This document shows positions 1-64,000 of a stretch of DNA of 64,000 nucleotides, piece by piece (position 1 is the stretch's first letter; each line of letters begins with the position of its first letter). The stretch is from the NCBI GenBank assembly GCA_013002305.1, contig JABDKG010000040.1:1-64000 (forward strand), in the 5' to 3' direction. The DNA comes from Hellea sp. GTDB lineage: Bacteria; Pseudomonadota; Alphaproteobacteria; Caulobacterales; Maricaulaceae. The position numbers and the translations under genes are program-made. The notes under the pieces were generated by a model. That model was not told the DNA's origin. It searched no databases and saw only the letters and a list, made by a program, of their open reading frames with translations.

Positions 1-113
1 ATTATTCTGTTGCACTGTGCGGGCGGTCAGCTAACATAGCCTGTCTGTCCGGGCAACTGGTCAATTCCACTTTCATACTCTATATTAGTGTTTAATCCGA
101 TAGGTTGATCTGA

Positions 114-779
114 ATGTCTGAAATAATCCTCTATGCCGCAATCGCGACCATTATTTGCGCCATGCTCTATTCTGTCTTGGGAAAGTCAGTTGGCCGGGGG
201 CCTGAAAGTGCTGTCGACCCGACACAGTTTATGGCCAAAACCGATGTCGGCAATCCGGCAATTATAGATCCGCTTGAAGAATATGGTGATTTTCCCAACG
301 TCGGCAATATCCGTAAATTTGATCCCGGCTTCTCCTTGACCCAGTTTCAGGATCAAGCGCAGGGCGCGTACGCGGTTATTCTCGACGCTTTTGCGGAGGC
401 TGACCGCTCTCTTTTAAAAGAGCTTTTGACCAAGAAGGTTTACGCCCTCTATGAAGAGGCGATCACCAACCGCGAAGCTGATAATCTGACCCAAATAACC
501 GATTTGGCGCGGATCATGGGGACCAATATTACCGGCGTCTCGGTTAAAAATAATATTGCCCGTATTTCTGTGGAGTTTGAAGCCGAGCTCGCCTCGGCGC
601 TGACCGATGCCGACGGCAAAGTTCTCCAGGGTGACCCCAATCTACTGTCCCGCTCGACCGAAATTTGGTCATTTGAAAGAGATTTAAAATCATCCAATCC
701 GAACTGGCTGCTCGCAGACGTCGCTGCATCTGAAGGTGATGAACAAGAAGTCGATCCGACACCCGATACGCTCCATTAG
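114..779 (+). CDS. Tim44/TimA-family membrane-anchored protein
   Basis: 221 residues. Residues 3-22 form one hydrophobic segment (ILYAAIATIICAMLYSVLG). A polar linker follows, then a Tim44-like domain from about residue 70 to 205 with the typical opening GFSLTQFQDQAQGAYAVILD. The family resembles the mitochondrial import-motor subunit Tim44; alphaproteobacterial TimA proteins are inner-membrane anchored with the domain in the cytoplasm, and their exact role is unclear. It sits just upstream of the lytic transglycosylase gene, an order I recall from other alphaproteobacteria. The start is the first ATG after a stop-rich leader. The 113 bases upstream hold no recognisable gene. Confidence 0.85.
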   Translation: MSEIILYAAIATIICAMLYSVLGKSVGRGPESAVDPTQFMAKTDVGNPAIIDPLEEYGDFPNVGNIRKFDPGFSLTQFQDQAQGAYAVILDAFAEADRSLLKELLTKKVYALYEEAITNREADNLTQITDLARIMGTNITGVSVKNNIARISVEFEAELASALTDADGKVLQGDPNLLSRSTEIWSFERDLKSSNPNWLLADVAASEGDEQEVDPTPDTLH

Positions 780-783
780 CGCG

Positions 784-2070
784 ATGAAATTTAAAACGAC
801 GATTGGGTCCCTATCCGCAATGTTGCTGCTTGCGGCGTGCGAGACAACTTCCACACAGCCCGAAACCGGTCCGGAGATTATCACCGGCCCAGAAGTCGGC
901 GTTCCGGCCGAGGGGACGGGCAGCGAAACAGGAACGGGCGAAACAGGAACGGGCGAAACGGGCGGCACAGTCATTGACAATAATCCCGTTGATAATAGCG
1001 GTCCCGTTTCTGGCGGCCCCATATCGGGCGGCCAGACCGGGACGATCAATATAAGCACCTATTATAATGATCTCACAGGCTGGCATAATTTCGACCACCG
1101 CGCCGCGCTGACCGCCCTTCAGCGCAGCTGCGTCAGCTTTGCCAATAAATCACCGGAGGATTTTCTCCTATCGACCAATGGCTATTACGGACAATATCAG
1201 GACTGGGCGGCGATTTGTGACCAAGCCCAGGCAACACCGGTCCATGACAATTTCATTGCCCGCGACTTTTTTGAAAACGCGTTTCTGCCTGTCAATCAAA
1301 GTAGTGATTTCACAGGAATGGTCACAGGCTATTATCAACCGGAAATTCAAGCCCGGCGGGTCAAAGACGCGGTCTATTCCGAACCGATCCTAAGCCCCCC
1401 TGATGATGAAGCGGTCCTAAGCTGGCCGCGCAGTAAAATTTCCGACAGCGTCGCAACGCCGATTGCTTACGGCAAACCCATGGAAGTGTTTTTCATGCAA
1501 ATTCAGGGCTCGGGTGTTCTGAACCTCGGGAGCGGCGAAAAAGTCCGCGCCGCCTATGCCAAGAATAATGGATATGCTTACACGTCCATAGGCCGCCTCT
1601 TGGTTGAACGCGGCGAGATCCACAAAGATCAATCGTCCAAGCAGGATATTGAAAACTGGATGGACCAAGCGGGGCCGGATAAAGCGCGCGCATTAATGAA
1701 TGAAAATAAGCGCTATATATTTTTCAGCGAAGAGACCTTGCAGGCCGGAGAGGGCCCGAAAGGCGCGCAGCGCGTGCCCTTGACCGATATGGCGTCCATT
1801 GCGGTGGATCCCAGTTTTTACCCTTACGGGCTCCCGGTTTGGCTCGAGACCCAGATCCCGTCCGGAAAGGGCGATTATAAAGGAACCGCGCAGCAATTAT
1901 TAGTGATTGCCCAGGATACCGGCAAAGCTATTCGCGGAGAGCATAGAGCCGATCTATATTTTGGCTCAGGCGACGCGGCCGGAGACAAGGCCGGAACGAT
2001 GAAACATCCGGCGCGCTGGACCATTTTACTACCGCTTCATCTGGCTTTGCAGTTGGCATCAATCTCATAA
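784..2070 (+). CDS. mltA: Membrane-bound lytic murein transglycosylase A
   Basis: 428 residues from the chosen start. An ATG at 736 would overlap the Tim44 gene by 44 bases, but the ATG at 784 gives a clean lipoprotein signal (MKFKTTIGSLSAMLLLAAC) with the modified Cys at 19. A Gly/Thr/Glu-rich linker (about 30-70) leads to the MltA barrel and 3D domain. Visible family motifs are FTGYYQPE-like TGMVTGYYQPEI, the FFMQIQGSG loop, and a C-terminal AQDTGKAIRGEHRADLYFG that carries the catalytic Asp region. The enzyme cleaves glycan strands of peptidoglycan to 1,6-anhydromuropeptides at the outer membrane. It lies 4 bases downstream of the Tim44 gene, so co-transcription is likely. Confidence 0.93.
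   Translation: MKFKTTIGSLSAMLLLAACETTSTQPETGPEIITGPEVGVPAEGTGSETGTGETGTGETGGTVIDNNPVDNSGPVSGGPISGGQTGTINISTYYNDLTGWHNFDHRAALTALQRSCVSFANKSPEDFLLSTNGYYGQYQDWAAICDQAQATPVHDNFIARDFFENAFLPVNQSSDFTGMVTGYYQPEIQARRVKDAVYSEPILSPPDDEAVLSWPRSKISDSVATPIAYGKPMEVFFMQIQGSGVLNLGSGEKVRAAYAKNNGYAYTSIGRLLVERGEIHKDQSSKQDIENWMDQAGPDKARALMNENKRYIFFSEETLQAGEGPKGAQRVPLTDMASIAVDPSFYPYGLPVWLETQIPSGKGDYKGTAQQLLVIAQDTGKAIRGEHRADLYFGSGDAAGDKAGTMKHPARWTILLPLHLALQLASIS
925..965 (+). repeat. 15-bp tandem repeat coding the MltA linker
   Basis: Two exact copies of gaaacaggaacgggc (925-939 and 940-954) and a partial third copy encode the repeating Glu-Thr-Gly-Thr-Gly linker of MltA, between the lipidated Cys and the enzyme domain. 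Such units can change copy number by slippage without breaking the frame, which would lengthen or shorten the tether. Confidence 0.8.
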
Positions 2071-2088
2071 GCCTTTAGGGCGTCCGGG

Positions 2089-2976
2089 ATGGCACAAGCG
2101 CAGACATATCACTGGACCGGCCCGCTTACTGTTTTGGCGGGCGGATTTTGTATCGGTTTTGCGCCGATCATGATGCGCTTTGCCGAAGCCGATCTGGGTC
2201 CGCAGGCGATCGCCATGTGGCGGTTCTTTTTTGCCGTTCCGATATTGTTTTTAATCGTTATCGCGACGATGAAAAGACTGCCGGTGCGGCCCAATAAATT
2301 CATTATATTGGGCGGCATATTTTTCGCCTCCGACATTGCGCTCTGGCACTGGTCGCTCTCATTAACCACGGTCGCAAACGCAACCTTTATTGTGAATCTG
2401 GGCAATATCGGCGTCGGCCTGCTGGCGTGGATTTTCTTGAAAGAACGGCTGACAATATTTTGGGTTATGGCGATCGCGATGGCCTTGACCGGAGCCGCGG
2501 CTTTGTCCCAGGGCGGGGTTGAGGCGGCGATACAGCCGGATGTCAAAGGGGATATATTGGCGCTGATCGCGGCGTGTTTTTTGTCGGCCTATATTTTATG
2601 CTCCAAAATAGCCCGGCGCACCATCAGCGCGGTTGAGGCCATGTTCTGGCTGACCCTGGTTGAGCTGTTCATGTCGATTATATTTGTCAAAATATCCGGA
2701 GAAGCCTTTTTCCCGAAAAGCAGCGCCGGATATTTCTGGCCCTTTATGCTCGCAATCGTGGTTCAAATTTTAGGCCAAGGCCTGATTGTGACGGGTCTTG
2801 GAAAGACACCGGCCTCAATCGCCGGCGTTATGATCTTGCTTCAGCCGGTCGTTGCCACGATCGCGGCCTGGGGGTTTTTCGGGGAACATCTTTCAAACTT
2901 CCAGATAGGCGGCGGCCTATTGATCCTGCTGGCGATTTGGCTCGCCCAGCAAGGCCGTGCTAAGCAGCCCTCATGA
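2089..2976 (+). CDS. EamA/DMT-family transporter
   Basis: 295 residues forming about ten hydrophobic segments in two EamA repeats (about 12-135 and 150-288), the architecture of the drug/metabolite transporter superfamily. Each half ends with a conserved helix pair; the second has the typical GVMILLQPVVATIAAWGFFGE, which matches the family's proline-containing helix 9. The substrate cannot be read from sequence; relatives export amino acids, nucleotides or drugs. It follows MltA by 18 bases and its last 4 bases overlap the next start (ATGA), so it probably shares a transcript with the Smr gene. Confidence 0.88.
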   Translation: MAQAQTYHWTGPLTVLAGGFCIGFAPIMMRFAEADLGPQAIAMWRFFFAVPILFLIVIATMKRLPVRPNKFIILGGIFFASDIALWHWSLSLTTVANATFIVNLGNIGVGLLAWIFLKERLTIFWVMAIAMALTGAAALSQGGVEAAIQPDVKGDILALIAACFLSAYILCSKIARRTISAVEAMFWLTLVELFMSIIFVKISGEAFFPKSSAGYFWPFMLAIVVQILGQGLIVTGLGKTPASIAGVMILLQPVVATIAAWGFFGEHLSNFQIGGGLLILLAIWLAQQGRAKQPS

Positions 2977-3452
2977 CCAAGCGCGGCAAAAAAACACCGG
3001 ATGACGAGGCGGTTTGGAAACGCGTGTCGCGAACGGTTTCGCCGCTCAAGAAAGGCAGCTCGCGTCCTGACAGCGCCGATATTTCGCACTTCATGCACGT
3101 TCCGGTGGCCCGGCCGGATACGCCGCGTAAATCCGGGGCTCTGCAACGACGGCAGGATAAGAAAACCCGGCGCGGCATGGTTGCGGTGGACAAAACCATA
3201 GACCTTCATGATCAGACCCTGTCGCAGGCCTTTGACAGTCTGCGCCGGTCTATCATTCGCGCCTATAACCATAATCACAAAACTATTCTTGTCATAACCG
3301 GCAAGGGCATGCGCGGGCAGGGCGCGCTGCGGCGGAGCCTTCCGCTCTGGCTTGAGCATGACGATATCCGGCCCATAATTGCGGAATATTCACCGGCCCA
3401 TCAACGCCACGGCGGCGGCGGCGCGTGGTATATATTTTTGAAAAGCCGGTAA
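2973..3452 (+). CDS. Smr/MutS2-domain protein
   Basis: 159 residues. The basic, probably disordered first half is followed by a small MutS-related (Smr) domain from about 70 to 157. The two signature stretches are visible: DLHDQT (the LDLHG-type motif) and TGKGMRGQGALR (the TGxG motif). Smr domains act as nucleases on nicked, branched or ribosome-bound RNA/DNA substrates in other bacteria; no specific target is suggested here. Translation is coupled to the upstream transporter by an ATGA overlap. This is a free-standing Smr protein, not part of MutS2. Confidence 0.88.
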   Translation: MTKRGKKTPDDEAVWKRVSRTVSPLKKGSSRPDSADISHFMHVPVARPDTPRKSGALQRRQDKKTRRGMVAVDKTIDLHDQTLSQAFDSLRRSIIRAYNHNHKTILVITGKGMRGQGALRRSLPLWLEHDDIRPIIAEYSPAHQRHGGGGAWYIFLKSR

Positions 3453-3460
3453 TCCAGTCC

Positions 3461-3488
3461 TTGCATTGAGTTTCAGCCTTTTTATAAC
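3461..3488 (+). promoter_or_regulatory. Candidate sigma-70 promoter for the FMN reductase/nth operon
   Basis: TTGCAT (3461-3466) and TATAAC (3483-3488) are separated by 16 bases in the 68-base gap before the FMN reductase gene. This places a transcription start near 3495, about 25 bases before the ATG. The match is reasonable but not perfect. Confidence 0.4.
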
Positions 3489-3520
3489 CCTATCACCCTA
3501 CGATAAATCTCAGGACCACC

Positions 3521-4075
3521 ATGACCGATAAACCCTTCCGAATTGGATTTCTGTGCGGCTCGCTAAGAACCGGATCCGTCAATCAAAAGCTCTCAAAGGC
3601 GCTGCAGAAAAAAGCTAAGGCAATGGGCCTTCGCACTGGCGAGATTGATCTGGCGAAATATGAACTGCCGCTTTATCACGGCGATTTTGAAACGCCCGCC
3701 AATGTCAAAAAACTCATCCGCAAAATGAAGGGCTTTGACGGCATCGTGATTGTCTCGCCGGAATATAATGGCGGCCTGCCGCCGCTGCTGAAAAACGCGA
3801 TTGACTGGACCAGCACGGTTGAGACCGGTCATATCAAAAGCAAGCCTTACGGCATCGCCTCATGCACGCCCGGGCCGATGAGCGGGATCATGGTGATGCG
3901 GCAAATCCAGTTTATTCTGATGCGGCTCGGCGCAGATCTGGTGCCGTTTCAGGTCGGGTGCGGCAACGCAGAAAAAGCCTTTGACGCCAAAGGCAACTTA
4001 ACCACTCAGCCTGCCCGTAATTTTGCCGATAATATGCTCTGCGAACTGAAGGCGCGGATTAAATCCCGCAGCTAA
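3521..4075 (+). CDS. NADPH-dependent FMN reductase family protein
   Basis: 184 residues with the flavodoxin-like fold of the NADPH-dependent FMN reductase family. The N-terminal GFLCGSLRTGSVNQKL is the phosphate-binding GSxRxxSxN loop for FMN, and VSPEYNGGLPPLLKNAIDW is the family's second flavin-contact signature (SPEYNGG...KNAIDW). Relatives reduce FMN, quinones, azo dyes or chromate using NAD(P)H; the physiological substrate here is unknown. Its stop codon shares one base with the start of nth (TAATG), so the two are translated together. Confidence 0.9.
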   Translation: MTDKPFRIGFLCGSLRTGSVNQKLSKALQKKAKAMGLRTGEIDLAKYELPLYHGDFETPANVKKLIRKMKGFDGIVIVSPEYNGGLPPLLKNAIDWTSTVETGHIKSKPYGIASCTPGPMSGIMVMRQIQFILMRLGADLVPFQVGCGNAEKAFDAKGNLTTQPARNFADNMLCELKARIKSRS

Positions 4076-4749
4076 TGGCGACTAAAAAGAAACTTCCCCG
4101 GCCCAAACTGACCAGCGCGAAAATTTCGGATATTTATGCCGAACTGGCCAAGCTTGATCCGGCGCCGCGCACCGAGCTGAACTATTCCAACCCGTTTACT
4201 TTGGTCGTGGCGGTTGCCCTGTCGGCACAAGCCACAGATGTCGGCGTCAACAAAGCCACCAAAGCATTGTTTAAGGCCGCCGATACGCCGGAGAAAATGG
4301 TCGCGCTCGGCGAAGACAAAATCCGCGACTATATCAAAACCATTGGCCTGTTTCGCACCAAGGCCGCCAATGTGTTTAAATTATCGCAAATGCTGATCGA
4401 TGATTTCGGCAGCGAGGTTCCGCAGACCCGCGAAGAGCTCGAGCGTCTTCCGGGCGTTGGCCGAAAGACCGCCAATGTGGTTCTCAACGAAGCCTTTGGT
4501 CAGCCGACTATGGCGGTCGACACCCATATATTCCGGGTCTCCAACCGCACCGGCATGGCGCCCGGCAAAAACCCGCTCGAGGTCGAGCTTAATCTGTTAA
4601 AAGTGACGCCCGAAAATTACGCCCTCCACGCCCATCACTGGCTGATCCTGCACGGCCGCTATGTCTGCATCGCCCGAAAGCCCAGATGCTACAACTGCGC
4701 GGTGAGCGAGATATGCCGGTTCAAGGATAAAACCCCGGCGGTGGATTAG
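4075..4749 (+). CDS. nth: Endonuclease III (thymine-glycol DNA glycosylase/AP lyase)
   Basis: 224 residues. The helix-hairpin-helix is LPGVGRKTANVVL, containing the catalytic Lys. The catalytic Asp follows in AVDTHIFRVSNR. Four cysteines near the C terminus have the exact C-x6-C-x2-C-x5-C spacing of the [4Fe-4S] cluster loop. The enzyme removes oxidised pyrimidines in base-excision repair and nicks the abasic site. Length is normal. Its start overlaps the FMN reductase stop by one base, and its 3' end overlaps the convergent ATP-grasp gene by 4 bases. Confidence 0.96.
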   Translation: MATKKKLPRPKLTSAKISDIYAELAKLDPAPRTELNYSNPFTLVVAVALSAQATDVGVNKATKALFKAADTPEKMVALGEDKIRDYIKTIGLFRTKAANVFKLSQMLIDDFGSEVPQTREELERLPGVGRKTANVVLNEAFGQPTMAVDTHIFRVSNRTGMAPGKNPLEVELNLLKVTPENYALHAHHWLILHGRYVCIARKPRCYNCAVSEICRFKDKTPAVD

Positions 4750-5657
4750 GGCGTCAACCGCTTCTTAAGCGTTTCCGCCAATTTAAGCGCGCCCTGATTA
4801 TCGCCGCCTTCGCCTTCGGCGTGGGGCAGATATAGATAGGGTTCGAGCAGCTCGAGCTCGATCAGCTTTAACGCCCCGTCATCACCGCGCAGCAAGTCGA
4901 CCCGGGCGTAGAGCGGTATTGTGTCAAGCTGCTTAAGGATCAGCTTTGCCGCTGCCTTTTCTTCATCCGTCGGGGTGTAAGTTTGTTCGGTGCCGCCATA
5001 GAGCGATTGGATGCGGTAATCTCCGGACTTGGCTTTTTTAAGGACGGCATGAGAAAACTCGCCGCCAAAATAGAGAAAGGAATATTCGCCTTCGTCTTGA
5101 ACTGAACGCAAAAACGCCTGCACCATTGTGCCTTCGGGCGGAAGCTCGCTGTGATCCGGGAAAGGATCGCCCTGGGCGTAAAGCACCTGACGCCAGGCCC
5201 CGCCGCCGACGATGGGTTTGATCACCAGCCTATCGGTCTGCAATGTTTCAAAGGCCTGATTGATCCCGGCTTCCGTGACCTTATCCATATAAAGCGTGCG
5301 GATGACCGGCGCGCCTTTGGTCGCGAGCTCTTCGAGATAAGATTTCTCGGAATTCCATTTCAGCATCTCATAAGGATTAAAGATATGTGTTTTCCCGGCC
5401 GCTTGTTTCATCTGTTCCAGAAAGGCGTGTTGATTGCCTTCAAAATAATCCCAGACAAATAGCGGCAGGACCGCATCAAAATGATCGGCCATCTCTCCGG
5501 CGTCGCGCCAGCGTAAAATTTCGGCGGACATATCATGACGGGCGAAGGCCGGAACGATCTTGCCCATCTGCTCTTCAAGCTCGAAAATATCTTCCCGTGC
5601 CTCTTTGTGCCCCGGCATCATATTGTCCGAAACCAGAATCCCTACACGATAAGTCAT
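4746..5657 (-). CDS. ATP-grasp domain protein of unknown substrate
   Basis: 303 residues. The middle and C-terminal parts have the ATP-grasp layout: VIKPIVGGGAW at about 148-158 (nucleotide-binding lysine and glycine loop), YSFLYFGGEFSHAVLKK, and the metal-binding end YARVDLLRGDDGALKLIELELLEPYLYL. It resembles the glutathione-synthetase/RimK branch and DcsG-like ligases, which join a carboxylate to an amine or thiol using ATP. The acceptor and donor cannot be told from sequence. It stands alone, convergent with nth and divergent from adenosine kinase. Confidence 0.8.
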   Translation of the reverse strand: MTYRVGILVSDNMMPGHKEAREDIFELEEQMGKIVPAFARHDMSAEILRWRDAGEMADHFDAVLPLFVWDYFEGNQHAFLEQMKQAAGKTHIFNPYEMLKWNSEKSYLEELATKGAPVIRTLYMDKVTEAGINQAFETLQTDRLVIKPIVGGGAWRQVLYAQGDPFPDHSELPPEGTMVQAFLRSVQDEGEYSFLYFGGEFSHAVLKKAKSGDYRIQSLYGGTEQTYTPTDEEKAAAKLILKQLDTIPLYARVDLLRGDDGALKLIELELLEPYLYLPHAEGEGGDNQGALKLAETLKKRLTP

Positions 5658-5731
5658 AAGCCCTCATATTTTCGCATTGCAAAAAGACAGATAGTGTTTT
5701 AACCGCCCCGCACAAGATGAAAGGGTTCAAC

Positions 5732-6724
5732 ATGGCCGTAAAATATGATGTTCTGGGAATAGGCAACGCCATTATGGATGTTATCGCGCCGGTCTCCGAT
5801 AGCTTTCTGACCGAGAACGACATTCAGAAAAGCGCCATGACCTTGATCGACGAAAATCGCGCCCTCGAACTTCACAAGAAACTGCAAGCCGCTTCGAACC
5901 CACAAGAGATTGCCGGCGGCTCGGCGGCCAATACGCTGGTCGGGATTGCCGGACTTGGGGTTCGCGGTGCCTATGTCGGCAAAGTCGCCAATGATCCACT
6001 TGGAACACGCTTCTCTACCGGCATGACATCGGCCGGTGTCGATTTCACAACCCAGCCCCTGCTCAATCAGGATGCGACGGCCCGCTGCCTGATCGCGGTG
6101 ACCGAAGATGGTGAGCGCTCAATGAATACATTTCTGGGTGCATCGGTTCGCTTTAGCCCCAGAGATATTCTCAAATCCCAGATCCAGTCGGCCGGGATTA
6201 TTTATCTCGAAGGCTATTTGTTTGATCAAGACGAAGCCAAAGCGGCCTTTGTCAAAGCATCTGAAATCGCTCAGGCCGCTGGCCGCAAAGTATCTCTGAC
6301 CTTGTCCGATCTATTCTGTGTTGACCGTCACCGGCAAAGCTTCAAACATTTGATCAAACATCATGTCGACATTTTGTTTGCCAACGAATCCGAGCTCTTA
6401 TCTCTTTATGAAACCGATGATTTTGACGCCGCCGTCACGGCTTTGCGTCAGGACTGTAAAATTGCCTGCGTCACCCGAAGCTCTAAAGGGTCGATCGTGA
6501 TCGAGGAAGACCGGGTTCACCCGATCCCGGCAATCTGGGTGGATGATCTGATCGACACGACCGGCGCGGGTGACCAATATGCTGCCGGCGTTCTATCGGG
6601 CCATGTGATGGGTATGGATTGGGCTGAAGCGGGATATCTTGGCAGTGTCTGCGCCGCAGAAGTTATCGCCCATTATGGCGCGCGTCCGGAAACGTGCATT
6701 CATCAATTGATTGTTACGGGCTAA
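5732..6724 (+). CDS. Adenosine kinase, PfkB family
   Basis: 330 residues from the chosen ATG. An ATG at 5717 is in frame, but AAAGGG lies just upstream of 5732 and MAVKYDVLGIGNAIMD is the usual start of this family. The PfkB second signature is DTTGAGDQYAAGVLSG with the catalytic Asp in GAGD; the first signature region is GGSAANTLVGIAGLG. Members phosphorylate adenosine or related nucleosides and sugars; sequence style (GNAIMDVIAPVSD, DLFCVDRHR) fits the alphaproteobacterial adenosine-kinase group. Its 3' end overlaps the convergent MarR gene by 4 bases. Confidence 0.88.
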   Translation: MAVKYDVLGIGNAIMDVIAPVSDSFLTENDIQKSAMTLIDENRALELHKKLQAASNPQEIAGGSAANTLVGIAGLGVRGAYVGKVANDPLGTRFSTGMTSAGVDFTTQPLLNQDATARCLIAVTEDGERSMNTFLGASVRFSPRDILKSQIQSAGIIYLEGYLFDQDEAKAAFVKASEIAQAAGRKVSLTLSDLFCVDRHRQSFKHLIKHHVDILFANESELLSLYETDDFDAAVTALRQDCKIACVTRSSKGSIVIEEDRVHPIPAIWVDDLIDTTGAGDQYAAGVLSGHVMGMDWAEAGYLGSVCAAEVIAHYGARPETCIHQLIVTG

Positions 6725-7248
6725 AAGTTTTTGAGGGTCAGTATCTGCACCCGATTGCTGAGCCGTTTGAGCTGCCGGAACAGGGAAGCCCATTCATCGG
6801 AATTGGGTTTTGAAATCGCCAACTCGTCAGACTCAAACAAATTCTGACAGCCTTCCAGGAACTGATCGGCCAGATCCCGCCCCGTATCCGTCAGGTTTAA
6901 AAACCGGCTGCGTGAGTCGCCGGCATTTTCTGTTGAGACCACGAAATTATCGGAAACGAGGTTTTTTACCGCCCGCGTAACCGTTGCCGGATCGAGTCCG
7001 GTGGCGCGAAACACCTCGCTGCTGGTACAGGGCCCGCCAGAATCCCGGATCGCGGCCAGGACCTGAACATCTCTGATCGTATAGGCTGACGGCATATCGA
7101 GCTTCGGTAGGACGGTTTTCTTGATCAGCCGGACATAATCACTGGCTAGGCCGGATAAAACGGCGTGAAATCGGGCCTCGACAGGTAAAGGGAATGATTC
7201 GGAATCCGATGATTTTTCTATACCTGACTTTACATCAAACAGCGACAA
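6721..7248 (-). CDS. MarR-family transcriptional regulator
   Basis: 175 residues. A winged helix-turn-helix from about 65 to 135 is clear: TIRDVQVLAAIRDSGGPCTSSEVFRATGLDPATVTRAVKNL is followed by the wing DNFVVSTENAGDSRSRFLNLTDTGRDLADQ. MarR proteins bind as dimers to palindromes and release on ligand binding. The 198-base gap to lolA contains a perfect 10-base palindrome, GTAAATTTAC (7330-7339), which could be an operator for this gene or lolA; this is only a guess. No efflux or degradation gene sits beside it to suggest a ligand. Confidence 0.88.
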   Translation of the reverse strand: MSLFDVKSGIEKSSDSESFPLPVEARFHAVLSGLASDYVRLIKKTVLPKLDMPSAYTIRDVQVLAAIRDSGGPCTSSEVFRATGLDPATVTRAVKNLVSDNFVVSTENAGDSRSRFLNLTDTGRDLADQFLEGCQNLFESDELAISKPNSDEWASLFRQLKRLSNRVQILTLKNF

Positions 7249-7446
7249 AGAGCCCTCCCATTATAAGCAGCTCCCCCGATCGGCTTTGAAGTCATGACAC
7301 GCCCTAACAGAATTCATAACACAATTGGCGTAAATTTACAATTTCAAATATCCGTGATCATGAATGATGTTTAATGAAATATATCTTTTTGTTCAGCATG
7401 GATTAAAACGAATTCTGCTAGAGCCTTAAAAAAACAAAGGTAGATT

Positions 7447-8124
7447 ATGAAAAAGTTGAAGCAAATTGTTGGTGTGACGGCCCTTATGTCCGCCCTTGCG
7501 ATCAGCGCTGGCGCGCTTGGCCAGACCAGCCCTGCCTATTCCGGCGGGACGCCTGTCTATGCCGCTTTTACGGATCCGCAAAATGTTGAAAACGACCTTA
7601 ACCGGATCGATGCGGCGCTAAATTCCATAACCGACTTTGAAGGCCGTTTCACACAATATAGTCCTGACGGACGGGTTGATACGGGTATTATATATTTGTC
7701 GCGTCCGGGACGAATGCGCTTTGAATATGATGACCCAAACCCGCTTTTGGTGGTTTCTGATGGGGTGACTCTGGTACAACATGACAAGGCGCTGGAAATG
7801 TCTGACCGTGTGCCTTTGTCCTCGACGCCGCTCAACTTTTTCCTCAAAGAAAATGTTCAGCTCGCGCGCGATACGGAAGTTGTCGGCTTGACCAAATCCG
7901 CTCAGGAAATTCGCGTTACCGCCCGCGATGGCAGCGGCGAAATGGACGGGGTGATCTCGATGATCTTTGATCCGGTGACATTGGCGTTTCAGGCTTGGAT
8001 AATCGGCGATAGTTTTGGCGGAGAAACCCGCATTGTCTTGTCGGATTTAAGTTATAATGGCAATATTAACCCGCGCCTATTCATTCATGATGATGATAAT
8101 CGCCGGGATCGTCGCCGCCGTTAA
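7447..8124 (+). CDS. lolA: Outer-membrane lipoprotein carrier protein LolA
   Basis: 225 residues with an N-terminal signal peptide (about 1-26). The mature part has the LolA half-barrel pattern: ITDFEGRFTQYSPDGRVDTGIIYLSRPGRMRFEYDDPNPLLVVSDG, where an aromatic-rich strand and the PGRMRFEY motif are typical. LolA shuttles lipoproteins through the periplasm from LolCDE to the outer membrane. This is relevant because the window encodes many predicted lipoproteins. The C terminus ends in an Arg/Asp-rich tail (DDDNRRDRRRR) that is not part of the fold. It is divergent from the MarR gene and followed by exoIII. Confidence 0.92.
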   Translation: MKKLKQIVGVTALMSALAISAGALGQTSPAYSGGTPVYAAFTDPQNVENDLNRIDAALNSITDFEGRFTQYSPDGRVDTGIIYLSRPGRMRFEYDDPNPLLVVSDGVTLVQHDKALEMSDRVPLSSTPLNFFLKENVQLARDTEVVGLTKSAQEIRVTARDGSGEMDGVISMIFDPVTLAFQAWIIGDSFGGETRIVLSDLSYNGNINPRLFIHDDDNRRDRRRR

Positions 8125-8179
8125 AACGCGATTTCATTAAAGGCTTGATTTGGCAGATAGGCTCTGCCAGCAAGCCGTC

Positions 8180-9001
8180 ATGAAAGTCAAAATCACAACA
8201 TGGAATATTAATTCGGTCCGGCTGCGGCAAGGCATGGTTTGTGATTTTCTCGAACAACATCAGCCGGATATTTTGGCGCTGCAAGAAATCAAATGTCAGA
8301 ACGAGCAATTTCCAGCCAAAGGGTTCGAGGCGCTCGGCTATAAATATATCGAAATAGCCGGACAAAAAGCCTATCACGGGGCGGCGACGATTTCGAAACT
8401 GCCTATGGAGCGCCTCCCTACCAGTTTCTGCCCGCTCGATCATGCCCGCCATGTCAGCACGCGGGTGATTGCAGGCTCAGAAGATTTTGAACTTCACAAT
8501 TTCTACATTCCCGCCGGCGGTGATGTGGCCGACCCAAAGATCAATGACAAGTTCCAGCACAAGCTCGATTTTCTCGCTGTGATGAATGATTATTTCACCG
8601 AGCGTTTCAGCCATGGCGACGCGCAACAGGTTTTGGTTGGCGACTTTAATATCGCGCCGGGCGAGCATGATGTCTGGTCCCATAAACAGCTTTTAAAAGT
8701 CATTAGCCACACGCCGATGGAAGTGGAAATTTTGGAAAAGCTTCGCGCCTGTCATGACTTTGTCGATACGGCGCGCCTATTTCGGGATGATGACGAAAAA
8801 CTTTATAGCTGGTGGTCTTACCGCGCCAAAGATGTGTTCGCGTCAAATCGTGGCCGCCGCCTTGACCATATCTGGGTCTCGCAAGCGCTGAAAGCCCCGG
8901 CCGAAAAAGCGGGGCGCGAAGGGTTTGAAATTCACACGGATTGGCGGGTCAAAGAGAAGCCCTCCGACCATGTCCCGGTGACGCAAATTCTTGATATTTA
9001 A
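8180..9001 (+). CDS. xthA: Exodeoxyribonuclease III
   Basis: 273 residues from the ATG at 8180, which gives the standard start MKVKITTWNINSVR; a TTG at 8150 would add a non-conserved decapeptide. Endonuclease/exonuclease/phosphatase fold with the catalytic LQEIKCQ (Glu), VGDFNIAPGEHD (Asp and Asn) and the final SDHVPV (Asp-His) motifs. It is the main AP endonuclease in base-excision repair and removes 3' blocks. Length matches the family. Its 3' end overlaps the convergent YhhN gene by 4 bases. Confidence 0.95.
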   Translation: MKVKITTWNINSVRLRQGMVCDFLEQHQPDILALQEIKCQNEQFPAKGFEALGYKYIEIAGQKAYHGAATISKLPMERLPTSFCPLDHARHVSTRVIAGSEDFELHNFYIPAGGDVADPKINDKFQHKLDFLAVMNDYFTERFSHGDAQQVLVGDFNIAPGEHDVWSHKQLLKVISHTPMEVEILEKLRACHDFVDTARLFRDDDEKLYSWWSYRAKDVFASNRGRRLDHIWVSQALKAPAEKAGREGFEIHTDWRVKEKPSDHVPVTQILDI

Positions 9002-9615
9002 ATCGCCGCCGAGAGCGCAAACAGGGCCTGCGCTCCGAAATAAAGCGGCGTAATCGCCAGCGCATTGAGACCCTCACCTTTGACGAACCGGTCGCGGGCG
9101 ACAAACATATCAGAGAGCGCGAACATCGCCGCCGCGATCGGCACAATGATCAGGCTGACATTTAATGCTGTAATGACCATGGCGATAATGATCACGGAAT
9201 AGATTGCGACGGGCACGACCATATCCTTGGGGAGATGGTGTCTAACCCAGATGAAAAAACCCAGTCCGGCGATAATCGCGGCAATGGCTAGAGCGTGAAA
9301 AGAGAAGCCGTCTGCGTAAACAATAAAAGCCCAAAAATATAGAACATGTCCGATCGCGAATGCGGCCATGCCGAGTTTGAACAAGAGCGGCTTTCCGCGC
9401 GGCAGTAAAAGCACATCGCCCGCGGCGCAAGCGATCAGGCCCCATAAAATATATTGTCCATAGGGCCAGTAAATCGCGCCGCCGAGAAGTGCGATCAGAA
9501 TAAACCCGAGCGCGGCAAGCGGCTTTAGAAAATATTGCCAATTCCGGCGCCGGCCAAACTCGGCCCAAGTCAGCACCAGAACCAAAACAGCATAGATCCC
9601 GACAACCGCGTTCAT
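8998..9615 (-). CDS. YhhN/TMEM86-family membrane protein
   Basis: 205 residues with about eight hydrophobic helices and the YhhN-family pattern: LGGAIYWPYGQYILWGLIACAAGDVLLL, MAAFAIGHVLYFWAF, and ALSDMFVARDRFV near the end. Some members of the family (TMEM86B) hydrolyse lysoplasmalogen; most bacterial ones are uncharacterised. It begins 4 bases after the cenR stop on the same strand, so it is probably the second gene of a cenR operon. Confidence 0.85.
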   Translation of the reverse strand: MNAVVGIYAVLVLVLTWAEFGRRRNWQYFLKPLAALGFILIALLGGAIYWPYGQYILWGLIACAAGDVLLLPRGKPLLFKLGMAAFAIGHVLYFWAFIVYADGFSFHALAIAAIIAGLGFFIWVRHHLPKDMVVPVAIYSVIIIAMVITALNVSLIIVPIAAAMFALSDMFVARDRFVKGEGLNALAITPLYFGAQALFALSAAI

Positions 9616-9619
9616 AAAA

Positions 9620-10327
9620 CTAGGCCATCACCAGCCGGTAACCGCCGGGCTCGGTCACGAGCAGCGTAGCGATGCCTTTTTCAGGCTCGATTTTTTGACG
9701 CAGGCGATAGACATGGGTCTCCAGCGTGTGAGTGGTGACGCCTGAATTATATCCCCAGACCTCATGGAGTAGCTCATCACGGCCGACCGGCTTGCCGCCG
9801 GCGCGGTAGAGGTATTTTAAAATATTGGTTTCTTTTTCGGTCAGGCGAATGTCGCGCGGCTGTTTGCCGTCATCATCCTCGGGCGAGACGAGGCGCTTAT
9901 AGGCGGGCTTAAATTCATAAGGGCCGATTTTAAAAGTGGCTTCCTCACTTTGTTCGAAACTACGAAGATGGGCGCGCAGACGGGCCAGCAAAACCGCAAA
10001 CCGAAACGGTTTGGTGACATAATCATTGGCCCCGGAGTTCAGGCCCAAAATTTCATTCATATCGTCATCATTGCCGGTCAGCATCACAATGGGCGCGGCA
10101 ATGCCGTTTTTGCGCATAATATCGCAGGCCTCGGTTCCCAGCATATCCGGCAGATCGACATCGAGCAAAATCAGATCGAACGGACTGGCCTTGGCCATTT
10201 CAATACCGTCTGTTGCGGTCGCAGCGCCCGCCGTTTCAAATTCATCATAAAGGGCAAACTGCTCTTCTAGTTCTTCGCGTAAATCATCATCATCATCGAT
10301 AAGAAGGAGTCGTTTTTTTACGGCCAT
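9620..10327 (-). CDS. cenR: OmpR-type response regulator, CenR orthologue
   Basis: 235 residues. Receiver domain 5-120 with the acidic cluster DDDDD, phospho-acceptor Asp56 in LILLDVDLPD, and GANDYVTKPFRFAVLLARLRA. A winged-helix output domain (about 130-233) ends LETHVYRLRQKIEPEKG...LLVTEPGGYRLV. The unusually conserved stretch HEVWGYNSGVTTHTLETH is what I recognise as CenR, an envelope-integrity regulator that is essential in Caulobacter and Rhodobacter. No kinase (CenK) is adjacent. It shares a 94-base divergent region with a YkuD transpeptidase gene, a plausible target. Confidence 0.87.
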   Translation of the reverse strand: MAVKKRLLLIDDDDDLREELEEQFALYDEFETAGAATATDGIEMAKASPFDLILLDVDLPDMLGTEACDIMRKNGIAAPIVMLTGNDDDMNEILGLNSGANDYVTKPFRFAVLLARLRAHLRSFEQSEEATFKIGPYEFKPAYKRLVSPEDDDGKQPRDIRLTEKETNILKYLYRAGGKPVGRDELLHEVWGYNSGVTTHTLETHVYRLRQKIEPEKGIATLLVTEPGGYRLVMA

Positions 10328-10421
10328 TTTAGTCCTTTTATCATCGCGTGGTTTTAGGCTTGCTTATTGTCTTAGGCTAATGTCATTTGGCTCGCAAGTT
10401 TTCACAAATTCGTGAGCGGAT

Positions 10422-10931
10422 ATGAGCATCATTGTCAATTGCGCCGAAAAAACCATCTCTTTTAATGGCAAAACCTATTCGTGCCGGATCGGGCGCGGCG
10501 GCTATATTGATGGCTCAAAGGGCCGGGAAGGAGACGAGAAAACCCCGCTTGGCGATTATGTCATCCGTTTTGGGTTTTACCGGCCCGACCGGCTCTCTGC
10601 GCCTCTGCCTACCGCGCTTAACATGATCGCGCTTACTGCGGACGATGGTTGGTGTGACGGGGCGAATGATCCTGCCTACAACCGGTTTGTCAAAACGTCT
10701 AATCCCGGATCCCATGAAAAATTATGGCGTTCTGACGGGGCCTATGATGTGGTCTTGGTGATCAGCCATAATGACAGTCCGCCGGAGCCAAATTGTGGCT
10801 CAGCGGTGTTTATTCATATTGCGCAGCCGGATGACCGGGAGACGCTTGGATGCGTCGCGCTTACCCCGGATGTGATGGTAAAACTGCTGGCGGTCGTGTA
10901 CCCGGAAATAATGATCAGAATAAAAGCCTGA
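10422..10931 (+). CDS. L,D-transpeptidase (YkuD) family protein
   Basis: 169 residues, essentially a bare YkuD domain with no signal peptide visible. The catalytic motif is HIAQPDDRETLGCVAL (His132, Cys144); the usual S/T-x-G-C-V/I is here T-L-G-C-V. It also has the GREGDEKTPLGDYVIRFGFYRP substrate-loop pattern seen in the alphaproteobacterial cytosolic-looking group. L,D-transpeptidases form 3-3 crosslinks or attach proteins to peptidoglycan; a member without an export signal may instead act on intracellular muropeptides or use another route. Divergent from cenR. Confidence 0.85.
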   Translation: MSIIVNCAEKTISFNGKTYSCRIGRGGYIDGSKGREGDEKTPLGDYVIRFGFYRPDRLSAPLPTALNMIALTADDGWCDGANDPAYNRFVKTSNPGSHEKLWRSDGAYDVVLVISHNDSPPEPNCGSAVFIHIAQPDDRETLGCVALTPDVMVKLLAVVYPEIMIRIKA

Positions 10932-10982
10932 TTTATTTGCGTGCTGGCCCGATATTGGCCGGATACTTGCTTCATAGCCTTT

Positions 10983-11282
10983 ATGAAGCGGAACCTCATA
11001 TTAGCCGGGCTTTTTCTGGTCTTTACTCTATCCATGAGCGCGGTGCGTTATTTGGAGGATTACACGATCAGCTATGAAGGCTGCGCGGCAAAGTGGCTAC
11101 AATCAGTACAGGACGCGAAAACCTCTCCGCAGCTCGCAGCCTATTTGATCGAAGATTTGCAGGATAATAGGATGAGCTATAATGGTTTTGCCTGCCCAAA
11201 ATTGCGGGCAAACCACAAAACCCACATTCAAGACCAATTGACCGTAAGCTTAAGACCCGCACTGCGCGGGCTTAAAAACTAG
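10983..11282 (+). CDS. Hypothetical secreted or membrane-anchored protein, 99 aa
   Basis: Not recognised. From the ATG at 10983 it starts MKRNLILAGLFLVFTLSMSA, a signal peptide or anchor; an upstream ATG at 10941 would put a longer polar stretch before it. Two cysteines in the mature part (EGCAAKW and NGFACPKL) could form a disulphide in the periplasm. It is 51 bases downstream of the YkuD gene and its stop abuts the convergent metallopeptidase gene. No Shine-Dalgarno is obvious. Confidence 0.6.
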   Translation: MKRNLILAGLFLVFTLSMSAVRYLEDYTISYEGCAAKWLQSVQDAKTSPQLAAYLIEDLQDNRMSYNGFACPKLRANHKTHIQDQLTVSLRPALRGLKN

Positions 11283-11283
11283 C

Positions 11284-12057
11284 CTAAAATTCGGCGCCGA
11301 CCGCGTGTAAAAATGCGCCGTTTTTCTTGAGCCAGTTTTTGGCCTTTTTATATTCCGGAAATATCCCCGCAACGACCGCCCAATAAGCGCGGCTGTGATT
11401 GGCTTCGATCATGTGGGCGCATTCATGGGCGGCGACATAATCGAGCACAAAGGGCGGGGCAGAGATTAGTCGCCACGAATAGGATATATGGCCTTTGCCG
11501 TTTCGGGTAATACAGGAGCCCCAGCGCGAGCTTGTGTCGCGCACGGAGATTTTCTCAATCGGGCGGGAAAGCTCCCCGGCGTAAAACCGGCTCGCTGTTT
11601 CAAGTCTCTCCCGCGCCTCGCGGATCAAAAGGCGTTTGACCCGGCCGTGAAATGTGCCTTCGGGCGCAGGCACTCTTATTTCGCGCAAATTCCGGTCCAC
11701 TTTGGGGTGGCCACGGCCGGCAACGTGGCGCAGGCGGAAAATTTCGCCCTCGAATAATATAGGCGCGTTATCCTCAAAGGGCTGAGCCGGCGGCAGGGCT
11801 TCCAGCTGGACTTCAATCCAGTCTCGCTGCTCCCTGACAAAACACATCGCCTTGGGCAGGGAGCGAATGCCCGGAACAATGACTGAAACCTCTCTTTCAC
11901 TGGGCTTAACCTTGACCGAAATCCGGCTCGCACGGTCGGAATTCTTGTAAATAATTCTCGGATCTTCAGGGTCGCGAATTGGCAGTTTTGCTTTTGTTTC
12001 CGAAAGTTTACTGCTATGAAGGCTTTTGAATTGAATTTTAGATAGGAAACCAGACAT
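11284..12057 (-). CDS. YgjP-like zinc metallopeptidase (DUF45, M48-related)
   Basis: 257 residues. The C-terminal half carries the zinc site AAHECAHMIEANHSRAYW: HExxH plus the downstream His, with SSRWGSCITRNGKGHISYSWRL before it, the hallmark of YgjP/DUF45 proteins. Function in the cell is unknown for most members; the fold is of SprT/M48 type and soluble. Residues 1-33 are not part of the conserved core. The only good start, ATG at 12055-12057, overlaps by two bases the divergent start of the first array gene; I see no GTG or TTG start between it and the conserved core. Confidence 0.85.
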   Translation of the reverse strand: MSGFLSKIQFKSLHSSKLSETKAKLPIRDPEDPRIIYKNSDRASRISVKVKPSEREVSVIVPGIRSLPKAMCFVREQRDWIEVQLEALPPAQPFEDNAPILFEGEIFRLRHVAGRGHPKVDRNLREIRVPAPEGTFHGRVKRLLIREARERLETASRFYAGELSRPIEKISVRDTSSRWGSCITRNGKGHISYSWRLISAPPFVLDYVAAHECAHMIEANHSRAYWAVVAGIFPEYKKAKNWLKKNGAFLHAVGAEF

Positions 12058-13603
12058 GATTACTTTGCGTCATACAGTGAGCGCTTTGGCTCTGTCCACC
12101 CTGCTTGTTATGGGGGCTTGCAAGAAAAACAGCGGCGACGCGCCGGATATTGATGTAAAAGTCAAATCTGCCGATGCCAATCTTATGAAAAAACTTCTCG
12201 AAGTTGATGACCGTACGGTTGCCGACGTCGAAGCAGATGAGGCCTTAACGGCCATGGGCCTTAAGTCAAAATCACCCAGACTGACATGGGATTCCATGAG
12301 CGGTAGCGGCGGCGATTATCAGTATAAAAACCTGACCCTGAAAACCGATGACGGTGAAGATGTAAAAATTGCCGGTCTAAACTTTGACGGCGTTCACATG
12401 TCCGGCGACCATGCAACCTTTGACAAAATGTCAATTTCCGGCGTGAGCATTAGTGATGACGACGTGACGGGCTCGATTGACAGCCTGACATTGTCGCGTC
12501 CACACCCACAAGTGGCTGCAGCTATATTGCAGGGCGTCGGCGATCTCGACTCTCTGGAAGGTTTGGATTTCGATCTGGATAATGGCGAAGCGTTTGGAGC
12601 CTTGTTGCTCGAAGGCATGAAGGTCAAAGCTGATGACGCCGATGTCACCATTGATACATTTGGCTGGGGCACAGATGTAGCCACAGGTAAAGGCACATTC
12701 CTGGCGAAAAATATTAGCGTGATTGCGGATGATGGCGGCGACAAAGTCAACATCTCACTCAAGACCATGTCAGCGACCGATGTCAGCGCCGAAATTATGA
12801 GCGCATTTAAGAGCGGCTTTAACGGTGAAGGCATGCCAAGCATTAACCCGTTTCAGTCCGGTTATGGCAATATGCTTTTAGAAGATCTCAATGTGTCTGT
12901 AGAAGGGTTCAACCTCAACCTTGAAGGCGTCGAGGCGTCGTCTAAAACCAAAGGCGACATTGTCACGGAGAAGTCGGTTATGAAGCCTCTGCGGATCAAG
13001 TTCGATGGCGGCGACATGCTGCCTTACGAGATGCGCGAAGCTAAAGAAGCGCTCGACAAGATGGGTTATGATGAGCTGGTTTTCACCGCGACATCAAAAT
13101 CTGTTAAAAATAAGAGCAAAGACTCTTTGGTTGTTTCAGATTCCAACTTCACAATGGTCGACGGATTTAAGCTCAATTATGATCTTAAAGCGACCGGGCT
13201 TGAAGCCATTTCAAAAGCCCAGACCGGTATGGACGCCATGGACAATCCAATGGGCGGCATGGAAAACCTTGTCATTGAAAGCATGAATATCAGCTTCACT
13301 GACGATTCCATTCTGGACCGCGCTCTGACATTGGCAGCCGAGGAAAGCGGTCAAAGCCCGGCCTTGATGAAAACTCAGGCGCAAATGGGACTGATGATGT
13401 TGCCGGCTATGGCCGAAAACAAGGCGCAGGGTAAAATTATGTCGGATCTGGCCGACGCTCTGGGCAAATTTATTTCAGACGGCGGAACATTGACCATGTC
13501 GGTTAATCCGCCCACTCCGATCGCTGTCTCGACGCTCGAAAATATGGGCGATGGCCCCGAAGTTATTGAGAAGCTTGGACTTTCTTTCGGACATAAAAAA
13601 TAA
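12056..13603 (+). CDS. Array lipoprotein 1 of 5 (unknown family)
   Basis: 515 residues. Lipoprotein signal with LVMGAC, modified Cys22; Lys at +2 predicts release to the outer membrane by the E. coli rule. Not a family I can name. Visible layout: a helix (about 40-70); a TWDSMSGSGGDYQYKNL motif at about 80; long beta-rich repeats with alternating polar/hydrophobic residues; then a C-terminal block from about 405, ISFTDDSILDRALTLAAEE, a Met-rich helix (MGLMMLPAMAE), a FISDGGTLTMSVNPP strand, and a final LGLSFGHKK. The same blocks recur in the next four genes. AsmA- or YdgA-like beta architecture is possible but unproven. It has its own terminator, unlike the other four. Confidence 0.85.
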   Translation: MITLRHTVSALALSTLLVMGACKKNSGDAPDIDVKVKSADANLMKKLLEVDDRTVADVEADEALTAMGLKSKSPRLTWDSMSGSGGDYQYKNLTLKTDDGEDVKIAGLNFDGVHMSGDHATFDKMSISGVSISDDDVTGSIDSLTLSRPHPQVAAAILQGVGDLDSLEGLDFDLDNGEAFGALLLEGMKVKADDADVTIDTFGWGTDVATGKGTFLAKNISVIADDGGDKVNISLKTMSATDVSAEIMSAFKSGFNGEGMPSINPFQSGYGNMLLEDLNVSVEGFNLNLEGVEASSKTKGDIVTEKSVMKPLRIKFDGGDMLPYEMREAKEALDKMGYDELVFTATSKSVKNKSKDSLVVSDSNFTMVDGFKLNYDLKATGLEAISKAQTGMDAMDNPMGGMENLVIESMNISFTDDSILDRALTLAAEESGQSPALMKTQAQMGLMMLPAMAENKAQGKIMSDLADALGKFISDGGTLTMSVNPPTPIAVSTLENMGDGPEVIEKLGLSFGHKK

Positions 13604-13626
13604 ACCGAACTCAGTTTTAAAATCCG

Positions 13627-13657
13627 AAAACCCGCTCTTTCAGGGCGGGTTTTTGTT
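13627..13657 (+). terminator. Rho-independent terminator after array gene 1
   Basis: Stem AAAACCCGC (13627-13635) pairs with GCGGGTTTT (13645-13653) around a 9-base loop, and runs into a T tract. It lies 24 bases after the stop of array gene 1 and separates its transcript from array genes 2-5. Confidence 0.85.
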
Positions 13658-13736
13658 GTCTGGGCCTAAAATTTGCTTATGAAGACATCTCATTGTGGGG
13701 AATATCGGATTTCCTGTGTCTGTTTGCGGGAATATT

Positions 13737-15230
13737 ATGTCCATCCAAAATTTATCAACGGCGCTATTGCTGTCATCTGCCATCGCCCTTTCGGCGTGCG
13801 GGAAAAAGAAACCGGCCTCTGTTGACCTTAGCGCGCTGACAATTGCGAGCCTTGAGGCGCAAACCGAAATCAAATCAGCATCCATTGACGAAAGCTCGGC
13901 CATGACGGCTTTGTCGGCTTTGCGATTATCGGAAGATGCCGGGCCGTTCGACTGGGCGGCAATGTCAGGCTCTTCCGGGACATATGAATATACGGATTTC
14001 GCGCCTGATAATGGCGGGTTCTCAGCTGATAAAATGATTGTTTCCGGCGTCACCCAAGGCGAGTCCCCGGAATTTGACCGGATTGAATTTCAGCGCCTGG
14101 AAATGGGCAGTACGCTAATTGAAAGCCTTGTGCTCGCCAATCCTGTCGACGGAAAATCCGTACCCTTCATTCAAGGCCTGCTCGGTGACAAACCTTCTGT
14201 TGCCCTAATGGGCGAGCATTTTGAGGCCGGTATCATTCAGACCTATAGTTTTGATATTCCGGAAGCCGACATGTCGGGCGGCGGCCAAACAATAGCCTTT
14301 GGGCCATCTGCCGACGGAAAAAACAGAGACATAATCATTGAGGGCATGAGCCTGTTTTTCGACATGACTGAGTTCGAAATGCAGATCGATATGGGCGCGC
14401 TTAAAGTGACGGGTGCTTCGCCAAAATATCTATCCATAATGGTGGATACCTATGCTGGCGTGATGCCCGAAGGCAACTCTATTTATATGCATAATTATGC
14501 TGACGAGTTTGAAGTTCTGGATTTGACGATGAAATTTGGCGAAGAAGTTAGTGTTGAAATGCCCCGATTTTATGGCACGGCGACCCAACTAAAAGGCGGC
14601 GGCTATAGTTCTGTGTCTTATTTCGAGAAGTCTAAAATCATCCTCCCGCCATCCGATGAATTGACCAAAATATTTGGCGGAAACGAACTTTCTTTTTTTG
14701 GCGAGACTGACCAAACGGTGGACGTTGCCAAGGACCGCATGACGGTTGACCGTTTTTATTTGGAGTTTCCGGAAAACTTTAACATCAACTTCGAAATTGA
14801 CTTAAGCGGTATGATTGAACTCCAGAACAGCTATGCTGGAAAAACCATGGCAGAGATGATGATGGCGGATGAGATGGCTTTCGTGCCGGATATTGATCTA
14901 ATCAGATTCTCCTTTGAGGATAGCGGTCTTATGGACCGTGTCTGGAAAATGGCCGCTGAAGAGCAGGAGCAAAAACCGGCTATGCTGAAGCAGCAGGCCA
15001 AGATGGGATTGATGATGCTGCCGGCCATGGCTGAGGACGATTCTGAGAAAAAACTCATGACCGAAATGGCTGAGGCTCTGGACGGTTTTATTGATGATGG
15101 CGGCACTCTGATATTTGAGATGAAGCCCGAAGGCGGGTTCGATTTTTCAAATCTGGAAAATATGGACACGCCTGAGATACGCGGCGAACTTCTTGACGGC
15201 ATGGGCTTGAAATTCAAACATAAGAAATAA
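13737..15230 (+). CDS. Array lipoprotein 2 of 5 (unknown family)
   Basis: 497 residues from the ATG at 13737; an upstream GTG at 13695 would bury the signal. Lipobox LSAC with Cys21 followed by GKKK. Same blocks as array gene 1: DWAAMSGSSGTYEYTDF near residue 65, a beta-rich middle, and a C-terminal ISFEDSGLMDRVWKMAAEE-like block (here RFSFEDSGLMDRVW), KMGLMMLPAMAED, FIDDGGTLIFEMKP and GLKFKHKK. The C-terminal block is closest to that of gene 1, so these two look like the most recent duplicates. Likely first gene of an operon with genes 3-5, starting in the 80-base gap after the gene 1 terminator. Confidence 0.85.
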   Translation: MSIQNLSTALLLSSAIALSACGKKKPASVDLSALTIASLEAQTEIKSASIDESSAMTALSALRLSEDAGPFDWAAMSGSSGTYEYTDFAPDNGGFSADKMIVSGVTQGESPEFDRIEFQRLEMGSTLIESLVLANPVDGKSVPFIQGLLGDKPSVALMGEHFEAGIIQTYSFDIPEADMSGGGQTIAFGPSADGKNRDIIIEGMSLFFDMTEFEMQIDMGALKVTGASPKYLSIMVDTYAGVMPEGNSIYMHNYADEFEVLDLTMKFGEEVSVEMPRFYGTATQLKGGGYSSVSYFEKSKIILPPSDELTKIFGGNELSFFGETDQTVDVAKDRMTVDRFYLEFPENFNINFEIDLSGMIELQNSYAGKTMAEMMMADEMAFVPDIDLIRFSFEDSGLMDRVWKMAAEEQEQKPAMLKQQAKMGLMMLPAMAEDDSEKKLMTEMAEALDGFIDDGGTLIFEMKPEGGFDFSNLENMDTPEIRGELLDGMGLKFKHKK

Positions 15231-15257
15231 AGACATTATTGCGATCGGAGCAAGGTG

Positions 15258-16901
15258 ATGAATAAGAAACAATTGGCCTTGGCCAGCATGGCAGCCATAC
15301 TGATCAGTCTGACGGCGTGTGGTAACAAAGATAAAGCCGAAAAATCTGACGCGGCGGGCATTAGCGTTCCGGCCGCTGACTTTAGCCAGCTTCCTGATGT
15401 CAAACCGGACTGGATTAATTCCCAGATCATTAACGATTTTGACGGCAAAGGCCTAACGGATGACGATTTTGCCGCTGCCCTTGAGCGCCTGAAAGAAGAT
15501 GGGATGAGCTGGGAAAGTGAAAGTGGCTCCGACGGAAATTATACGCTGAGAAATGTCGCATTTTTGGAAGAGAATATTACGGCCAGCGAAATCAAGGTTT
15601 CCGGTCTGCGTCTATTGGAGGACAATTCATTATTTGTCGACACATTGGAATTTATCGATCTACAACAGCCCGAAAGTGAGTTTGACCCGGCCGTGAAGAT
15701 CGCCCGGTTCGCCATTGATTTGCCGACCAATGTGCAAATCGATCAAATGGTTCAGGCCTTCGAAAACCATCCCGAATTTTCAATGTTCTCAGATGGATTG
15801 TCAGAGCCATTGCCTAAAGGATTTCTGTCTTTCGGAAGCGGATATATGGAAGACATTACCTTCGCGGATAGCGACGTAAAAATGTCTTTGGACTTTTTGG
15901 GTTGGGCCGAAGAAGGGAAGCGCCGCGCCTCAATGTTGATGAGCAATCTCAAAATGGAATCTGTCAACTCTGATGATAATGTTGACATCCGCATTGATGA
16001 AATTTTTATCAATGGCATCGACATGGATTATTTAGAAGGCGAGCTGGTTGAGGATCCGTTTCGCTCTGACCTTTTCTCCCGTCAGGTCCGTAGTATGAAG
16101 ATCGACACGATGGAGATTAAAGCGGCTGATGTGGACATGAAGCTCCCCGAGCTTCTGGTCTGGTATACTGAACCGGAAAATGGCCGCTATTACAGCTATT
16201 TTGAAATGCCGTCTCTGACGATAGACGCCATTAAAGGGGATGGACCGTCCGACTTCGTCGATACACTTGGAACGCTCGGATATGATAGACTTGAGTTTGC
16301 CGGGCGGACGACCGCTGTGATGGACGAGAAACTGGACCTCATGGAGATCGATCATTTTGACATTTCAATGAAAGACGGATTTTCGATCGGAATGGATTAC
16401 AAGATCACGGGCGGCGATGCCATGATGACAGGGATCAAGAAATCTATCGCCCGGATCGAGGCTTGGGAAGAAGGCGAGGGTGACGATGATTTTGACGGCG
16501 AAACCGACATGGCCGAAGCTTTCAATCTATTGAATATCGAGCAGTTCGAGATCTCATTTAAAGACGATTCCATTCTTGACCGCGCTTTTAAACTCGCGGC
16601 TGCAGAGCAGGGCGGATCGGTCGCCATGGTCAGGCAACAGGCTAAAGCCGCTGTGATGATGTCCTCTCTGGCCGCCGAGAGTGAATATCAAATGAAGTTG
16701 ACCAAATCATTTGCTGAGAGCCTTCAGGGCCTGATCGATGATGGCGGCACGTTTAAATTTTCAATGACCCAAGACAAGAATTATGATTTGGGATCGGCGT
16801 TGATGAATATTTTCAGTGAGGAATTAGGCGTCTTTGGAGAGGAAGTTGATTTAGATGAGACGCTGAAGGCTTTAAATATCAAGTTTGAACATCAGAAATA
16901 G
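15258..16901 (+). CDS. Array lipoprotein 3 of 5 (unknown family)
   Basis: 547 residues. Start chosen at ATG 15258 (GGAG at 15247-15250) over the adjoining GTG at 15255. Lipobox SLTAC, Cys21. Shares the SWESESGSDGNYTLRNV motif near residue 85 and the C-terminal set: ISFKDDSILDRAFKLAAAEQ, a helix with AAVMMSSLAAESEYQ, LIDDGGTFKFSMT and LNIKFEHQK. The middle is acidic and beta-rich. It follows gene 2 by 27 bases and precedes gene 4 by 9, so it is inside a transcript. No catalytic motif is apparent, which suits a structural or lipid/peptide-binding role, but this is inference. Confidence 0.85.
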   Translation: MNKKQLALASMAAILISLTACGNKDKAEKSDAAGISVPAADFSQLPDVKPDWINSQIINDFDGKGLTDDDFAAALERLKEDGMSWESESGSDGNYTLRNVAFLEENITASEIKVSGLRLLEDNSLFVDTLEFIDLQQPESEFDPAVKIARFAIDLPTNVQIDQMVQAFENHPEFSMFSDGLSEPLPKGFLSFGSGYMEDITFADSDVKMSLDFLGWAEEGKRRASMLMSNLKMESVNSDDNVDIRIDEIFINGIDMDYLEGELVEDPFRSDLFSRQVRSMKIDTMEIKAADVDMKLPELLVWYTEPENGRYYSYFEMPSLTIDAIKGDGPSDFVDTLGTLGYDRLEFAGRTTAVMDEKLDLMEIDHFDISMKDGFSIGMDYKITGGDAMMTGIKKSIARIEAWEEGEGDDDFDGETDMAEAFNLLNIEQFEISFKDDSILDRAFKLAAAEQGGSVAMVRQQAKAAVMMSSLAAESEYQMKLTKSFAESLQGLIDDGGTFKFSMTQDKNYDLGSALMNIFSEELGVFGEEVDLDETLKALNIKFEHQK

Positions 16902-16910
16902 GCCTTATCC

Positions 16911-18551
16911 ATGCGTCCCACTAGATTTTTAATGACCGCCGCCCTTGTACCGGTTTTAATCCTGACGGGGTGCGGAAAAAAAGCCGTTGATGGCGAGATG
17001 ATAATCGTCACAGAGGCCGAGATCGTGCAAATGGTCGACAAGGCCTATGACAAGACCAAGGCCGGCCAGAAAACCAGCGACGATATAATTGCGACCCTAG
17101 AAGAGACCGGTAGCGGATGGGGGTCTGTCAGCGAAAATAACGGACTGTTTGTTTTCTCCGACTTTGTCGGACCGGACGGCGATGTAAAGATCGAGCGATT
17201 GAGTTTGGCTGGGATGCGATACAAGGAAGAGGTTCCGTATTTTTCCAAATTGTCTTTTGAAAATCTAACGATCGATACGAACGATGATGATCAACTGACC
17301 ATCAAATCTTTAAAAATGAATCTTCCGTCGGGTAAAAATCTGGATTCTCTGATGAGCGCGATTGAGGCAAGTGGCGGCGACTTTGAGGACCCTTCCGAAT
17401 TCCCGTTTGAGGACCTCGGGAAATTGGTTCGCGACTATTCCGGCGGCTTTTACTTGCAGGATTTGGCATCAACGCAAGAAGATATATCCATAAATCTCAA
17501 ATTCGCCGGCGCGGCCGTTGATCCAACAACTTCCGAACTTTCGCTCATGCTCACAGGGTTTGATTTTCTAGACAAATCCCCCTTAATTGACGAGCCGTCT
17601 ACCATGTCGATGGCCGAGTTTTCGGTGACGGGGTTTAAATTTGACGCCCTTGCGGATTCGACTGAAGCAGGCCTTCCGGGATTGATCGGCTTTTATCTCG
17701 GCTTTTATAATCCTTTCACGCCCATGATTAGCACCGCGTCAATAACGGATTTCAGATTTGCCGTAGATGACGGGATGGAGATAAGAATTCCGTCTTATAA
17801 GGTTTGGCGCAGCCGGCAATCCAAAAGCGTCGATATGGTTCACACCCAAGTCAAAGATATCACCGCGATCGCCAACCGGGATCACATGATCGAAGCCGGC
17901 GCTTATGAGGATAGCCTGTTCGATCTACTGGGGACTGACGATATTAAGGCGAGCTATGAATCGCGGTCCCGCCTGGACAGTAAGAACGATGTTTTCGAAT
18001 TGGAATATGCCGATATTCGGCTGATCGACAGTTTTGACTTTCGCGTTACCCATCAAACAACCGGGCTCAATAAGATGTTTGCGGACTTAGGCGATACAAT
18101 TGAAAATTATGATCTCGGTCAATCAAATGATCTTGAAGCCATGGCCCAAGCAGTTGGATTTGCATTTATTGCCGCCTCGAACGATGTCTCAGTCGATCAA
18201 TTGTCTTTCGAGTATACAGACCATTCCCTGATTGAAACCGTGATTAGCCGGGCATCGGAAAATGAGGGCGACAGCCCGGCAATTATTCGCCAGCAAGCCA
18301 AGAGCGAGTTGATGATGATGACGCTTTTTGCCGAGACCGAATATCAGCGAGAGCTTGCCAAAAATTTTGCCGAACAGGCGCAGGCCCTGATTGACAAAGG
18401 CGGCCGGTTAAAAATTTCAATGGAGCCGGAAGAGGGGCTAACAATAATGTCAATGATGCAAATGTCCCAAATGATGTCGTTCGGCAGCACGGAAATGCTC
18501 GACGAGGCCCTAAAAGACCTCAATTTTCAAATTTCCCATAGCGCCAAATAG
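16911..18551 (+). CDS. Array lipoprotein 4 of 5 (unknown family)
   Basis: 546 residues with lipobox ILTGC, Cys21, then GKK. Conserved blocks are more drifted: GWGSVSENNGLFVFSDF near residue 66 and LSFEYTDHSLIETVISRASENEGDSPAIIRQQ-type C-terminal helix, MMMTLFAETEYQRELAKNFAEQ, LIDKGGRLKISMEP, and a last strand LNFQISHSAK. The final region before the end is Met-rich (MSMMQMSQMMS). It starts 9 bases after gene 3 and ends 8 bases before gene 5. The Asp of the usual DxxILDR block is changed to His (TDHSLIET). Confidence 0.83.
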   Translation: MRPTRFLMTAALVPVLILTGCGKKAVDGEMIIVTEAEIVQMVDKAYDKTKAGQKTSDDIIATLEETGSGWGSVSENNGLFVFSDFVGPDGDVKIERLSLAGMRYKEEVPYFSKLSFENLTIDTNDDDQLTIKSLKMNLPSGKNLDSLMSAIEASGGDFEDPSEFPFEDLGKLVRDYSGGFYLQDLASTQEDISINLKFAGAAVDPTTSELSLMLTGFDFLDKSPLIDEPSTMSMAEFSVTGFKFDALADSTEAGLPGLIGFYLGFYNPFTPMISTASITDFRFAVDDGMEIRIPSYKVWRSRQSKSVDMVHTQVKDITAIANRDHMIEAGAYEDSLFDLLGTDDIKASYESRSRLDSKNDVFELEYADIRLIDSFDFRVTHQTTGLNKMFADLGDTIENYDLGQSNDLEAMAQAVGFAFIAASNDVSVDQLSFEYTDHSLIETVISRASENEGDSPAIIRQQAKSELMMMTLFAETEYQRELAKNFAEQAQALIDKGGRLKISMEPEEGLTIMSMMQMSQMMSFGSTEMLDEALKDLNFQISHSAK

Positions 18552-18559
18552 GAGCGGAC

Positions 18560-20356
18560 TTGACCTACGCTCGATTAACCGCAGCAGGCGTGATTATCGG
18601 CGCCGTTATATTCTGGCTGTTTCTGCGCTCGCCTTCCGAGCCGGCCGTTCAGCAGGCTCTGCCGGCGATGCCGGAGCAAATTCAAGAGCTGTCCATAGAT
18701 AAACCTGAAGTCCGGACCGTCGACGATAATCAGGCCGAAAACGCGTTACGGCTGCTGGGGTTATGGGAGACGGATGAAGACACGCATTGGGACCGCCGCA
18801 CCGGCGAGGCCGGACAATATGAGTTTTCCAACCTGTCGCTCGAAGGCGGCGATATTCGTATATCAAAACTTACCATAGGCGGCGTCAGGCTTATCAATCC
18901 GGACATTCCGTATTTCGATGTGATCGAGGGCGAGGCCGTCTCAGTATCCAATCCGCAAAAGGATTGGCGCGGCGATGCGGCCAATCTGATTTTAACTCTG
19001 CCGGACAAAGAGGGGACCGAAGATTTTCTGGCCGGCCAAATCTCTAAACCGGAAGATACGAGGCTCTATAATCTAATCGCATTATTTTTGGCTGAGGACT
19101 CCGGTCCGCCTGCGCTGCCGGAATTTAAAGCCGAGACGGTCCGCTATTTTGAAACAGGAGAAACCCGCCAATATAATCCGGTGCCCCAAAATAGTACTGA
19201 TTCCGATGAAATCGTGGTTCCGGCCTTTGACTACGAAACGGTCGAAACATTTGAGACAATAACGGTCGAGACGGTGAGCCTATCGGCGCAGCCCGATACG
19301 GATTTGTATAATTTTCAGATCAAAAACTATAGGTTTGAATCCGGGACTGTCGGCGCGCTCGATACCGACAAATCAGCGATTTCCGGGCTGACTCTATTGG
19401 GACTGGGCGTGGAGTCTAAAGACATTTTAAGGCAGGGCGACCTGTTTGCTGATGAATTAATGATGAGTGAGGATGATCCTTATAACCCGATTTATCAGCT
19501 TTTATCCGTGACAGGATTTAACGGCGCTGACGGACCAAATCAATTTGAAATTCCGCAATTCTCAATGTCCTATTCGGCCAAGGCGGGCGGCCAGTTTTTC
19601 AAAAATGTTCAGGCGCCAATTATCAAAGTATCCACGGCCCCGCCGCCAGAACCGGCCGCAGATGTTGATGCGCCTGCCTATTCTTATCACAATCCGTTTT
19701 CGCCGGAAAAATTTATTGAAAACGGAACTTTTTCATATTCCAGCGAGTCTTTTTTCGACGAGACCACACAGACAATGGAACTTCGTCACCTGACCTTCAT
19801 CAAAGAAAATAGTTTTAAAGTTTCAATGTCCCATAAGATTTCAGGCTGGAACGGGTTCAATAGCATGTTTCAAGGCACCTTTGATCACTATGTCGAAGAA
19901 GAGGACCCGTTGGCGGTGCCGGATCCAATTGAAGAACCCAAAGGGGTTCAAATACACCACGGCCAGATCAGTTTCTCGGACCGGGGCATTCGCGATGAGA
20001 TCTTTGATTTGATGTTTTCCGAAAAAGGGCTCGATATTGAAGCCTCAAAAAATATAATGAAGGCGCCTTTTTTGCTGATGCCGACAGCTGCCAGAAGCGA
20101 TTATCAAGAACGGCTGTCCAGCGATATTGCGGCGAGTTTTGAAAGCTTTATCGATGTGGGTGGGCGGCTGGAAATGACGGTCGCGCCGTCACAACCTGTT
20201 GTGTTTATGGATTTTATGGACAGCTTTGAATCTTATATTTTGGCTTCATCTTATGGCCTTGCAGCTGATGACACCTCAAATGATCAGCGCATTCGGGAAA
20301 TGGATGAAGCGATGCGCAAAGTAAATTTGAGCATTACCCACAATTTTGCCGATTAA
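18560..20356 (+). CDS. Array protein 5 of 5, signal-anchored paralogue
   Basis: 598 residues, TTG start preceded by GGAG at 18551-18554. Unlike genes 1-4 there is no lipobox and no cysteine at the N terminus: MTYARLTAAGVIIGAVIFWLFL is a signal anchor, so the protein is probably held in the inner membrane facing the periplasm. It keeps the family motifs HWDRRTGEAGQYEFSNL (about residue 75) and a C-terminal ISFSDRGIRDEIFDLMF, LLMPTAARSDYQERL, FIDVGGRLEMTVAP and VNLSITHNF. A proline-rich insertion (about 345-385) is unique to it. The most divergent member. Its stop abuts the convergent SCO gene with no intervening base. Confidence 0.83.
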   Translation: MTYARLTAAGVIIGAVIFWLFLRSPSEPAVQQALPAMPEQIQELSIDKPEVRTVDDNQAENALRLLGLWETDEDTHWDRRTGEAGQYEFSNLSLEGGDIRISKLTIGGVRLINPDIPYFDVIEGEAVSVSNPQKDWRGDAANLILTLPDKEGTEDFLAGQISKPEDTRLYNLIALFLAEDSGPPALPEFKAETVRYFETGETRQYNPVPQNSTDSDEIVVPAFDYETVETFETITVETVSLSAQPDTDLYNFQIKNYRFESGTVGALDTDKSAISGLTLLGLGVESKDILRQGDLFADELMMSEDDPYNPIYQLLSVTGFNGADGPNQFEIPQFSMSYSAKAGGQFFKNVQAPIIKVSTAPPPEPAADVDAPAYSYHNPFSPEKFIENGTFSYSSESFFDETTQTMELRHLTFIKENSFKVSMSHKISGWNGFNSMFQGTFDHYVEEEDPLAVPDPIEEPKGVQIHHGQISFSDRGIRDEIFDLMFSEKGLDIEASKNIMKAPFLLMPTAARSDYQERLSSDIAASFESFIDVGGRLEMTVAPSQPVVFMDFMDSFESYILASSYGLAADDTSNDQRIREMDEAMRKVNLSITHNFAD

Positions 20357-20992
20357 TCAGTGCTCTGATTTATAAGCCTTCAAGGCCTTGATAATATCCG
20401 GCGTGCTTGTGTCGTGGGTGAAGACATCGACAAATTTCCCGTCCTTATCCATCACATAAATCAGGCTGGCATGATCGACCGTATAGCCGGCCTCGCTCTG
20501 CGGGTCCGGGACTTTCTGGGAATAAATCTTATAGGCCGCCTTGGCGGCGCTAACCTGTTCCGGCGTGCCGGTCAGGCCGATCAGACCTTTGGGGAAACCG
20601 TTATTGGTGACATAGACACTCAGGCTCTCCGGCGTGTCGCGCTCCGGGTCGACAGAAATAAAGACCGGACGAAAATAAGAGCCGTCCGGATCAATTTCAG
20701 ACAAAGCCATCCCCATTTGCTGCAGGGCGAGCGGGCAGACATCCGGGCAAAAGGCAAAGCCGAAATAAATCAGTTGCGGCTTGCCGAGCAGGTCCTGATC
20801 TGTGAACGGCGCGCCGGTATGATCCACCAGCTCAAACGGTCCACCAATGTCGGCGACGCCGACGGCCGTGACTTTGCCCGAGCGGGCCGGTTTATCTTCG
20901 AGGGATGGCTCTCGGTCGCAGGCCGCTAAAAACAAAATAGCTGACAGGGACAGAACCGATATTAGGCGGCGCGGGATCTTCACGATTTTCAC
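20357..20992 (-). CDS. SCO1/SenC-family copper chaperone lipoprotein
   Basis: 211 residues. Lipobox FLAAC with Cys25 and Asp at +2, which by the E. coli rule would keep it in the inner membrane. Thioredoxin-like fold with the copper-binding FCPDVCPL (Cys82, Cys86) and the third ligand His174 in TVDHASLIYV. SCO proteins deliver copper to the CuA site of cytochrome c oxidase, or act as thiol reductants. It is divergent from regB, an arrangement that recalls the senC-reg clusters of purple bacteria. Confidence 0.92.
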   Translation of the reverse strand: MKIVKIPRRLISVLSLSAILFLAACDREPSLEDKPARSGKVTAVGVADIGGPFELVDHTGAPFTDQDLLGKPQLIYFGFAFCPDVCPLALQQMGMALSEIDPDGSYFRPVFISVDPERDTPESLSVYVTNNGFPKGLIGLTGTPEQVSAAKAAYKIYSQKVPDPQSEAGYTVDHASLIYVMDKDGKFVDVFTHDTSTPDIIKALKAYKSEH

Positions 20993-21055
20993 CTTGGGTT
21001 AGAGGCCGGTTTTAGGTTAGGAGACATCTCATGACTTATTGCGAAAGCCAAGTCC

Positions 21056-22396
21056 ATGGCTGAGAAAAGCCGCGCGACAATTTTTCCTTTTGGAGCCTCC
21101 AAAGGCGGGCTGAGTTTTACCCGGCAAGTCTCCGGACGTTTGCGGCGCTCAACATTGGTGCTGCTGCGCTGGATGGCGATAGCGGGACAAAGCGGCGCTT
21201 TATTATTTGTTGCTTTTGGTCTCGGCTATGAGCTGCCGCTTCTGCCCTGTTTCATCTTTATCGGATTATCCGCGCTGCTAAATCTGGTGATCAGTCTGTC
21301 ATTACCGCTGGATCGCCGGGTCAATGATTATGAAGCCATCGCCCAGCTCGGATTTGATCTGGTGCAGCTGGCTATATTGCTGTGGCTCACAGGCGGTATG
21401 AACAATCCGTTTGCGCTTTTATTTATCGCGCCCGTTGTAACCAGCGCGACTATGCTCAGCCGTCCTGTGCTGGCGATTTCGGGCCTGATCGCGGCCAGCC
21501 TGTCACTGGCGCTTGTTTATTTTTTCTGTCCGCTGCCCTGGAGCGAGGGCGGGTTCGAGCTGCCGCTGAAATTCCGGCAAGGCAGCTGGATCGCATTGAT
21601 TATCGGGATGACATTTACCTCGCTCTATGCCTGGCGTTCGGCGCGGGAAAGCCGCCGCATGTCTCAGGCCCTGCGCGCAACCGAGGCGGTTCTGGCCCAT
21701 GAACAAAAACTCTCGGCACTGGGCGGCCTCGCGGCTGCTGCGGCCCATGAACTTGGAACGCCCCTGGCGACAATCCGGCTGACCGCTAAGGAGATGACGC
21801 GAGAGGTCAAGTCTGGCTCGGCCCTGTCTGAAGATCTTGATCTTTTGCTCTCTCAAACCGAGCGCTGCCGGGACATTTTGAAACAGCTCAGCCAGCGCGG
21901 CGATGCGGGTGATCTGTTTCATGACAATCTGTCTTTTGATGTTTTGATGGAAGAAGTTTCTGCGCCCTATGACAATATTAATCCCAAAATCACAATTGAT
22001 ATTGAACTGGACGGAGAAGGCAATCCGCCAGTGATGAAGCGCCGCGCAGAACTGGTTTACGGGCTCAGAAACCTGATTGAAAACGCCGTCAGTTACGCCA
22101 GCTCGCACGTGGTTTTAACCGCCAGTTGGCGCGATGATCATATAGGGCTGACAATTGAAGATGATGGTCCGGGATTTGACTCAGCTGTGCGCGACCGGCT
22201 GGGTGAGCCCTATGTGTCCGGCAGAGCGGAGAAACGTAAAGCCGGCGGACTGGGTTTGGGCTTGTTTATCTCGAAGACATTGCTGGAGCGCACCGGCGCG
22301 ACCATTAAATTTAACAATAAGGCTCGAAGCGGCGCGATCGTTCAAATCGCTTGGCCGCGTGACGGATCGATCGAAATGGAAACAGTCGAAGTTTAA
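21056..22396 (+). CDS. regB: RegB/PrrB/ActS-type redox sensor histidine kinase
   Basis: 446 residues. Six hydrophobic segments in the first 195 residues include GGMNNPFA (113-120), the family's quinone-sensing loop. The H box is AAAAAHELGTPLATI with His231, and the redox-active cysteine region is ERCRDIL (Cys271). The ATPase domain has ENAVSYAS (N box), DDGPGFD and GGLGLGLFISKTLLE (G boxes). RegB responds to the aerobic-respiration redox state and phosphorylates RegA, which controls respiration and energy genes. The partner regA lies 1.5 kb downstream on the same strand, beyond an opposite-strand gene. Confidence 0.93.
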   Translation: MAEKSRATIFPFGASKGGLSFTRQVSGRLRRSTLVLLRWMAIAGQSGALLFVAFGLGYELPLLPCFIFIGLSALLNLVISLSLPLDRRVNDYEAIAQLGFDLVQLAILLWLTGGMNNPFALLFIAPVVTSATMLSRPVLAISGLIAASLSLALVYFFCPLPWSEGGFELPLKFRQGSWIALIIGMTFTSLYAWRSARESRRMSQALRATEAVLAHEQKLSALGGLAAAAAHELGTPLATIRLTAKEMTREVKSGSALSEDLDLLLSQTERCRDILKQLSQRGDAGDLFHDNLSFDVLMEEVSAPYDNINPKITIDIELDGEGNPPVMKRRAELVYGLRNLIENAVSYASSHVVLTASWRDDHIGLTIEDDGPGFDSAVRDRLGEPYVSGRAEKRKAGGLGLGLFISKTLLERTGATIKFNNKARSGAIVQIAWPRDGSIEMETVEV

Positions 22397-23730
22397 CGGC
22401 TGAGGCGGACCTGCGCCAATTCTTCGCCAATGGTTTCAAAAGCTGACTCCAGCATGACCGCATTTGACGCGTCGAAAAATTTAGCCGGCGCAGAGGCGCA
22501 GTTCTGCAGCATGCTCAAGGTCGTGCTGTCCGTGACCTCGAATGCGACCGTATAAATCTCAATGCCGCTAAGTTTGATGTCAGCACAGGCATCCGCGGTC
22601 TTATCATTGGCGTCTTCAATATCATGTTCCCAGTGAAATACGCCGGGAAACCCATTGCCTTTAACGCCGCCATAAGAGCGTGAATTTTCTCCGTCCGTCA
22701 TCAGGATCAGAACGTTCCTGCGCTCGTCATAATCATCCGTATTGGCTTCGGTCAAAGGCGCTTCGGGGGTCAGAGTGCGCCATCCCCACATAAGGCCGCT
22801 TGGGATATAGGTTTCGTCATAAGTGTAAAGATTGTCGACAGCGTCGAGCACATCATCCAGATCGTCAGTCAGGGGTAGCAGCTCAGACGGGCATCCGCCG
22901 CCGCCGGCAAATCCATGAATGTTTTCAGAGCCGACATAAGAACGCGTATGCCAAGGATCGACGCGAGAGGCGACGCAGCCATCCCATTCCAAGACTTCGC
23001 AATGTTCGTAATAGACCGGGCTGGAACAGTCCCAATCTTCACCTTCTTCGTCAGAAGGCACACAAACGCCGGCCGCTTCCGAGGCGTCGAGATCCAGACG
23101 GTCCCAACAGTTTAAATTCGGGGCTTCAACACTTAACCACGGTTCTGCGGCCATGGTCATAGGCAGTTTTACGTAGCGCGCAAATGGCACGACACTCATA
23201 TTGACCGGATTATCCGAACTTGCATCATCATCGTCAAATGTTGCGACCAAATTGGACGCTGCATCTTTAAGGGCCGTCAGCTTATCGCCTTCCATGGAAT
23301 CGGTCACATCCAGAACCAATGCAATGTTTAACAGACTTTGGCCTTTGGGCGGCGCTTCGGCGACCGCTTTAATCTCGATGGGATTGTTAAAGGCGGACAG
23401 AAACCGGATTTCATGATCTTTGGTGATAAGCACCCGAAGCGTATTATCGGGCTGAATAATAAGCTGGACATCATACTCGGCATACTCTTCCGCGCTCATC
23501 ATGCTTTTAACAGATTCGCGGGCGAGTTTTTCGAGATCATTTTTCTTGGTTTCACCTGATCCTGCCGCGGCTAATACCGCTGCATCTGCCAGAGCCTGAT
23601 TGTGTGAGCGCACAGAGTGAAGCTGGTTTGCCTCAATCGAGACACCAACCGCAGCCAGCAACATGGTTGCGAACACAGCAAACATGATCGCAAACTGGCC
23701 TGACTCGTCTTTCAAATAGTTTTTTAACAC
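22393..23730 (-). CDS. TadG-like pilus-assembly protein with von Willebrand A domain
   Basis: 445 residues. The start YLKDESGQFAIMFAVFATMLLAAVGVSIEANQL is the TadE/TadG-type N-terminal segment: a short positive stretch and one helix with a processing-site-like context. A vWA domain from about 133 to 440 has a metal-ion adhesion site variant LVLDVTDSMEGDK (DxTxS instead of DxSxS) and LILMTDGENS. Nine or more cysteines in the middle suggest disulphides outside the inner membrane. TadG proteins belong to Flp/Tad adhesive pili. No other tad genes are near except an Flp pilin at 33 kb. It splits regB from regA and overlaps the regB end by 4 bases. Confidence 0.87.
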   Translation of the reverse strand: MLKNYLKDESGQFAIMFAVFATMLLAAVGVSIEANQLHSVRSHNQALADAAVLAAAGSGETKKNDLEKLARESVKSMMSAEEYAEYDVQLIIQPDNTLRVLITKDHEIRFLSAFNNPIEIKAVAEAPPKGQSLLNIALVLDVTDSMEGDKLTALKDAASNLVATFDDDDASSDNPVNMSVVPFARYVKLPMTMAAEPWLSVEAPNLNCWDRLDLDASEAAGVCVPSDEEGEDWDCSSPVYYEHCEVLEWDGCVASRVDPWHTRSYVGSENIHGFAGGGGCPSELLPLTDDLDDVLDAVDNLYTYDETYIPSGLMWGWRTLTPEAPLTEANTDDYDERRNVLILMTDGENSRSYGGVKGNGFPGVFHWEHDIEDANDKTADACADIKLSGIEIYTVAFEVTDSTTLSMLQNCASAPAKFFDASNAVMLESAFETIGEELAQVRLSR

Positions 23731-23945
23731 ATCGCACTCCCGCCAAGGTAATGTTTTCGCTCAAAATCCTGAAAAATCCTTCAAAATTTATACTTAAAAA
23801 AGCGTCAATGCCCTGTGAGGTTTACAATTCGATACAAGTTAATTGAACGAACAATGAAATTGCCGATTCGCGACAGGTTTTTACTGACTTTTTGAGAAAT
23901 TCTTGTCATATAGTGCAGAATTCATTTTTTTATAGGTCAGGAAAC

Positions 23946-24491
23946 GTGACAGACTATAATCTCCCCGACGACAATACGCTGATGATTCTCGACGATGACG
24001 GGCCGTTTCGCAACCGTCTTGGTCGGGCCATGGAGCATCGCGGATTTGATGTGACAACCGTTGAATCTGTTGCCGAAGCCATGGCCAAGGTTAAAGCCAG
24101 TCCGCCGGCTTTCGCGGTTATCGATATGCGTTTGGAAGACGGAAACGGATTAACCGTTGTCGATGCGCTGCATCAGGCGCGCGGCGATTGCAAAATGGTG
24201 ATGCTGACCGGTTACGGAAATCTCGCCACGGCGGTCCATGCGGTCAAAGCCGGGGCCGTTGATTATCTGGCAAAACCCGCCGACGCCGATGATGTTTGCA
24301 AGGCGCTTTTGGCCGAAGAGGGCGAGCGCCCGGCGCCGCCGGAAAACCCGATGTCGGCCGACCGGGTGCGCTGGGAACATATTCAGCGCGTTTACGAACT
24401 CTGCGGCAAAAATGTTTCCGAGACCGCAAGACGGCTCAATATGCACCGCCGGACACTGCAGCGAATTTTGGCTAAAAGAGCTCCTCGTTAG
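23946..24491 (+). CDS. regA: RegA/PrrA/ActR-type response regulator
   Basis: 181 residues from a GTG start; AGGA lies at 23939-23942 and a possible -10 (TATAGT, 23909-23914) puts transcription start past the earlier TTG/GTG options. Receiver with DDD, phospho-acceptor Asp60 in AVIDMRLEDGNGL and the Lys of YLAKPADADD. A short proline-containing linker (PAPPENP) leads to a Fis-type helix-turn-helix, NVSETARRLNMHRRTLQRILAKR, which is the near-invariant RegA DNA-binding helix. Activates or represses genes for respiration, carbon and nitrogen fixation under redox control. Cognate to RegB upstream. Confidence 0.93.
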   Translation: MTDYNLPDDNTLMILDDDGPFRNRLGRAMEHRGFDVTTVESVAEAMAKVKASPPAFAVIDMRLEDGNGLTVVDALHQARGDCKMVMLTGYGNLATAVHAVKAGAVDYLAKPADADDVCKALLAEEGERPAPPENPMSADRVRWEHIQRVYELCGKNVSETARRLNMHRRTLQRILAKRAPR

Positions 24492-24497
24492 TCTCGA

Positions 24498-24599
24498 TGT
24501 CATCCCCGCGAAAGCGGGGACCTCTCCGTTGAGGCTTTGAATTTTTTAACCTGATTTCTTTCCGCATCGGCGAGGTCCCCGATCAAGTCGGGGATGACA
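24498..24599. repeat. Dispersed palindromic repeat with paired outer arms
   Basis: Outer arms TGTCATCCCCG (from 24498) and CGGGGATGACA (to 24599) are inverted copies, and GACCTC/GAGGTC pair just inside. Each arm also holds its own small hairpin (CCCCGCGAAAGCGGGG and CCCCGATCAAGTCGGGG). This is the GTCATCCCCGCGAAAGCGGGGA-type element I have seen in many alpha- and gammaproteobacterial genomes as an intergenic repeat. It lies right after regA and may act as its transcript end or simply be mobile debris. The total span is about 102 bases. Confidence 0.75.
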
Positions 24600-24680
24600 G
24601 TTTTATTGTATTTCCAAGATTCCAATTGACAGAATGTCGCGGCCTCTTTAGGGCAGGCGTTGAATTTATCGAGAGAGCCC

Positions 24681-24746
24681 ATGAACAATTTTGTTTCCAT
24701 AGCCAATTCATCGTCGGATCGTATCCGGCTTTGCACGCGCTTTTAG
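24681..24746 (+). CDS. Possible leader peptide upstream of MATE gene, 21 aa
   Basis: ATG at 24681 with GAGAG 5 bases upstream opens a 21-codon frame rich in Ser, Asn and Arg (MNNFVSIANSSSDRIR then LCTRF). It ends at TAG 24744-24746, and a hairpin that can cover its ribosome-binding site closes exactly at that stop. It is far too short to identify by sequence alone; the support is its position between a -35-like site and a terminator ahead of an exporter gene. Confidence 0.35.
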   Translation: MNNFVSIANSSSDRIRLCTRF

Positions 24747-24771
24747 GCTCTCGAGGACATTAATTTTGCCG

Positions 24772-24803
24772 CCTCCTGAGCGTAAGCTTTCGGAGGTTTT
24801 TTT
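24772..24803 (+). terminator. Terminator-like hairpin ahead of the MATE gene
   Basis: CCTCC (24772-24776) pairs with GGAGG (24792-24796), followed by seven T residues, 43 bases before the MATE start codon. It could end the regA transcript or serve as the terminator of a regulated leader. Confidence 0.65.
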
Positions 24804-24845
24804 ATATCTTCGGTTCCCAACATTTAAAGTAATTCGAAGATAATT

Positions 24846-26240
24846 ATGACTGACCTCACGCACATTCCCGAAACATATAAAATGCCGGAAACGCTTTCCG
24901 GTGAAGTTAAGGCGCTGCTGGTTTTGGGCATACCTATGGCTTTGGCGCAGCTCATTCAATTTTCAATCTATACGGTCGATACGATTATGCTGGGCCGTGT
25001 CGGGCCGGAAGTATTGGCCGCCGCCGCGCTCGGATCGGTTGTCTATTTCTTTTTATGGATGGTCGGCGCCGGGCCTGTCATGGCGGTCTCGCCCTTAGTG
25101 TCTCAGGCGCTCGGAGCGGATCAGGCCGATCGCAGAGATGCGCGAATGTCGGTGCGGATGGCACTGTGGGTCATCGCTTTCATGTTTCCGTTTTTATTGA
25201 TTCTGGTAGTGTTCGTGGAGCGTATATTGCTCGCTGCAGGTCAAGATCCTGAACTCTCTCACGCGGCCGCGCAATATATGATGGCGCTGGCACCGGGCTG
25301 GCCATTTGCCGTCGGCATTTGGGCGTTGAGAAATTTTCTGGCAGCGATCGAGAAAACCCGGGTTCCATTATATTTGATCACCTTGACAGTATTGATCAAT
25401 ACCGGCCTAAACGCTCTTCTAATATTCGGCTATTGGGGATTTCCGAGACTTGAGCTTATAGGCGCCGGTATCGCCTCGTCCATATCCTATTTTTTATGTT
25501 TCGTTATGTTTGCGATTTATATTCAGTGGGACAAAGACGCGCGCGAATTTGATCTTTTTAAAAACTTTTTTCGGATACATTGGGACCGGCTTCGCGAAGT
25601 TGTACAGCTCGGTATTCCGATTTCTGTCACGACGGTTTTTGAAGGTATGCTGTTTAACGCCTGCGTTTTGCTGATGGGGTTGATCGGGAAGATGGAACTC
25701 GCGGCCTATCAGATTGCGCTCAACGTCGCGGCGCTCGCCTTTATGCTTCCCTTTGGCATGAGCATGGCCGGCGCGGTCCGTGTCGGTCTGGCCGCCGGCG
25801 CGAATAATGCAGCCGCTATCCGCAGAGCCGGTATCGCAACGATAGTGGTTTGCATTGCCCTGATCATGTTATTTGCTATCCCTATCGCCTTGTTCCCGAG
25901 CGGTATCGCAGGGATTTACCTCAATGTCACCGAGGCCGAAAATGGCGAGGTTTTGGCTTTGGTTGCGGCATTCCTGCCGATAGCTGCGGCCTTCATGTTT
26001 TTTGATGCAACTCAGGTCGCGGCCAATCAGCTCTTGCGCGGGCTTAAGGATGTCACTGTTCCGATGTGGCTCACGGGCATAAGTTATTGGGTCATCGGAT
26101 TTCCGCTGGCTTGGTATTTGGGGCTACATACAGATATCGGAGCCGTCGGGGTCTGGATTGGTCTGCTCGCGGGGCTTGTCGTGGCGTCAATATTGCTGGG
26201 CAGCCGGTTTTACTGGATGGGATGGCGGCGTCACCGCTAG
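24846..26240 (+). CDS. MATE-family efflux transporter
   Basis: 464 residues with twelve hydrophobic segments in two six-helix halves (about 20-235 and 255-460), the standard MATE size. Family-typical stretches are LGIPMALAQLIQFSIYTVDTIMLGRVG in helix 1-2, PGWPFAVGIWALRNFLAA, and LGIPISVTTVFEGMLFNACVLLMG opening the second half. MATE proteins export cationic drugs or metabolites using sodium or proton gradients. The long leader upstream suggests regulated expression. Its 3' end overlaps convergent gshB by 4 bases. Confidence 0.92.
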   Translation: MTDLTHIPETYKMPETLSGEVKALLVLGIPMALAQLIQFSIYTVDTIMLGRVGPEVLAAAALGSVVYFFLWMVGAGPVMAVSPLVSQALGADQADRRDARMSVRMALWVIAFMFPFLLILVVFVERILLAAGQDPELSHAAAQYMMALAPGWPFAVGIWALRNFLAAIEKTRVPLYLITLTVLINTGLNALLIFGYWGFPRLELIGAGIASSISYFLCFVMFAIYIQWDKDAREFDLFKNFFRIHWDRLREVVQLGIPISVTTVFEGMLFNACVLLMGLIGKMELAAYQIALNVAALAFMLPFGMSMAGAVRVGLAAGANNAAAIRRAGIATIVVCIALIMLFAIPIALFPSGIAGIYLNVTEAENGEVLALVAAFLPIAAAFMFFDATQVAANQLLRGLKDVTVPMWLTGISYWVIGFPLAWYLGLHTDIGAVGVWIGLLAGLVVASILLGSRFYWMGWRRHR

Positions 26241-27181
26241 CCCAGCCGGGCCTCAATCGCGTCCCAGCATAGCGCCACCGCATCAACACCGGAGAAGCGT
26301 TTGAGCTCCTGAACGCCGGTCGGGGAGGTGTTGTTAATCTCGGTCATCTTATCGCCGATCACATCAATGCCGACCAATATCTGACCACGCGCTTTAAGCA
26401 TCGGCCCGATCGCCCGGCAGATTTTCAGATCCGATAACGTCAACTCGGTCGGCACTGCGGTTCCGCCGACATGCATATTTGAGCGGGTTTCGCCATTTTG
26501 CGGTATCCTGTTAATCGCGCCAACCGGCTCGCCGTCAATGATGATAATCCGCTTATCGCCTTTGGTAACATCTTTAAGAAACGCCTGAGCGATGATCGGC
26601 TCGCGTGAGCTTTCGAAAAACATCTCGAGCAGAGACGAATAATTACTGTCACCTTCACGCAACAGAAACACGCCTATGCCGCCATTGCCAAAGAGCGGTT
26701 TTAAAATGATGTCTTTATGTTTGGCGCGAAAGGCATCGATGGCCGGAATATGCCGGGTGATGAGTGTTTCCGGCATCAAGTCCGGATAATCCAGCGGCAG
26801 AATTTTCTCAGGACAGGAGCGCACCCATTCAGGATCGTTGACAACCAGAGTCCGGCCCTTGAGCCGTTCGAGTAAATGGGCGGCGGTAATGTAGGCCATA
26901 TCAAAAGGCGGATCCTGACGCATCCAGACCACGTCGACATCACTCTCAAGATCAATCAGCCGGCGCTCGCCGAAACTGACATGATTTCCGTGCTCGCGGC
27001 GAACCGACATTGGCCGGGCATAGGCCTCAATCCGGCCTTCATTATAGGCCAGATGCTCCGGGCCATATTCAAATAAAGTCATACCGCGCGCCATCGCCTC
27101 TTCGGCCAGCGCAAAAGTAGTATCGGCGTCAATATCCACCCCTTCCATCGGGTCCATTTGAAATGCGGCGCGTATAGACAT
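26237..27181 (-). CDS. gshB: Glutathione synthetase
   Basis: 314 residues from the ATG at 27181, which gives the family start MSIRAAFQMDPMEGVDIDADTTF; the frame extends 12 codons further upstream without conservation. ATP-grasp fold with the family motifs WMRQDPPFDMAYITAAHLLE, ILKPLFGNGGIGVF (glycine-rich loop), DGEPVGAINRIP and VGIDVIGDKMTEINNTSPTGVQE. Joins gamma-glutamylcysteine and glycine to glutathione. Adjacent to a glutathione-dependent set later in the window (glutaredoxin at 31.4 kb), but not in one operon with it. Confidence 0.95.
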   Translation of the reverse strand: MSIRAAFQMDPMEGVDIDADTTFALAEEAMARGMTLFEYGPEHLAYNEGRIEAYARPMSVRREHGNHVSFGERRLIDLESDVDVVWMRQDPPFDMAYITAAHLLERLKGRTLVVNDPEWVRSCPEKILPLDYPDLMPETLITRHIPAIDAFRAKHKDIILKPLFGNGGIGVFLLREGDSNYSSLLEMFFESSREPIIAQAFLKDVTKGDKRIIIIDGEPVGAINRIPQNGETRSNMHVGGTAVPTELTLSDLKICRAIGPMLKARGQILVGIDVIGDKMTEINNTSPTGVQELKRFSGVDAVALCWDAIEARLG

Positions 27182-27278
27182 GTTTGAGGATGTAGGGAAG
27201 ATTATCGCCTGTATCAAGAAATTACTGGCGTCAAAAACAGGATAGTTCTAGGCTCGCCTAAAGATAAAGGAGCTCATT

Positions 27279-27602
27279 ATGCAAGACCTGACGATGACAA
27301 ATATAGAGTTGGTGCCCGGGCGCGACATTGTCCGTCATTTAGGTCTCGTACAGGGCAGTACGGTCCGCTCCAAACATTTGGGCCGTGATATTATGGCCGG
27401 GTTTAAAAATCTCGTGGGCGGTGAGCTCAAAGGCTATACGGAACTTCTTTCCGATGCTCGTGATGAAGCGACCCGCAGAATGGCTGAAGAGGCAAGATCA
27501 CTGGGCGCAAATGCCATCGTCAATATTCGCTACTCGACGTCCTCAATCACCGCCGGGGCCTCCGAACTTTATGTTTATGGAACGGCCGTGGTTGTTGAGT
27601 AA
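27279..27602 (+). CDS. YbjQ/UPF0145-family protein
   Basis: 107 residues, a single UPF0145 domain. Recognisable family segments are GLVQGSTVRSKHLGRDIMAGFKNLVGGELKGYTELL and EEARSLGANAIVNIRYSTSSI. AAGGAG at 27267-27272 sets the start. The domain forms pentamers in solved relatives and is sometimes labelled heavy-metal binding, but its role is not established. It is followed 2 bases later by a membrane-anchored version of the same domain. Confidence 0.9.
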   Translation: MQDLTMTNIELVPGRDIVRHLGLVQGSTVRSKHLGRDIMAGFKNLVGGELKGYTELLSDARDEATRRMAEEARSLGANAIVNIRYSTSSITAGASELYVYGTAVVVE

Positions 27603-27604
27603 GA

Positions 27605-28045
27605 ATGGCCGGCCTCATTACATTTCTGGTTCTTCTGCTGGTCGGGCTGATATTTGGCCGGATCAATGAAAGCCGTCATTTTGCCATACTTAAACGCGAC
27701 GAGGAAATGCTGTCCGATATTATGACGGTCAATCTTAAACGGGTACCGGACGATTTACAGCAAGGCGCGGTTCTGGTTGGCGGAAATGTGGTTGTTGCCG
27801 TCGATTATTTCAAAAAAATCGTTGCTGGGCTCAAGCAATTAATTGGCGGCCGTTTAAAAACTTATGAAACCCTCGTCGAGCGGGCGCGCCGAGAAGCGAT
27901 TGTACGGATGAAAAAAGATGCGCGCGAAATCGGCGCGAATGCAATTTACAATGTCCGGATCGAATTTTCATCGATCGGTAGCCAGCCGCGTCAGGCTTTT
28001 GGCGGCGTTGAATTATTTGCCTATGGTACAGCGGTGAAATTCTAA
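27605..28045 (+). CDS. Membrane-anchored YbjQ/UPF0145 protein
   Basis: 146 residues. A single N-terminal transmembrane helix (LITFLVLLLVGLIFGRI) precedes a UPF0145 domain from about 40 to 146 with VVVAVDYFKKIVAGLKQLIGGRLKTYETLVERARREAI and AREIGANAIYNVRIEFSSI, clearly paralogous to the preceding soluble protein. If the domains co-assemble, the anchored copy could tether the soluble one to the membrane; this is inference. It is 2 bases from both neighbours, so the three genes here form one operon. Confidence 0.88.
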   Translation: MAGLITFLVLLLVGLIFGRINESRHFAILKRDEEMLSDIMTVNLKRVPDDLQQGAVLVGGNVVVAVDYFKKIVAGLKQLIGGRLKTYETLVERARREAIVRMKKDAREIGANAIYNVRIEFSSIGSQPRQAFGGVELFAYGTAVKF

Positions 28046-28047
28046 AA

Positions 28048-28869
28048 GTGGAATCTTTCGAGCGTATCAACCCCGTCAGCGGGCATCGGCGACATGGCAT
28101 TTTTCATGGCCCGACAGAGACTATGGCGGCCTTGTCGATCATTCATGGTTTTGGCGAACATTCCGGACGTTATGAGCATATGATGAAGGCGCTGGCCGAG
28201 CAGGGAATTGCGTCGCTGGCGATGGACCTTGAGGGCCACGGCCGGTTTGCCGATAAAAAGGGCGTCTGCCGAAATTATGATATTTTGCGCGCGGATGTGG
28301 ATATGTCCCTGGCAGAGCTTGGCATGCGGTTTCCGAACGTCCCGCAATTTTTATTCGGCCATTCGCTCGGCGGTGGACTGGTTCTCAATTACGGTCTGCA
28401 GCAGTCTCCGGACATAAAAGGCTTTATTGTCTCGGCGCCGCTAATTGTTCCAGCCGATCCAATCTCAAATGGACTTCGGGTACTTGTGCGAACGCTGCGG
28501 CGGTTCATGCCAGGCGTGACATTGAGCAATCCGATCAGCGGCGACAAGGTCTCGTCGATAGCGGCCGAGCGCGAAAAATATGAAAAGGACCCGCTCAATC
28601 ACGGACGGCTCGGCGTTGGTCTGGCACAAGATATGATCCTCGGCGGCGAGTGGGTCGCTGACAATGCCGAACATTGGCGCGCACCGCTTTTATTGATGCA
28701 CGCCCGCGCCGACAAATTAACGAGCTTTGCAGCCTCCGAGGCCTTCGCGCATCAGGCCAAAAATTGCACATTTCTGCCGATGGAAAATTGCGAGCATGAA
28801 ATGCATAATGATGTGACCAGAGACGCGGTCTATCAATCCATGATCGACTTTATAAAGGCACTGTTATGA
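28048..28869 (+). CDS. Alpha/beta hydrolase, monoacylglycerol lipase-like
   Basis: 273 residues, GTG start 2 bases after the previous stop. Serine hydrolase 4 family: the nucleophile elbow GHSLGGGLVLNYGL (Ser near 111), oxyanion region SIIHGFGEHSGRYEHMMKAL, acid HARADKLTS and histidine ENCEHEMHND. Relatives cleave monoacylglycerols or lysophospholipids; substrate not settled. Its end overlaps the next gene by ATGA. Confidence 0.88.
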   Translation: MESFERINPVSGHRRHGIFHGPTETMAALSIIHGFGEHSGRYEHMMKALAEQGIASLAMDLEGHGRFADKKGVCRNYDILRADVDMSLAELGMRFPNVPQFLFGHSLGGGLVLNYGLQQSPDIKGFIVSAPLIVPADPISNGLRVLVRTLRRFMPGVTLSNPISGDKVSSIAAEREKYEKDPLNHGRLGVGLAQDMILGGEWVADNAEHWRAPLLLMHARADKLTSFAASEAFAHQAKNCTFLPMENCEHEMHNDVTRDAVYQSMIDFIKALL

Positions 28870-29210
28870 CCTTGACAATTTATCACCTCAAAAGCTGTGA
28901 TACATGCCGCAAGGCGATTAAGTCTCTCGGAGCGGCAGGTCATGATCTGACCTTGGTCGATGTTCGTGCCGATGGCATGCCCAAGCGCGTACTATCGGAT
29001 CTAATTTCTGACAAAAGCTGGGAAGCGGTCCTTAACCGGCGCTCAACGACTTGGCGGGGACTGCCCGAAGCGGACAAATCTAATTTGACCGATGAGAAAG
29101 CCGCCGCTTTGATCGCTGCCCATCCGACATTGATGAAACGTCCGTTGATTATATCGGAAGATCAATCAACGATTGGCTGGCGCGCCGATGTTCAGGACAT
29201 TTGGCTCTAA
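28866..29210 (+). CDS. ArsC/Spx-family protein (YffB-like)
   Basis: 114 residues with the ArsC fold. The N-terminal HLKSCDTCRKAIKSL has two cysteines (11 and 14), where true glutaredoxin-coupled arsenate reductases have one catalytic Cys and Arg residues. The C-terminal MKRPLIISEDQSTIGW matches the RPL-type loop. YffB-like members bind glutathione and their reaction is not established; arsenate reduction should not be assumed. It is translationally coupled to the hydrolase. Confidence 0.85.
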   Translation: MTLTIYHLKSCDTCRKAIKSLGAAGHDLTLVDVRADGMPKRVLSDLISDKSWEAVLNRRSTTWRGLPEADKSNLTDEKAAALIAAHPTLMKRPLIISEDQSTIGWRADVQDIWL

Positions 29211-29214
29211 GAGG

Positions 29215-30051
29215 CTATTTACGCGTTACGAAAACGATCTGTACCTTCTCCCCATTGGACGGGTTGATGTAATAGGGCGCGCCGCTTTGCCCGGCCGCGC
29301 CGTTCGGATTATAAGGAATGGTTTTTGTCCCGGGCGGCAGGATAATTTTTTCGCCGGTTTTGGGATCGCGGTAAAATGGTTCGGTTTCCGGCGTATTAGG
29401 CTGGCCAGGGGCTGCTAATCTCGGAATATTTGGATCGAGCGTCAGCGGCCCTGACGAACGCGGTGCAGCTGAAAACCCGGCTTGGGTTGTAATCGGCTGA
29501 CCGTGAATTCGAATATAGGATATTACTTCTTTGACGCCGTCGGTTGTGCTTGCGATTTCGGTCATTTTATGAAGCTCAGTCTTGTCCCTTGCAACGCCCA
29601 GCAAATAGACAACGCCATTCTCAGTTTCGATATTGACGTTACGGGCCTTGACGCCTTTTTCGGTCATCAAGCGTGTGCGAATGCGGGTCTGAATGATTGC
29701 ATCTTTGGAATCACGAAAGACGTCTGTACCATTATTGAGACGGATTTCATTGCCGACCTGAACGACATTTGGTGCCGACCATGCAATTTTTTCGGCCTCA
29801 AGACGGTCATTTTCAGTCCCGACCGTTCCGGTCAAAACCGCAATGCCCTCGGCGACTTCGACATCGACCTTGCCGAGATCAAAATCATAGGCTCTGGCTA
29901 ATCGAGCTTTAATCGCCCGTCCCGCCGAGACATCATCGATCGAGCGCGACATATTGCGCTCATCGCCTTTTTTGACCCCTGCAGATGTTACAGAACAGCC
30001 GCCCATGGCAAAAGCGGAAACGGTCATAGCCATTATGGTTAAATATTTCAT
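29215..30051 (-). CDS. BON-domain lipoprotein
   Basis: 278 residues. Lipobox AMGGC, Cys19. Two BON domains follow (about 40-105 and 110-180), with VDVEVAEGIAVLTGTVGTENDRLEAEKIAW and ARNVNIETENGVVYLLGVARDKTELHKMTEI; these bind phospholipid or support outer-membrane integrity in DolP/OsmY. A proline/glycine-rich tail (about 190-275) contains two short repeats, YRDPKTGEKIILPPG and YINPSNGEKVQI. Likely outer-membrane periplasmic face. Convergent with the ArsC-like gene 4 bases away. Confidence 0.9.
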   Translation of the reverse strand: MKYLTIMAMTVSAFAMGGCSVTSAGVKKGDERNMSRSIDDVSAGRAIKARLARAYDFDLGKVDVEVAEGIAVLTGTVGTENDRLEAEKIAWSAPNVVQVGNEIRLNNGTDVFRDSKDAIIQTRIRTRLMTEKGVKARNVNIETENGVVYLLGVARDKTELHKMTEIASTTDGVKEVISYIRIHGQPITTQAGFSAAPRSSGPLTLDPNIPRLAAPGQPNTPETEPFYRDPKTGEKIILPPGTKTIPYNPNGAAGQSGAPYYINPSNGEKVQIVFVTRK

Positions 30052-30123
30052 AAGGCGAAAATACAGGGCAAAACTTACCCAATACTTACCAGAGCTCCAA
30101 TTAGCGGCGCGCCTGTCTGAAGT

Positions 30124-30564
30124 TTAATTTTGTTTGGATTTGGGTTTAGGCGCGAGAATATCCGGCAAAGGGGCGATGGTGACCCCTTCTTCATTGAGGG
30201 ATGAGGCTTGTTTGGGTGTGGCCTCGCCGTAAATCGCGCGTTCGGGCTTTTCGCCGTAATGAATAGCGCGGGCCTCATCGGGAAATTTCTCGCCGACATA
30301 ATCGCAATTCTCAGCGATTTCCTTGCGAATTTTATCAGCCGCCGCATTCATCATTCTCAGGCTTTGAGCTTGCTGCGCCGCCATCGCATCCTTTTTCCGC
30401 CCGGTTGATATATTGGGCGCCATGACAGCTTTTTCGACTTTCTGCGTGCCGCAAAAAGGGCATTCGATCAGGCCTTTCTGCGCCTGATAGTCATAATCTT
30501 TGATCGATGAAAACCAGCCGTCAAAGCTGTGATCTTCCTGGCATATGAGCGCATATTTAATCAT
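30124..30564 (-). CDS. DUF1178 family protein
   Basis: 146 residues. Starts MIKYALICQEDHSFDGWFSSIKDYDYQ, then IECPFCGTQKVEKAVMAPNIS: one Cys early and a CPFC pair, the signature of DUF1178, probably a small zinc ribbon. Function is unknown. It shares one base with the end of the nitrilase gene (TGATG), and belongs to a comF-grxC-nit-DUF1178 run that I recall from many alphaproteobacteria. Confidence 0.9.
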   Translation of the reverse strand: MIKYALICQEDHSFDGWFSSIKDYDYQAQKGLIECPFCGTQKVEKAVMAPNISTGRKKDAMAAQQAQSLRMMNAAADKIRKEIAENCDYVGEKFPDEARAIHYGEKPERAIYGEATPKQASSLNEEGVTIAPLPDILAPKPKSKQN

Positions 30565-31373
30565 CAGTCAAAATCCGGATTATGGTTCCAGGCCGGAATT
30601 TTGGCCCGGGCGGAACCGATTTCTGTAAGATCAAGATCCGCAGCAATTATGCCCGGTTCGTCATGATCCAGCTCTGCCATAATATCACCCCACGGTCCGA
30701 TAATCAAAGAGCGGCCATATGTGCGCCGGCCATCTTCGTGAGTGCCGCCCTGGGCCGGGGCAAGCACAAAGCTGCCGGTTTCGATGGCGCGGGCCTGCAG
30801 CAAGGCATGCCAGTGGGCCTGACCCGTTGGCACTGTGAAGGCTGCCGGCACGGTCAATATGTCCGCGCCGGACTGTGCATAGCGGCGATAAAGATGCGGG
30901 AAGCGCAGATCATAACAGACGGATAATCCCACAGTCGCGTCGCCGGCCCGGGTTAGAACGGCTTTCTTTCCAGCGTCATAAAGACTGCTTTCTTTCCAGC
31001 TTTCTTTACGAGACAGAGTCACATCAAACAGGTGAATTTTATCATAGCGCGCTTTGATTTGCCCGTCCGGGCCAAAATGAAAACAGCGGTTCGCAGCGCG
31101 CTTGTCGCCGGTTTTAATCGCTAAAGAACCGATAATCAGATCAACCGAAAGCTCGTCGGCAAGTGCCGCAAAAGCTTTGACGCCTTTATCATTGCTCTCT
31201 TCGGTAATGGCGGCAAATAGGCGCTTGGGGGAACGCTGCAAAATATGAGTCATTTCCGGCGTTATGATCAACGCCGCGCCGCGGCTCGCCGCCTCGCGCA
31301 CCATCTCGGAAACCTGCGCAATATTGCGGTCGATATCCGCGCTGCTTCTCAGCTGAACGCAGGCGGTTTTCAA
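30564..31373 (-). CDS. Carbon-nitrogen hydrolase (Nit family)
   Basis: 269 residues with the Glu-Lys-Cys triad of the nitrilase superfamily: ITPEMTHIL (Glu), RYDKIHLFDV (Lys) and GLSVCYDLRFPHLYR (Cys). The sequence style fits the Nit1/deaminated-glutathione amidase branch, which hydrolyses a faulty glutathione side product; this fits the neighbouring glutaredoxin gene. It begins 3 bases after grxC. Confidence 0.9.
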   Translation of the reverse strand: MKTACVQLRSSADIDRNIAQVSEMVREAASRGAALIITPEMTHILQRSPKRLFAAITEESNDKGVKAFAALADELSVDLIIGSLAIKTGDKRAANRCFHFGPDGQIKARYDKIHLFDVTLSRKESWKESSLYDAGKKAVLTRAGDATVGLSVCYDLRFPHLYRRYAQSGADILTVPAAFTVPTGQAHWHALLQARAIETGSFVLAPAQGGTHEDGRRTYGRSLIIGPWGDIMAELDHDEPGIIAADLDLTEIGSARAKIPAWNHNPDFD

Positions 31374-31376
31374 GAC

Positions 31377-31634
31377 CTAAGCCTGCAAAAGCGGGTCAAG
31401 TTTGCCCGCATGTTCAAGCGCCAGAAGATCATCACAACCGCCAATATGCTCGCCATCAATAAAGATTTGCGGAAATGTATTTTGCCCGTTCGACCGCTCA
31501 ATCATTTCGGCGCGTTTTTCGGCATCCATCCAGGCCGGGATGTCAATCACGTCAACCTTTTTGCTCTTCAGCAACATTTTGGCGCGAATACAAAACGGGC
31601 AAAAGGCTTTGGTGTATATTTCAATTTTGGGCAT
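31377..31634 (-). CDS. grxC: Glutaredoxin 3
   Basis: 85 residues, complete GRX fold. Active site KAFCPFCIRAKM (Cys12, Cys15), TFPQIFIDGEHIGGCDDLLAL with the cis-Pro and glutathione-binding GG. Uses glutathione to reduce protein disulphides and mixed disulphides. Central gene of the comF-grxC-nit-DUF1178 operon. Confidence 0.93.
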   Translation of the reverse strand: MPKIEIYTKAFCPFCIRAKMLLKSKKVDVIDIPAWMDAEKRAEMIERSNGQNTFPQIFIDGEHIGGCDDLLALEHAGKLDPLLQA

Positions 31635-31652
31635 GAGGTCTCCTTGCCACCT

Positions 31653-32414
31653 CTATGTAGGGATTTCAATGTCCCTGACAACCCGCGCAAGTGTGACGAC
31701 AAAAATCTGCTCAGCTCCCGCGCGCCGCAGCGGCCTTGCGCAGCTATCGAGCGTTGCGCCCGTGGTCAGCACATCATCGATTAATATTACGGTTTTCTTC
31801 TTTACCAGAGGGCGCGCCTGATCGGCGATCGAGAAGGCGCCCTGCACATTTCGTCGCCGCCCTTTGGCCGTCCTTATGCCTTGAGACGGAGTCGCTTTGT
31901 GCCGAAATAAAAGGTCTGAATTATACTCGACACCCGTGATGGCGGCGAGGCGTTTGGCCAGCAAGGCGGCCTGATTGAATTTGCGCTGAACCAACCGGGT
32001 CGGGTGCAATGGCACTGGCAGGATTAAATCCGCACGGGGCCAGAACTGCCGTCCGGCCCGGTGCATTTGCCGGGCGAATGCATCCAGATATTGGGTGCGC
32101 CCGCCATGTTTAAACGATAGGATAAAGGGCGCGCTATTCTCATTATATAAAATAGCAGAGCGGGCCTGATCATAGACCGGGGGATTGACCCCGCAGCCCG
32201 CGCAGCGCGCGCTTTTGCCTTGATCATATTCAAAGGGCCGGCCGCAGGCATAGCAGCAGGGTTCATCCAGAAAAGTTATGCGGTCCCAATTTTGTTTTTG
32301 CCGCGCAGACTGTGATGGATGTCGTCGCGGCAGAATCATATCCACGGCCCGCCGGGCCGCGCGGCCAATGGCATTAGGCGACCTAAAAAGCTTTATTTCT
32401 CTTTGGCTTTCCAT
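31653..32414 (-). CDS. ComF family phosphoribosyltransferase-like protein
   Basis: 253 residues. N-terminal zinc ribbon CCYACGRPFEYDQGKSARCAGCG and a PRTase domain with the PRPP loop TVILIDDVLTTGATLDSC near residue 205. ComF proteins support DNA uptake in competent bacteria; in this lineage the operon link to glutaredoxin is conserved and the role is less clear. First gene of the operon, divergent from the methyltransferase with a 13-base gap between start codons, so promoters must overlap. Confidence 0.92.
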   Translation of the reverse strand: MESQREIKLFRSPNAIGRAARRAVDMILPRRHPSQSARQKQNWDRITFLDEPCCYACGRPFEYDQGKSARCAGCGVNPPVYDQARSAILYNENSAPFILSFKHGGRTQYLDAFARQMHRAGRQFWPRADLILPVPLHPTRLVQRKFNQAALLAKRLAAITGVEYNSDLLFRHKATPSQGIRTAKGRRRNVQGAFSIADQARPLVKKKTVILIDDVLTTGATLDSCARPLRRAGAEQIFVVTLARVVRDIEIPT

Positions 32415-32427
32415 ATAGGGCTACATT

Positions 32428-33267
32428 ATGAGCGCAAAAATGCCCGACTCGCAAATTTTTAATCCAGCCCGGCGGCAGGCCAAGCGCGAGCGCGCGATGC
32501 GGCGCGGAGCGGAATCCTTTCTGCTGCGGCGCGCGGCGCTCGATGCAAGTGAACGTCTTCTCGATGTTAACCGTCAGTTTGAAGCGGCCTTATTTATGGG
32601 CCTGCCGGATTTCACGGACGCGTTGCAACAGGCGCTGCCAGCGCAGAAAAAGCCCCGGCAACTTATAATCACTGATGATTGGCCGCTGGGTGATGAGATG
32701 CCGGGGGATTTGGACCTGATCGTGTCGGGGCTGGCGCTGCAAAGTCTGGATGATGTTCAGGGCGCTCTGAAAACGGCGCGTCAGGCGTTAAGGCCTGATG
32801 GACTTTTCATCTGTTCGTTTTTAGGCGGCGAAAGTCTTTTGGGTCTGCGGCGCGCCTGTTTCGGGGCTGACCAAGCCCGCTATGGCGGAATTATGCCGCG
32901 GCTCTCGCCAATGATTGATTTTCGTCAGGCCGCTGGTCTGCTGCAATCGTCAGGCTTTGCCCAGCCGGTCGTCGATATGGATAGTTTTATCGTCAATTAT
33001 GCCTCGCTAAAGACGCTGGTGCAGGATCTTCGGGATATTGGCGAAACCAACAGCCTGGCCGCGCATGAACCGAGATTTGAGGGAAAAGATTTTATAGCCC
33101 GTCTGTCAGATGCCTATACGGACCGGTCTGAAAACGGGAAATTTCTGGCGAAGTTTGAAATCGTTTGGATGACAGGGTGGGCACCGCATCAATCGCAGCA
33201 ACAGCCGCTTAAGCCCGGCTCAGCTAAAATGAAACTCTCAGATGCGCTAAAGAAAATAAGAGATTAG
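32428..33267 (+). CDS. SAM-dependent methyltransferase, BioC/NDUFAF5-like
   Basis: 279 residues. A class I methyltransferase related to the NDUFAF5/BioC group: DLIVSGLALQSLDDVQGALKTARQALRPDGLFICSFLGGESLLGLRRA and later GFAQPVVDMDSFIVNYASLKTLVQDLRDIGETN match the family, while the glycine-rich SAM loop of motif I is weak. NDUFAF5 modifies an Arg of a complex I subunit; that function here is a guess. Divergent from comF. Confidence 0.85.
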   Translation: MSAKMPDSQIFNPARRQAKRERAMRRGAESFLLRRAALDASERLLDVNRQFEAALFMGLPDFTDALQQALPAQKKPRQLIITDDWPLGDEMPGDLDLIVSGLALQSLDDVQGALKTARQALRPDGLFICSFLGGESLLGLRRACFGADQARYGGIMPRLSPMIDFRQAAGLLQSSGFAQPVVDMDSFIVNYASLKTLVQDLRDIGETNSLAAHEPRFEGKDFIARLSDAYTDRSENGKFLAKFEIVWMTGWAPHQSQQQPLKPGSAKMKLSDALKKIRD

Positions 33268-33275
33268 ACGGCTGG

Positions 33276-33461
33276 CTAACTAACGCCGTTTTGAACCGCA
33301 TTTGACAATTTCTGCCAAGCGCCGTCTGATGAGCTCCCAAAGGCTCTCATACCGGTGATAATTCCCATACCGATCAAGCCGACAATCAATCCATATTCGA
33401 TCGCAGTCGCTCCGGATTCGTCCGATAGGTATGCCTTGAAAATAGCGTAGCCCTTGGTCAT
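33276..33461 (-). CDS. Flp-family type IVb pilin
   Basis: 61 residues. FKAYLSDESGATAIEYGLIVGLIGMGIIT is the textbook Flp/Fap pilin: a short positive leader cut by a prepilin peptidase after the Gly, a Glu at +5 and a hydrophobic helix. It should be the major subunit of a Tad pilus. No tad assembly genes are adjacent; it is instead the last gene after mutT, overlapping it by 4 bases (ATGA), so its translation may depend on mutT. Confidence 0.9.
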   Translation of the reverse strand: MTKGYAIFKAYLSDESGATAIEYGLIVGLIGMGIITGMRAFGSSSDGAWQKLSNAVQNGVS

Positions 33462-33883
33462 TCAAATCTTCGGCCGCTCGGCAGCCGATCCCTAATTTCC
33501 TGTGCCAGCGAAATATCCGCTGGAACAAGGTCTAATTCCACAATGCGATCAGGGTATAACCACTTGATCGCCTGTCCCTCTTTGGGGCGGGGGAACCCGT
33601 CCCATTGCCGGCAAAGATATAATGGCATGAACAGACTAAAATCCCCGTAATCATGTGAGGCGAAAGTGAAGGGCTGTAAGCAGCGCTCGCAAGGTTCGAT
33701 ACCTAGCTCTTCTCTTAATTCTCTTACCACGGCTTGTTCCGGTCGTTCATTCTTCTCCATTTTTCCGCCCGGGAATTCCCATTTCCCGGAAAAATCTTTT
33801 CCAACAGGTCGCTGTGACATCAAAATGCGTCCATCGACATCGATTAACGCGCAAGCCGCCACCAGCAAAACCTTAGAAGACAC
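33458..33883 (-). CDS. mutT: 8-oxo-dGTP diphosphatase MutT (NUDIX)
   Basis: 141 residues with a perfect Nudix box, GGKMEKNERPEQAVVRELRE followed by ELGI, and KWEFPGGK before it. Hydrolyses 8-oxo-dGTP to the monophosphate and prevents A:T to C:G mutation. The mutT-argJ-parvulin-secA block is common in alphaproteobacteria. Start GTG/ATG choice is not in doubt: MSSKVLLVAACALID. Overlaps the flp gene by 4 bases. Confidence 0.92.
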   Translation of the reverse strand: MSSKVLLVAACALIDVDGRILMSQRPVGKDFSGKWEFPGGKMEKNERPEQAVVRELREELGIEPCERCLQPFTFASHDYGDFSLFMPLYLCRQWDGFPRPKEGQAIKWLYPDRIVELDLVPADISLAQEIRDRLPSGRRFE

Positions 33884-33937
33884 TATCCTTCAATCCTTAA
33901 TTTTTGGGTAAGAAATATGGCCAGAATCACGCGTAAG

Positions 33938-35176
33938 CTAACTTCTGTAATCAGCGTTAATATCTATATAACGATGCGTAAGATCGCAGGTCCAGGCGGT
34001 AAAGACACCGGTTCCAAGGCCCAAATCGACGTTAATTTCCAAATTATCGCGCTTCATATAGGCCGCGCCGTCAGTTTCTTTGTACGATTTAACGGGCTGG
34101 CCGCGCCGGGCGATCACAAGCGGCCCGAGAGATACCGTCAGCTTATTAGGATCAGCCGGCTCGCCGGATTTACCGATCGCCATGACGATCCGGCCCCAAT
34201 TGGCATCCTCACCGGAGATTGCTGTCTTAACCAGCGGTGAATTTGCGATGCTCATAGCTACGGCCTTCGCGCTGTCATCATTGAGCGCGCCGGAGACATT
34301 AACGCTGATAAATTTCGTTGCGCCTTCGCCGTCTTTGATGACCTGATGAGAAAGGTTCAGCATGACTTTCAAGAGCGCGGTTTTGAAATCGTCAAGCGCC
34401 GGGTGTTGCGGGTCGGATATAATCGGATGATCAGCCGCGCCGCTGGCGGCCAGAATTACCATATCCGAAGTCGAGCAATCACTATCGACCGTGATGGCGT
34501 TGAAGGTCAGCTCATTAAATCCGGCGAGCATCGCCTGTAAGACGGCTTGGGAAATATTGGCGTCTGTCGCGATAAAGACCAGCATGGTTGCCATGTCCGG
34601 CGCGATCATTCCGGAGCCTTTGGCAATACCATTGATCGTGACGTCGACGCCGCCTATTTGTGTCGTCACACTGACGCCTTTGGCATAGGTATCAGTTGTC
34701 ATAATAGCACGCGCCGATTCTTCCCATAAATCATCCGACATATTGGCCGCCATATCGGGCATAGCGCGAACGATTTTAGCGACGTCGAGTTGTTCACCAA
34801 TGACCCCTGTCGAGGCTAAAATCACCGCCGCACTATCCGCCCCGTAAACCCGCTGCGCGACATCGGCGGTCAATTGCGCTGCTTTATCGCCGGCCTCGCC
34901 TGTAAACACATTGGCATTGCCGGAATTGACGACAATCAGGCGCGCGCTTTTGCGATCGTCCGGTGCAAGCAATGCCCGCCTAGACCAAGTGACAGGCGCG
35001 CCGGGCATAGAACTTTTGGTGAAAACCCCGGCGATTTGCGTGCCTGGGGCTCCGCGCAGCACCCACAGATCCGTTCTGCCTTTATAGCGAATACCGGCCT
35101 TGGCGACGGCCATGTCAAAGCCCGCGATCGGCGGCAAAGCTGGGAAGTTTTTCGGGGCGAAGGGAGAAATGGTCAT
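33938..35176 (-). CDS. argJ: Bifunctional ornithine acetyltransferase/N-acetylglutamate synthase
   Basis: 412 residues. The self-cleavage site KGSGMIAPDMATML is present, with the nucleophile Thr197 that becomes the N terminus of the beta chain. The oxyanion Thr-Thr pair is in MTTDTYAKG. The protein ends in the family-invariant WTCDLTHRYIDINADYRS. ArgJ recycles the acetyl group in arginine synthesis. It lies 14 bases downstream of the parvulin gene on the same strand. Confidence 0.95.
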   Translation of the reverse strand: MTISPFAPKNFPALPPIAGFDMAVAKAGIRYKGRTDLWVLRGAPGTQIAGVFTKSSMPGAPVTWSRRALLAPDDRKSARLIVVNSGNANVFTGEAGDKAAQLTADVAQRVYGADSAAVILASTGVIGEQLDVAKIVRAMPDMAANMSDDLWEESARAIMTTDTYAKGVSVTTQIGGVDVTINGIAKGSGMIAPDMATMLVFIATDANISQAVLQAMLAGFNELTFNAITVDSDCSTSDMVILAASGAADHPIISDPQHPALDDFKTALLKVMLNLSHQVIKDGEGATKFISVNVSGALNDDSAKAVAMSIANSPLVKTAISGEDANWGRIVMAIGKSGEPADPNKLTVSLGPLVIARRGQPVKSYKETDGAAYMKRDNLEINVDLGLGTGVFTAWTCDLTHRYIDINADYRS

Positions 35177-35190
35177 GGGGGTCTTTTTAT

Positions 35191-36102
35191 TTACTGCGTC
35201 GGTTCGTCAGTTAATTTCGAACTCGCATCAAGATATTCAATATCAGCATCCTGGCGCAATTCCTGGAGCAATTGGTCCATTCTTTTGGCGGTTAAGAGCG
35301 TTCGGATTTCGTCATATTGCGATTCAATATTGGGAAATGGAGCCGTGCGCCGGCCCTGAACTTCGACAATATGCCAGCCTTCGTCGCTGGCAAACGGCGC
35401 GAGGCGCGCTCCGACTTTGCCGGCGAATACCCGCCGGGAAAATTCAGGATTGAGCATGTCGCGATTTATATAGCCAAGCTCGCCCGCAGCTTCGCGCGAC
35501 GCACGGTCAATGGAATAGGCAATGGCGAGCGAGTCAAAGGTTTCGCCTGCTTCCAGACGCCGGACAATTTCCTTGGCCGTGGCTTCATCGGGGACTACAA
35601 TTTGCCGGGCTTTGACCTGGATCCTATTACCGCTCAGTTTTTTCTGGGCGTCATAATAATCCATGATCTCTTGATCAGAAATTGTTGCTTCGACCTGTTT
35701 TTTGATCAGAGCTTCGGACAAAAGCCGTTCATGGGTGAGGTTGACCCGGTTCAATATATCCCGGTTTTTGTTTAAATCACGTTTGGCCGCCGCATCCGAT
35801 AATAGTCTTTGCTGGACCAGATAGTCCAAAATATCCGTCTCCGAGAGCGTCGGAGCATCTTCCGGCCGGGTCGTCTCGAGATATTCGCGGGCCAGATCAA
35901 GCTGGCTTTGGGTAATGGCGCTATCATCTATAATCACGAGCGCAGGATCGTCTGCCGACATGGGAATATGCTGTTTGACCGGCTGAGGCTCAGCGCCGAA
36001 CATGGCCGCTAACAATAATAATAAAACGCCGCCGGCAATTGCGCCGGCGATTGCGAGCACCCGTTTACGGGGCATTTCGATTAGGTCTGAAGATTTGGAC
36101 AT
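35191..36102 (-). CDS. Membrane-anchored parvulin-type peptidyl-prolyl isomerase
   Basis: 303 residues. One N-terminal helix (about 13-31) is followed by a SurA/PrsA-like helical region and a parvulin domain (about 160-265) with EIVRRLEAGETFDSLAIAYSIDRASREAAGELGYINRDML. It should fold exported proteins on the periplasmic face of the inner membrane, in line with its place divergent from secA. The 112-base gap to secA holds a TTGACT at 36135 without a convincing -10. Confidence 0.9.
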   Translation of the reverse strand: MSKSSDLIEMPRKRVLAIAGAIAGGVLLLLLAAMFGAEPQPVKQHIPMSADDPALVIIDDSAITQSQLDLAREYLETTRPEDAPTLSETDILDYLVQQRLLSDAAAKRDLNKNRDILNRVNLTHERLLSEALIKKQVEATISDQEIMDYYDAQKKLSGNRIQVKARQIVVPDEATAKEIVRRLEAGETFDSLAIAYSIDRASREAAGELGYINRDMLNPEFSRRVFAGKVGARLAPFASDEGWHIVEVQGRRTAPFPNIESQYDEIRTLLTAKRMDQLLQELRQDADIEYLDASSKLTDEPTQ

Positions 36103-36214
36103 GTGATATTTTTTATCAAGTTTTCAGCGATTTATTGACTTACCGCACCATCGTTCTTAAGTCACCCCCGAAGACTATACCATTTGAAGCGGGAAACGCC
36201 CGTTTGGAGAGAAC

Positions 36215-39070
36215 ATGTTCGGCTTAGCCAAGAAATTTTTCGGGTCTGAAAATGACCGGAAGCTGAAAAAACTGCGCCCTATTGTCGATCACATCAACGG
36301 ATTAGAGCCCGAATTTGAGGCGATGACAGACGATGCGTTGAAGGCCAAAACCGCCGAATTTCGCCAAAGATTTGCGGATGGCGCTTCCCTTGATGACCTT
36401 CTTCCAGAAGCCTTTGCGACCGTGCGTGAGGCCGCGAAACGAACCCTTGGTCAGCGGCACTATGATGTACAGCTGATAGGCGGGATTACACTGCACCGCG
36501 GCGAGATCGCCGAAATGCGGACGGGTGAGGGTAAAACACTGGTCTCTACGCTTGCGGCCTATCTCAATGCGCTGGCGGGCAAAGGCGTCCATATTGTGAC
36601 CGTCAATGAATATCTGGCGCGGCGAGATTCCGAATGGATGGGCAAAATTTACGAATTTTTGGGCCTGACTGTTGGCTGTATAAATAATCATGAAGGCTGG
36701 GACCCAAACCGGCAATCGGCCTATCGCTGCGATATTACTTACGGCACCAATAATGAGTTCGGATTTGATTATCTGCGCGATAATATGAAATATTCAATTG
36801 TTGAGATGCTGCAGCGCGATCATGCCTACGCCATTATCGATGAAATTGACTCGATCCTGATCGATGAAGCCCGAACCCCGCTAATCATTTCCGGCCCAAC
36901 GGATGACCGATCCGAATTTTACACGGCGATTGATGCAATTATTCCGCGCATTGAGGAAGACGGTTATGAGCTTGACGAAAAGCGCCGCACAGCGACTTTT
37001 AATGAAGAAGGCAATGAGCAGATTGAAGGCATTTTAAGAGAGCTTGATTTGCTTAAAGGTGAAAGCCTTTATGACATTGAAAATGTTACCATTGTTCACC
37101 ACATAAATCAGGGCCTTAAAGCCCATAAATTGTTCATTCGCGATAAGGATTATATCGTCAAAAACGGCCAGGTCGTTTTGATCGATGAATTTACCGGCCG
37201 GATGATGGATGGTCGCCGCCTCTCTGATGGGCTGCATCAGGCGATCGAAGCTAAAGAGAAGGTCGAGATTAAGCCTGAAAATGTCACTTTGGCATCCGTG
37301 ACGTTGCAGAATTATTTCCGTCTTTATGACAAGCTCTCCGGCATGACCGGGACGGCCGAAACCGAAGCGTCGGAATTTGCCGATATTTATGAACTTGAAG
37401 TCCTGGTCATTCCGACCAACCGTCCAATTCAGCGGATCGACGAAGATGATGTGATTTACCGCACGGAACGTGAGAAGTTCAGCGCTATCATCGACGAGAT
37501 TCGGGAATGCCAAAAATTGGGGCAACCGGTTTTGGTCGGGACGGTTTCAATTGAGAAGTCCGAACGTCTGTCAGAAACTTTGAAACAGGCGGGTATTGAA
37601 CACCAAGTGCTAAATGCCCGCTTTCACGAACAGGAAGCCTCGATTGTGGCGCAGGCCGGCGTTCCCGGAACTATTACAATCGCGACAAATATGGCGGGCC
37701 GCGGTACCGATATTCAGCTTGGCGGCAATCCTGAGATGCAGCTCGAAATGGAAGTGCTCGCGGGCCGGGCCGACGAAATGGAAGCTCGGATCAAAGACCA
37801 GATCAACGAAGTCTATGAAAGCCGCAAAGGCCAAGTACCGCCGGGTCAACATAAAGCGTTTAAAGAAAATCTGCAGCAGCAAATTGCGCCGCAAATCCAC
37901 GCCGAAGTCGGCGCGGCTGTCCGCGAAGAAATTGAAAGCGGAAAGCACGCCAAGCGGGCCGAAGAAATTCTATCGGAAACACAAGGGTTGAAGCAGCAGG
38001 CGCTCGATGCGGGCGGACTCTATGTTTTGGGTACAGAGCGCCATGAAAGCCGCCGAATTGATAATCAGCTGCGCGGCCGGACCGGGCGTCAGGGCGATCC
38101 GGGCCGTTCAAAATTTTATCTCTCGACCGAAGATGATTTGATGCGGATCTTTGGCGGTGACCGCCTTAAAAACATGATGGGTAAAATGGGCTGGGAAGAA
38201 GGTGAAAACCTGACCAACCGCTTTATGTCCAAGGCGGTGGAACGCGCTCAGGTCAAAGTCGAACAGCGCAATTTTGATATCCGTAAAGACCTGCTCAAAT
38301 ATGATGATGTCATGAATGATCAACGTAAAACCATCTTTGAACAGCGCCTTGAATTTATGCGCGATGAAGACGTGTCCGACGTGATTGAAGATTTCCGCCA
38401 CCAGGTCTGCGAAGATTTAATCGCGCAATATGTGCCTAAAAAAGCCTTTGCCGAGCAGTGGGATCTCGATGGACTGGCCGAAAAGACCCGCGAAATTCTT
38501 TTGATGGATCTGCCGTTTAAAGAATGGGCGTCTGAGGAAGGTATTGCCGATGAGGAAATGCTGGAACGTTTGCGAACGACCGCTGATAAAATGGCGGCAG
38601 AATTATCCGCAACCGTTGATAAGGATGCTTATCGCGGCGCGGAAAAAGAAGTTCTCCTGAAGGTCATCGATACGAATTGGCGTGAACATTTGCAGCATCT
38701 GGATGCGCTTAAATCCGTCGTCGGGCTTCGGGCCCATGGTCAACGGGATCCGCTCCATGAATATAAATCAGAAGCTTTCACCTTGTTTGACAAACTGCTG
38801 ACCGATCTACGTGACGGCGTGACAACGGCGATCAACCGGCTTTTGATCAATGTGCAGGTGCAGCGCCAGCAAGAAAAACAAAAACGCGACGCCGAAGCGG
38901 CCGCTACAGCGCGCTCGCCTATGGAAATGGTTACCCAGTCTGCGCCCTCTGTCGCAGCCGGCGGTGAAACCGCTGATCTGGCCCCGGACGCATTAAAAGG
39001 CGTATCGCGCAACGCGCCGTGCCCGTGCGGCTCCGGCAAGAAAGTCAAGCACTGCCACGGCAAGGCCTAA
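36215..39070 (+). CDS. secA: Preprotein translocase ATPase SecA
   Basis: 951 residues. Walker [23 protein letters not shown], the DEAD-type box [22 protein letters not shown], motif [21 protein letters not shown], and a C-terminal zinc-binding SEC-C tail [18 protein letters not shown] that binds SecB and lipid. Full length for the family. Drives preproteins through SecYEG. Its promoter must lie in the 112-base divergent region to the parvulin gene. Confidence 0.98.
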
Positions 39071-39122
39071 CGTCCCAATGGCCTGAAATGCATCAAGCTT
39101 CCGCAAAAACGCACAATAATTA

Positions 39123-39149
39123 GCCGCTCGTTCGCCGGGCGGCTTTTTT
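39123..39149 (+). terminator. Rho-independent terminator after secA
   Basis: GCCGCTCG (39123-39130) pairs with CGGGCGGC (39136-39143) around a short loop and runs into six T residues, 53 bases after the secA stop. Confidence 0.85.
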
Positions 39150-39241
39150 GATGCGGTGACAGTCGATAGTCACGCCAAATTCCTGTTTCAAGCATCTGCA
39201 TTTTAAACGCGCTTCACATAAGCGTTTGTTAGGAGAAGAAA

Positions 39242-39979
39242 ATGAAAAATTGCGCACTATCCCTGTTGGTTTTAGGCGGTACCACTTTAATAGCGCCGAC
39301 CGCGCTCGCCGGTGACGTCAGCGTCAGCACCTCAATTGATTATGTCACAGACTATGTGTTTCGCGGCGTTAGCCTTGCTGATAGCGCGGTTCAGCCCGGT
39401 GTCGAATTAGCGACAGGCGATTTTTATATCGGAGCCTGGGCGTCGACCGGCGTCGGAAACACGTCAGTCTTTGCGGGGGATGAGATTGATCTATATGCGG
39501 GCTACGGCGTCGCGCTTTCAGACAGTGTCAGTGCCGATCTGGGCGTGACCTATTACCACTATCCGCAAGGCGGCGGCCTGTTTGAAACCGATGGCGGCGC
39601 AGCCGGGACCTATGAGGTTTATGCCGGACTGGCATTTGACGCGCCGCTTTCGCCCTCCGTCTATGGCTATTACGATTTTACGCTGGAGGCCTTCACGGTC
39701 GAAGGCAGTGTCGGCCACTCTGTGCCTATGGGCCCTAAGACGTCTCTGGATCTCGGCCTTGCCGCAGGGCTTGTGGACGGCGACGGGTTTGGCTGGGAAT
39801 ATGGTCAGGCGAGCGCGGCCGTAGGCTATTCATTTACGGATGATGTCTCGGCCTATGTCGGCGCAAATTTTGCGCTTAATTCCGATGACCTTCTTAATTA
39901 TGAGGAATTTTTCACCGGCGATCTGATCGCGCAAGACAGCTTGTTCTTTTTCGGTGCGGGCGTTGCGGCAGGATTTTAA
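39242..39979 (+). CDS. TorF-family putative porin
   Basis: 245 residues. Signal peptide cleaved after ALA (about residue 23), then DVSVSTSIDYVTDYVFRGVSLADSAVQPGVEL, the characteristic start of the TIGR02001/Gcw_chp porin family, followed by alternating beta strands to a C-terminal aromatic LFFFGAGVAAGF. Outer-membrane beta barrel of unknown solute. A strong AGGAG is upstream. The end overlaps convergent accA by 4 bases. Confidence 0.88.
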   Translation: MKNCALSLLVLGGTTLIAPTALAGDVSVSTSIDYVTDYVFRGVSLADSAVQPGVELATGDFYIGAWASTGVGNTSVFAGDEIDLYAGYGVALSDSVSADLGVTYYHYPQGGGLFETDGGAAGTYEVYAGLAFDAPLSPSVYGYYDFTLEAFTVEGSVGHSVPMGPKTSLDLGLAAGLVDGDGFGWEYGQASAAVGYSFTDDVSAYVGANFALNSDDLLNYEEFFTGDLIAQDSLFFFGAGVAAGF

Positions 39980-40923
39980 AGAAGCGATCGTCCAATATTG
40001 AGAAATTTTTCCTTGCGGCGTTTGACGAGCTTCTCTCCGTCGATCGCCGCTAATTTCTCAAGCTCTTTAACCAGGCGAGCGCCCATCATTTTGACCATGT
40101 CCTCCGGGGCACGGTGGGCGCCGCCAACCGGCTCTTTGATAATTTCGTCAATAACGCCGAGTTTTTTAAGGTCCTGCGCGGTTATTTTCATGGCGTTGGC
40201 CGCATCTTTGGCTTTGGCTCCGTCGCGCCATAAAATTGAGGCGCAGCCTTCGGGCGAAATGACCGAATAGATCGAATGTTCCAGCATCATAACTTTATCG
40301 GCTGTGGCGATAGCGACCGCCCCGCCGGAGCCGCCTTCACCGGTAATTACGGTTATAAAGGGAACTTTTAGCGACAAACCCCGGTCAATCGAGCGCGCGA
40401 TGGCCTCGGCCTGACCGCGCTCTTCCGCGCCGCGTCCAGGGAAGGCTCCTGCGGTATCGACAAAGGAAATCAGCGGTAGGTTAAAACGCTCGGCCATATC
40501 CATCAGGCGAACCGCTTTACGGTAGCCTTCGGGCTGGGCCATGCCAAAATTATGCTTTAAGCGGCTTTCCGTGTCTTTGCCTTTTTCATGGCCGATCAGA
40601 ACCACGCTTTGCCCGCGTATTTTGCCCACTCCGCCCATAAGCGCCAGATCATCGCCAAATTTGCGATCCCCGGCCAGCGGCGTAAATTCAGTGATAAGCC
40701 CGGCAATATATTCGCTAAAATGCGGGCGAAGCGGATGGCGTGCCACTTGGGTTTTTTCCCATGCGCCGATCTTGCTATACACTGATTTCAGTTCTTTTTT
40801 GGATTGCGCCGTCAGATCTTTGATCTCGTCGGCATTGGCTTTGTTGTCTGCCGCTTTAAGTTCGCCGATTTTTTTATTAATCTCGGCAATTGTGCGTTCA
40901 AAGTCCAAATAGGTGTTAGGCAT
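39976..40923 (-). CDS. accA: Acetyl-CoA carboxylase carboxyltransferase subunit alpha
   Basis: 315 residues. MPNTYLDFERTIAEINKKIGEL opens as AccA does (LDFE), with GGKIRGQSVVLIGHEKG-like VGKIRGQSVVLIGHEKGKD, FVDTAGAFPGRGAEERGQAEAIA, and TGEGGSGGAVAIATADKVMMLEHS forming the carboxyltransferase site. With AccD transfers carboxyl from biotin to acetyl-CoA, first step of fatty acid synthesis. Its start codon shares two bases with a small divergent ORF (CATG at 40921-40924). Confidence 0.96.
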   Translation of the reverse strand: MPNTYLDFERTIAEINKKIGELKAADNKANADEIKDLTAQSKKELKSVYSKIGAWEKTQVARHPLRPHFSEYIAGLITEFTPLAGDRKFGDDLALMGGVGKIRGQSVVLIGHEKGKDTESRLKHNFGMAQPEGYRKAVRLMDMAERFNLPLISFVDTAGAFPGRGAEERGQAEAIARSIDRGLSLKVPFITVITGEGGSGGAVAIATADKVMMLEHSIYSVISPEGCASILWRDGAKAKDAANAMKITAQDLKKLGVIDEIIKEPVGGAHRAPEDMVKMMGARLVKELEKLAAIDGEKLVKRRKEKFLNIGRSLL

Positions 40924-41287
40924 GCAAAGACATCCGAGAGGGCTTATACTGAATATCGGAGCATATCAGAGCAATTCATTAGGGCAAGCGATACGCCGAA
41001 AGTTGAGGAACTTTATTTCAGGCGTTGGCGAGGATAGGCGGACCGTTATTTCCGCTAATGGAGAAGCGCTTGTCAGTATCGTCAATCCCGATCAATATAG
41101 AACAGAGGTGAGGGATTTGTCTGATGCTGAGATCAAAGACGTGACCCTCTCTCTTCGGCCTGATTTGCGCGCTGTCATTACTGGCCTGCACAGTGAGGTA
41201 AACCGGGTGCGAAGCGGCGATCTTAATTTGGCTCTTTATATTTCTTATAAATATCAATTTATCCAACCTCGACCAGCACTTTCATAG
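40922..41287 (+). CDS. Phd/YefM-like antitoxin-fold orphan (tentative)
   Basis: 121 residues if the ATG at 40922 is used; the frame has no other good start before the conserved part. From about residue 12, ILNIGAYQSNSLGQAIRRK then DRRTVISANGEALVSIVNPDQY follows the Phd/YefM order (beta strand, helix, and a basic hairpin ending in a VxP/Y-type segment). A helical C-terminal half follows. No toxin gene is next to it; xerD and accA flank it. It may instead be spurious, so confidence is limited. Confidence 0.4.
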   Translation: MQRHPRGLILNIGAYQSNSLGQAIRRKLRNFISGVGEDRRTVISANGEALVSIVNPDQYRTEVRDLSDAEIKDVTLSLRPDLRAVITGLHSEVNRVRSGDLNLALYISYKYQFIQPRPALS

Positions 41288-41375
41288 TCGCGGACTGATA
41301 GGAGCCCGGGCGATGACGGCTAATCTCTTGCTTCGTCAATCGAGCTTACAGTTAGAGGAAAATTCTTAATGAATT

Positions 41376-42308
41376 CTAAGGCTCAGAGTTTTTCGCCGCC
41401 AATGGATGCATGTCAAACACCAGAGCCTTCATGCGCTCATCCAGCACATGAGTGTAAATTTGTGTGGTCGAGATATCGGCGTGACCGAGCAGGGTTTGGA
41501 CGCTCCTAAGATCGGCGCCGTTAGCCAGCAAGTGGGTCGCAAAGGCATGGCGTAGAACATGCGGTGAGATTTTGGAAGGCGGCAGACCGGCCTCAATCGC
41601 GAGGTCTTTGAGTATTTGCGCGAACCACTCGCGGGTTAAAAACCCTTGTTTGGCGCTGGAGGGGAACAAGTATTTTTTGGCTCTCTCGGCGGCATCGAGA
41701 TCTTGCGGTAAGGTCTCGGCGCGGTGTTTAAGCCAGGCCTTGATGGCCTTTAAAGCAGGCGGCGTTAAGGGCACGAGCCGTTCCTTGCCGCCTTTCCCTT
41801 TAATCATCAGGCAGCCATCACGGCGCTGCACTGCCTGTGTCGTCAGCCCAACCAATTCACTCACCCGCAGGCCGCCTGCATATAATATTTCCAAGAGGCA
41901 TAGACGCCGAATGCCTTTTGAGCTGTCATCCTTATTCGCGGTTTCAAACAACAAATTGACATCCTGTTCGGATAAAATTTTTGGCAGCGGGCGGCCTTGC
42001 TTTGGGCCGCGTAAGTTTTGCGCCGGATTATCTTTGCGTAAATCATCCATTTGCAGGAAGCGGTAAAATTGTTTGACCGAAGATAATTTGCGCGCCGATG
42101 TGGAGGGGGCTAGTCCTTTTTTTGCCCAAACACCAAGAACAATCTCAAGATCAGGGGTCTGGGCTTTGATCAAATTCTGACGGTTTGCACATAAAAGCGT
42201 TTCCCAATCATCGAGATCGCGGCGATAGGCGTTGATTGTATTGTTTGAGGCGCCGCGTTCCGCCATCATCATTTCCAAGAAAGCATCTATCGCCGCGGCT
42301 GGGCGCAT
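41376..42308 (-). CDS. xerD: Tyrosine recombinase XerD
   Basis: 310 residues. N-terminal SAM-like core-binding domain (MMMAERGASNNTINAYRRDLDDW) and catalytic domain with Arg in YAGGLRVSELVGLT, HVLRHAFATHLL (His-x-x-Arg) and the tyrosine in TQIYTHVLDERMKALV. Housekeeping partner of XerC that resolves chromosome dimers at dif with FtsK; near accA as in other alphaproteobacteria. It is not evidence of an integrated element. XerC is not in the window. Confidence 0.93.
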   Translation of the reverse strand: MRPAAAIDAFLEMMMAERGASNNTINAYRRDLDDWETLLCANRQNLIKAQTPDLEIVLGVWAKKGLAPSTSARKLSSVKQFYRFLQMDDLRKDNPAQNLRGPKQGRPLPKILSEQDVNLLFETANKDDSSKGIRRLCLLEILYAGGLRVSELVGLTTQAVQRRDGCLMIKGKGGKERLVPLTPPALKAIKAWLKHRAETLPQDLDAAERAKKYLFPSSAKQGFLTREWFAQILKDLAIEAGLPPSKISPHVLRHAFATHLLANGADLRSVQTLLGHADISTTQIYTHVLDERMKALVFDMHPLAAKNSEP

Positions 42309-42309
42309 T

Positions 42310-43914
42310 TTACTGTCCGGAAAGAGGCTCGAGAAAATCGAGCGCCGCCAGCTTGCCCGCCTGTTCGTTCAGGCCGGCATTATAAAGGCTATCAATGATT
42401 AGAAACATATCGAGATCTGAAAGCGCTCCGCTTTCCAGCATAAGCGCCGCGCGTAGTGCCGTTTCGGCTTGCGCCCGGCGCCGCGCCGCGCTTTGCAGCA
42501 AAAGCCCCTTCCCCGAAAGCCGGCCAAGATTATTTCTCTGCGAGAAAATTTTATGGGCGGCCGTGTCTGATAGATTGGCGCCAAGACCATAGGCTATGAG
42601 CGCGTCCCGCAGTGCCCGGCTGTTTTTCTCGCGAAGACGGGTCTCAATATCAGTGCCGAGCGCGCCGCCGAAAAACCCGTTGCCAATCGCATCCGCGGCG
42701 AGCGCAATCCGGTCCTGATGGGCCGTATTATCATCCATCAAACCGTGCAATTGCTGAAGTGCAATAATGTCGCCGCGCAGGGCTGCGGTTTTCGCAATCA
42801 TCGGAATTTGGCCAGCCGTCAGATCGGGATAATATATCCCTTGCAGTTGAGGCTCCACCAATTTTGCAAAACGCGCAAATTGGTTGGCTTTGTCGGCGCG
42901 GCTTAAGAGCTCGATTAGCGCCGGCAGCTGCTCTTCTTGGCTGCCCGAGCGCGATAGATGATAGAGCTGCGCAAATCCCGCACCGCCTTTATCGGACATG
43001 GCTGTTTCCAGCGTGATCGGAGCCTGGGTTTCCATGACGCCGCCAGCCAGGTCCGAGGCAAGGCCGCTTTCCGGCGCACCTAAACTGTCTAATATTTGCC
43101 GGATTTGGCCATCCGACATTGCAGGCGCCGCGACCAATAGAGCCTTAAATCGTTCGTCGTTATTTTTGACAGCATTAAAAGCCGTTTGCGCGGCGGAGGC
43201 CGGAGGCTGCTGCCCGGCGGGCCACGGAATATCAGCGCTCGCCATCATCGCAATTGAAAGCGGGCTGCCATTGACGGCCCTGACATCCGGGCGTCCCGGA
43301 ACGCCGGTCAGGGACCGCATTAACGCTGTATAGCCTTTATCATTATCTCCGCTGGAGCGGATTAGATCGAGGGTCAATTCGGCTGCGGCCGTTTCGCCGC
43401 GCTCAACATGGCAAAAGGCCCGTAGCTTCATCCAGTAAATTTCCGCTCTTTTTTCGAGAATGGAATCAGACTGGGTGCAGGCGCTGCTAATATCGCCTGA
43501 CAAGAGCGCAAGGTCGGCGCGCAGTTCTTGAGAGCTGGCAAGCCCGGGTGAGCGCTGGGCAATATCCTGCGCAGCGGAAAGTTCTGACAGTTTGATAATC
43601 GCGCCAAGCCGGTTTCCGGAAAAACTGCCATCACCATCCTGCATAGGCGGAACGCCGGGTGAGAGCAGGGCACGTCGTGTCAGTTCCCGGGCTATCGGGT
43701 TTTGGAAATTTTGCGGTAAGTCCAGGATTAATTCTTCAGCGACATCGGCAGGCGTGCTGGCCCAGAGATTATTTCCCAGCGCGCCGTCCGCCGGCGTTAA
43801 AGTGCCCGGCTCATAGGCTTCGGCGCTGCCGAGCTGCCCGACGTCAATAGATTGAGCATAAGACGGGCCTGACAGAGCAAAAAGGGCGGCCGCTGTGCAG
43901 AGTAAATCGCGCAT
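42310..43914 (-). CDS. Hypothetical exported helical protein, 534 aa
   Basis: I do not recognise this. From ATG at 43914 it starts with a signal peptide (MRDLLCTAAALFALSGPSYA); an ATG 54 bases upstream would overlap the small membrane-protein gene. The mature part is long, mostly helical, with many Ala/Leu stretches and pairs of helices (for example QLPALIELLSRADKANQFARFAKLV), suggesting an alpha-solenoid. A protein occupies the same place between xerD and aroK in other alphaproteobacteria that I recall. Starts 1 base after the stop of the 46-residue gene, so the two are co-expressed. Confidence 0.75.
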   Translation of the reverse strand: MRDLLCTAAALFALSGPSYAQSIDVGQLGSAEAYEPGTLTPADGALGNNLWASTPADVAEELILDLPQNFQNPIARELTRRALLSPGVPPMQDGDGSFSGNRLGAIIKLSELSAAQDIAQRSPGLASSQELRADLALLSGDISSACTQSDSILEKRAEIYWMKLRAFCHVERGETAAAELTLDLIRSSGDNDKGYTALMRSLTGVPGRPDVRAVNGSPLSIAMMASADIPWPAGQQPPASAAQTAFNAVKNNDERFKALLVAAPAMSDGQIRQILDSLGAPESGLASDLAGGVMETQAPITLETAMSDKGGAGFAQLYHLSRSGSQEEQLPALIELLSRADKANQFARFAKLVEPQLQGIYYPDLTAGQIPMIAKTAALRGDIIALQQLHGLMDDNTAHQDRIALAADAIGNGFFGGALGTDIETRLREKNSRALRDALIAYGLGANLSDTAAHKIFSQRNNLGRLSGKGLLLQSAARRRAQAETALRAALMLESGALSDLDMFLIIDSLYNAGLNEQAGKLAALDFLEPLSGQ

Positions 43915-43915
43915 A

Positions 43916-44056
43916 TTATTTTTCGAAATTATCTTCGATAGTGACAGTAATGGTTTCCGTATTGGCATTTTCAGGCCCGGCTTTGCTCACTAGCCAAATA
44001 AAAATGCCAGCCAATACCAATAGCAGAGATATCAGAATAATACTCAGTTTTTTCAT
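43916..44056 (-). CDS. Small single-pass membrane protein, 46 aa
   Basis: 46 residues from ATG at 44056: MKKLSIILISLLLVLAGIFIWLVSKAGPEN then a short acidic tail ending DNFEK. An ATG five codons upstream (44071) is equally possible. A single hydrophobic helix makes it a signal anchor or lipid-less secreted peptide. Translated 1 base ahead of the 534-residue gene, which suggests a functional pair. Short frames can be chance, but the hydrophobic core, charge and spacing support it. Confidence 0.6.
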   Translation of the reverse strand: MKKLSIILISLLLVLAGIFIWLVSKAGPENANTETITVTIEDNFEK

Positions 44057-44171
44057 CTTGTTATATTCCATGTTCGGATTTTTCTTGAGCATAAACTGTT
44101 TTGGCGACATAGTAAGGGAAATTTTCAGCGGGTATGCAGCTTGCGTCCCGAGAATAGGAATAAGGCACATT

Positions 44172-44759
44172 ATGCGGCCGGTAAATCGCGCCTTGCGCGC
44201 TCGCCCCATCGCCCTTGTTGGCTTGATGGGGGTTGGAAAGACAACGGTAGGGCGTCGCCTGTCCAGAAGGCTGGGCATGCCTTTTTATGATTCTGACGAA
44301 GAGATTGAGCAGGCCTCGGGCCGGACAGTTGCCGGTTATTTTCGCGACCATGGCGAAGAGGATTTTCGGGCCGGTGAGCGCCGTGTGATCGAACGTATTC
44401 TTGATGGACGCCCTCTGGTTCTCGCAACCGGCGGCGGGGCTTTCATCCCGGACGAGACCCGTGCAATACTTAATGAACGCGCCGTGACGATTTGGCTTAA
44501 AGGCGATTTTGAAACCATTATGGAACGGGTCAGCCGCAAAGATACGCGGCCGCTTTTAAAGGTCGAGGATCCGCGCGCGCGGATGCGAGAGCTGATGGAT
44601 ATGCGCTATCCGATTTACGCCAAAGCCCATATTACGGTGCCGATAGCTAAGGGGCCGCATATCCGAACGGTCAATAAGGTCGTGCGCTATCTCGACCGCC
44701 ATATCAAAGACAGCCAGCGCGGGGCAAGGCCCGGTTCATCAAACCGTGCCGCCGAATGA
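44172..44759 (+). CDS. aroK: Shikimate kinase
   Basis: 195 residues. The frame runs further upstream, but the ATG at 44172 gives MRPVNRALRARPIALVGLMGVGKTTVGRRL. P-loop GLMGVGKTT, substrate-binding DSDEEIEQASG and ATGGGAFI, and the Arg of the lid are visible. Phosphorylates shikimate in aromatic amino acid synthesis. Its stop overlaps the aroB start (ATGA). Confidence 0.93.
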   Translation: MRPVNRALRARPIALVGLMGVGKTTVGRRLSRRLGMPFYDSDEEIEQASGRTVAGYFRDHGEEDFRAGERRVIERILDGRPLVLATGGGAFIPDETRAILNERAVTIWLKGDFETIMERVSRKDTRPLLKVEDPRARMRELMDMRYPIYAKAHITVPIAKGPHIRTVNKVVRYLDRHIKDSQRGARPGSSNRAAE

Positions 44760-45850
44760 GCTCCGGTCATCGACAGCTTCGAGTCGCGCTCGGCCCCCGT
44801 AGCTATGACATAATCATCGGCCACGGATTAACCCGGCAGATCGAGGATCACCTTGCGCCGATTGTGAAAAACGGCCGGCTTCATATTGTCACCGACCAAA
44901 CGGTTCACGGATTCTATAAGGACAGGGTCGAGGCTTTGGAAAATGCTTCCGTGACGGTCCTGCCGCCGGGGGAAAGTCAAAAAAGTTTTGCAGTTCTGCA
45001 ACATGTTCTTGATGACATGTTCGCCGCCGGTCTCGGACGCGGCGACACTGTCGCGGCATTTGGCGGCGGCGTTATTGGCGATTTGACGGGGTTTGCCGCC
45101 AGCATTTACAAACGCGGCTGTCAGTTCGTTCAGATCCCGACAACCTTGCTCGCTCAGGTCGATAGTTCCGTTGGCGGTAAAACCGCGATCAATGTGGCGC
45201 AAGGCAAAAATCTGGTCGGCGCCTTTTATCAACCCGCTTTGGTTCTGGCCGATACGGAACTTCTTGTAACCCTGCCAGAGCGTCAGCTTAAGGCCGGATA
45301 TGCGGAGGTCGTGAAATATGGACTTTTGGGGAATGCCGCGTTTTTCAAATGGCTCGACAGTCACGGCGAAAAGCTTCTGGCGCTCGATGCTGAGGCGACG
45401 GCCGAAGCGATTGCAACGAGCTGCCGAATGAAGGCCGAAATTGTCGCGCAGGATGAGCGCGAACAGGGCGTCCGGGCGCTGTTAAATCTGGGCCATACAT
45501 TTGGTCACGCGCTTGAGGCCGAGGCCGGTTTCGGTGATGACCTGCTCCACGGCGAGGCGGTCAGCGCCGGCATGGAAATGGCTTTTCAATATTCAGCACA
45601 GCAAGGCCTGTGCTCCGAGTCCGATGCCAAAAAAGTCTCGGATCATTTTCAGCGTCTGGGCCTAACCGGCTTGAAAGAGGTGGCCGAATATTTAAGCCAA
45701 ACCGATGCGCTGATGGATCATATGGGTCAGGATAAGAAAAATGAATCAGGACGCTTAACCTTGATATTGGCGCGCGGCATTGGCGAGGCGTTTATTCAAA
45801 AAGATGCGCCGCAATCGCAAGTTCGCGATTATTTGCAAAATTTAGTATAG
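44756..45850 (+). CDS. aroB: 3-dehydroquinate synthase
   Basis: 364 residues. NAD-binding AFGGGVIGDLTGFAASIYKRG, catalytic QIPTTLLAQVDSSVGGKTAIN, metal ligands in LNLGHTFGHALE and the LLHGEAVSAGM histidine. Converts DAHP to 3-dehydroquinate, the second step of the shikimate pathway. Translationally coupled to aroK; 10 bases before a CorC-like gene. Confidence 0.95.
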   Translation: MSSGHRQLRVALGPRSYDIIIGHGLTRQIEDHLAPIVKNGRLHIVTDQTVHGFYKDRVEALENASVTVLPPGESQKSFAVLQHVLDDMFAAGLGRGDTVAAFGGGVIGDLTGFAASIYKRGCQFVQIPTTLLAQVDSSVGGKTAINVAQGKNLVGAFYQPALVLADTELLVTLPERQLKAGYAEVVKYGLLGNAAFFKWLDSHGEKLLALDAEATAEAIATSCRMKAEIVAQDEREQGVRALLNLGHTFGHALEAEAGFGDDLLHGEAVSAGMEMAFQYSAQQGLCSESDAKKVSDHFQRLGLTGLKEVAEYLSQTDALMDHMGQDKKNESGRLTLILARGIGEAFIQKDAPQSQVRDYLQNLV

Positions 45851-45860
45851 ATAGAACAAC

Positions 45861-47162
45861 ATGATTGAAATTTTGACAAACCCAGAAGTCTTCACAAAAT
45901 TACTGGCAGTTTTTGGACTGTTAGTTATTTCGGCGTTTTTTTCCGGGTCCGAAACCGCGCTGACAGCCGCGTCCCGGGCCCGCATTCACGCGGCTGAACG
46001 TGATGGCAGTAAAGCCGCCCGAATTGTCGCCCGCCTTCTGGAGCGCCGCGAGCGTCTGATCGGCGCGCTCCTTCTGGGCAATAATCTGGTCAATATTCTG
46101 GCTTCGTCATTAATGACAGGCCTGATGTTCAGCCTGATGGGCGGGGATGATATGGCGATCCTGATTGCGACAGTCATCATGACAGTTCTTATTCTGATAT
46201 TCGCCGAAGTGCTGCCCAAGACCTACGCCATTACGCGGCCCGATGAAGCGTCTCTGATGGTGTCCAGACCGGTCAATATAATTGTCGCTCTGTTTGCGCC
46301 GGTCGTGGCGGCCGTACAGGTTATCGTCAATGCGGTCCTGCGCCTATTTGGCGTCAATAGTGACGCGTCGCCCTGGACGGCGGCCGATGAGATTCGCGGC
46401 GCGGTCGACTTGCATCACCAGGAAGGCGGGGTGGCCAAGCGCGCCCGCGATCAGATCATCGGCGTGCTCGAGCTGGGCGATCTGACGGTCCAAGAGGTGA
46501 TGGTCCACCGCAAAAACATGATTATGATCGACGGCGCCCAGCCCTCGGAACAGATTTTAAAAGACGTGCTGGCCAGCGGGCATAGCCGGTTGCCGGTTTT
46601 TATGGATGATCAGGATAATGTGGTCGGCATATTGCACGCCAAAGACATGCTCAAAGCCCTGTCGCGAACTGACGGTGAGGTTGGCGGCCTGAACATCAGG
46701 CGCATATGCCGGGATCCTTGGTTTGTACCGGAAACGACTTCCGTGGTGAAACAGCTCAGAGCTTTTCAGCAAAAGCGAGAACATTTCGCGATCGTGGTTG
46801 ACGAATATGGCGCGCTGATGGGCGTGATTACACTCGAAGACATTCTAGAAGAAATTGTCGGCGATATTCAGGATGAATATGACGACGAGCTTCCGGGTCT
46901 GCAGCGTAATTCTGACGGGTCGATCACCATTCTTGGCGATATTCCGATCCGTGATTTAAACCGCGCCCTGGACTGGAAACTGCCGGATGAAGAGGCGGTG
47001 ACCATCGCCGGATTGGTTATCCATGAAAGCCAGACCATCCCCGAGCAAAATCAGACATTTGCCTATTACGGCTATCGGTTTGAAGTTGTTGAGCGCCAGC
47101 GCAATCAAATTAAGAAATTGAAAATCACCAAAACGCATGAACCGGACCAGCGTAGTGACTGA
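45861..47162 (+). CDS. CNNM/CBS/CorC-HlyC domain membrane protein
   Basis: 433 residues. DUF21 transmembrane domain (about 10-175, four helices, AFFSGSETALTAASRARIHA), two CBS repeats (about 205-330) ending VDEYGALMGVITLEDILEEIVGDIQDEYDDE, and a C-terminal CorC_HlyC domain. Family members are involved in magnesium or cobalt resistance or export. Follows aroB by 10 bases, so likely same transcript. Confidence 0.92.
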   Translation: MIEILTNPEVFTKLLAVFGLLVISAFFSGSETALTAASRARIHAAERDGSKAARIVARLLERRERLIGALLLGNNLVNILASSLMTGLMFSLMGGDDMAILIATVIMTVLILIFAEVLPKTYAITRPDEASLMVSRPVNIIVALFAPVVAAVQVIVNAVLRLFGVNSDASPWTAADEIRGAVDLHHQEGGVAKRARDQIIGVLELGDLTVQEVMVHRKNMIMIDGAQPSEQILKDVLASGHSRLPVFMDDQDNVVGILHAKDMLKALSRTDGEVGGLNIRRICRDPWFVPETTSVVKQLRAFQQKREHFAIVVDEYGALMGVITLEDILEEIVGDIQDEYDDELPGLQRNSDGSITILGDIPIRDLNRALDWKLPDEEAVTIAGLVIHESQTIPEQNQTFAYYGYRFEVVERQRNQIKKLKITKTHEPDQRSD

Positions 47163-47625
47163 CGAGCGTGATCGCACCAATTCTGGCGCGTCAGAGCCTT
47201 TACGGCCGATCCTATCTCGGCCGCGCAGCAAAAAAGTCCAGCCCGACGATTATTATTCCAAACTCGTCTTTATCATATCGCTTTTACTGGCAGGGCTTGC
47301 GATTATCGCTAGCGCGTTTGGGTTTGCCGGATTTGCGGAAAATGACCAAAATATCGGCCACCTAATCTCTTCATTCATTCTGTGTTTCGGCGTCGGAGCG
47401 CTGGCCTATGTTCCGCTCGGCTTTACAGCCTATTACGCCCAAAAAGCGATGAAGACGCCTTTGCCAAGGCTCCGCGCTATTATTGTGATGGCCTTTGTTG
47501 TGCCGTGGTTTCCGCTGGGTTTTTTCCTCATTATACTGGGCGGAAACATGCGAGTATTGGGGATTGTCGCCCTATTGGCCGCGGCGCTTATCGGGCTCTG
47601 GGCGCTGCGATATCTAAAGGATTGA
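47137..47625 (+). CDS. Hypothetical membrane protein, 162 aa
   Basis: Not recognised. About four hydrophobic segments (45-67, 78-95, 110-135, 137-155), with a polar N terminus of about 40 residues. The ATG at 47137 overlaps the CorC gene by 26 bases; a GTG at 47155 would give a shorter overlap and a start 6 codons in. Neither has a clear ribosome-binding site, so the start is open. Last gene of the aro-corC run. Confidence 0.7.
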   Translation: MNRTSVVTDERDRTNSGASEPLRPILSRPRSKKVQPDDYYSKLVFIISLLLAGLAIIASAFGFAGFAENDQNIGHLISSFILCFGVGALAYVPLGFTAYYAQKAMKTPLPRLRAIIVMAFVVPWFPLGFFLIILGGNMRVLGIVALLAAALIGLWALRYLKD

Positions 47626-47668
47626 TAGGTTTAAATTTGGCGCAACTGCTAAATCACAGACAGTTGAA

Positions 47669-47697
47669 TTGAAATTTTGTTACAAAACCCTTATATT
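47669..47697 (+). promoter_or_regulatory. Strong sigma-70-type promoter
   Basis: TTGAAA (47669-47674) and TATATT (47692-47697) with a 17-base spacer, pointing at the lipoprotein gene that starts at 47753. Predicted start of transcription near 47704, leaving a 49-base leader with a perfect AGGAGG. Confidence 0.7.
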
Positions 47698-47752
47698 TAC
47701 GTCATGCGTTCAGGGACGGGACGTTAAGAAAATATTTTACCAGGAGGCTTTT

Positions 47753-48361
47753 ATGAAAGCATTTCGCCATTTGGTTCTTGCCGCGTCCGCTGCTATACTC
47801 GCAGCTTGCGCATCGACCACACCTTATCAACCCGCCTCGAAGCCAGGCGGCTTTGATGGATATTCCCAAACCATGCTCGATAATGACACGGCCCGGATCA
47901 CTTTTGGCGGCAATTCGCTGACCGATCGCGAGACAGTTGAAAATTATCTGATCTACCGGGCCGCCGAAATGGCGCTCGAGCGCGGCTATCAATCTTTCGC
48001 CCTGACCAACCGCGAAACCGAGAAAAACTCCAAACTGCGCAGCACCGGTCCCGCGCTCGGCTACGGTCCGTATGATCCGTTTTTCCATTATTCCTTCTAT
48101 CGCCCGCGTTATGGGTGGAGCCGGTTTAACCGATATAGCTATTTTAGAAATCCATACCGCCGCGGTTTTGGCTTCGGGCTTAGCGCGTTCCATGATCCGT
48201 TTTACAATGACTTCCATGTGCGCGAAATTACAAAATACCGCGCCACGGCGGAAGTTGATTTCGGCTACGCCGGGTCATCTGATGCGATGAAGACATTTAA
48301 CGCCCGTGAGGTCATCGATAATCTATCACCAACCATCGTCTTCCCTGAAGAAAAAAGCTGA
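47753..48361 (+). CDS. CC0125/CC1285-family lipoprotein
   Basis: 202 residues from the ATG at 47753, which has AGGAGG 5 bases upstream; the frame runs 28 codons further upstream without support. Lipobox LAAC, Cys19. TPYQPASKPGGFDGYSQTMLDNDTARITFGGN and ENYLIYRAAEMALERGYQSFALT are the family signature of Caulobacter CC0125/CC1285-type lipoproteins. A Tyr/Arg/Phe-rich low-complexity middle (about 115-160) is typical. Function unknown. Own promoter and terminator. Confidence 0.88.
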   Translation: MKAFRHLVLAASAAILAACASTTPYQPASKPGGFDGYSQTMLDNDTARITFGGNSLTDRETVENYLIYRAAEMALERGYQSFALTNRETEKNSKLRSTGPALGYGPYDPFFHYSFYRPRYGWSRFNRYSYFRNPYRRGFGFGLSAFHDPFYNDFHVREITKYRATAEVDFGYAGSSDAMKTFNAREVIDNLSPTIVFPEEKS

Positions 48362-48383
48362 CGGCGCAAAAAATTTAAGGATT

Positions 48384-48409
48384 AACCCGGCCCGTGGCCG
48401 GGTTTTTTT
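48384..48409 (+). terminator. Rho-independent terminator after the lipoprotein gene
   Basis: Perfect stem AACCCGGCC (48384-48392) and GGCCGGGTT (48396-48404) with a three-base loop, continuing into a T tract. Confidence 0.92.
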
Positions 48410-48460
48410 ATTGGTAAAATCTCGAACCTTGATTAGGCTTTGTTTCGGGAGACACATATC

Positions 48461-49294
48461 ATGACATTTGCAAACAAAATTGTTTGGATAACCGGAGCCT
48501 CTTCCGGCATTGGCGCAGCTTTGGCGAAAACTTTCTCAAATGCCGGTGCCAATATTATTCTCTCGGGACGCCGCACAAAGGCGCTGGAAAAAACCAAAGC
48601 GGCACTCCAAACAGACGCTCTCATTCTGCCGTTTGAAGTCACGGATTTTGAGGCCCTAGCCACGCATGTCGAGACGGCATGGGAGTGGAAGGGCCGGGTC
48701 GATATCCTGATTAATAATGCCGGCATCAGCCAGCGCAGTCTGGCGCTGCAAACAGACCCGCAAGTTTACACGCGCCTGATCAATGTCGATTTGATCGCGC
48801 CGATCTGGCTGACCCAGCTTAATCTGCCAAAGATGGCGAAAGCGGGCGGGGCACATATTGTCGGGATCAGCTCGGTGGCCGGACGAATTGGCTCGCCGCT
48901 TCGGACGGCGTATAGCGCCGCCAAACATGGCTTGATCGGATATCATGATGCGCTGCGCACCGAGGTGGAGGTTATGCGCAATATAAAAGTCACCAATGTG
49001 CTTCCCGGCTCCGTCGCGACCGATGTGTCCCGCAATGCCTTGACCAAGGATGGCAGCAGGCGCGGCAAATCCGATGAAAATATTGATAAGGGGGACGATC
49101 CGATGGATTGCGCTGCCGCGATATTGCGGGCGGTGGAAAATAACTTGCCCGAGTTAATTTTCGCGCACGGGTTTGAGCTTGAACTTGCGAAGATGCGCCA
49201 TTCAGATCCTGAGAAACTCTTTCAAATGCTCGGGCCGCTGGGCGCGCAGCTCGCGGCAGAATATAATGCGGGCGAGGACGATAAAGGCTATTAA
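48461..49294 (+). CDS. Short-chain dehydrogenase/reductase
   Basis: 277 residues from ATG 48461, with GGGAG at 48448-48452. Rossmann fold with VWITGASSGIGAALAKTFSNAGA (NAD(P)-binding), NNAG (DILINNAGISQRS), Ser of the SSVAGRIG loop, and the YSAAKHG catalytic Tyr/Lys. Classical SDR; substrate not predictable. Bounded by a terminator and by a TonB-receptor regulatory region. Confidence 0.93.
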   Translation: MTFANKIVWITGASSGIGAALAKTFSNAGANIILSGRRTKALEKTKAALQTDALILPFEVTDFEALATHVETAWEWKGRVDILINNAGISQRSLALQTDPQVYTRLINVDLIAPIWLTQLNLPKMAKAGGAHIVGISSVAGRIGSPLRTAYSAAKHGLIGYHDALRTEVEVMRNIKVTNVLPGSVATDVSRNALTKDGSRRGKSDENIDKGDDPMDCAAAILRAVENNLPELIFAHGFELELAKMRHSDPEKLFQMLGPLGAQLAAEYNAGEDDKGY

Positions 49295-49354
49295 AAGACC
49301 CGAACCTTGTTGTCTCTAATCACTGCGACAATCTGCACCCGTCTTAAAAGCTAG

Positions 49355-49371
49355 TTGCGAATAATTCTTAC
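49355..49371 (+). promoter_or_regulatory. Fur-box-like dyad, distal copy
   Basis: TTGCGAAT-A-ATTCTTAC: the left half is a perfect match to the inferred consensus (TTGCGAAT), the right half keeps ATTC. Centre at 49363, 58 bases before the second copy. Found in the gap between the SDR and TonB receptor genes. Confidence 0.45.
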
Positions 49372-49412
49372 TTGCGCCCTAAAGGAGTCTTGGTTATAGG
49401 CTCTTTTCGCAA

Positions 49413-49429
49413 TTGAGAATAATTCGCAA
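49413..49429 (+). promoter_or_regulatory. Fur-box-like dyad, proximal copy
   Basis: TTGAGAAT-A-ATTCGCAA, a 17-base dyad with one mismatch between arms, 12 bases upstream of the TonB-receptor start. The arrangement and AT-rich ATTC/GAAT core resemble Fur-type operators. A repressor bound here would block the receptor promoter, matching an iron-controlled gene; I have not verified against an experimental motif. Confidence 0.55.
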
Positions 49430-49440
49430 CAAGAGTGTAA

Positions 49441-51684
49441 ATGTCTCGTAAATGGTTAAATGGTTCCGCTATTTGTTTGTATGCGGCCCTGCTGGGAACA
49501 TCTGCTGCCGCGCAGTCGGAAGATGGCGATATTCTCAACGGGCTCGACGTTATTACGGTTACGGGCACCATACAGAACACGGACACACTGACCTCCGCCA
49601 TTACCTTTATCGGCCCGGAAGAGCTGGAAAAGCAAAGCTATGGCGATATTAACCGGGTGCTGCGCGCCGCGCCGGGTATTAATATTCAGGAAGAAGAAGG
49701 TTATGGCCTTCGCCCAAACATTGGCCTGCGTGGATCCGGTTCTGACCGCTCCTCCAAAGTGTTAATTATGGAGGACGGTGTTCTAATGGCCCCGGCCCCT
49801 TATGCGTCGCCCTCAGCCTATTACTTCCCCATGACCGGCCGGATGAACGCGGTTGAAGTTACCAAAGGCGCGGCGACCGTTAAATATGGCCCCAATACGA
49901 CGGCGGGCGCGATCCATTTTTTCTCAACGCCGATCCCCAAAAATGCGAGCGCTCACGCTGAGCTGATGGCGTCAGATCTCGGGCGGATTAAAGCTCATGC
50001 CTGGGCCGGTAGCCGGTTTGATGCAGGCGATATTGATATAGGATTTTTGCTCGAGACTTATCAGGACCATGCTGACGGGTTTAAAGACATAGACCGCGGC
50101 GGCGATAGCGGGTTCGACATTGAAGACTATACGGCCAAGCTTGGATTTTACGCCAAAGACGGCGATCATTCGCTCGAGCTGAAATATCAATATAAAGACG
50201 AGATTTCCAATGAAACCTATCTGGGCCTAAGCCAGGCAGATTTCGCCGTGAATCCGAACCGCCGCTATAATGCCAGCCAACTCGATCAGATGGTCAATGA
50301 TCATACCACCTATCAGGCAACTCATAATATTGCGCTCGGCAACTGGCAGCTCACAACCATTGGCTACCGGACGGAATTTGCCCGCAATTGGCGCAAGCTT
50401 GACCGGTTCGATAATAGCGGTCTTTCCGGCAGCAGTGACTGTAACAGCCTGCCTGAAATTATCGATAATCCGGCATTGTGTAATCTCGAATATAACGTGC
50501 TGGTTGGCGCGGATGGTTTTGTCAGCCCGGACGATGTGCTCGGCCTGCGCCACAATAACCGGACCTATTACGCGCACGGCATTCAAAGCGCGCTCGGCGG
50601 CGTTATCGAGACAGGCGACATGGTCCATAATCTTGTCGTCTCGGTCCGTTATCATGAAGACGAAGTCGACCGTTTTCAGCAGCAAGACCAATATCGCATG
50701 GATAATGGCGCTATGGTCATTACAACCGATAATGCGCCGGGCACTCAAGCCAATCGTCTGTCCGGCGCAGAAGCGCTTTCAGCCTATGTCGAAGATAGAA
50801 TTGAGATGGGCGATGTCTCTGTCACGGCGGGTCTTCGGATCGAAGATGTGATGTCGATGCAAAGACGCTGGGATACGCCGGACCGGACATTGCCTGCCGA
50901 TAGCACGCGTATGAATGTTTATACAAAGTGGCTTCCAGCTCTTTCGGCCAAATTTGACCTTAATGATCAATGGTCGATTATGGGCGGGGCTCACCGCGGC
51001 TTCGCAGCGGCGCCGGTGTCGTCGCGTCAAAGCACAAGTCCGGAAGAGAGCTTCGTCTATGAAGGCGGATTTCGCTATCGCGGCGATGCTACATTCGATG
51101 TGGATACGACTTTTTTCTTCAATGATTATTCCAACCTTTTAGGTGAGTGCACCAACTCCACGGGTGGATCGGGATGTGACCTCGGCGACGCGTTTAATGC
51201 CGGAAAGGTCAATGTGATGGGCGTCGAAATTTCCGCCTCGGCGGATATAGCCGACTGGATTAAAACCGGCCTCTCAATCCCGGTCAGCCTGTCCTACACC
51301 TTTACCGATGGTGAGTTTCAGACCAGTTTTAGCAATGATTTCTGGGGCAATGTGATCGCCGGCGATGAGCTGCCTTATGTGGCACAAAACCAGTTAACCT
51401 TAAGCGCCGGAATCCAGGATGATCACTGGGGCCTAAACACGACCATCAACGCGCTTGGCGATGTCCGCGATGTTGCCGGTCAGGGCGAAATCCCGATGAG
51501 CGAACTGGTCAAAGGCCGGGCGGTGCTCGATATGGCCGCTTATTATGATTTGCGCGAGGGAATCCGGCTGAAAATCAAGGCCGAAAACTTACTCGATGCG
51601 GATTATGCCGCGGCCCGCCGGCCCTATGGCCTTCGGCCGGGCAAGCCACGTGAAATATTTGCCGGGATTAGTCTGGATTTCTAA
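49441..51684 (+). CDS. TonB-dependent outer-membrane receptor, FecA-like
   Basis: 747 residues. Signal peptide (1-23), a TonB box-like LDVITVTG, a plug domain (about 45-165: AAPGINIQEEEGYGLRPNIGLRGSGSDRSSKVLIMEDG, EVTKGAATVKYGPNTTAGAIHFF) and a 22-strand barrel ending ISLDF. The plug sequence is like FecA and related ferric-citrate or siderophore receptors. Together with two Fur-box-like sites upstream, iron uptake is the best guess. No TonB, ExbBD or sigma/anti-sigma FecIR genes are adjacent, so it is a stand-alone receptor. Confidence 0.9.
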   Translation: MSRKWLNGSAICLYAALLGTSAAAQSEDGDILNGLDVITVTGTIQNTDTLTSAITFIGPEELEKQSYGDINRVLRAAPGINIQEEEGYGLRPNIGLRGSGSDRSSKVLIMEDGVLMAPAPYASPSAYYFPMTGRMNAVEVTKGAATVKYGPNTTAGAIHFFSTPIPKNASAHAELMASDLGRIKAHAWAGSRFDAGDIDIGFLLETYQDHADGFKDIDRGGDSGFDIEDYTAKLGFYAKDGDHSLELKYQYKDEISNETYLGLSQADFAVNPNRRYNASQLDQMVNDHTTYQATHNIALGNWQLTTIGYRTEFARNWRKLDRFDNSGLSGSSDCNSLPEIIDNPALCNLEYNVLVGADGFVSPDDVLGLRHNNRTYYAHGIQSALGGVIETGDMVHNLVVSVRYHEDEVDRFQQQDQYRMDNGAMVITTDNAPGTQANRLSGAEALSAYVEDRIEMGDVSVTAGLRIEDVMSMQRRWDTPDRTLPADSTRMNVYTKWLPALSAKFDLNDQWSIMGGAHRGFAAAPVSSRQSTSPEESFVYEGGFRYRGDATFDVDTTFFFNDYSNLLGECTNSTGGSGCDLGDAFNAGKVNVMGVEISASADIADWIKTGLSIPVSLSYTFTDGEFQTSFSNDFWGNVIAGDELPYVAQNQLTLSAGIQDDHWGLNTTINALGDVRDVAGQGEIPMSELVKGRAVLDMAAYYDLREGIRLKIKAENLLDADYAAARRPYGLRPGKPREIFAGISLDF

Positions 51685-51774
51685 TTTTAGAAAAAATTCA
51701 CCCAAGCCCCTTCAAAGTTTTGCAAAACTGTGATTTAAGGCCTTCGAAATGCAATTCCAGCCAAGAGGTAATCC

Positions 51775-52116
51775 ATGTCAGGCTTTTCAGGCCATAATTT
51801 TAATGACCGTCTAAAAGCTCAAAAAGAGGCCAAGCTGGCTATGCTCAAGCGCGCCCAGAAAAAGAAGCTCGATCCGAAATTGAAGGCCAAGAAATTGGCC
51901 GAGCGGGCCGAGCGCAATAAACGCCGGGCTGAGCGCGATGCGATAAGGGCTGAAGAGAAAAAGGCTGAAGAAGCCCGGCGGGCAGCCGAAACTCTCGAAC
52001 AAGAGCGCAAAGCCAAAATCGCCGCTGAAGCCCAGAAAAAAGCCGCAGAAGAATTAAAGCGGGCTCAAAAAGCGCGCCGCGACGCGAAATATGCCGCCCG
52101 TAAAAACCGCCGTTAA
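51775..52116 (+). CDS. DUF6481 family Lys/Ala/Glu-rich protein
   Basis: 113 residues, almost entirely charged: MSGFSGHNFNDRLKAQKEAKLAMLKRAQKK opening, then a Lys/Arg/Glu/Ala coiled coil with heptad-like repeats and no cysteine. This is the DUF6481 pattern; function unknown, probably RNA- or ribosome-associated given the basic charge (inference). Its stop shares one base with the start of the avidin-like gene (TAATG). Confidence 0.8.
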   Translation: MSGFSGHNFNDRLKAQKEAKLAMLKRAQKKKLDPKLKAKKLAERAERNKRRAERDAIRAEEKKAEEARRAAETLEQERKAKIAAEAQKKAAEELKRAQKARRDAKYAARKNRR

Positions 52117-52553
52117 TGCACGGCTTCTCTAGGCTTTTTATAGTTGCAAGTTTAATCACAGGCCTTGGCGCCTGCGCTGAAGCTCAGGACGCCCACCCAA
52201 TTTCAACGGACCTGTTTTCCGGCACTTGGCAAAATGACCGCGGATCTCATGTCTCTTTCAAGGACAGCGGCGGATTATTATCCGGCCACTATCAAACCAA
52301 TGTCGGCGAGCCCGATAAGTCGCAAAAATTCCCGCTCACCGGATTTGCGCAAGGTGACCAGATTACATTTACGGTCAATTTTGAGGGATATGGGTCGATG
52401 ACCAGCTGGACGGGACAATTAAGCCGGGACAGTTCAGGCCCGGTCATTCAAACGCTTTGGCACCTGACGCGGGATGTAGAGGACGCGGATGAAGAAGATG
52501 ATTTGTGGAAATCAATTACATCGGGGGCCAGTCAGTTCCGGCCTGTAATGTGA
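52116..52553 (+). CDS. Avidin-family biotin-binding lipoprotein
   Basis: 145 residues. Lipobox GLGAC with Cys20 (Ala at +1, Glu at +2), then an eight-stranded avidin pattern. Compared with streptavidin, ligand contacts visible are Asn40 and Ser44 (GTWQNDRGS), Tyr59 (GHYQT), Val63 and Gly64, Thr96 and Trp98 (SMTSWTGQL), Trp115 and Leu117 (TLWHLT) and Trp131 (LWKSITSG, the residue that reaches the neighbour's pocket). Changes: Trp79 equivalent is Phe89, Ser45 equivalent is Thr61, and Asp128 equivalent is Ser139. Fits a biotin binder possibly weaker than streptavidin. Membrane attachment is unusual for the family. Confidence 0.82.
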   Translation: MHGFSRLFIVASLITGLGACAEAQDAHPISTDLFSGTWQNDRGSHVSFKDSGGLLSGHYQTNVGEPDKSQKFPLTGFAQGDQITFTVNFEGYGSMTSWTGQLSRDSSGPVIQTLWHLTRDVEDADEEDDLWKSITSGASQFRPVM

Positions 52554-52559
52554 TATATC

Positions 52560-52573
52560 GCCCGAGATCGGGC
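52560..52573. terminator. Convergent hairpin between avidin gene and ubiE
   Basis: GCCCG-AGAT-CGGGC (palindrome GCCCGAGATCGGGC) in the 33-base convergent gap. It lacks a T tract, so whether it terminates is uncertain. Confidence 0.35.
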
Positions 52574-52586
52574 CTAAGCGGTAAGG

Positions 52587-53351
52587 TTAAATCTTCCAGC
52601 CAAAATGCAGAGCGGCGATGCCGCCGGAATAATCCTGCCATGAGACCCGGCTAAATCCGGCCTGTTTGACCATATCGGCAAAAGCGTCCTGCCGCGGAAA
52701 ACGCCTTATCGACTCGACCAGATATTGATAGCTCTCCCGGTCATCGGCCAAAATACCGCCAAGGCGCGGAATGACATTAAACGAATAGGCGTCGTAAATC
52801 TTGCGCAGGAATTTTTCGGGCGGGGTCGAAAACTCAAGCACAGCCAAACGCCCGCCGGGCTTTAGGATGCGGTAAAACTCTGACAGGGCTTTGTCGCGGT
52901 GGGTGACATTGCGGATCCCAAAAGCGATGGTGAGCGCGTCGCAATGATTATCCGGAAACGGCAGGGCTTCGGCATTGCCGCACACCCGCGTCATATCCAG
53001 ACCTGCATCTTTTTTAAGGTCGATGCCCGCCAACAGCATTTCAGCATTAATATCGCAAACAATGGCGCGGGCGGACTGGCCGCCGCGGCGTTTGCGCTTG
53101 TCTTCGGCCTTTTTGATAAAGCGCCGGGCCAGATCGCCAGTGCCGCCTGCGACATCGATCAAAAGCTCGCCGGGCTGCGGATTGACCTTGGTCATGGTCA
53201 TGTCTTTCCAGACCCTGTGAATGCCTAGGCTCATCGCATCATTCATCAGGTCATAATTGCCGGCAACAGAATCGAAGACCTCGCGGACTTTGGATTGTTT
53301 CTGTTCCTCCGGAATATCATCATATCCGAAATCTGTGGTTCTTGGGCTCAT
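52587..53351 (-). CDS. ubiE: Ubiquinone/menaquinone methyltransferase UbiE
   Basis: 254 residues from the ATG at 53351 (MSPRTTDFGYDDIPEEQKQ), which matches UbiE starts; three earlier in-frame starts (53366, 53393 and TTG 53414) exist and none has a good ribosome-binding site. VFDSVAGNYDLMNDAMSLGIHRVWKD, LIDVAGGTGDLARRFI (SAM loop) and GGRLAVLEFSTP are family signatures. C-methylation in ubiquinone synthesis. Divergent from a small membrane gene and mutM, the conserved ubiE/mutM pair. Confidence 0.93.
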   Translation of the reverse strand: MSPRTTDFGYDDIPEEQKQSKVREVFDSVAGNYDLMNDAMSLGIHRVWKDMTMTKVNPQPGELLIDVAGGTGDLARRFIKKAEDKRKRRGGQSARAIVCDINAEMLLAGIDLKKDAGLDMTRVCGNAEALPFPDNHCDALTIAFGIRNVTHRDKALSEFYRILKPGGRLAVLEFSTPPEKFLRKIYDAYSFNVIPRLGGILADDRESYQYLVESIRRFPRQDAFADMVKQAGFSRVSWQDYSGGIAALHFGWKI

Positions 53352-53477
53352 AGGGGCTTGTCTCATAAAAATTGGCGCATCGCTATGGGCCATTGCATCG
53401 CAGGTTACAGCCAATCCTCTCTTGCTTGCGGGGCTGACCTGACTTAGAATTAAACACCATCCAATAAGGGGAATAAC

Positions 53478-53633
53478 ATGGCAGCGAATAGCAATAAAAA
53501 AACACTGACACTGGTCATCATCGGCCTGCTCATTGTGGCGCTCGGTCTTGGCTATGTGATGATGCAGAAAAAAGACAAAGCCGATATTTCAATTGATGCG
53601 CCTGGCGGAAAGATTGAAGTCGAAGTCGACTAA
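53478..53633 (+). CDS. Small single-pass membrane protein, 51 aa
   Basis: 51 residues: MAANSNKKTLTLVIIGLLIV then ALGLGYVMMQKKDKADISID and a charged tail ending GKIEVEVD. AAGGGG 6 bases upstream is a good ribosome-binding site. One transmembrane helix (about 9-29) with positive residues both before and after it, and a beta-like C-terminal tail. It lies in the gap between ubiE and mutM and ends 7 bases before mutM, so it is co-transcribed with mutM. Unknown function. Confidence 0.72.
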   Translation: MAANSNKKTLTLVIIGLLIVALGLGYVMMQKKDKADISIDAPGGKIEVEVD

Positions 53634-53640
53634 AGCGTGA

Positions 53641-54480
53641 ATGCCCGAGCTTCCTGAAGTTGAAACCGTCCGGCGCGGCCTCGCGCCGGTCATGGAATCC
53701 TTCACCTTTGTGCGCGTTCTGCTCAATCGGCCCAATCTCCGATTTCCGTTTGGCGATGATTTTATAGATCGGGTTCAGGGTCAGAAACTCGTACGCCTGT
53801 CGCGGCGGGCCAAATTTATGATCGCCGAGCTCGGGTCAGGCGATCGGCTGTTTATGCATCTGGGCATGTCGGGGCGCTTTACAATTGATCGCGATTTTAG
53901 GCCCGGTGAGTTTGCCAATGATCATTCGACCAACGTCAAACATGATCATGTTATCTTCGAAATGAGCAGCGGTCACCGCGTCACCTATAATGACCCGCGC
54001 CGTTTTGGCTTTATGGAATTGATCAAACCGGGCGCGCCATCAAGGCTGGATAATCTCGGACCAGAGCCCATGTCCAATCAGCTTTCCGCGCCGGTCCTGC
54101 GCGCTTCGCTCAAAGGCAAGAAAAACAAGATCAAGACCGCGCTTCTGGATCAGCGCATCATTGCCGGGCTTGGCAATATCTATGTTTGCGAAGCGCTCTA
54201 CCGGGCGAGAATATCGCCCAAACGCGCTGCCGGACGATTAACCGTGGCCGAGACCGAAACGCTTACAGGCCATATTAAAAACGTCATCCGCGACGCTATC
54301 GAAGCGGGCGGCAGCAGCCTCAAAGATTTTGCCAATACGGATGGCAATCTGGGTTATTTCCAGCACCGATTTGATGTTTATGACCGCGAGGATGAACCGT
54401 GCAAAGTCTGCGACGCCCCGATACATAGGATCGTCCAGACCGGACGCAGTACATTTTATTGCAAGGCCTGTCAGGGCTGA
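53641..54480 (+). CDS. mutM: Formamidopyrimidine-DNA glycosylase
   Basis: 279 residues. Pro2-Glu3 nucleophile region in PELPEVETVRRGL, the H2TH segment (LLDQRIIAGLGNIYVCEALYRARISP) and a four-Cys zinc finger at the C terminus (CKVCDAPIHRIVQTGRSTFYCKAC) are complete. Removes 8-oxoguanine and formamidopyrimidines from DNA; with MutT elsewhere in the window, part of the oxidised-guanine defence. Confidence 0.96.
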   Translation: MPELPEVETVRRGLAPVMESFTFVRVLLNRPNLRFPFGDDFIDRVQGQKLVRLSRRAKFMIAELGSGDRLFMHLGMSGRFTIDRDFRPGEFANDHSTNVKHDHVIFEMSSGHRVTYNDPRRFGFMELIKPGAPSRLDNLGPEPMSNQLSAPVLRASLKGKKNKIKTALLDQRIIAGLGNIYVCEALYRARISPKRAAGRLTVAETETLTGHIKNVIRDAIEAGGSSLKDFANTDGNLGYFQHRFDVYDREDEPCKVCDAPIHRIVQTGRSTFYCKACQG

Positions 54481-54864
54481 CTACTTCTTGCCCAAACTCA
54501 AAATCAAAACGAGCAATACGGGAATGCCGACCATAATTCCGGCCATTGTATAGGTCAGGCCCCAATTTTGGGCGGCGCCGTAGATCGCCAGCGGAGCCAG
54601 CAGGATCACATCGACCGGGCGCGGCACAAACCACAGGATCAGCAGCGCGGCGGGTATGACAATCGCCCATAATTGCCATCCGGCGAGGCCGGTAAGTACC
54701 CCAAGCCCGAAGCCGCCGGCGACTATTCCCAGCAGGGCGGCGGTGACATAGCAAATAGCGGTAAACCCGCCGAGATATTTGCCAAAGCGATATCCAAATG
54801 TTGCGGCGATAACTGCTCCTTTTTCCGTCTCTATCGACGTAGCGGGAACGAACCGTTCCTGCAA
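54481..54864 (-). CDS. Hypothetical membrane protein, 127 aa
   Basis: Four hydrophobic segments (about 35-52, 66-80, 85-100, 105-125) make a small integral membrane protein. The first codon is a TTG; no ATG is available before the helices, and AAGGAG just inside the frame hints at an even later start, so the 5' end is uncertain. It abuts mutM's stop with no spacer and is not recognised. Confidence 0.55.
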   Translation of the reverse strand: MQERFVPATSIETEKGAVIAATFGYRFGKYLGGFTAICYVTAALLGIVAGGFGLGVLTGLAGWQLWAIVIPAALLILWFVPRPVDVILLAPLAIYGAAQNWGLTYTMAGIMVGIPVLLVLILSLGKK

Positions 54865-54983
54865 GTAAGCTTAGGATAGCAGCGCTGCGGGACGCCGCGT
54901 TAACGGATTTTTATCCCTGTTTGCCAAGTGAAAATAAACCATTCGCGGTCATAATATCTTTTGCAAATGGGCGGGAGATAAAA

Positions 54984-55919
54984 ATGAGAATGTTGACCGA
55001 TTGGACAGAGGGTCATTCAAGACGATTTCAAAGACAGGTTCTGACCTTCCGGCATGATCTTGAAAGCACAGGTCTGTTTTCGGATGAGGCGTTAATCCGG
55101 CTGCTTGAAAAACATCCGTCTGAAATGCTGGATGTGTGTTCGATGGATGAAAATCCGGATCCGCGCTATCCTAATCAGTTTCTCACCGGTGATTTCCGAG
55201 ATGTCCCGGGCAAGACCTTGCTGGACGCCGCCAAGGCCGGCCGGGTCTGGATCAATGTTCGCAAAGCCATGAATATTCACCGGGAATATAAAGCCGTTTT
55301 GGATCAGATGTATGGGGAGCTGACGCAAAAATCCGGCCGCCGCGCTTTTAATGCCAAAGGCGGAATTCTGATCAGCTCGCCCATATCGCAAACACCTTAT
55401 CATTTCGACAAGACCCAGACTTTGCTGTGGCACATACGCGGGCAAAAACGGCTCTATATTTATCCGCTGAAAAAGAAGTTTATTTCCGATGAGGATTATG
55501 AGGCGATCATCACCAATGCTTTGCTCGATGACCTGCCATATGATGAAAGTTTTGACCAAGAGGCGAAAATTATCGATTTGGAACCGGGTCAGGCTGCCTG
55601 CTGGAAGCTAAACGCGCCGCACCGTGTGGACAATCAAAGCTTCTGTGTCTCAGTAACAACTGAATATTCAACTCTCAATACCGGGATTAAAAACGCGAAC
55701 ATGATTGCCAATGCCGCACTTCGGAGTAAATTTGGCATGACGCCGAGCTATGAAAAAGACGGGATCACGAAACGGGTGGTTAAAACCGGTCTGGGCGTTG
55801 CGCTTCGCAAGATGGGCTATGTCAGCAAGGATAATGCGCCGGACATGGTACGCTTTAAAATCGACCCGGAAGTAAAAGGATTTGTCGTCCCGACTCAGCC
55901 CTTTGAGCGTAATTTTTAA
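54984..55919 (+). CDS. JmjC/cupin-like Fe(II)/2-oxoglutarate oxygenase
   Basis: 311 residues from ATG 54984, with GGGAGAT 7 bases upstream; an earlier TTG start would add 21 non-conserved residues. Metal ligands appear as [24 protein letters not shown] (His140, Asp142) and the distal His213 in [11 protein letters not shown], with the Arg/Lys-rich strand for 2-oxoglutarate. This is the cupin_8/JmjC layout. Bacterial members hydroxylate ribosomal proteins, natural-product peptides or sugars. Stand-alone; substrate not predictable. Confidence 0.75.
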
Positions 55920-55990
55920 GCCCCGAATCTTCTTGCCAGACCTATAGGCTCTCCTTTAAAAGCCGCTCTCTGAAATCAAGAGAGGCCTCT

Positions 55991-56767
55991 ATGTCCTATG
56001 ACATGATCGAATTTACCAAGGACGACCATGTGGCGAAAATCCGCCTCAACCGTCCCAAAGCGCTGAACGCGCTGTGCAATGACATGATGAATGAAGTGAT
56101 GCAGGCTCTGACCGAGCTTGAAGCTGATGATGATATTCACTGTGTTATCCTGACCGGCTCGGACAAGGCCTTTGCGGCCGGTGCCGACATTAAGGAAATG
56201 CAGGATAATAAATATCTGGATATTTATAAGAACGACCCGTTCGAGAAATATGCCGGCGCGATAGAGCGGTTTCGCAAACCGATCATCGCGGCTGTGTCGG
56301 GCTATGCGCTGGGCGGCGGCTGCGAAATTGCCATGATGTGTGATTTCATTATCGCCGCCGATAATGCCAAATTTGGCCAGCCCGAAATTACCCTCGCGGT
56401 GATGCCGGGCATTGGCGGCACGCAGCGCCTGACCCGCGCGGTTGGCAAAGCCAAATCTATGGATATGTGCCTGACAGGCCGGATGATGGACGCCGAGGAG
56501 GCTGAGCGTTCTGGTCTCGTTTCCCGGGTTGTACCGCTCGATGAGCTGCAGGACACGGCGGAAGAAGCGGCCCGTAAAATTGCCGCGATGAGCCTGCCGA
56601 TAGCGATGATGACCAAAGAAACCATCAATACGGCGTTTGAAACCACGCTTCAGCAAGGAATCAAATTTGAGCGCCGTCTGTTCCAGAGCATGTTCACGAC
56701 CGAAGATCAAACCGAGGGTATGACGGCCTTTGTTGAGAAACGAAAGCCGCATTTTAAGAACAAGTAG
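55991..56767 (+). CDS. Enoyl-CoA hydratase
   Basis: 258 residues. Crotonase fold: [17 protein letters not shown] (oxyanion and Asp/Glu region), [34 protein letters not shown] with the second catalytic Glu in GQPEITL. Hydrates trans-2-enoyl-CoA in fatty acid breakdown. Sits next to rpsT, as in many alphaproteobacteria. A candidate promoter (TTGCCA-16-TTTAAA, 55933-55960) precedes it. Confidence 0.92.
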
Positions 56768-56770
56768 CGC

Positions 56771-56799
56771 TTGACGCCTTCAAAATGGGGGCGTATAGG
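56771..56799 (+). promoter_or_regulatory. Strong sigma-70 promoter of rpsT
   Basis: TTGACG (56771-56776), 17-base spacer, TATAGG (56794-56799). Predicted transcription start near 56806, which would give a leader of about 46 bases. The -35 begins just after the enoyl-CoA hydratase stop codon. Confidence 0.75.
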
Positions 56800-56818
56800 G
56801 CGCGCTTACAGGATTACA

Positions 56819-56842
56819 GGCCCCGTTTGGGGCCAATTTTTT
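56819..56842 (+). terminator. Terminator-like hairpin in the rpsT leader
   Basis: GGCCCC-GTTT-GGGGCC (56819-56834) is a perfect stem followed by AATTTTTT, ending 4 bases before the GAGGAAA ribosome-binding site. It lies downstream of the rpsT promoter and upstream of the gene. It may end transcripts from the enoyl-CoA hydratase gene, and may also attenuate or time rpsT expression. Confidence 0.6.
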
Positions 56843-56851
56843 GAGGAAAAT

Positions 56852-57115
56852 ATGGCAAATACTGTTTCAGCCAAGAAAGCCGTCCGGGTTCAAGCCCGCA
56901 AAACGGCTGTCAATAAAGCCCGCCGGACTATGGTTCGATCACAGCTTCGTAAAGTCGAGGACGCGATTGCGGCCGGCAAAAAAGACGAAGCTCAGGCAGC
57001 TGTTAAGCTGGCCGAGCCGGCAATGATGCGCGCTGTTTCTAATGGCGTGTTTCACAAAAACACCGGTGCTCGCAAAATCTCACGCTTGAACAAGCGCGTG
57101 AAAGGCATGAAATAA
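56852..57115 (+). CDS. rpsT: 30S ribosomal protein S20
   Basis: 87 residues from ATG 56852 (GAGGAAAA upstream). [39 protein letters not shown] is the S20 start and [27 protein letters not shown] is its conserved end. Small basic helical 16S rRNA-binding protein. Where dnaA usually follows in related genomes, a membrane protein gene occurs instead. Confidence 0.96.
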
Positions 57116-57145
57116 GCGCTTAGCTTAATAAACTGAATTATAAAG

Positions 57146-57181
57146 CCGGGCTTTCCAATCGTGGCAAGCCCGGTTTTTTTT
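57146..57181 (+). terminator. Rho-independent terminator after rpsT
   Basis: CCGGGCTT (57146-57153) pairs with AAGCCCGG (57166-57173), then eight T residues. Ends the rpsT transcript. Confidence 0.9.
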
Positions 57182-57220
57182 GTTACTTGACGAAATGTCC
57201 TTCCGTTCTAGTCTCTTGGC

Positions 57221-58243
57221 ATGACGGATATGACCCCCGCCCAAATTCGATCGGCCTTAACCGCCGGAATTATTTCTCAGCAGCAAGCCAATGACATGCT
57301 TTTAAAGCAGGGCGCTGCGCCGCTCAGTGAGGATGCGGCGGTAATTGGTAATGAAGACGAAATGCGCTTTATCCGGGGATTTTCGGATATTTTTATAGCG
57401 ATTGGTATGGTCATATTGCTGATTGGTATGCTGGTTTTTTCAGCCGCTATGGGCGGATCCGGAATTCCGTTTCTCGCCGCAGCCGGCATATCCTTTTTAC
57501 TCGCTGAATATTTCGGACGCAAGAAACGTCAGCATCTCCCGACTTTGGTGACGGCCATCGGATTTATGTTTTTCATTATCATTGGCGTGAGCGTGATGAT
57601 GGGGATGGACCGATTTTCCTCGAGCGGAAACATCGTCGCTGCAGTGATCAGTGTCGCCGCAATGTTTCTGTTTTACTACCGGATAAAACTGCCCTTCTGT
57701 ATGGCTTTGATAGCCTATTCACTGGTGTATCTGGGCTTTTCAATTATCGCGACGGCCTTTGACGTCAATTTGACCTTGATCGGCGTTTTCCTGTTTTTAA
57801 GCGGTATTGCGATCGTGTGGTGGGCTTTAAAATATGATGTCAAAGATCCGGACCGGATGACGCGGTATGCTGATAATGCGTTTTGGCTTCATCTCGTGTC
57901 GGCGCCTCTAATAATTCACGGATTGGTCGTACTGTTTATCGGCGTGACCGATGACCTTAGCAGCACCACGGCTTTTGCGACATTGGGGATCGTTCTGATG
58001 GTTGGCCTATTTGGACTGGCGATTGACCGAAGAGCGTTCTTAACGTCGAGCCTGGTCTATGCCGGGATGGCGATTGGGTACTTTATGTATAAGGTCAGTC
58101 TTGACCCGACATTGGCGATTGCTTTCACGCTGTTATTACTCGGGTCAGCCGTTGTCTTCTTAGGCGCCGGGTGGGACACTGCGCGGGCCGGCCTTCTCAA
58201 AGTCCTGCCCAAGTGGAAAATTTTTCGCCCAAAACAGGTTTAG
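57221..58243 (+). CDS. Hypothetical polytopic membrane protein, 340 aa
   Basis: Not recognised. A soluble N-terminal region of about 50 residues (TPAQIRSALTAGIISQQQANDML, resembling the helical start of DUF2157-type proteins) leads to about ten hydrophobic segments. The DUF2157 relation is only a suggestion. It overlaps the convergent trkH end by 4 bases and is preceded by the rpsT terminator, so it needs its own promoter. Confidence 0.72.
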   Translation: MTDMTPAQIRSALTAGIISQQQANDMLLKQGAAPLSEDAAVIGNEDEMRFIRGFSDIFIAIGMVILLIGMLVFSAAMGGSGIPFLAAAGISFLLAEYFGRKKRQHLPTLVTAIGFMFFIIIGVSVMMGMDRFSSSGNIVAAVISVAAMFLFYYRIKLPFCMALIAYSLVYLGFSIIATAFDVNLTLIGVFLFLSGIAIVWWALKYDVKDPDRMTRYADNAFWLHLVSAPLIIHGLVVLFIGVTDDLSSTTAFATLGIVLMVGLFGLAIDRRAFLTSSLVYAGMAIGYFMYKVSLDPTLAIAFTLLLLGSAVVFLGAGWDTARAGLLKVLPKWKIFRPKQV

Positions 58244-59688
58244 GCGCGCCAGAACGCCGGGGTCAGTACAACCAGGGCCGTAATAATTTCCAACCGCCCG
58301 ACAATCATAGCGGTCAACAATATCCATTTGGCCGTATCGGGAAGGGATTGGTAGTTTCCTGTCGGCCCGATAATTTCGCCCAGTCCCGGCCCGACATTGG
58401 CCACCGCGCTCCCCGCGCCCGACCAAGCCGTCATCGTATCCAGCCCCAGCATTGACAGCAAAATGGCGGTGATGGCGAAGGTCATCATAAACAAAAAGAA
58501 ATAGCTCATCACCGAATAGACAACGGTTTCCGATAATGGCTTATTGCCATAGCGCATCGGGACAACCGTATTGGGCCGCGGCATACGGATGATGTAGGCG
58601 CGCATCGCCTCAAAGGCGACCTGATAGCGAAAGATTTTGATAGAACAGGCAGTTGACCCGGCGCAGCCGCCAATAAACATGAATAAGAAAAAGGCCGCCA
58701 CCGCAAACGGCCCCCAGCTATTATAATCGGTCGTCGCATAGCCCGTACCGGTGACAATCGAGATCGTGTTGAACGCTGAATATCGCAGCGCCCGAATTTC
58801 TTCCATGTCGGAGGTCAGCCATAGCGATACCGCCACCATCAGGATCAATCCGGCGATGACGACGATAAATGTGCGAACCTGCGGGTCTTTGATCGGCGCC
58901 TTAAAATCGCCGGACAGGAACAGCATGTAAATCGCAAAGGGCATCGCGCCGGCCAGCATAAACACCATGGCGACCATATCGGCGCCGTTATCCATAAAGC
59001 CGCCGAGCGATAGATCGGATGTCGAATAGCCGCCTGTGGCCAGTGTCGTCATGGCGTGAGCTGCGGCATCAAACCCGCCCATACCGGTCAGCATATATCC
59101 GGCCGCGCACAGCACCGTTAACAGCAGATAAGTGCTGCCGATCAAAAGCGCGATCCGGGTCGGTCGGACAAAAATCTTATCGCTTATATCGCTGCTCTCA
59201 TCTTTAAACAGCTGCATGCCGCCGACGCCGAGCATGGGTAAAATCGCCATGGCGGTCGCGATAATTCCGATCCCGCCAATCCATTGCAAAATAGCCCGCC
59301 AGAACAATATCCCCGCCGGTTGATCGTCAAGCCCGCTCATAACCGTCGACCCGGTCGTTGTGATCCCCGATGTCGCCTCAAACAAAGCGTCGGTCAGGCT
59401 CATCTTGAACGGGTCCATCATAAACGGGACGGCAGAAAATAGACTGAGAAGAGCCCAGGATAGGGCCGTCAGAATAAAAGCACCGCGCGCTCCCAGACGC
59501 ATATTTTTGGAATAAGTCGCGACGGCCATAACACCGCCGATCAATGTCGTGAAAATACCGGACATGGCAAATGCTGCCCAGCTGCGTTTCTCATATCCCA
59601 GATCGACCAACATCGGGACGAACATAAAAACGCCGAGGCCAGCTAGCATCAGACCGATAATGAAAAAGACGGGACGTAAATCCAGCAT
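58240..59688 (-). CDS. trkH: TrkH-family potassium uptake protein
   Basis: 482 residues, repeated P-loop pores recognisable from SGITTTGSTVMSGLD, TLATGGYSTSDLSLGG, TIVTGTGYATTDYNSWG-type and SAVANVGPGLGEIIGPTGNY segments, the four selectivity-filter loops. Transmembrane Trk subunit that imports potassium with TrkA. No trkA is nearby. Confidence 0.93.
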   Translation of the reverse strand: MLDLRPVFFIIGLMLAGLGVFMFVPMLVDLGYEKRSWAAFAMSGIFTTLIGGVMAVATYSKNMRLGARGAFILTALSWALLSLFSAVPFMMDPFKMSLTDALFEATSGITTTGSTVMSGLDDQPAGILFWRAILQWIGGIGIIATAMAILPMLGVGGMQLFKDESSDISDKIFVRPTRIALLIGSTYLLLTVLCAAGYMLTGMGGFDAAAHAMTTLATGGYSTSDLSLGGFMDNGADMVAMVFMLAGAMPFAIYMLFLSGDFKAPIKDPQVRTFIVVIAGLILMVAVSLWLTSDMEEIRALRYSAFNTISIVTGTGYATTDYNSWGPFAVAAFFLFMFIGGCAGSTACSIKIFRYQVAFEAMRAYIIRMPRPNTVVPMRYGNKPLSETVVYSVMSYFFLFMMTFAITAILLSMLGLDTMTAWSGAGSAVANVGPGLGEIIGPTGNYQSLPDTAKWILLTAMIVGRLEIITALVVLTPAFWRA

Positions 59689-59757
59689 GGCTCGTGCCTA
59701 CAATGGGCCTTGCCGGAATAAAAGGGAAAACTCGCCCCTATCTAGCCTAGGAAAAGC

Positions 59758-61059
59758 TTAGAGAATAAATTTCGACAGGTCCTGATCGGCGGCTAATTTG
59801 CCGACATGTTCCTCGACATAGGCCTTATCGATTTTGAGCGTCTCGCCGCCCTTATCCGTGGCCTTGAAACTAATATCGTCAAGCAGCCGTTCCATCACAG
59901 TGTGTAGGCGGCGGGCGCCGATATTTTCGATCGAGGCGTTCACTTCAGCGGCAATTTTTGCAATCTCAGCAATGCCGTTTTTGGTAAATTCTAGCGTCAC
60001 ATCTTCGGTCGCCATCAATGCTTTATACTGTTTGATCAAGCTGGCTTGCGGTTCGGTCAGAATACGGACGAAATCTTCTTCGGTCAGGGCGCGCAGTTCC
60101 ACCCGGATCGGGAGACGACCTTGAAGTTCTGGCAGCATGTCAGACGGCTTGGCGACATGAAAAGCGCCGGAGGCGATAAATAAGATATGATCGGTTTTGA
60201 CCGGGCCATATTTGGTCGAAACGGTCGTGCCTTCGATTAGCGGAAGCAGATCGCGCTGAACGCCTTCGCGCGAAACATCGGCGCCGCGCGCATCGGAGCG
60301 GGCGGAAATTTTGTCAATTTCATCCAGGAAAACAATGCCGTCATTTTCGGCGCGCTCAATGGCTTCGCGAGTGACAGCTTCATCGTCAATTAGCTTATCG
60401 GCTTCTTCCGACATGAGCGGGCCGTGGGCTTCGCCGATTTTGAGTTTAATTTTTTTGGTCCGGCCCATGCCTTTAAACATGGAGGAGAGATCCAGCATAC
60501 CCATGCCAGAGCCGGGCTGCCCGGGAATATCCATACCTTGAAACGGCGAGGATGTATCGGATAGCTCAAGTTCGACTTCCGTATCGTCGAGCTCTCCGGT
60601 CAGCAGTTTCTTGCGGAATTTTTCGCGCGTAACTTCGCCCGCTGAGGCGCCGACCAGCGCGTCTATTATCCGTTTTTCAGCTGCCAGTTCGGCTTGCGCC
60701 TGAACCTGTTCGCGCTTGAGATCTTTGAGCATTGAAATCGAACTCTCGACCAGATCGCGGACGATCTGCTCAACGTCACGCCCGACATAGCCGACCTCGG
60801 TAAATTTGGTCGCTTCAATTTTGATAAAAGGCGCTTGAGCCAATTTGGCGAGGCGGCGGGATATTTCGGTTTTCCCGACGCCGGTCGGGCCGATCATCAA
60901 TATATTCTTCGGCGTAACTTCGGCCCGAAGATCTTCAGGTACGCGCTTGCGCCGCCACCGATTTCGAAGGGCAATCGCGACAGCGCGTTTGGCGTCACCT
61001 TGGGCGATAATATGGCGATCGAGCTCGGATACGATCTCGCGAGGGGAAAATTCAGTCAT
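59758..61059 (-). CDS. hslU: HslU, ATPase subunit of the HslVU protease
   Basis: 433 residues, AAA+ Clp/Hsp100 family. Walker [10 protein letters not shown], pore GYVGRD, Walker [11 protein letters not shown] and the C-terminal DLSKFIL that docks into HslV. The intermediate domain (about 110-240) is present. HslV, the peptidase partner usually next to it, is not in this window. A 69-base gap separates it from trkH. Confidence 0.96.
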
Positions 61060-61109
61060 GAGTCATAGATAGGCCGAGCAAGCTCAAAATCAAGCCAGAC
61101 AGACCAGAA

Positions 61110-61138
61110 TTGACTTATTGGCCATTTTTCGCTATAAA
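61110..61138 (+). promoter_or_regulatory. Strong sigma-70 promoter upstream of the TPR gene
   Basis: TTGACT (61110-61115), exactly 17 bases, TATAAA (61133-61138). The predicted start near 61145 leaves a leader of about 177 bases to the TPR lipoprotein start, long for this window. Confidence 0.7.
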
Positions 61139-61321
61139 GAGAGGAGGGCGTAGGCAATAAGTGTTTGTTTTTTAATAATAAAAATAAAAAATTACCATGA
61201 AGTTTCAAGCACAGAAAATCGCCCACAGCGCAATTATGTGCACGATTCGGCCCATTGCATCGCTTGAAATGACGGACAGTGGGCCGAGGTGGCAATTCAG
61301 CCGCTTTGGTCGGAGGGGCCC

Positions 61322-62923
61322 ATGAAAACTTTATTCAAATCAAACCTTTTAGCATCGACAGGCGCGAAGTCAGTCCTATTGCTTGCTGGATTTGCTGTGA
61401 TGGCGGGATGTAGTGAAAAATCGGATACCAACATGCCGGCAAATCCTGACACGAATATTGCGGAATCCGCGAGCGCGGAAACGCCGGCTATGGGAATGGA
61501 GGGCGCGAGTGACAGATTACCGGCAACAACTTCAAACCGAGCCGCGCTCGCCAATTACAATGCCGGATGGGCGGATTTTGAAAACTCCCGCTTTGTAACC
61601 GCCTATGAGCATTTTGAATCGGCGGCAAGCAAAGACCCATCATTCACTATGGCCCATGTCATGGCCGCCTGGGTCGCGCCCTCAACCGATGGATTTGTAT
61701 CCTACACCAATGCGGCATCTGCAATTAAGGCGGGCGCGAGCGAAGGAGAACAGCAGCTTGTCACTATGCTGGAACGGTTCCTTGCCAATGACGCAGAAGG
61801 TGCACGCGACGCGGCAAAAAAAGTCACCGAGCTTCATCCCAAATCTCCACGGGCCTGGAATTTTCTCGGCGCGACCCATGCAGGCATCAATGAAACGGAT
61901 GCTGCCCGGAAGGCTTATCACATGGCGACCAAACTCGACGCGAATTTTGTGCCGGGGTTTATAAATCTGGGCAATAATTATCTGACGCAGGAACCCAAAG
62001 ATTTTGACAAGGCCGAATCTCTTTTTCGCAAAGCGGTGGCGCTGACGCCAAGCGAACCCAATCCTCATGATTTACTGGGTGATGTGCACCGCGCCCAAAA
62101 TAAGCTCGAGGCCGCTTACGACAATTATACGATGGCCGCTGAGCTTGCCCCGGATCTGGGATCAGGGCTTCAGCAGCGCGGTCACGTCAATTCTTTCCTC
62201 GGAAATTTTGATGAAGCCCGGGCCGATTATAACACTGCCGCGGACCTTGAAGATGCGCGCGGCAGTACAGCCGGTCCTAACTTTCGGGTCTTCCGCGCCT
62301 ATGTCCATTTGCACGAAGGTATGCCGAACAATGCGATTGCCGAATTGCAAGGCATCGCTGATAGTCTGTCGGGATCTTCCATGGACGGCGCTGATGATAT
62401 TCAAATCGGGGCGCTCTATAATATTGCTCTCATCGCGATCGAAGAAGGAAAGGCAGATATTGCCGCCAAAGCGATCAATGATGCCGGTACTATCCAGATG
62501 CAGCAGGCTGAACGAGTGAAGTCTGATGATATTCGCAACGCCGGGAAAGCGACCCAGCTTTACCATCAAGGCCTGCTGGCCGCGCGCATGGGTGACAGTG
62601 CAAAAGCCGAAGCGAAAGCGGGCGAATTTGAGAATTTGGTCGCGGGGAATAGTAATCCGCGCAAATTTGAACGGATGCATGAAATACTCGGCATGAATGC
62701 TTATCAGCAAGGCGACTTTGCCTTGGCCGCCGAGCATTTCGCCAAAGGCAATCATGTCAACAACATGTATACGAAATATTATCTGGCCCGCGCGCATGAG
62801 CAGGCCGGCAATGGCGAAAAGGCTGCCAAATTATATGATGAAATGGCGGTCTATAATTTTAACGGGCCGGGCTATGCAATGTTTCGAAAAGATATTGTCG
62901 AGCGGGCCGGCGGCACGCATTAG
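61322..62923 (+). CDS. TPR-repeat lipoprotein
   Basis: 533 residues from ATG 61322 with GGAGG 5 bases upstream; the frame could extend 11 codons earlier but lacks a signal that way. Lipobox VMAGC, Cys30 and Ser at +2 (outer membrane predicted). After a linker rich in Asn/Pro/Ala, at least six tetratricopeptide repeats (about 80-520; e.g. PRAWNFLGATHAGINETDAARKAY, VPGFINLGNNYL, PNPHDLLGDVHRAQNKLEAAYDNY). Probably a scaffold for protein-protein contacts in the periplasm. Convergent with the O-antigen ligase-like gene. Confidence 0.9.
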   Translation: MKTLFKSNLLASTGAKSVLLLAGFAVMAGCSEKSDTNMPANPDTNIAESASAETPAMGMEGASDRLPATTSNRAALANYNAGWADFENSRFVTAYEHFESAASKDPSFTMAHVMAAWVAPSTDGFVSYTNAASAIKAGASEGEQQLVTMLERFLANDAEGARDAAKKVTELHPKSPRAWNFLGATHAGINETDAARKAYHMATKLDANFVPGFINLGNNYLTQEPKDFDKAESLFRKAVALTPSEPNPHDLLGDVHRAQNKLEAAYDNYTMAAELAPDLGSGLQQRGHVNSFLGNFDEARADYNTAADLEDARGSTAGPNFRVFRAYVHLHEGMPNNAIAELQGIADSLSGSSMDGADDIQIGALYNIALIAIEEGKADIAAKAINDAGTIQMQQAERVKSDDIRNAGKATQLYHQGLLAARMGDSAKAEAKAGEFENLVAGNSNPRKFERMHEILGMNAYQQGDFALAAEHFAKGNHVNNMYTKYYLARAHEQAGNGEKAAKLYDEMAVYNFNGPGYAMFRKDIVERAGGTH

Positions 62924-62927
62924 CGCG

Positions 62928-64000
62928 TCATAGCTGGCGAGGCTGGTGGAAGGGCACATTGCGGCCGTCGCGCCAATAGGGGCGCTCAAACGCAAATAGT
63001 TTGGCGGCGGTCGCAACAAACATCACCCAGGTCAGATCGTTTTGGGCCAGGATGGTGCTTTCCGACATGGAAAAGAACAGAAACATCAAGGTTGATAAAA
63101 TCACCCAATAAGTCTCGACGCCGCCGCGCCCGAGCCGGTTAATCGCAAGCAACAATGTGATAATATATTGCAAGCCGAACAGAGCGACAATAACGACGCC
63201 GCCGGAGAGCCAGATCTCAATCCAGCCATTATGGGCTGTCGGCACGCCCCATTCGAGAATTTTGCGAACGTCATAAGAAGGGCCCAGCTCATCCTGCCAG
63301 TAAACCCCAAATCCATATCCAAGCGTAAAACGCTCTTTGATCGACTCGATCAATAGCGACCAAATTTCGGTTCGCCCGGTCAAAGTCGGGTCTTTCCCGA
63401 GCAGGCCAAACACTTCTTCTGGAAAGGCCAGGATCGCGACCAGGAAAAACGAAAGGGCCATGACCGAAAAATACATTACGGGAATTCGCAAAACCGGGAA
63501 GCGCCGAAAAACGCGAATAGCGACAAACAATCCAATCGACGCCGTCGAGACCAGCAAAGCTGTCTTGGAGGTCGACATAATCACCAGAAAATAACACAGC
63601 ACGCCTGCCGGCACCCAAAGCCACCATCGATCCGGCCGCATCGCAAAGGCGCACATCATCGCGACCAAGCCTTTGGTCATATTGCCGCCGAGATAGTTTT
63701 TCTCGACCCAGGGTCCACGCCACGCGCCGTGATGGATTTCTTGCATCAAGCCTTTGACCGGCCAAAGGACAGCGGTGAGAACCGAGATGACCGCCAAAAT
63801 GAGAAAAGCCAGAGCGATCCGCTGAACCAGCTGACCCCAATCATATCGCGCCGCAAGCGCAAAGCCGAGTATTGTGCCCATGCCGAGCGCGATGGTTCGG
63901 CGAAACGTCACGGCCGGTATTTCGGACCAAAGCATGGATATGCCGCACCACATCACACAAAGTATGATAAGCGGCGAAAAGGCAGCGGACCGGATTACCT
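62928..64000 (-). CDS. O-antigen ligase/polymerase-family membrane protein (partial)
   Basis: The frame stays open to the window edge: codons upstream of the GTG at 63956 continue without a stop, so the N terminus is outside. At least 356 residues are present, with about nine hydrophobic segments and a long periplasmic loop (GYGFGVYWQDELGPSYDVRKILEWGVPTAHNGWIE) holding the Wzy_C/RfaL-type H-N-x-W/I motif AHNGWIEIWLSGG. O-antigen ligases/polymerases join polysaccharide repeats or attach them to lipid A-core. No other polysaccharide genes are visible. Confidence 0.85.
   Translation of the reverse strand, partial: VIRSAAFSPLIILCVMWCGISMLWSEIPAVTFRRTIALGMGTILGFALAARYDWGQLVQRIALAFLILAVISVLTAVLWPVKGLMQEIHHGAWRGPWVEKNYLGGNMTKGLVAMMCAFAMRPDRWWLWVPAGVLCYFLVIMSTSKTALLVSTASIGLFVAIRVFRRFPVLRIPVMYFSVMALSFFLVAILAFPEEVFGLLGKDPTLTGRTEIWSLLIESIKERFTLGYGFGVYWQDELGPSYDVRKILEWGVPTAHNGWIEIWLSGGVVIVALFGLQYIITLLLAINRLGRGGVETYWVILSTLMFLFFSMSESTILAQNDLTWVMFVATAAKLFAFERPYWRDGRNVPFHQPRQL

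Follow-up and report, generated by a model that had tools for sequence, protein, structure and literature searches.

A window of 64,000 nucleotides from Hellea sp. (the whole stretch of DNA analysed here) carries five consecutive genes, E1-E5, which a preliminary description took for tandem paralogues of an unnamed envelope protein family, suggesting that they are subfunctionalised parts of one structure. The locus raises the questions of whether the five genes share one origin, how the array arose and what its products might do in the cell envelope.

Five homologous genes and their neighbours

The open reading frames lie on the same strand at 12056-20356 and code for products of 497-598 residues, the sizes previously reported. 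E1 (12056-13603, +; 515 aa), E2 (13737-15230, +; 497 aa from the ATG at 13737, with a GTG alternative at 13695), E3 (15258-16901, +; 547 aa from the ATG at 15258, with a GTG alternative at 15255) and E4 (16911-18551, +; 546 aa) encode lipobox proteins with mature lengths of 477-527 residues. E5 (18560-20356, +; 598 aa, TTG start) encodes a protein with an N-terminal hydrophobic anchor and no lipobox.

All-against-all BLASTP connected the five proteins in all ten pairs, with E values from about 2e-39 (E1-E2) to about 1e-7 (E2-E5); the best segments were 19-36% identical and some of them spanned just 83-157 residues. The MAFFT alignment showed 17 invariant columns, and the homology of E1-E5, with common ordered motifs, was confirmed. 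The motifs themselves are real but looser than had been stated, W...SG..G.Y...N being exact in E1 and E3 only and DDGGTL in E2 only, with SDGGTL, DDGGTF, DKGGRL and DVGGRL in the other copies. The ISFxDxSILDR stretch, which had been taken for a helix, corresponds in the E1 model to the last part of a strand and its transition into a helix. Searches of E1-E5 against Pfam and NCBIfam gave no match over the model cut-offs; 23 family members scanned against Pfam gave a best E value of 0.018, each model being hit by at most one member, and the family was thus correctly called unnamed.

The array is flanked by two genes on the opposite strand, a YgjP-like metallopeptidase gene (11284-12057, -; PF01863, E 8.6e-44) divergent from E1 and a SCO1/SenC gene (20357-20992, -; PF02630, E 6.5e-46) convergent with E5 and conserved as a flank in the genus. 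Of the 29 genomes whose neighbourhoods were compared, 20 had a YgjP-like gene directly next to a family gene (9/9 of the genus and 11/20 others), in agreement with the idea of conserved clustering. The start codons of the divergent YgjP-like gene and E1 overlap (CATG, 12055-12058), which would place the promoter of either gene within its neighbour unless the true start codons are more internal; by coordinates, the same overlap occurs at L036 (near 8001) and L037 (near 4038). A terminator-like hairpin with a U-rich 3' arm lies in the E1/E2 gap (13625-13655, +; -20.8 kcal/mol, z -5.1), and the output of a consensus scan did not include it. The gaps within E2-E5 are 27, 9 and 8 bases long. Because of the hairpin and these short gaps, the array appears to comprise two putative transcription units, E1 by itself and E2-E5.

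Besides YgjP, SCO1, a histidine kinase and response regulators, neighbours were looked up through representatives, which were glycine-zipper, Na/H exchanger, TrkH, YmdB, transglycosylase/transpeptidase, MotA-like, PHB depolymerase-like and YebC proteins; no lipid gene was seen among these representatives and none of them adjoins the family everywhere. At L063, L065, L068, L071 and L072, in five further genomes of the family, the single-copy gene is immediately preceded on its own strand by a gene for a transglycosylase/transpeptidase (PBP1-like), and at L058 and L075 the YgjP-like gene sits between the PBP1-like gene and the family gene. Elsewhere in the window, a LolA-like lipoprotein carrier is encoded about 4 kb upstream of the array (7447-8124, +; PF03548, E 2.3e-22), and the gene at 42310-43968 (-) codes for 552 residues beginning with a Sec-like N-terminus, for which Pfam returned no match at E <= 0.001.

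Copy number, lineages and selection

The genome of the window (2.94 Mb, 102 contigs, 97% complete) contains these five copies and no sixth at E <= 0.001. A profile built from the five sequences detected the family in 43 of 61 genomes, the window genome counted. Within the genus, 9 of 10 genomes have the family, with copy numbers from 0 to 11: none in G005, one in G003, two each in G008 and G009, five in G000, two in an array and one elsewhere in G001, four plus one in G002, ten plus one in G004, at least three across two contig ends plus one on a third contig in G006, and one copy with a fragment on another contig in G007, a genome with a reported contamination of 8%. With this range, the view that the five copies are set components of a single structure is not supported. 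Two SCO1/histidine-kinase/response-regulator loci occur in G007, L053 (G007:C1) and L054 (G007:C123), with an E1-type gene at one and an E5-type fragment at the other; one of them may be foreign in view of the reported contamination.

Of 200 genomes sampled from the order, 125 carry the family, about two thirds of them with a single match, and some of the multiple matches are one gene split in two pieces. At class level 42 of 289 genomes matched, many in the C-terminal part only, and a superfamily profile made of the class relatives and five family members matched 56 of 299 phylum genomes, 11 of them outside the class. Same-strand neighbouring pairs were observed in at least seven genomes of one other taxonomic family (G065, G069, G073, G128, G152, G174 and G213) and in two genomes at class level (G243 and G426), indicating that tandem duplication is recurrent.

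A quick maximum-likelihood tree of 57 rows was calculated, with SH-aLRT as the only support measure and six long end branches flagged; ORFs shorter than 270 aa were excluded, and the duplicates L035-L038 and L040 (the last near-identical to L039 by eye) were removed from the tree and from the lipobox counts given below. E1 fell in a group to which each of the nine family-bearing genomes of the genus contributed one gene (support 91, or 98 without G003), and all genes of this group adjoin YgjP. Single-copy genes from other genera surrounded the E1 group in the tree (14 rows, support 97); E1 is orthologous to the gene of those genera and evolves slowly, with an end branch of 0.53 compared with 0.98-1.68 for E2-E5. 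The E5 lineage comprised seven rows (support 100), five of them directly beside SCO1, and the E2 lineage four rows (support 100); the placement of E3 and E4 was less certain. The YgjP synteny and the tree lineages together indicate that the array grew within a locus that is itself conserved. The five genes are a local tandem amplification of one ancestral gene, and the array has stable first and last lineages with a variable middle.

Between G002 and G006, dN/dS was 0.11 for the E1 lineage, 0.11 for E5 and 0.17 for E2, several dS values exceeding 1; for a fourth array lineage no value was obtained, dS being saturated. For comparison, three neighbouring genes lay at 0.03-0.08, and the single copy in two Henriciella MAGs at 0.06. 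Purifying selection is supported in the measurable lineages. These data bear on an explanation in which the extra copies have no distinct role, tandem duplication at an unstable locus increasing the dose of a single protein and the copies drifting with weak constraint. The genus-wide range of copy number, the same-strand pairs that recur in other families and the longer branches of E2-E5 relative to E1 are all compatible with it, whereas the E1, E2 and E5 lineages are stable across genomes (SH-aLRT 91-100), the E5 lineage has a distinct anchor and the low dN/dS (0.11-0.17) extends beyond E1; we consider this explanation very unlikely.

Anchors, predicted fold and remote relatives

The lipobox pattern is present in E1-E4, and E5 shows an N-terminal hydrophobic segment with no Cys, as expected from the description of four lipoproteins and one membrane-anchored member. 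Within the family, a lipobox was found in 46 of 57 rows (44 by pattern and two, L047_18345 and L048_1690, by eye), two rows (L050 and L054) were cut at contig ends, and nine had none, namely L048_114, L049, L071, L072 and five rows of the E5 lineage, which are all of its members with a readable N-terminus (lipobox in 0/5). By eye, most class and phylum relatives carry an N-terminal membrane-anchor-like segment, and one of them, L168, is a lipobox protein. E1-E4 are without Asp at +2 and would reside in the outer membrane according to the +2 Asp sorting rule, which comes from enterobacteria and may not hold in this host; E5 is probably held in the inner membrane by its N-terminal helix.

E1 and E5 were modelled separately by AlphaFold2 with 15 sequences, the former with pLDDT 80.8 and pTM 0.76 and the latter at lower confidence (pLDDT 68.3, pTM 0.65). 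The order of strands and helices matches between the two models, and the long-stranded beta fold proposed as common to the family is predicted in both modelled members. Foldseek searches against the PDB returned two matches per model at E <= 1e-3, all of them JlpA chains with prob 1.00 each (E 1.5e-7 and 2.4e-7 for E1; 2.7e-7 and 7.2e-6 for E5). The TM-scores were low (0.28-0.29 and 0.39 for E1; 0.23 and 0.34-0.35 for E5), the best value of 0.39 being normalised by JlpA length, and the Foldseek rmsd was 9-12. VIA placed JlpA on residues 206-514 of E1 (Z 9.8, rmsd 5.9, 251 residues) and on residues 243-595 of E5 (Z 8.5, rmsd 8.5, 259 residues); a best Z of 7-8 is common in VIA without a true match, and unrelated porins equalled or exceeded the Z of JlpA at rmsd of about 9-14. 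Since porins tie, Z alone cannot single out JlpA, while the Foldseek E values and the low rmsd do. At the sequence level, the family profiles A2 and A8 did not return 3UAU from PDB sequences searched to E 10, and the PDB sequence searches gave chance matches only, among them an LptA chain at E 0.4. In a viral structure library, phage tail-fibre and mimivirus proteins were matched (E 3.4e-5 and 1.8e-4, prob 0.97, rmsd 23 and 18) and were taken as generic long sheets.

JlpA (PDB 3UAU) is described as a Campylobacter surface lipoprotein for cell adhesion (PMC7857515). The same could apply to the array, whose lipoproteins would then be surface-exposed adhesins or receptors, amplified and diversified for attachment to algae, particles or polymers. 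Rapid divergence of the copies and their variable number in the genus would suit such proteins, and the tandem lpl cluster of S. aureus contributes to host-cell invasion (PMC4470592). However, the E5 lineage has no lipobox in any of its five readable rows and looks membrane-anchored, the distant relatives are (by eye) mostly anchored by an N-terminal segment, and the gene is widespread in the order, mostly as a single match, with all measured lineages under purifying selection. A role in adhesion is, in our judgement, unlikely.

Kawai et al. in 2012 reportedly described JlpA as a half-barrel in the form of a catcher's mitt, unique in its topology and containing a hydrophobic basin. At Foldseek ranks 3-15 for E5, 10 of 13 rows were Lpt, LPD-3 or Vps13 chains, to be read as a trend only since each has an E value of 0.005-0.2. 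LptA/LptC chains gave non-significant E values of 0.06-0.08 with E1 and 0.02-0.3 with E5, over 116-189 columns, and AsmA, MucB and LolB structures were absent among the best 50 VIA matches listed for E1 and E5. The JlpA match together with the weak Lpt, LPD-3 and Vps13 rows suggests a groove for a hydrophobic ligand. Family-mean hydrophobicity, calculated from 103 rows reduced to 55 at 80% identity, showed a lag-2 autocorrelation of 0.26 in the E1 strands, a value reached by none of 2000 shuffles; this signal fits any amphipathic sheet. The odd/even contrast in strand hydrophobicity fell within the shuffles, which reached it in 635/2000 cases for E1, 1932/2000 for E5 and 3179/5000 for the family mean. 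With one measure positive and the other negative, hydrophobic alternation is not diagnostic of a groove.

The preliminary guess of a YdgA/AsmA-like architecture was examined by profile comparison. In Pfam, PF06097, PF09898 and the AsmA-like families (AsmA, DUF748, TamB) gave no match over cut-off for E1-E5, and none of the 23 family members matched DUF945, DUF2125 or AsmA-like models at E <= 0.5. For hhalign, 24 DUF945 rows (A9; 4/28 dropped) and 25 strand-matched DUF2125 rows (21/25 re-found by their own profile) were used. The window family scored 3.8% to DUF945 and 0.2% to DUF2125, with five controls at 0.1-1.5% (SCO1, 1.5%), and these scores, with the lack of a Pfam match, do not support its membership in either family. 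The combined distant relatives (32 rows) scored 58% to DUF945 over 27 columns and 44% to DUF2125 over 63 columns, with five control families at 0.1-0.3%; the matched stretches are short and partly consist of the N-terminal membrane segment. To the window family, hhalign gave 99.1% for the far relatives and 99.9% for the class relatives, the latter value being partly circular because these were chosen by that window-family profile. Among the relatives, matches below cut-off were those of the far relative L165 to the DUF945 N-terminus (E 2.1e-4), of the far relative L166 to the GspN model TIGR04411 (E 1.8e-4) and of one class relative to DUF748 (E 0.019). The far relatives L161, L162, L163, L169 and L171, from outside the class and of about 417-563 aa, bear a short tail that by eye looks like an Sm-like beta-barrel, and Pfam did not name this tail in the three far relatives scanned.

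Given the low scores of the window family and the raised scores of the distant relatives, the family is best described as folding like JlpA and perhaps remotely allied to YdgA/DUF945 and DUF2125, not as a member. The earlier guess leads in a sensible direction, in view of the anchor-like N-termini and raised, non-significant scores of the distant relatives, the sub-threshold match of L165 and the non-significant Lpt, LPD-3 and Vps13 rows of E5; the window family itself showed no membership of DUF945, DUF2125 or AsmA. The scores, although not significant, are suggestive of a wider superfamily allied to DUF945/YdgA and DUF2125. In a stronger form, the five genes would themselves be remote members of DUF945/YdgA or DUF2125, or of an AsmA-like superfamily including them, and would share their role. 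The scores of the distant relatives over their controls and the matches of L165 and L166 lend this form some weight, set against the low scores of the window family, its 0/23 Pfam matches and the shortness of the aligned stretches, and we regard it as somewhat doubtful.

Proposed role and comparison with known systems

We tentatively propose that an ancient single-copy envelope gene was amplified in tandem at the level of the genus to give the array, whose JlpA-like "mitts" would hold a hydrophobic ligand as lipid chaperones or transfer partners, a reading that we consider possible, if somewhat short of probable. Homology, the predicted fold match, synteny, anchor types by pattern, lineages and purifying selection in the measurable lineages were obtained by computation. 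Each product would form a long, curved sheet of beta strands, with a hairpin of helices close to the C-terminus, and would be attached by lipid anchors in E1-E4, probably to the outer membrane, and by the N-terminal helix in E5, probably to the inner membrane. The half-barrel groove would accommodate a hydrophobic ligand, likeliest a membrane lipid or a lipid-linked molecule; E1 may retain the ancestral job, and the extra copies may have diverged in ligand or partner. Since E5 is anchored without a lipobox and E1-E4 are lipoproteins, a relay across the periplasm is the most economical guess; the ligand, the membrane and side of residence and the direction of transfer are all features that we infer. 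A lipid role is opposed by the description of JlpA as an adhesin, by the odd/even test, which failed, by the lower quality of the E5 model and by the neighbours looked up, among which no lipid gene was seen. A broader version of the proposal, to which we give little credence, would derive JlpA and the Proteobacteria-wide family of anchored "mitts" from one ancestor with one job, the carriage of lipid between envelope membranes, the array being a relay with E5 as inner-membrane donor and E1-E4 as outer-membrane acceptors that differ in lipid preference.

No Pfam or NCBIfam model matches the window proteins, and the family is present in 125/200 sampled genomes of the order, with relatives in 56/299 of the phylum. 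As its predicted fold ties it to JlpA, a harmless organism with one housekeeping copy could reveal the role of the half-barrel, and within the genus, where copies number 1 to 11, the ancestral one can readily be compared with its diverged sisters. No account of this array was found among the top results listed in searches of open-licence papers.

Among known systems, DUF945/YdgA (PF06097) and DUF2125 (PF09898) compare with the distant relatives, which have an N-terminal anchor-like segment and raised but non-significant scores. The AsmA-like groove proteins (YhdP, TamB, YdbH) and Lpt are envelope beta-groove proteins and suggested lipid carriers; the Lpt, LPD-3 and Vps13 rows below JlpA in the structure lists were not significant, Pfam gave no match for the window proteins, and four of the five are lipoproteins of 477-527 mature residues. 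JlpA of Campylobacter jejuni (3UAU) is a lipoprotein like E1-E4, and the predicted folds of E1 and E5 match it over about 250 residues; the array differs in having no detectable sequence similarity to it, low TM-scores, multiple copies, one copy without a lipobox and, in E1, about 130 extra N-terminal residues with further strands. The lpl genes of Staphylococcus aureus are a tandem array of paralogous lipoprotein genes (PMC4470592), as is the array of the window. They lie on a Gram-positive genomic island, whereas the window array occupies a conserved single-copy locus. The lpl proteins belong to DUF576, while E1-E5 match neither DUF576 nor any other Pfam model. Tandem lipoprotein arrays (lpl), JlpA and groove proteins are already known; the aspects that appear to be new are the unmodelled family and how widely it occurs, its tie to the JlpA fold, and the way in which a conserved single-copy gene has been amplified, with an anchored protein as the last member.
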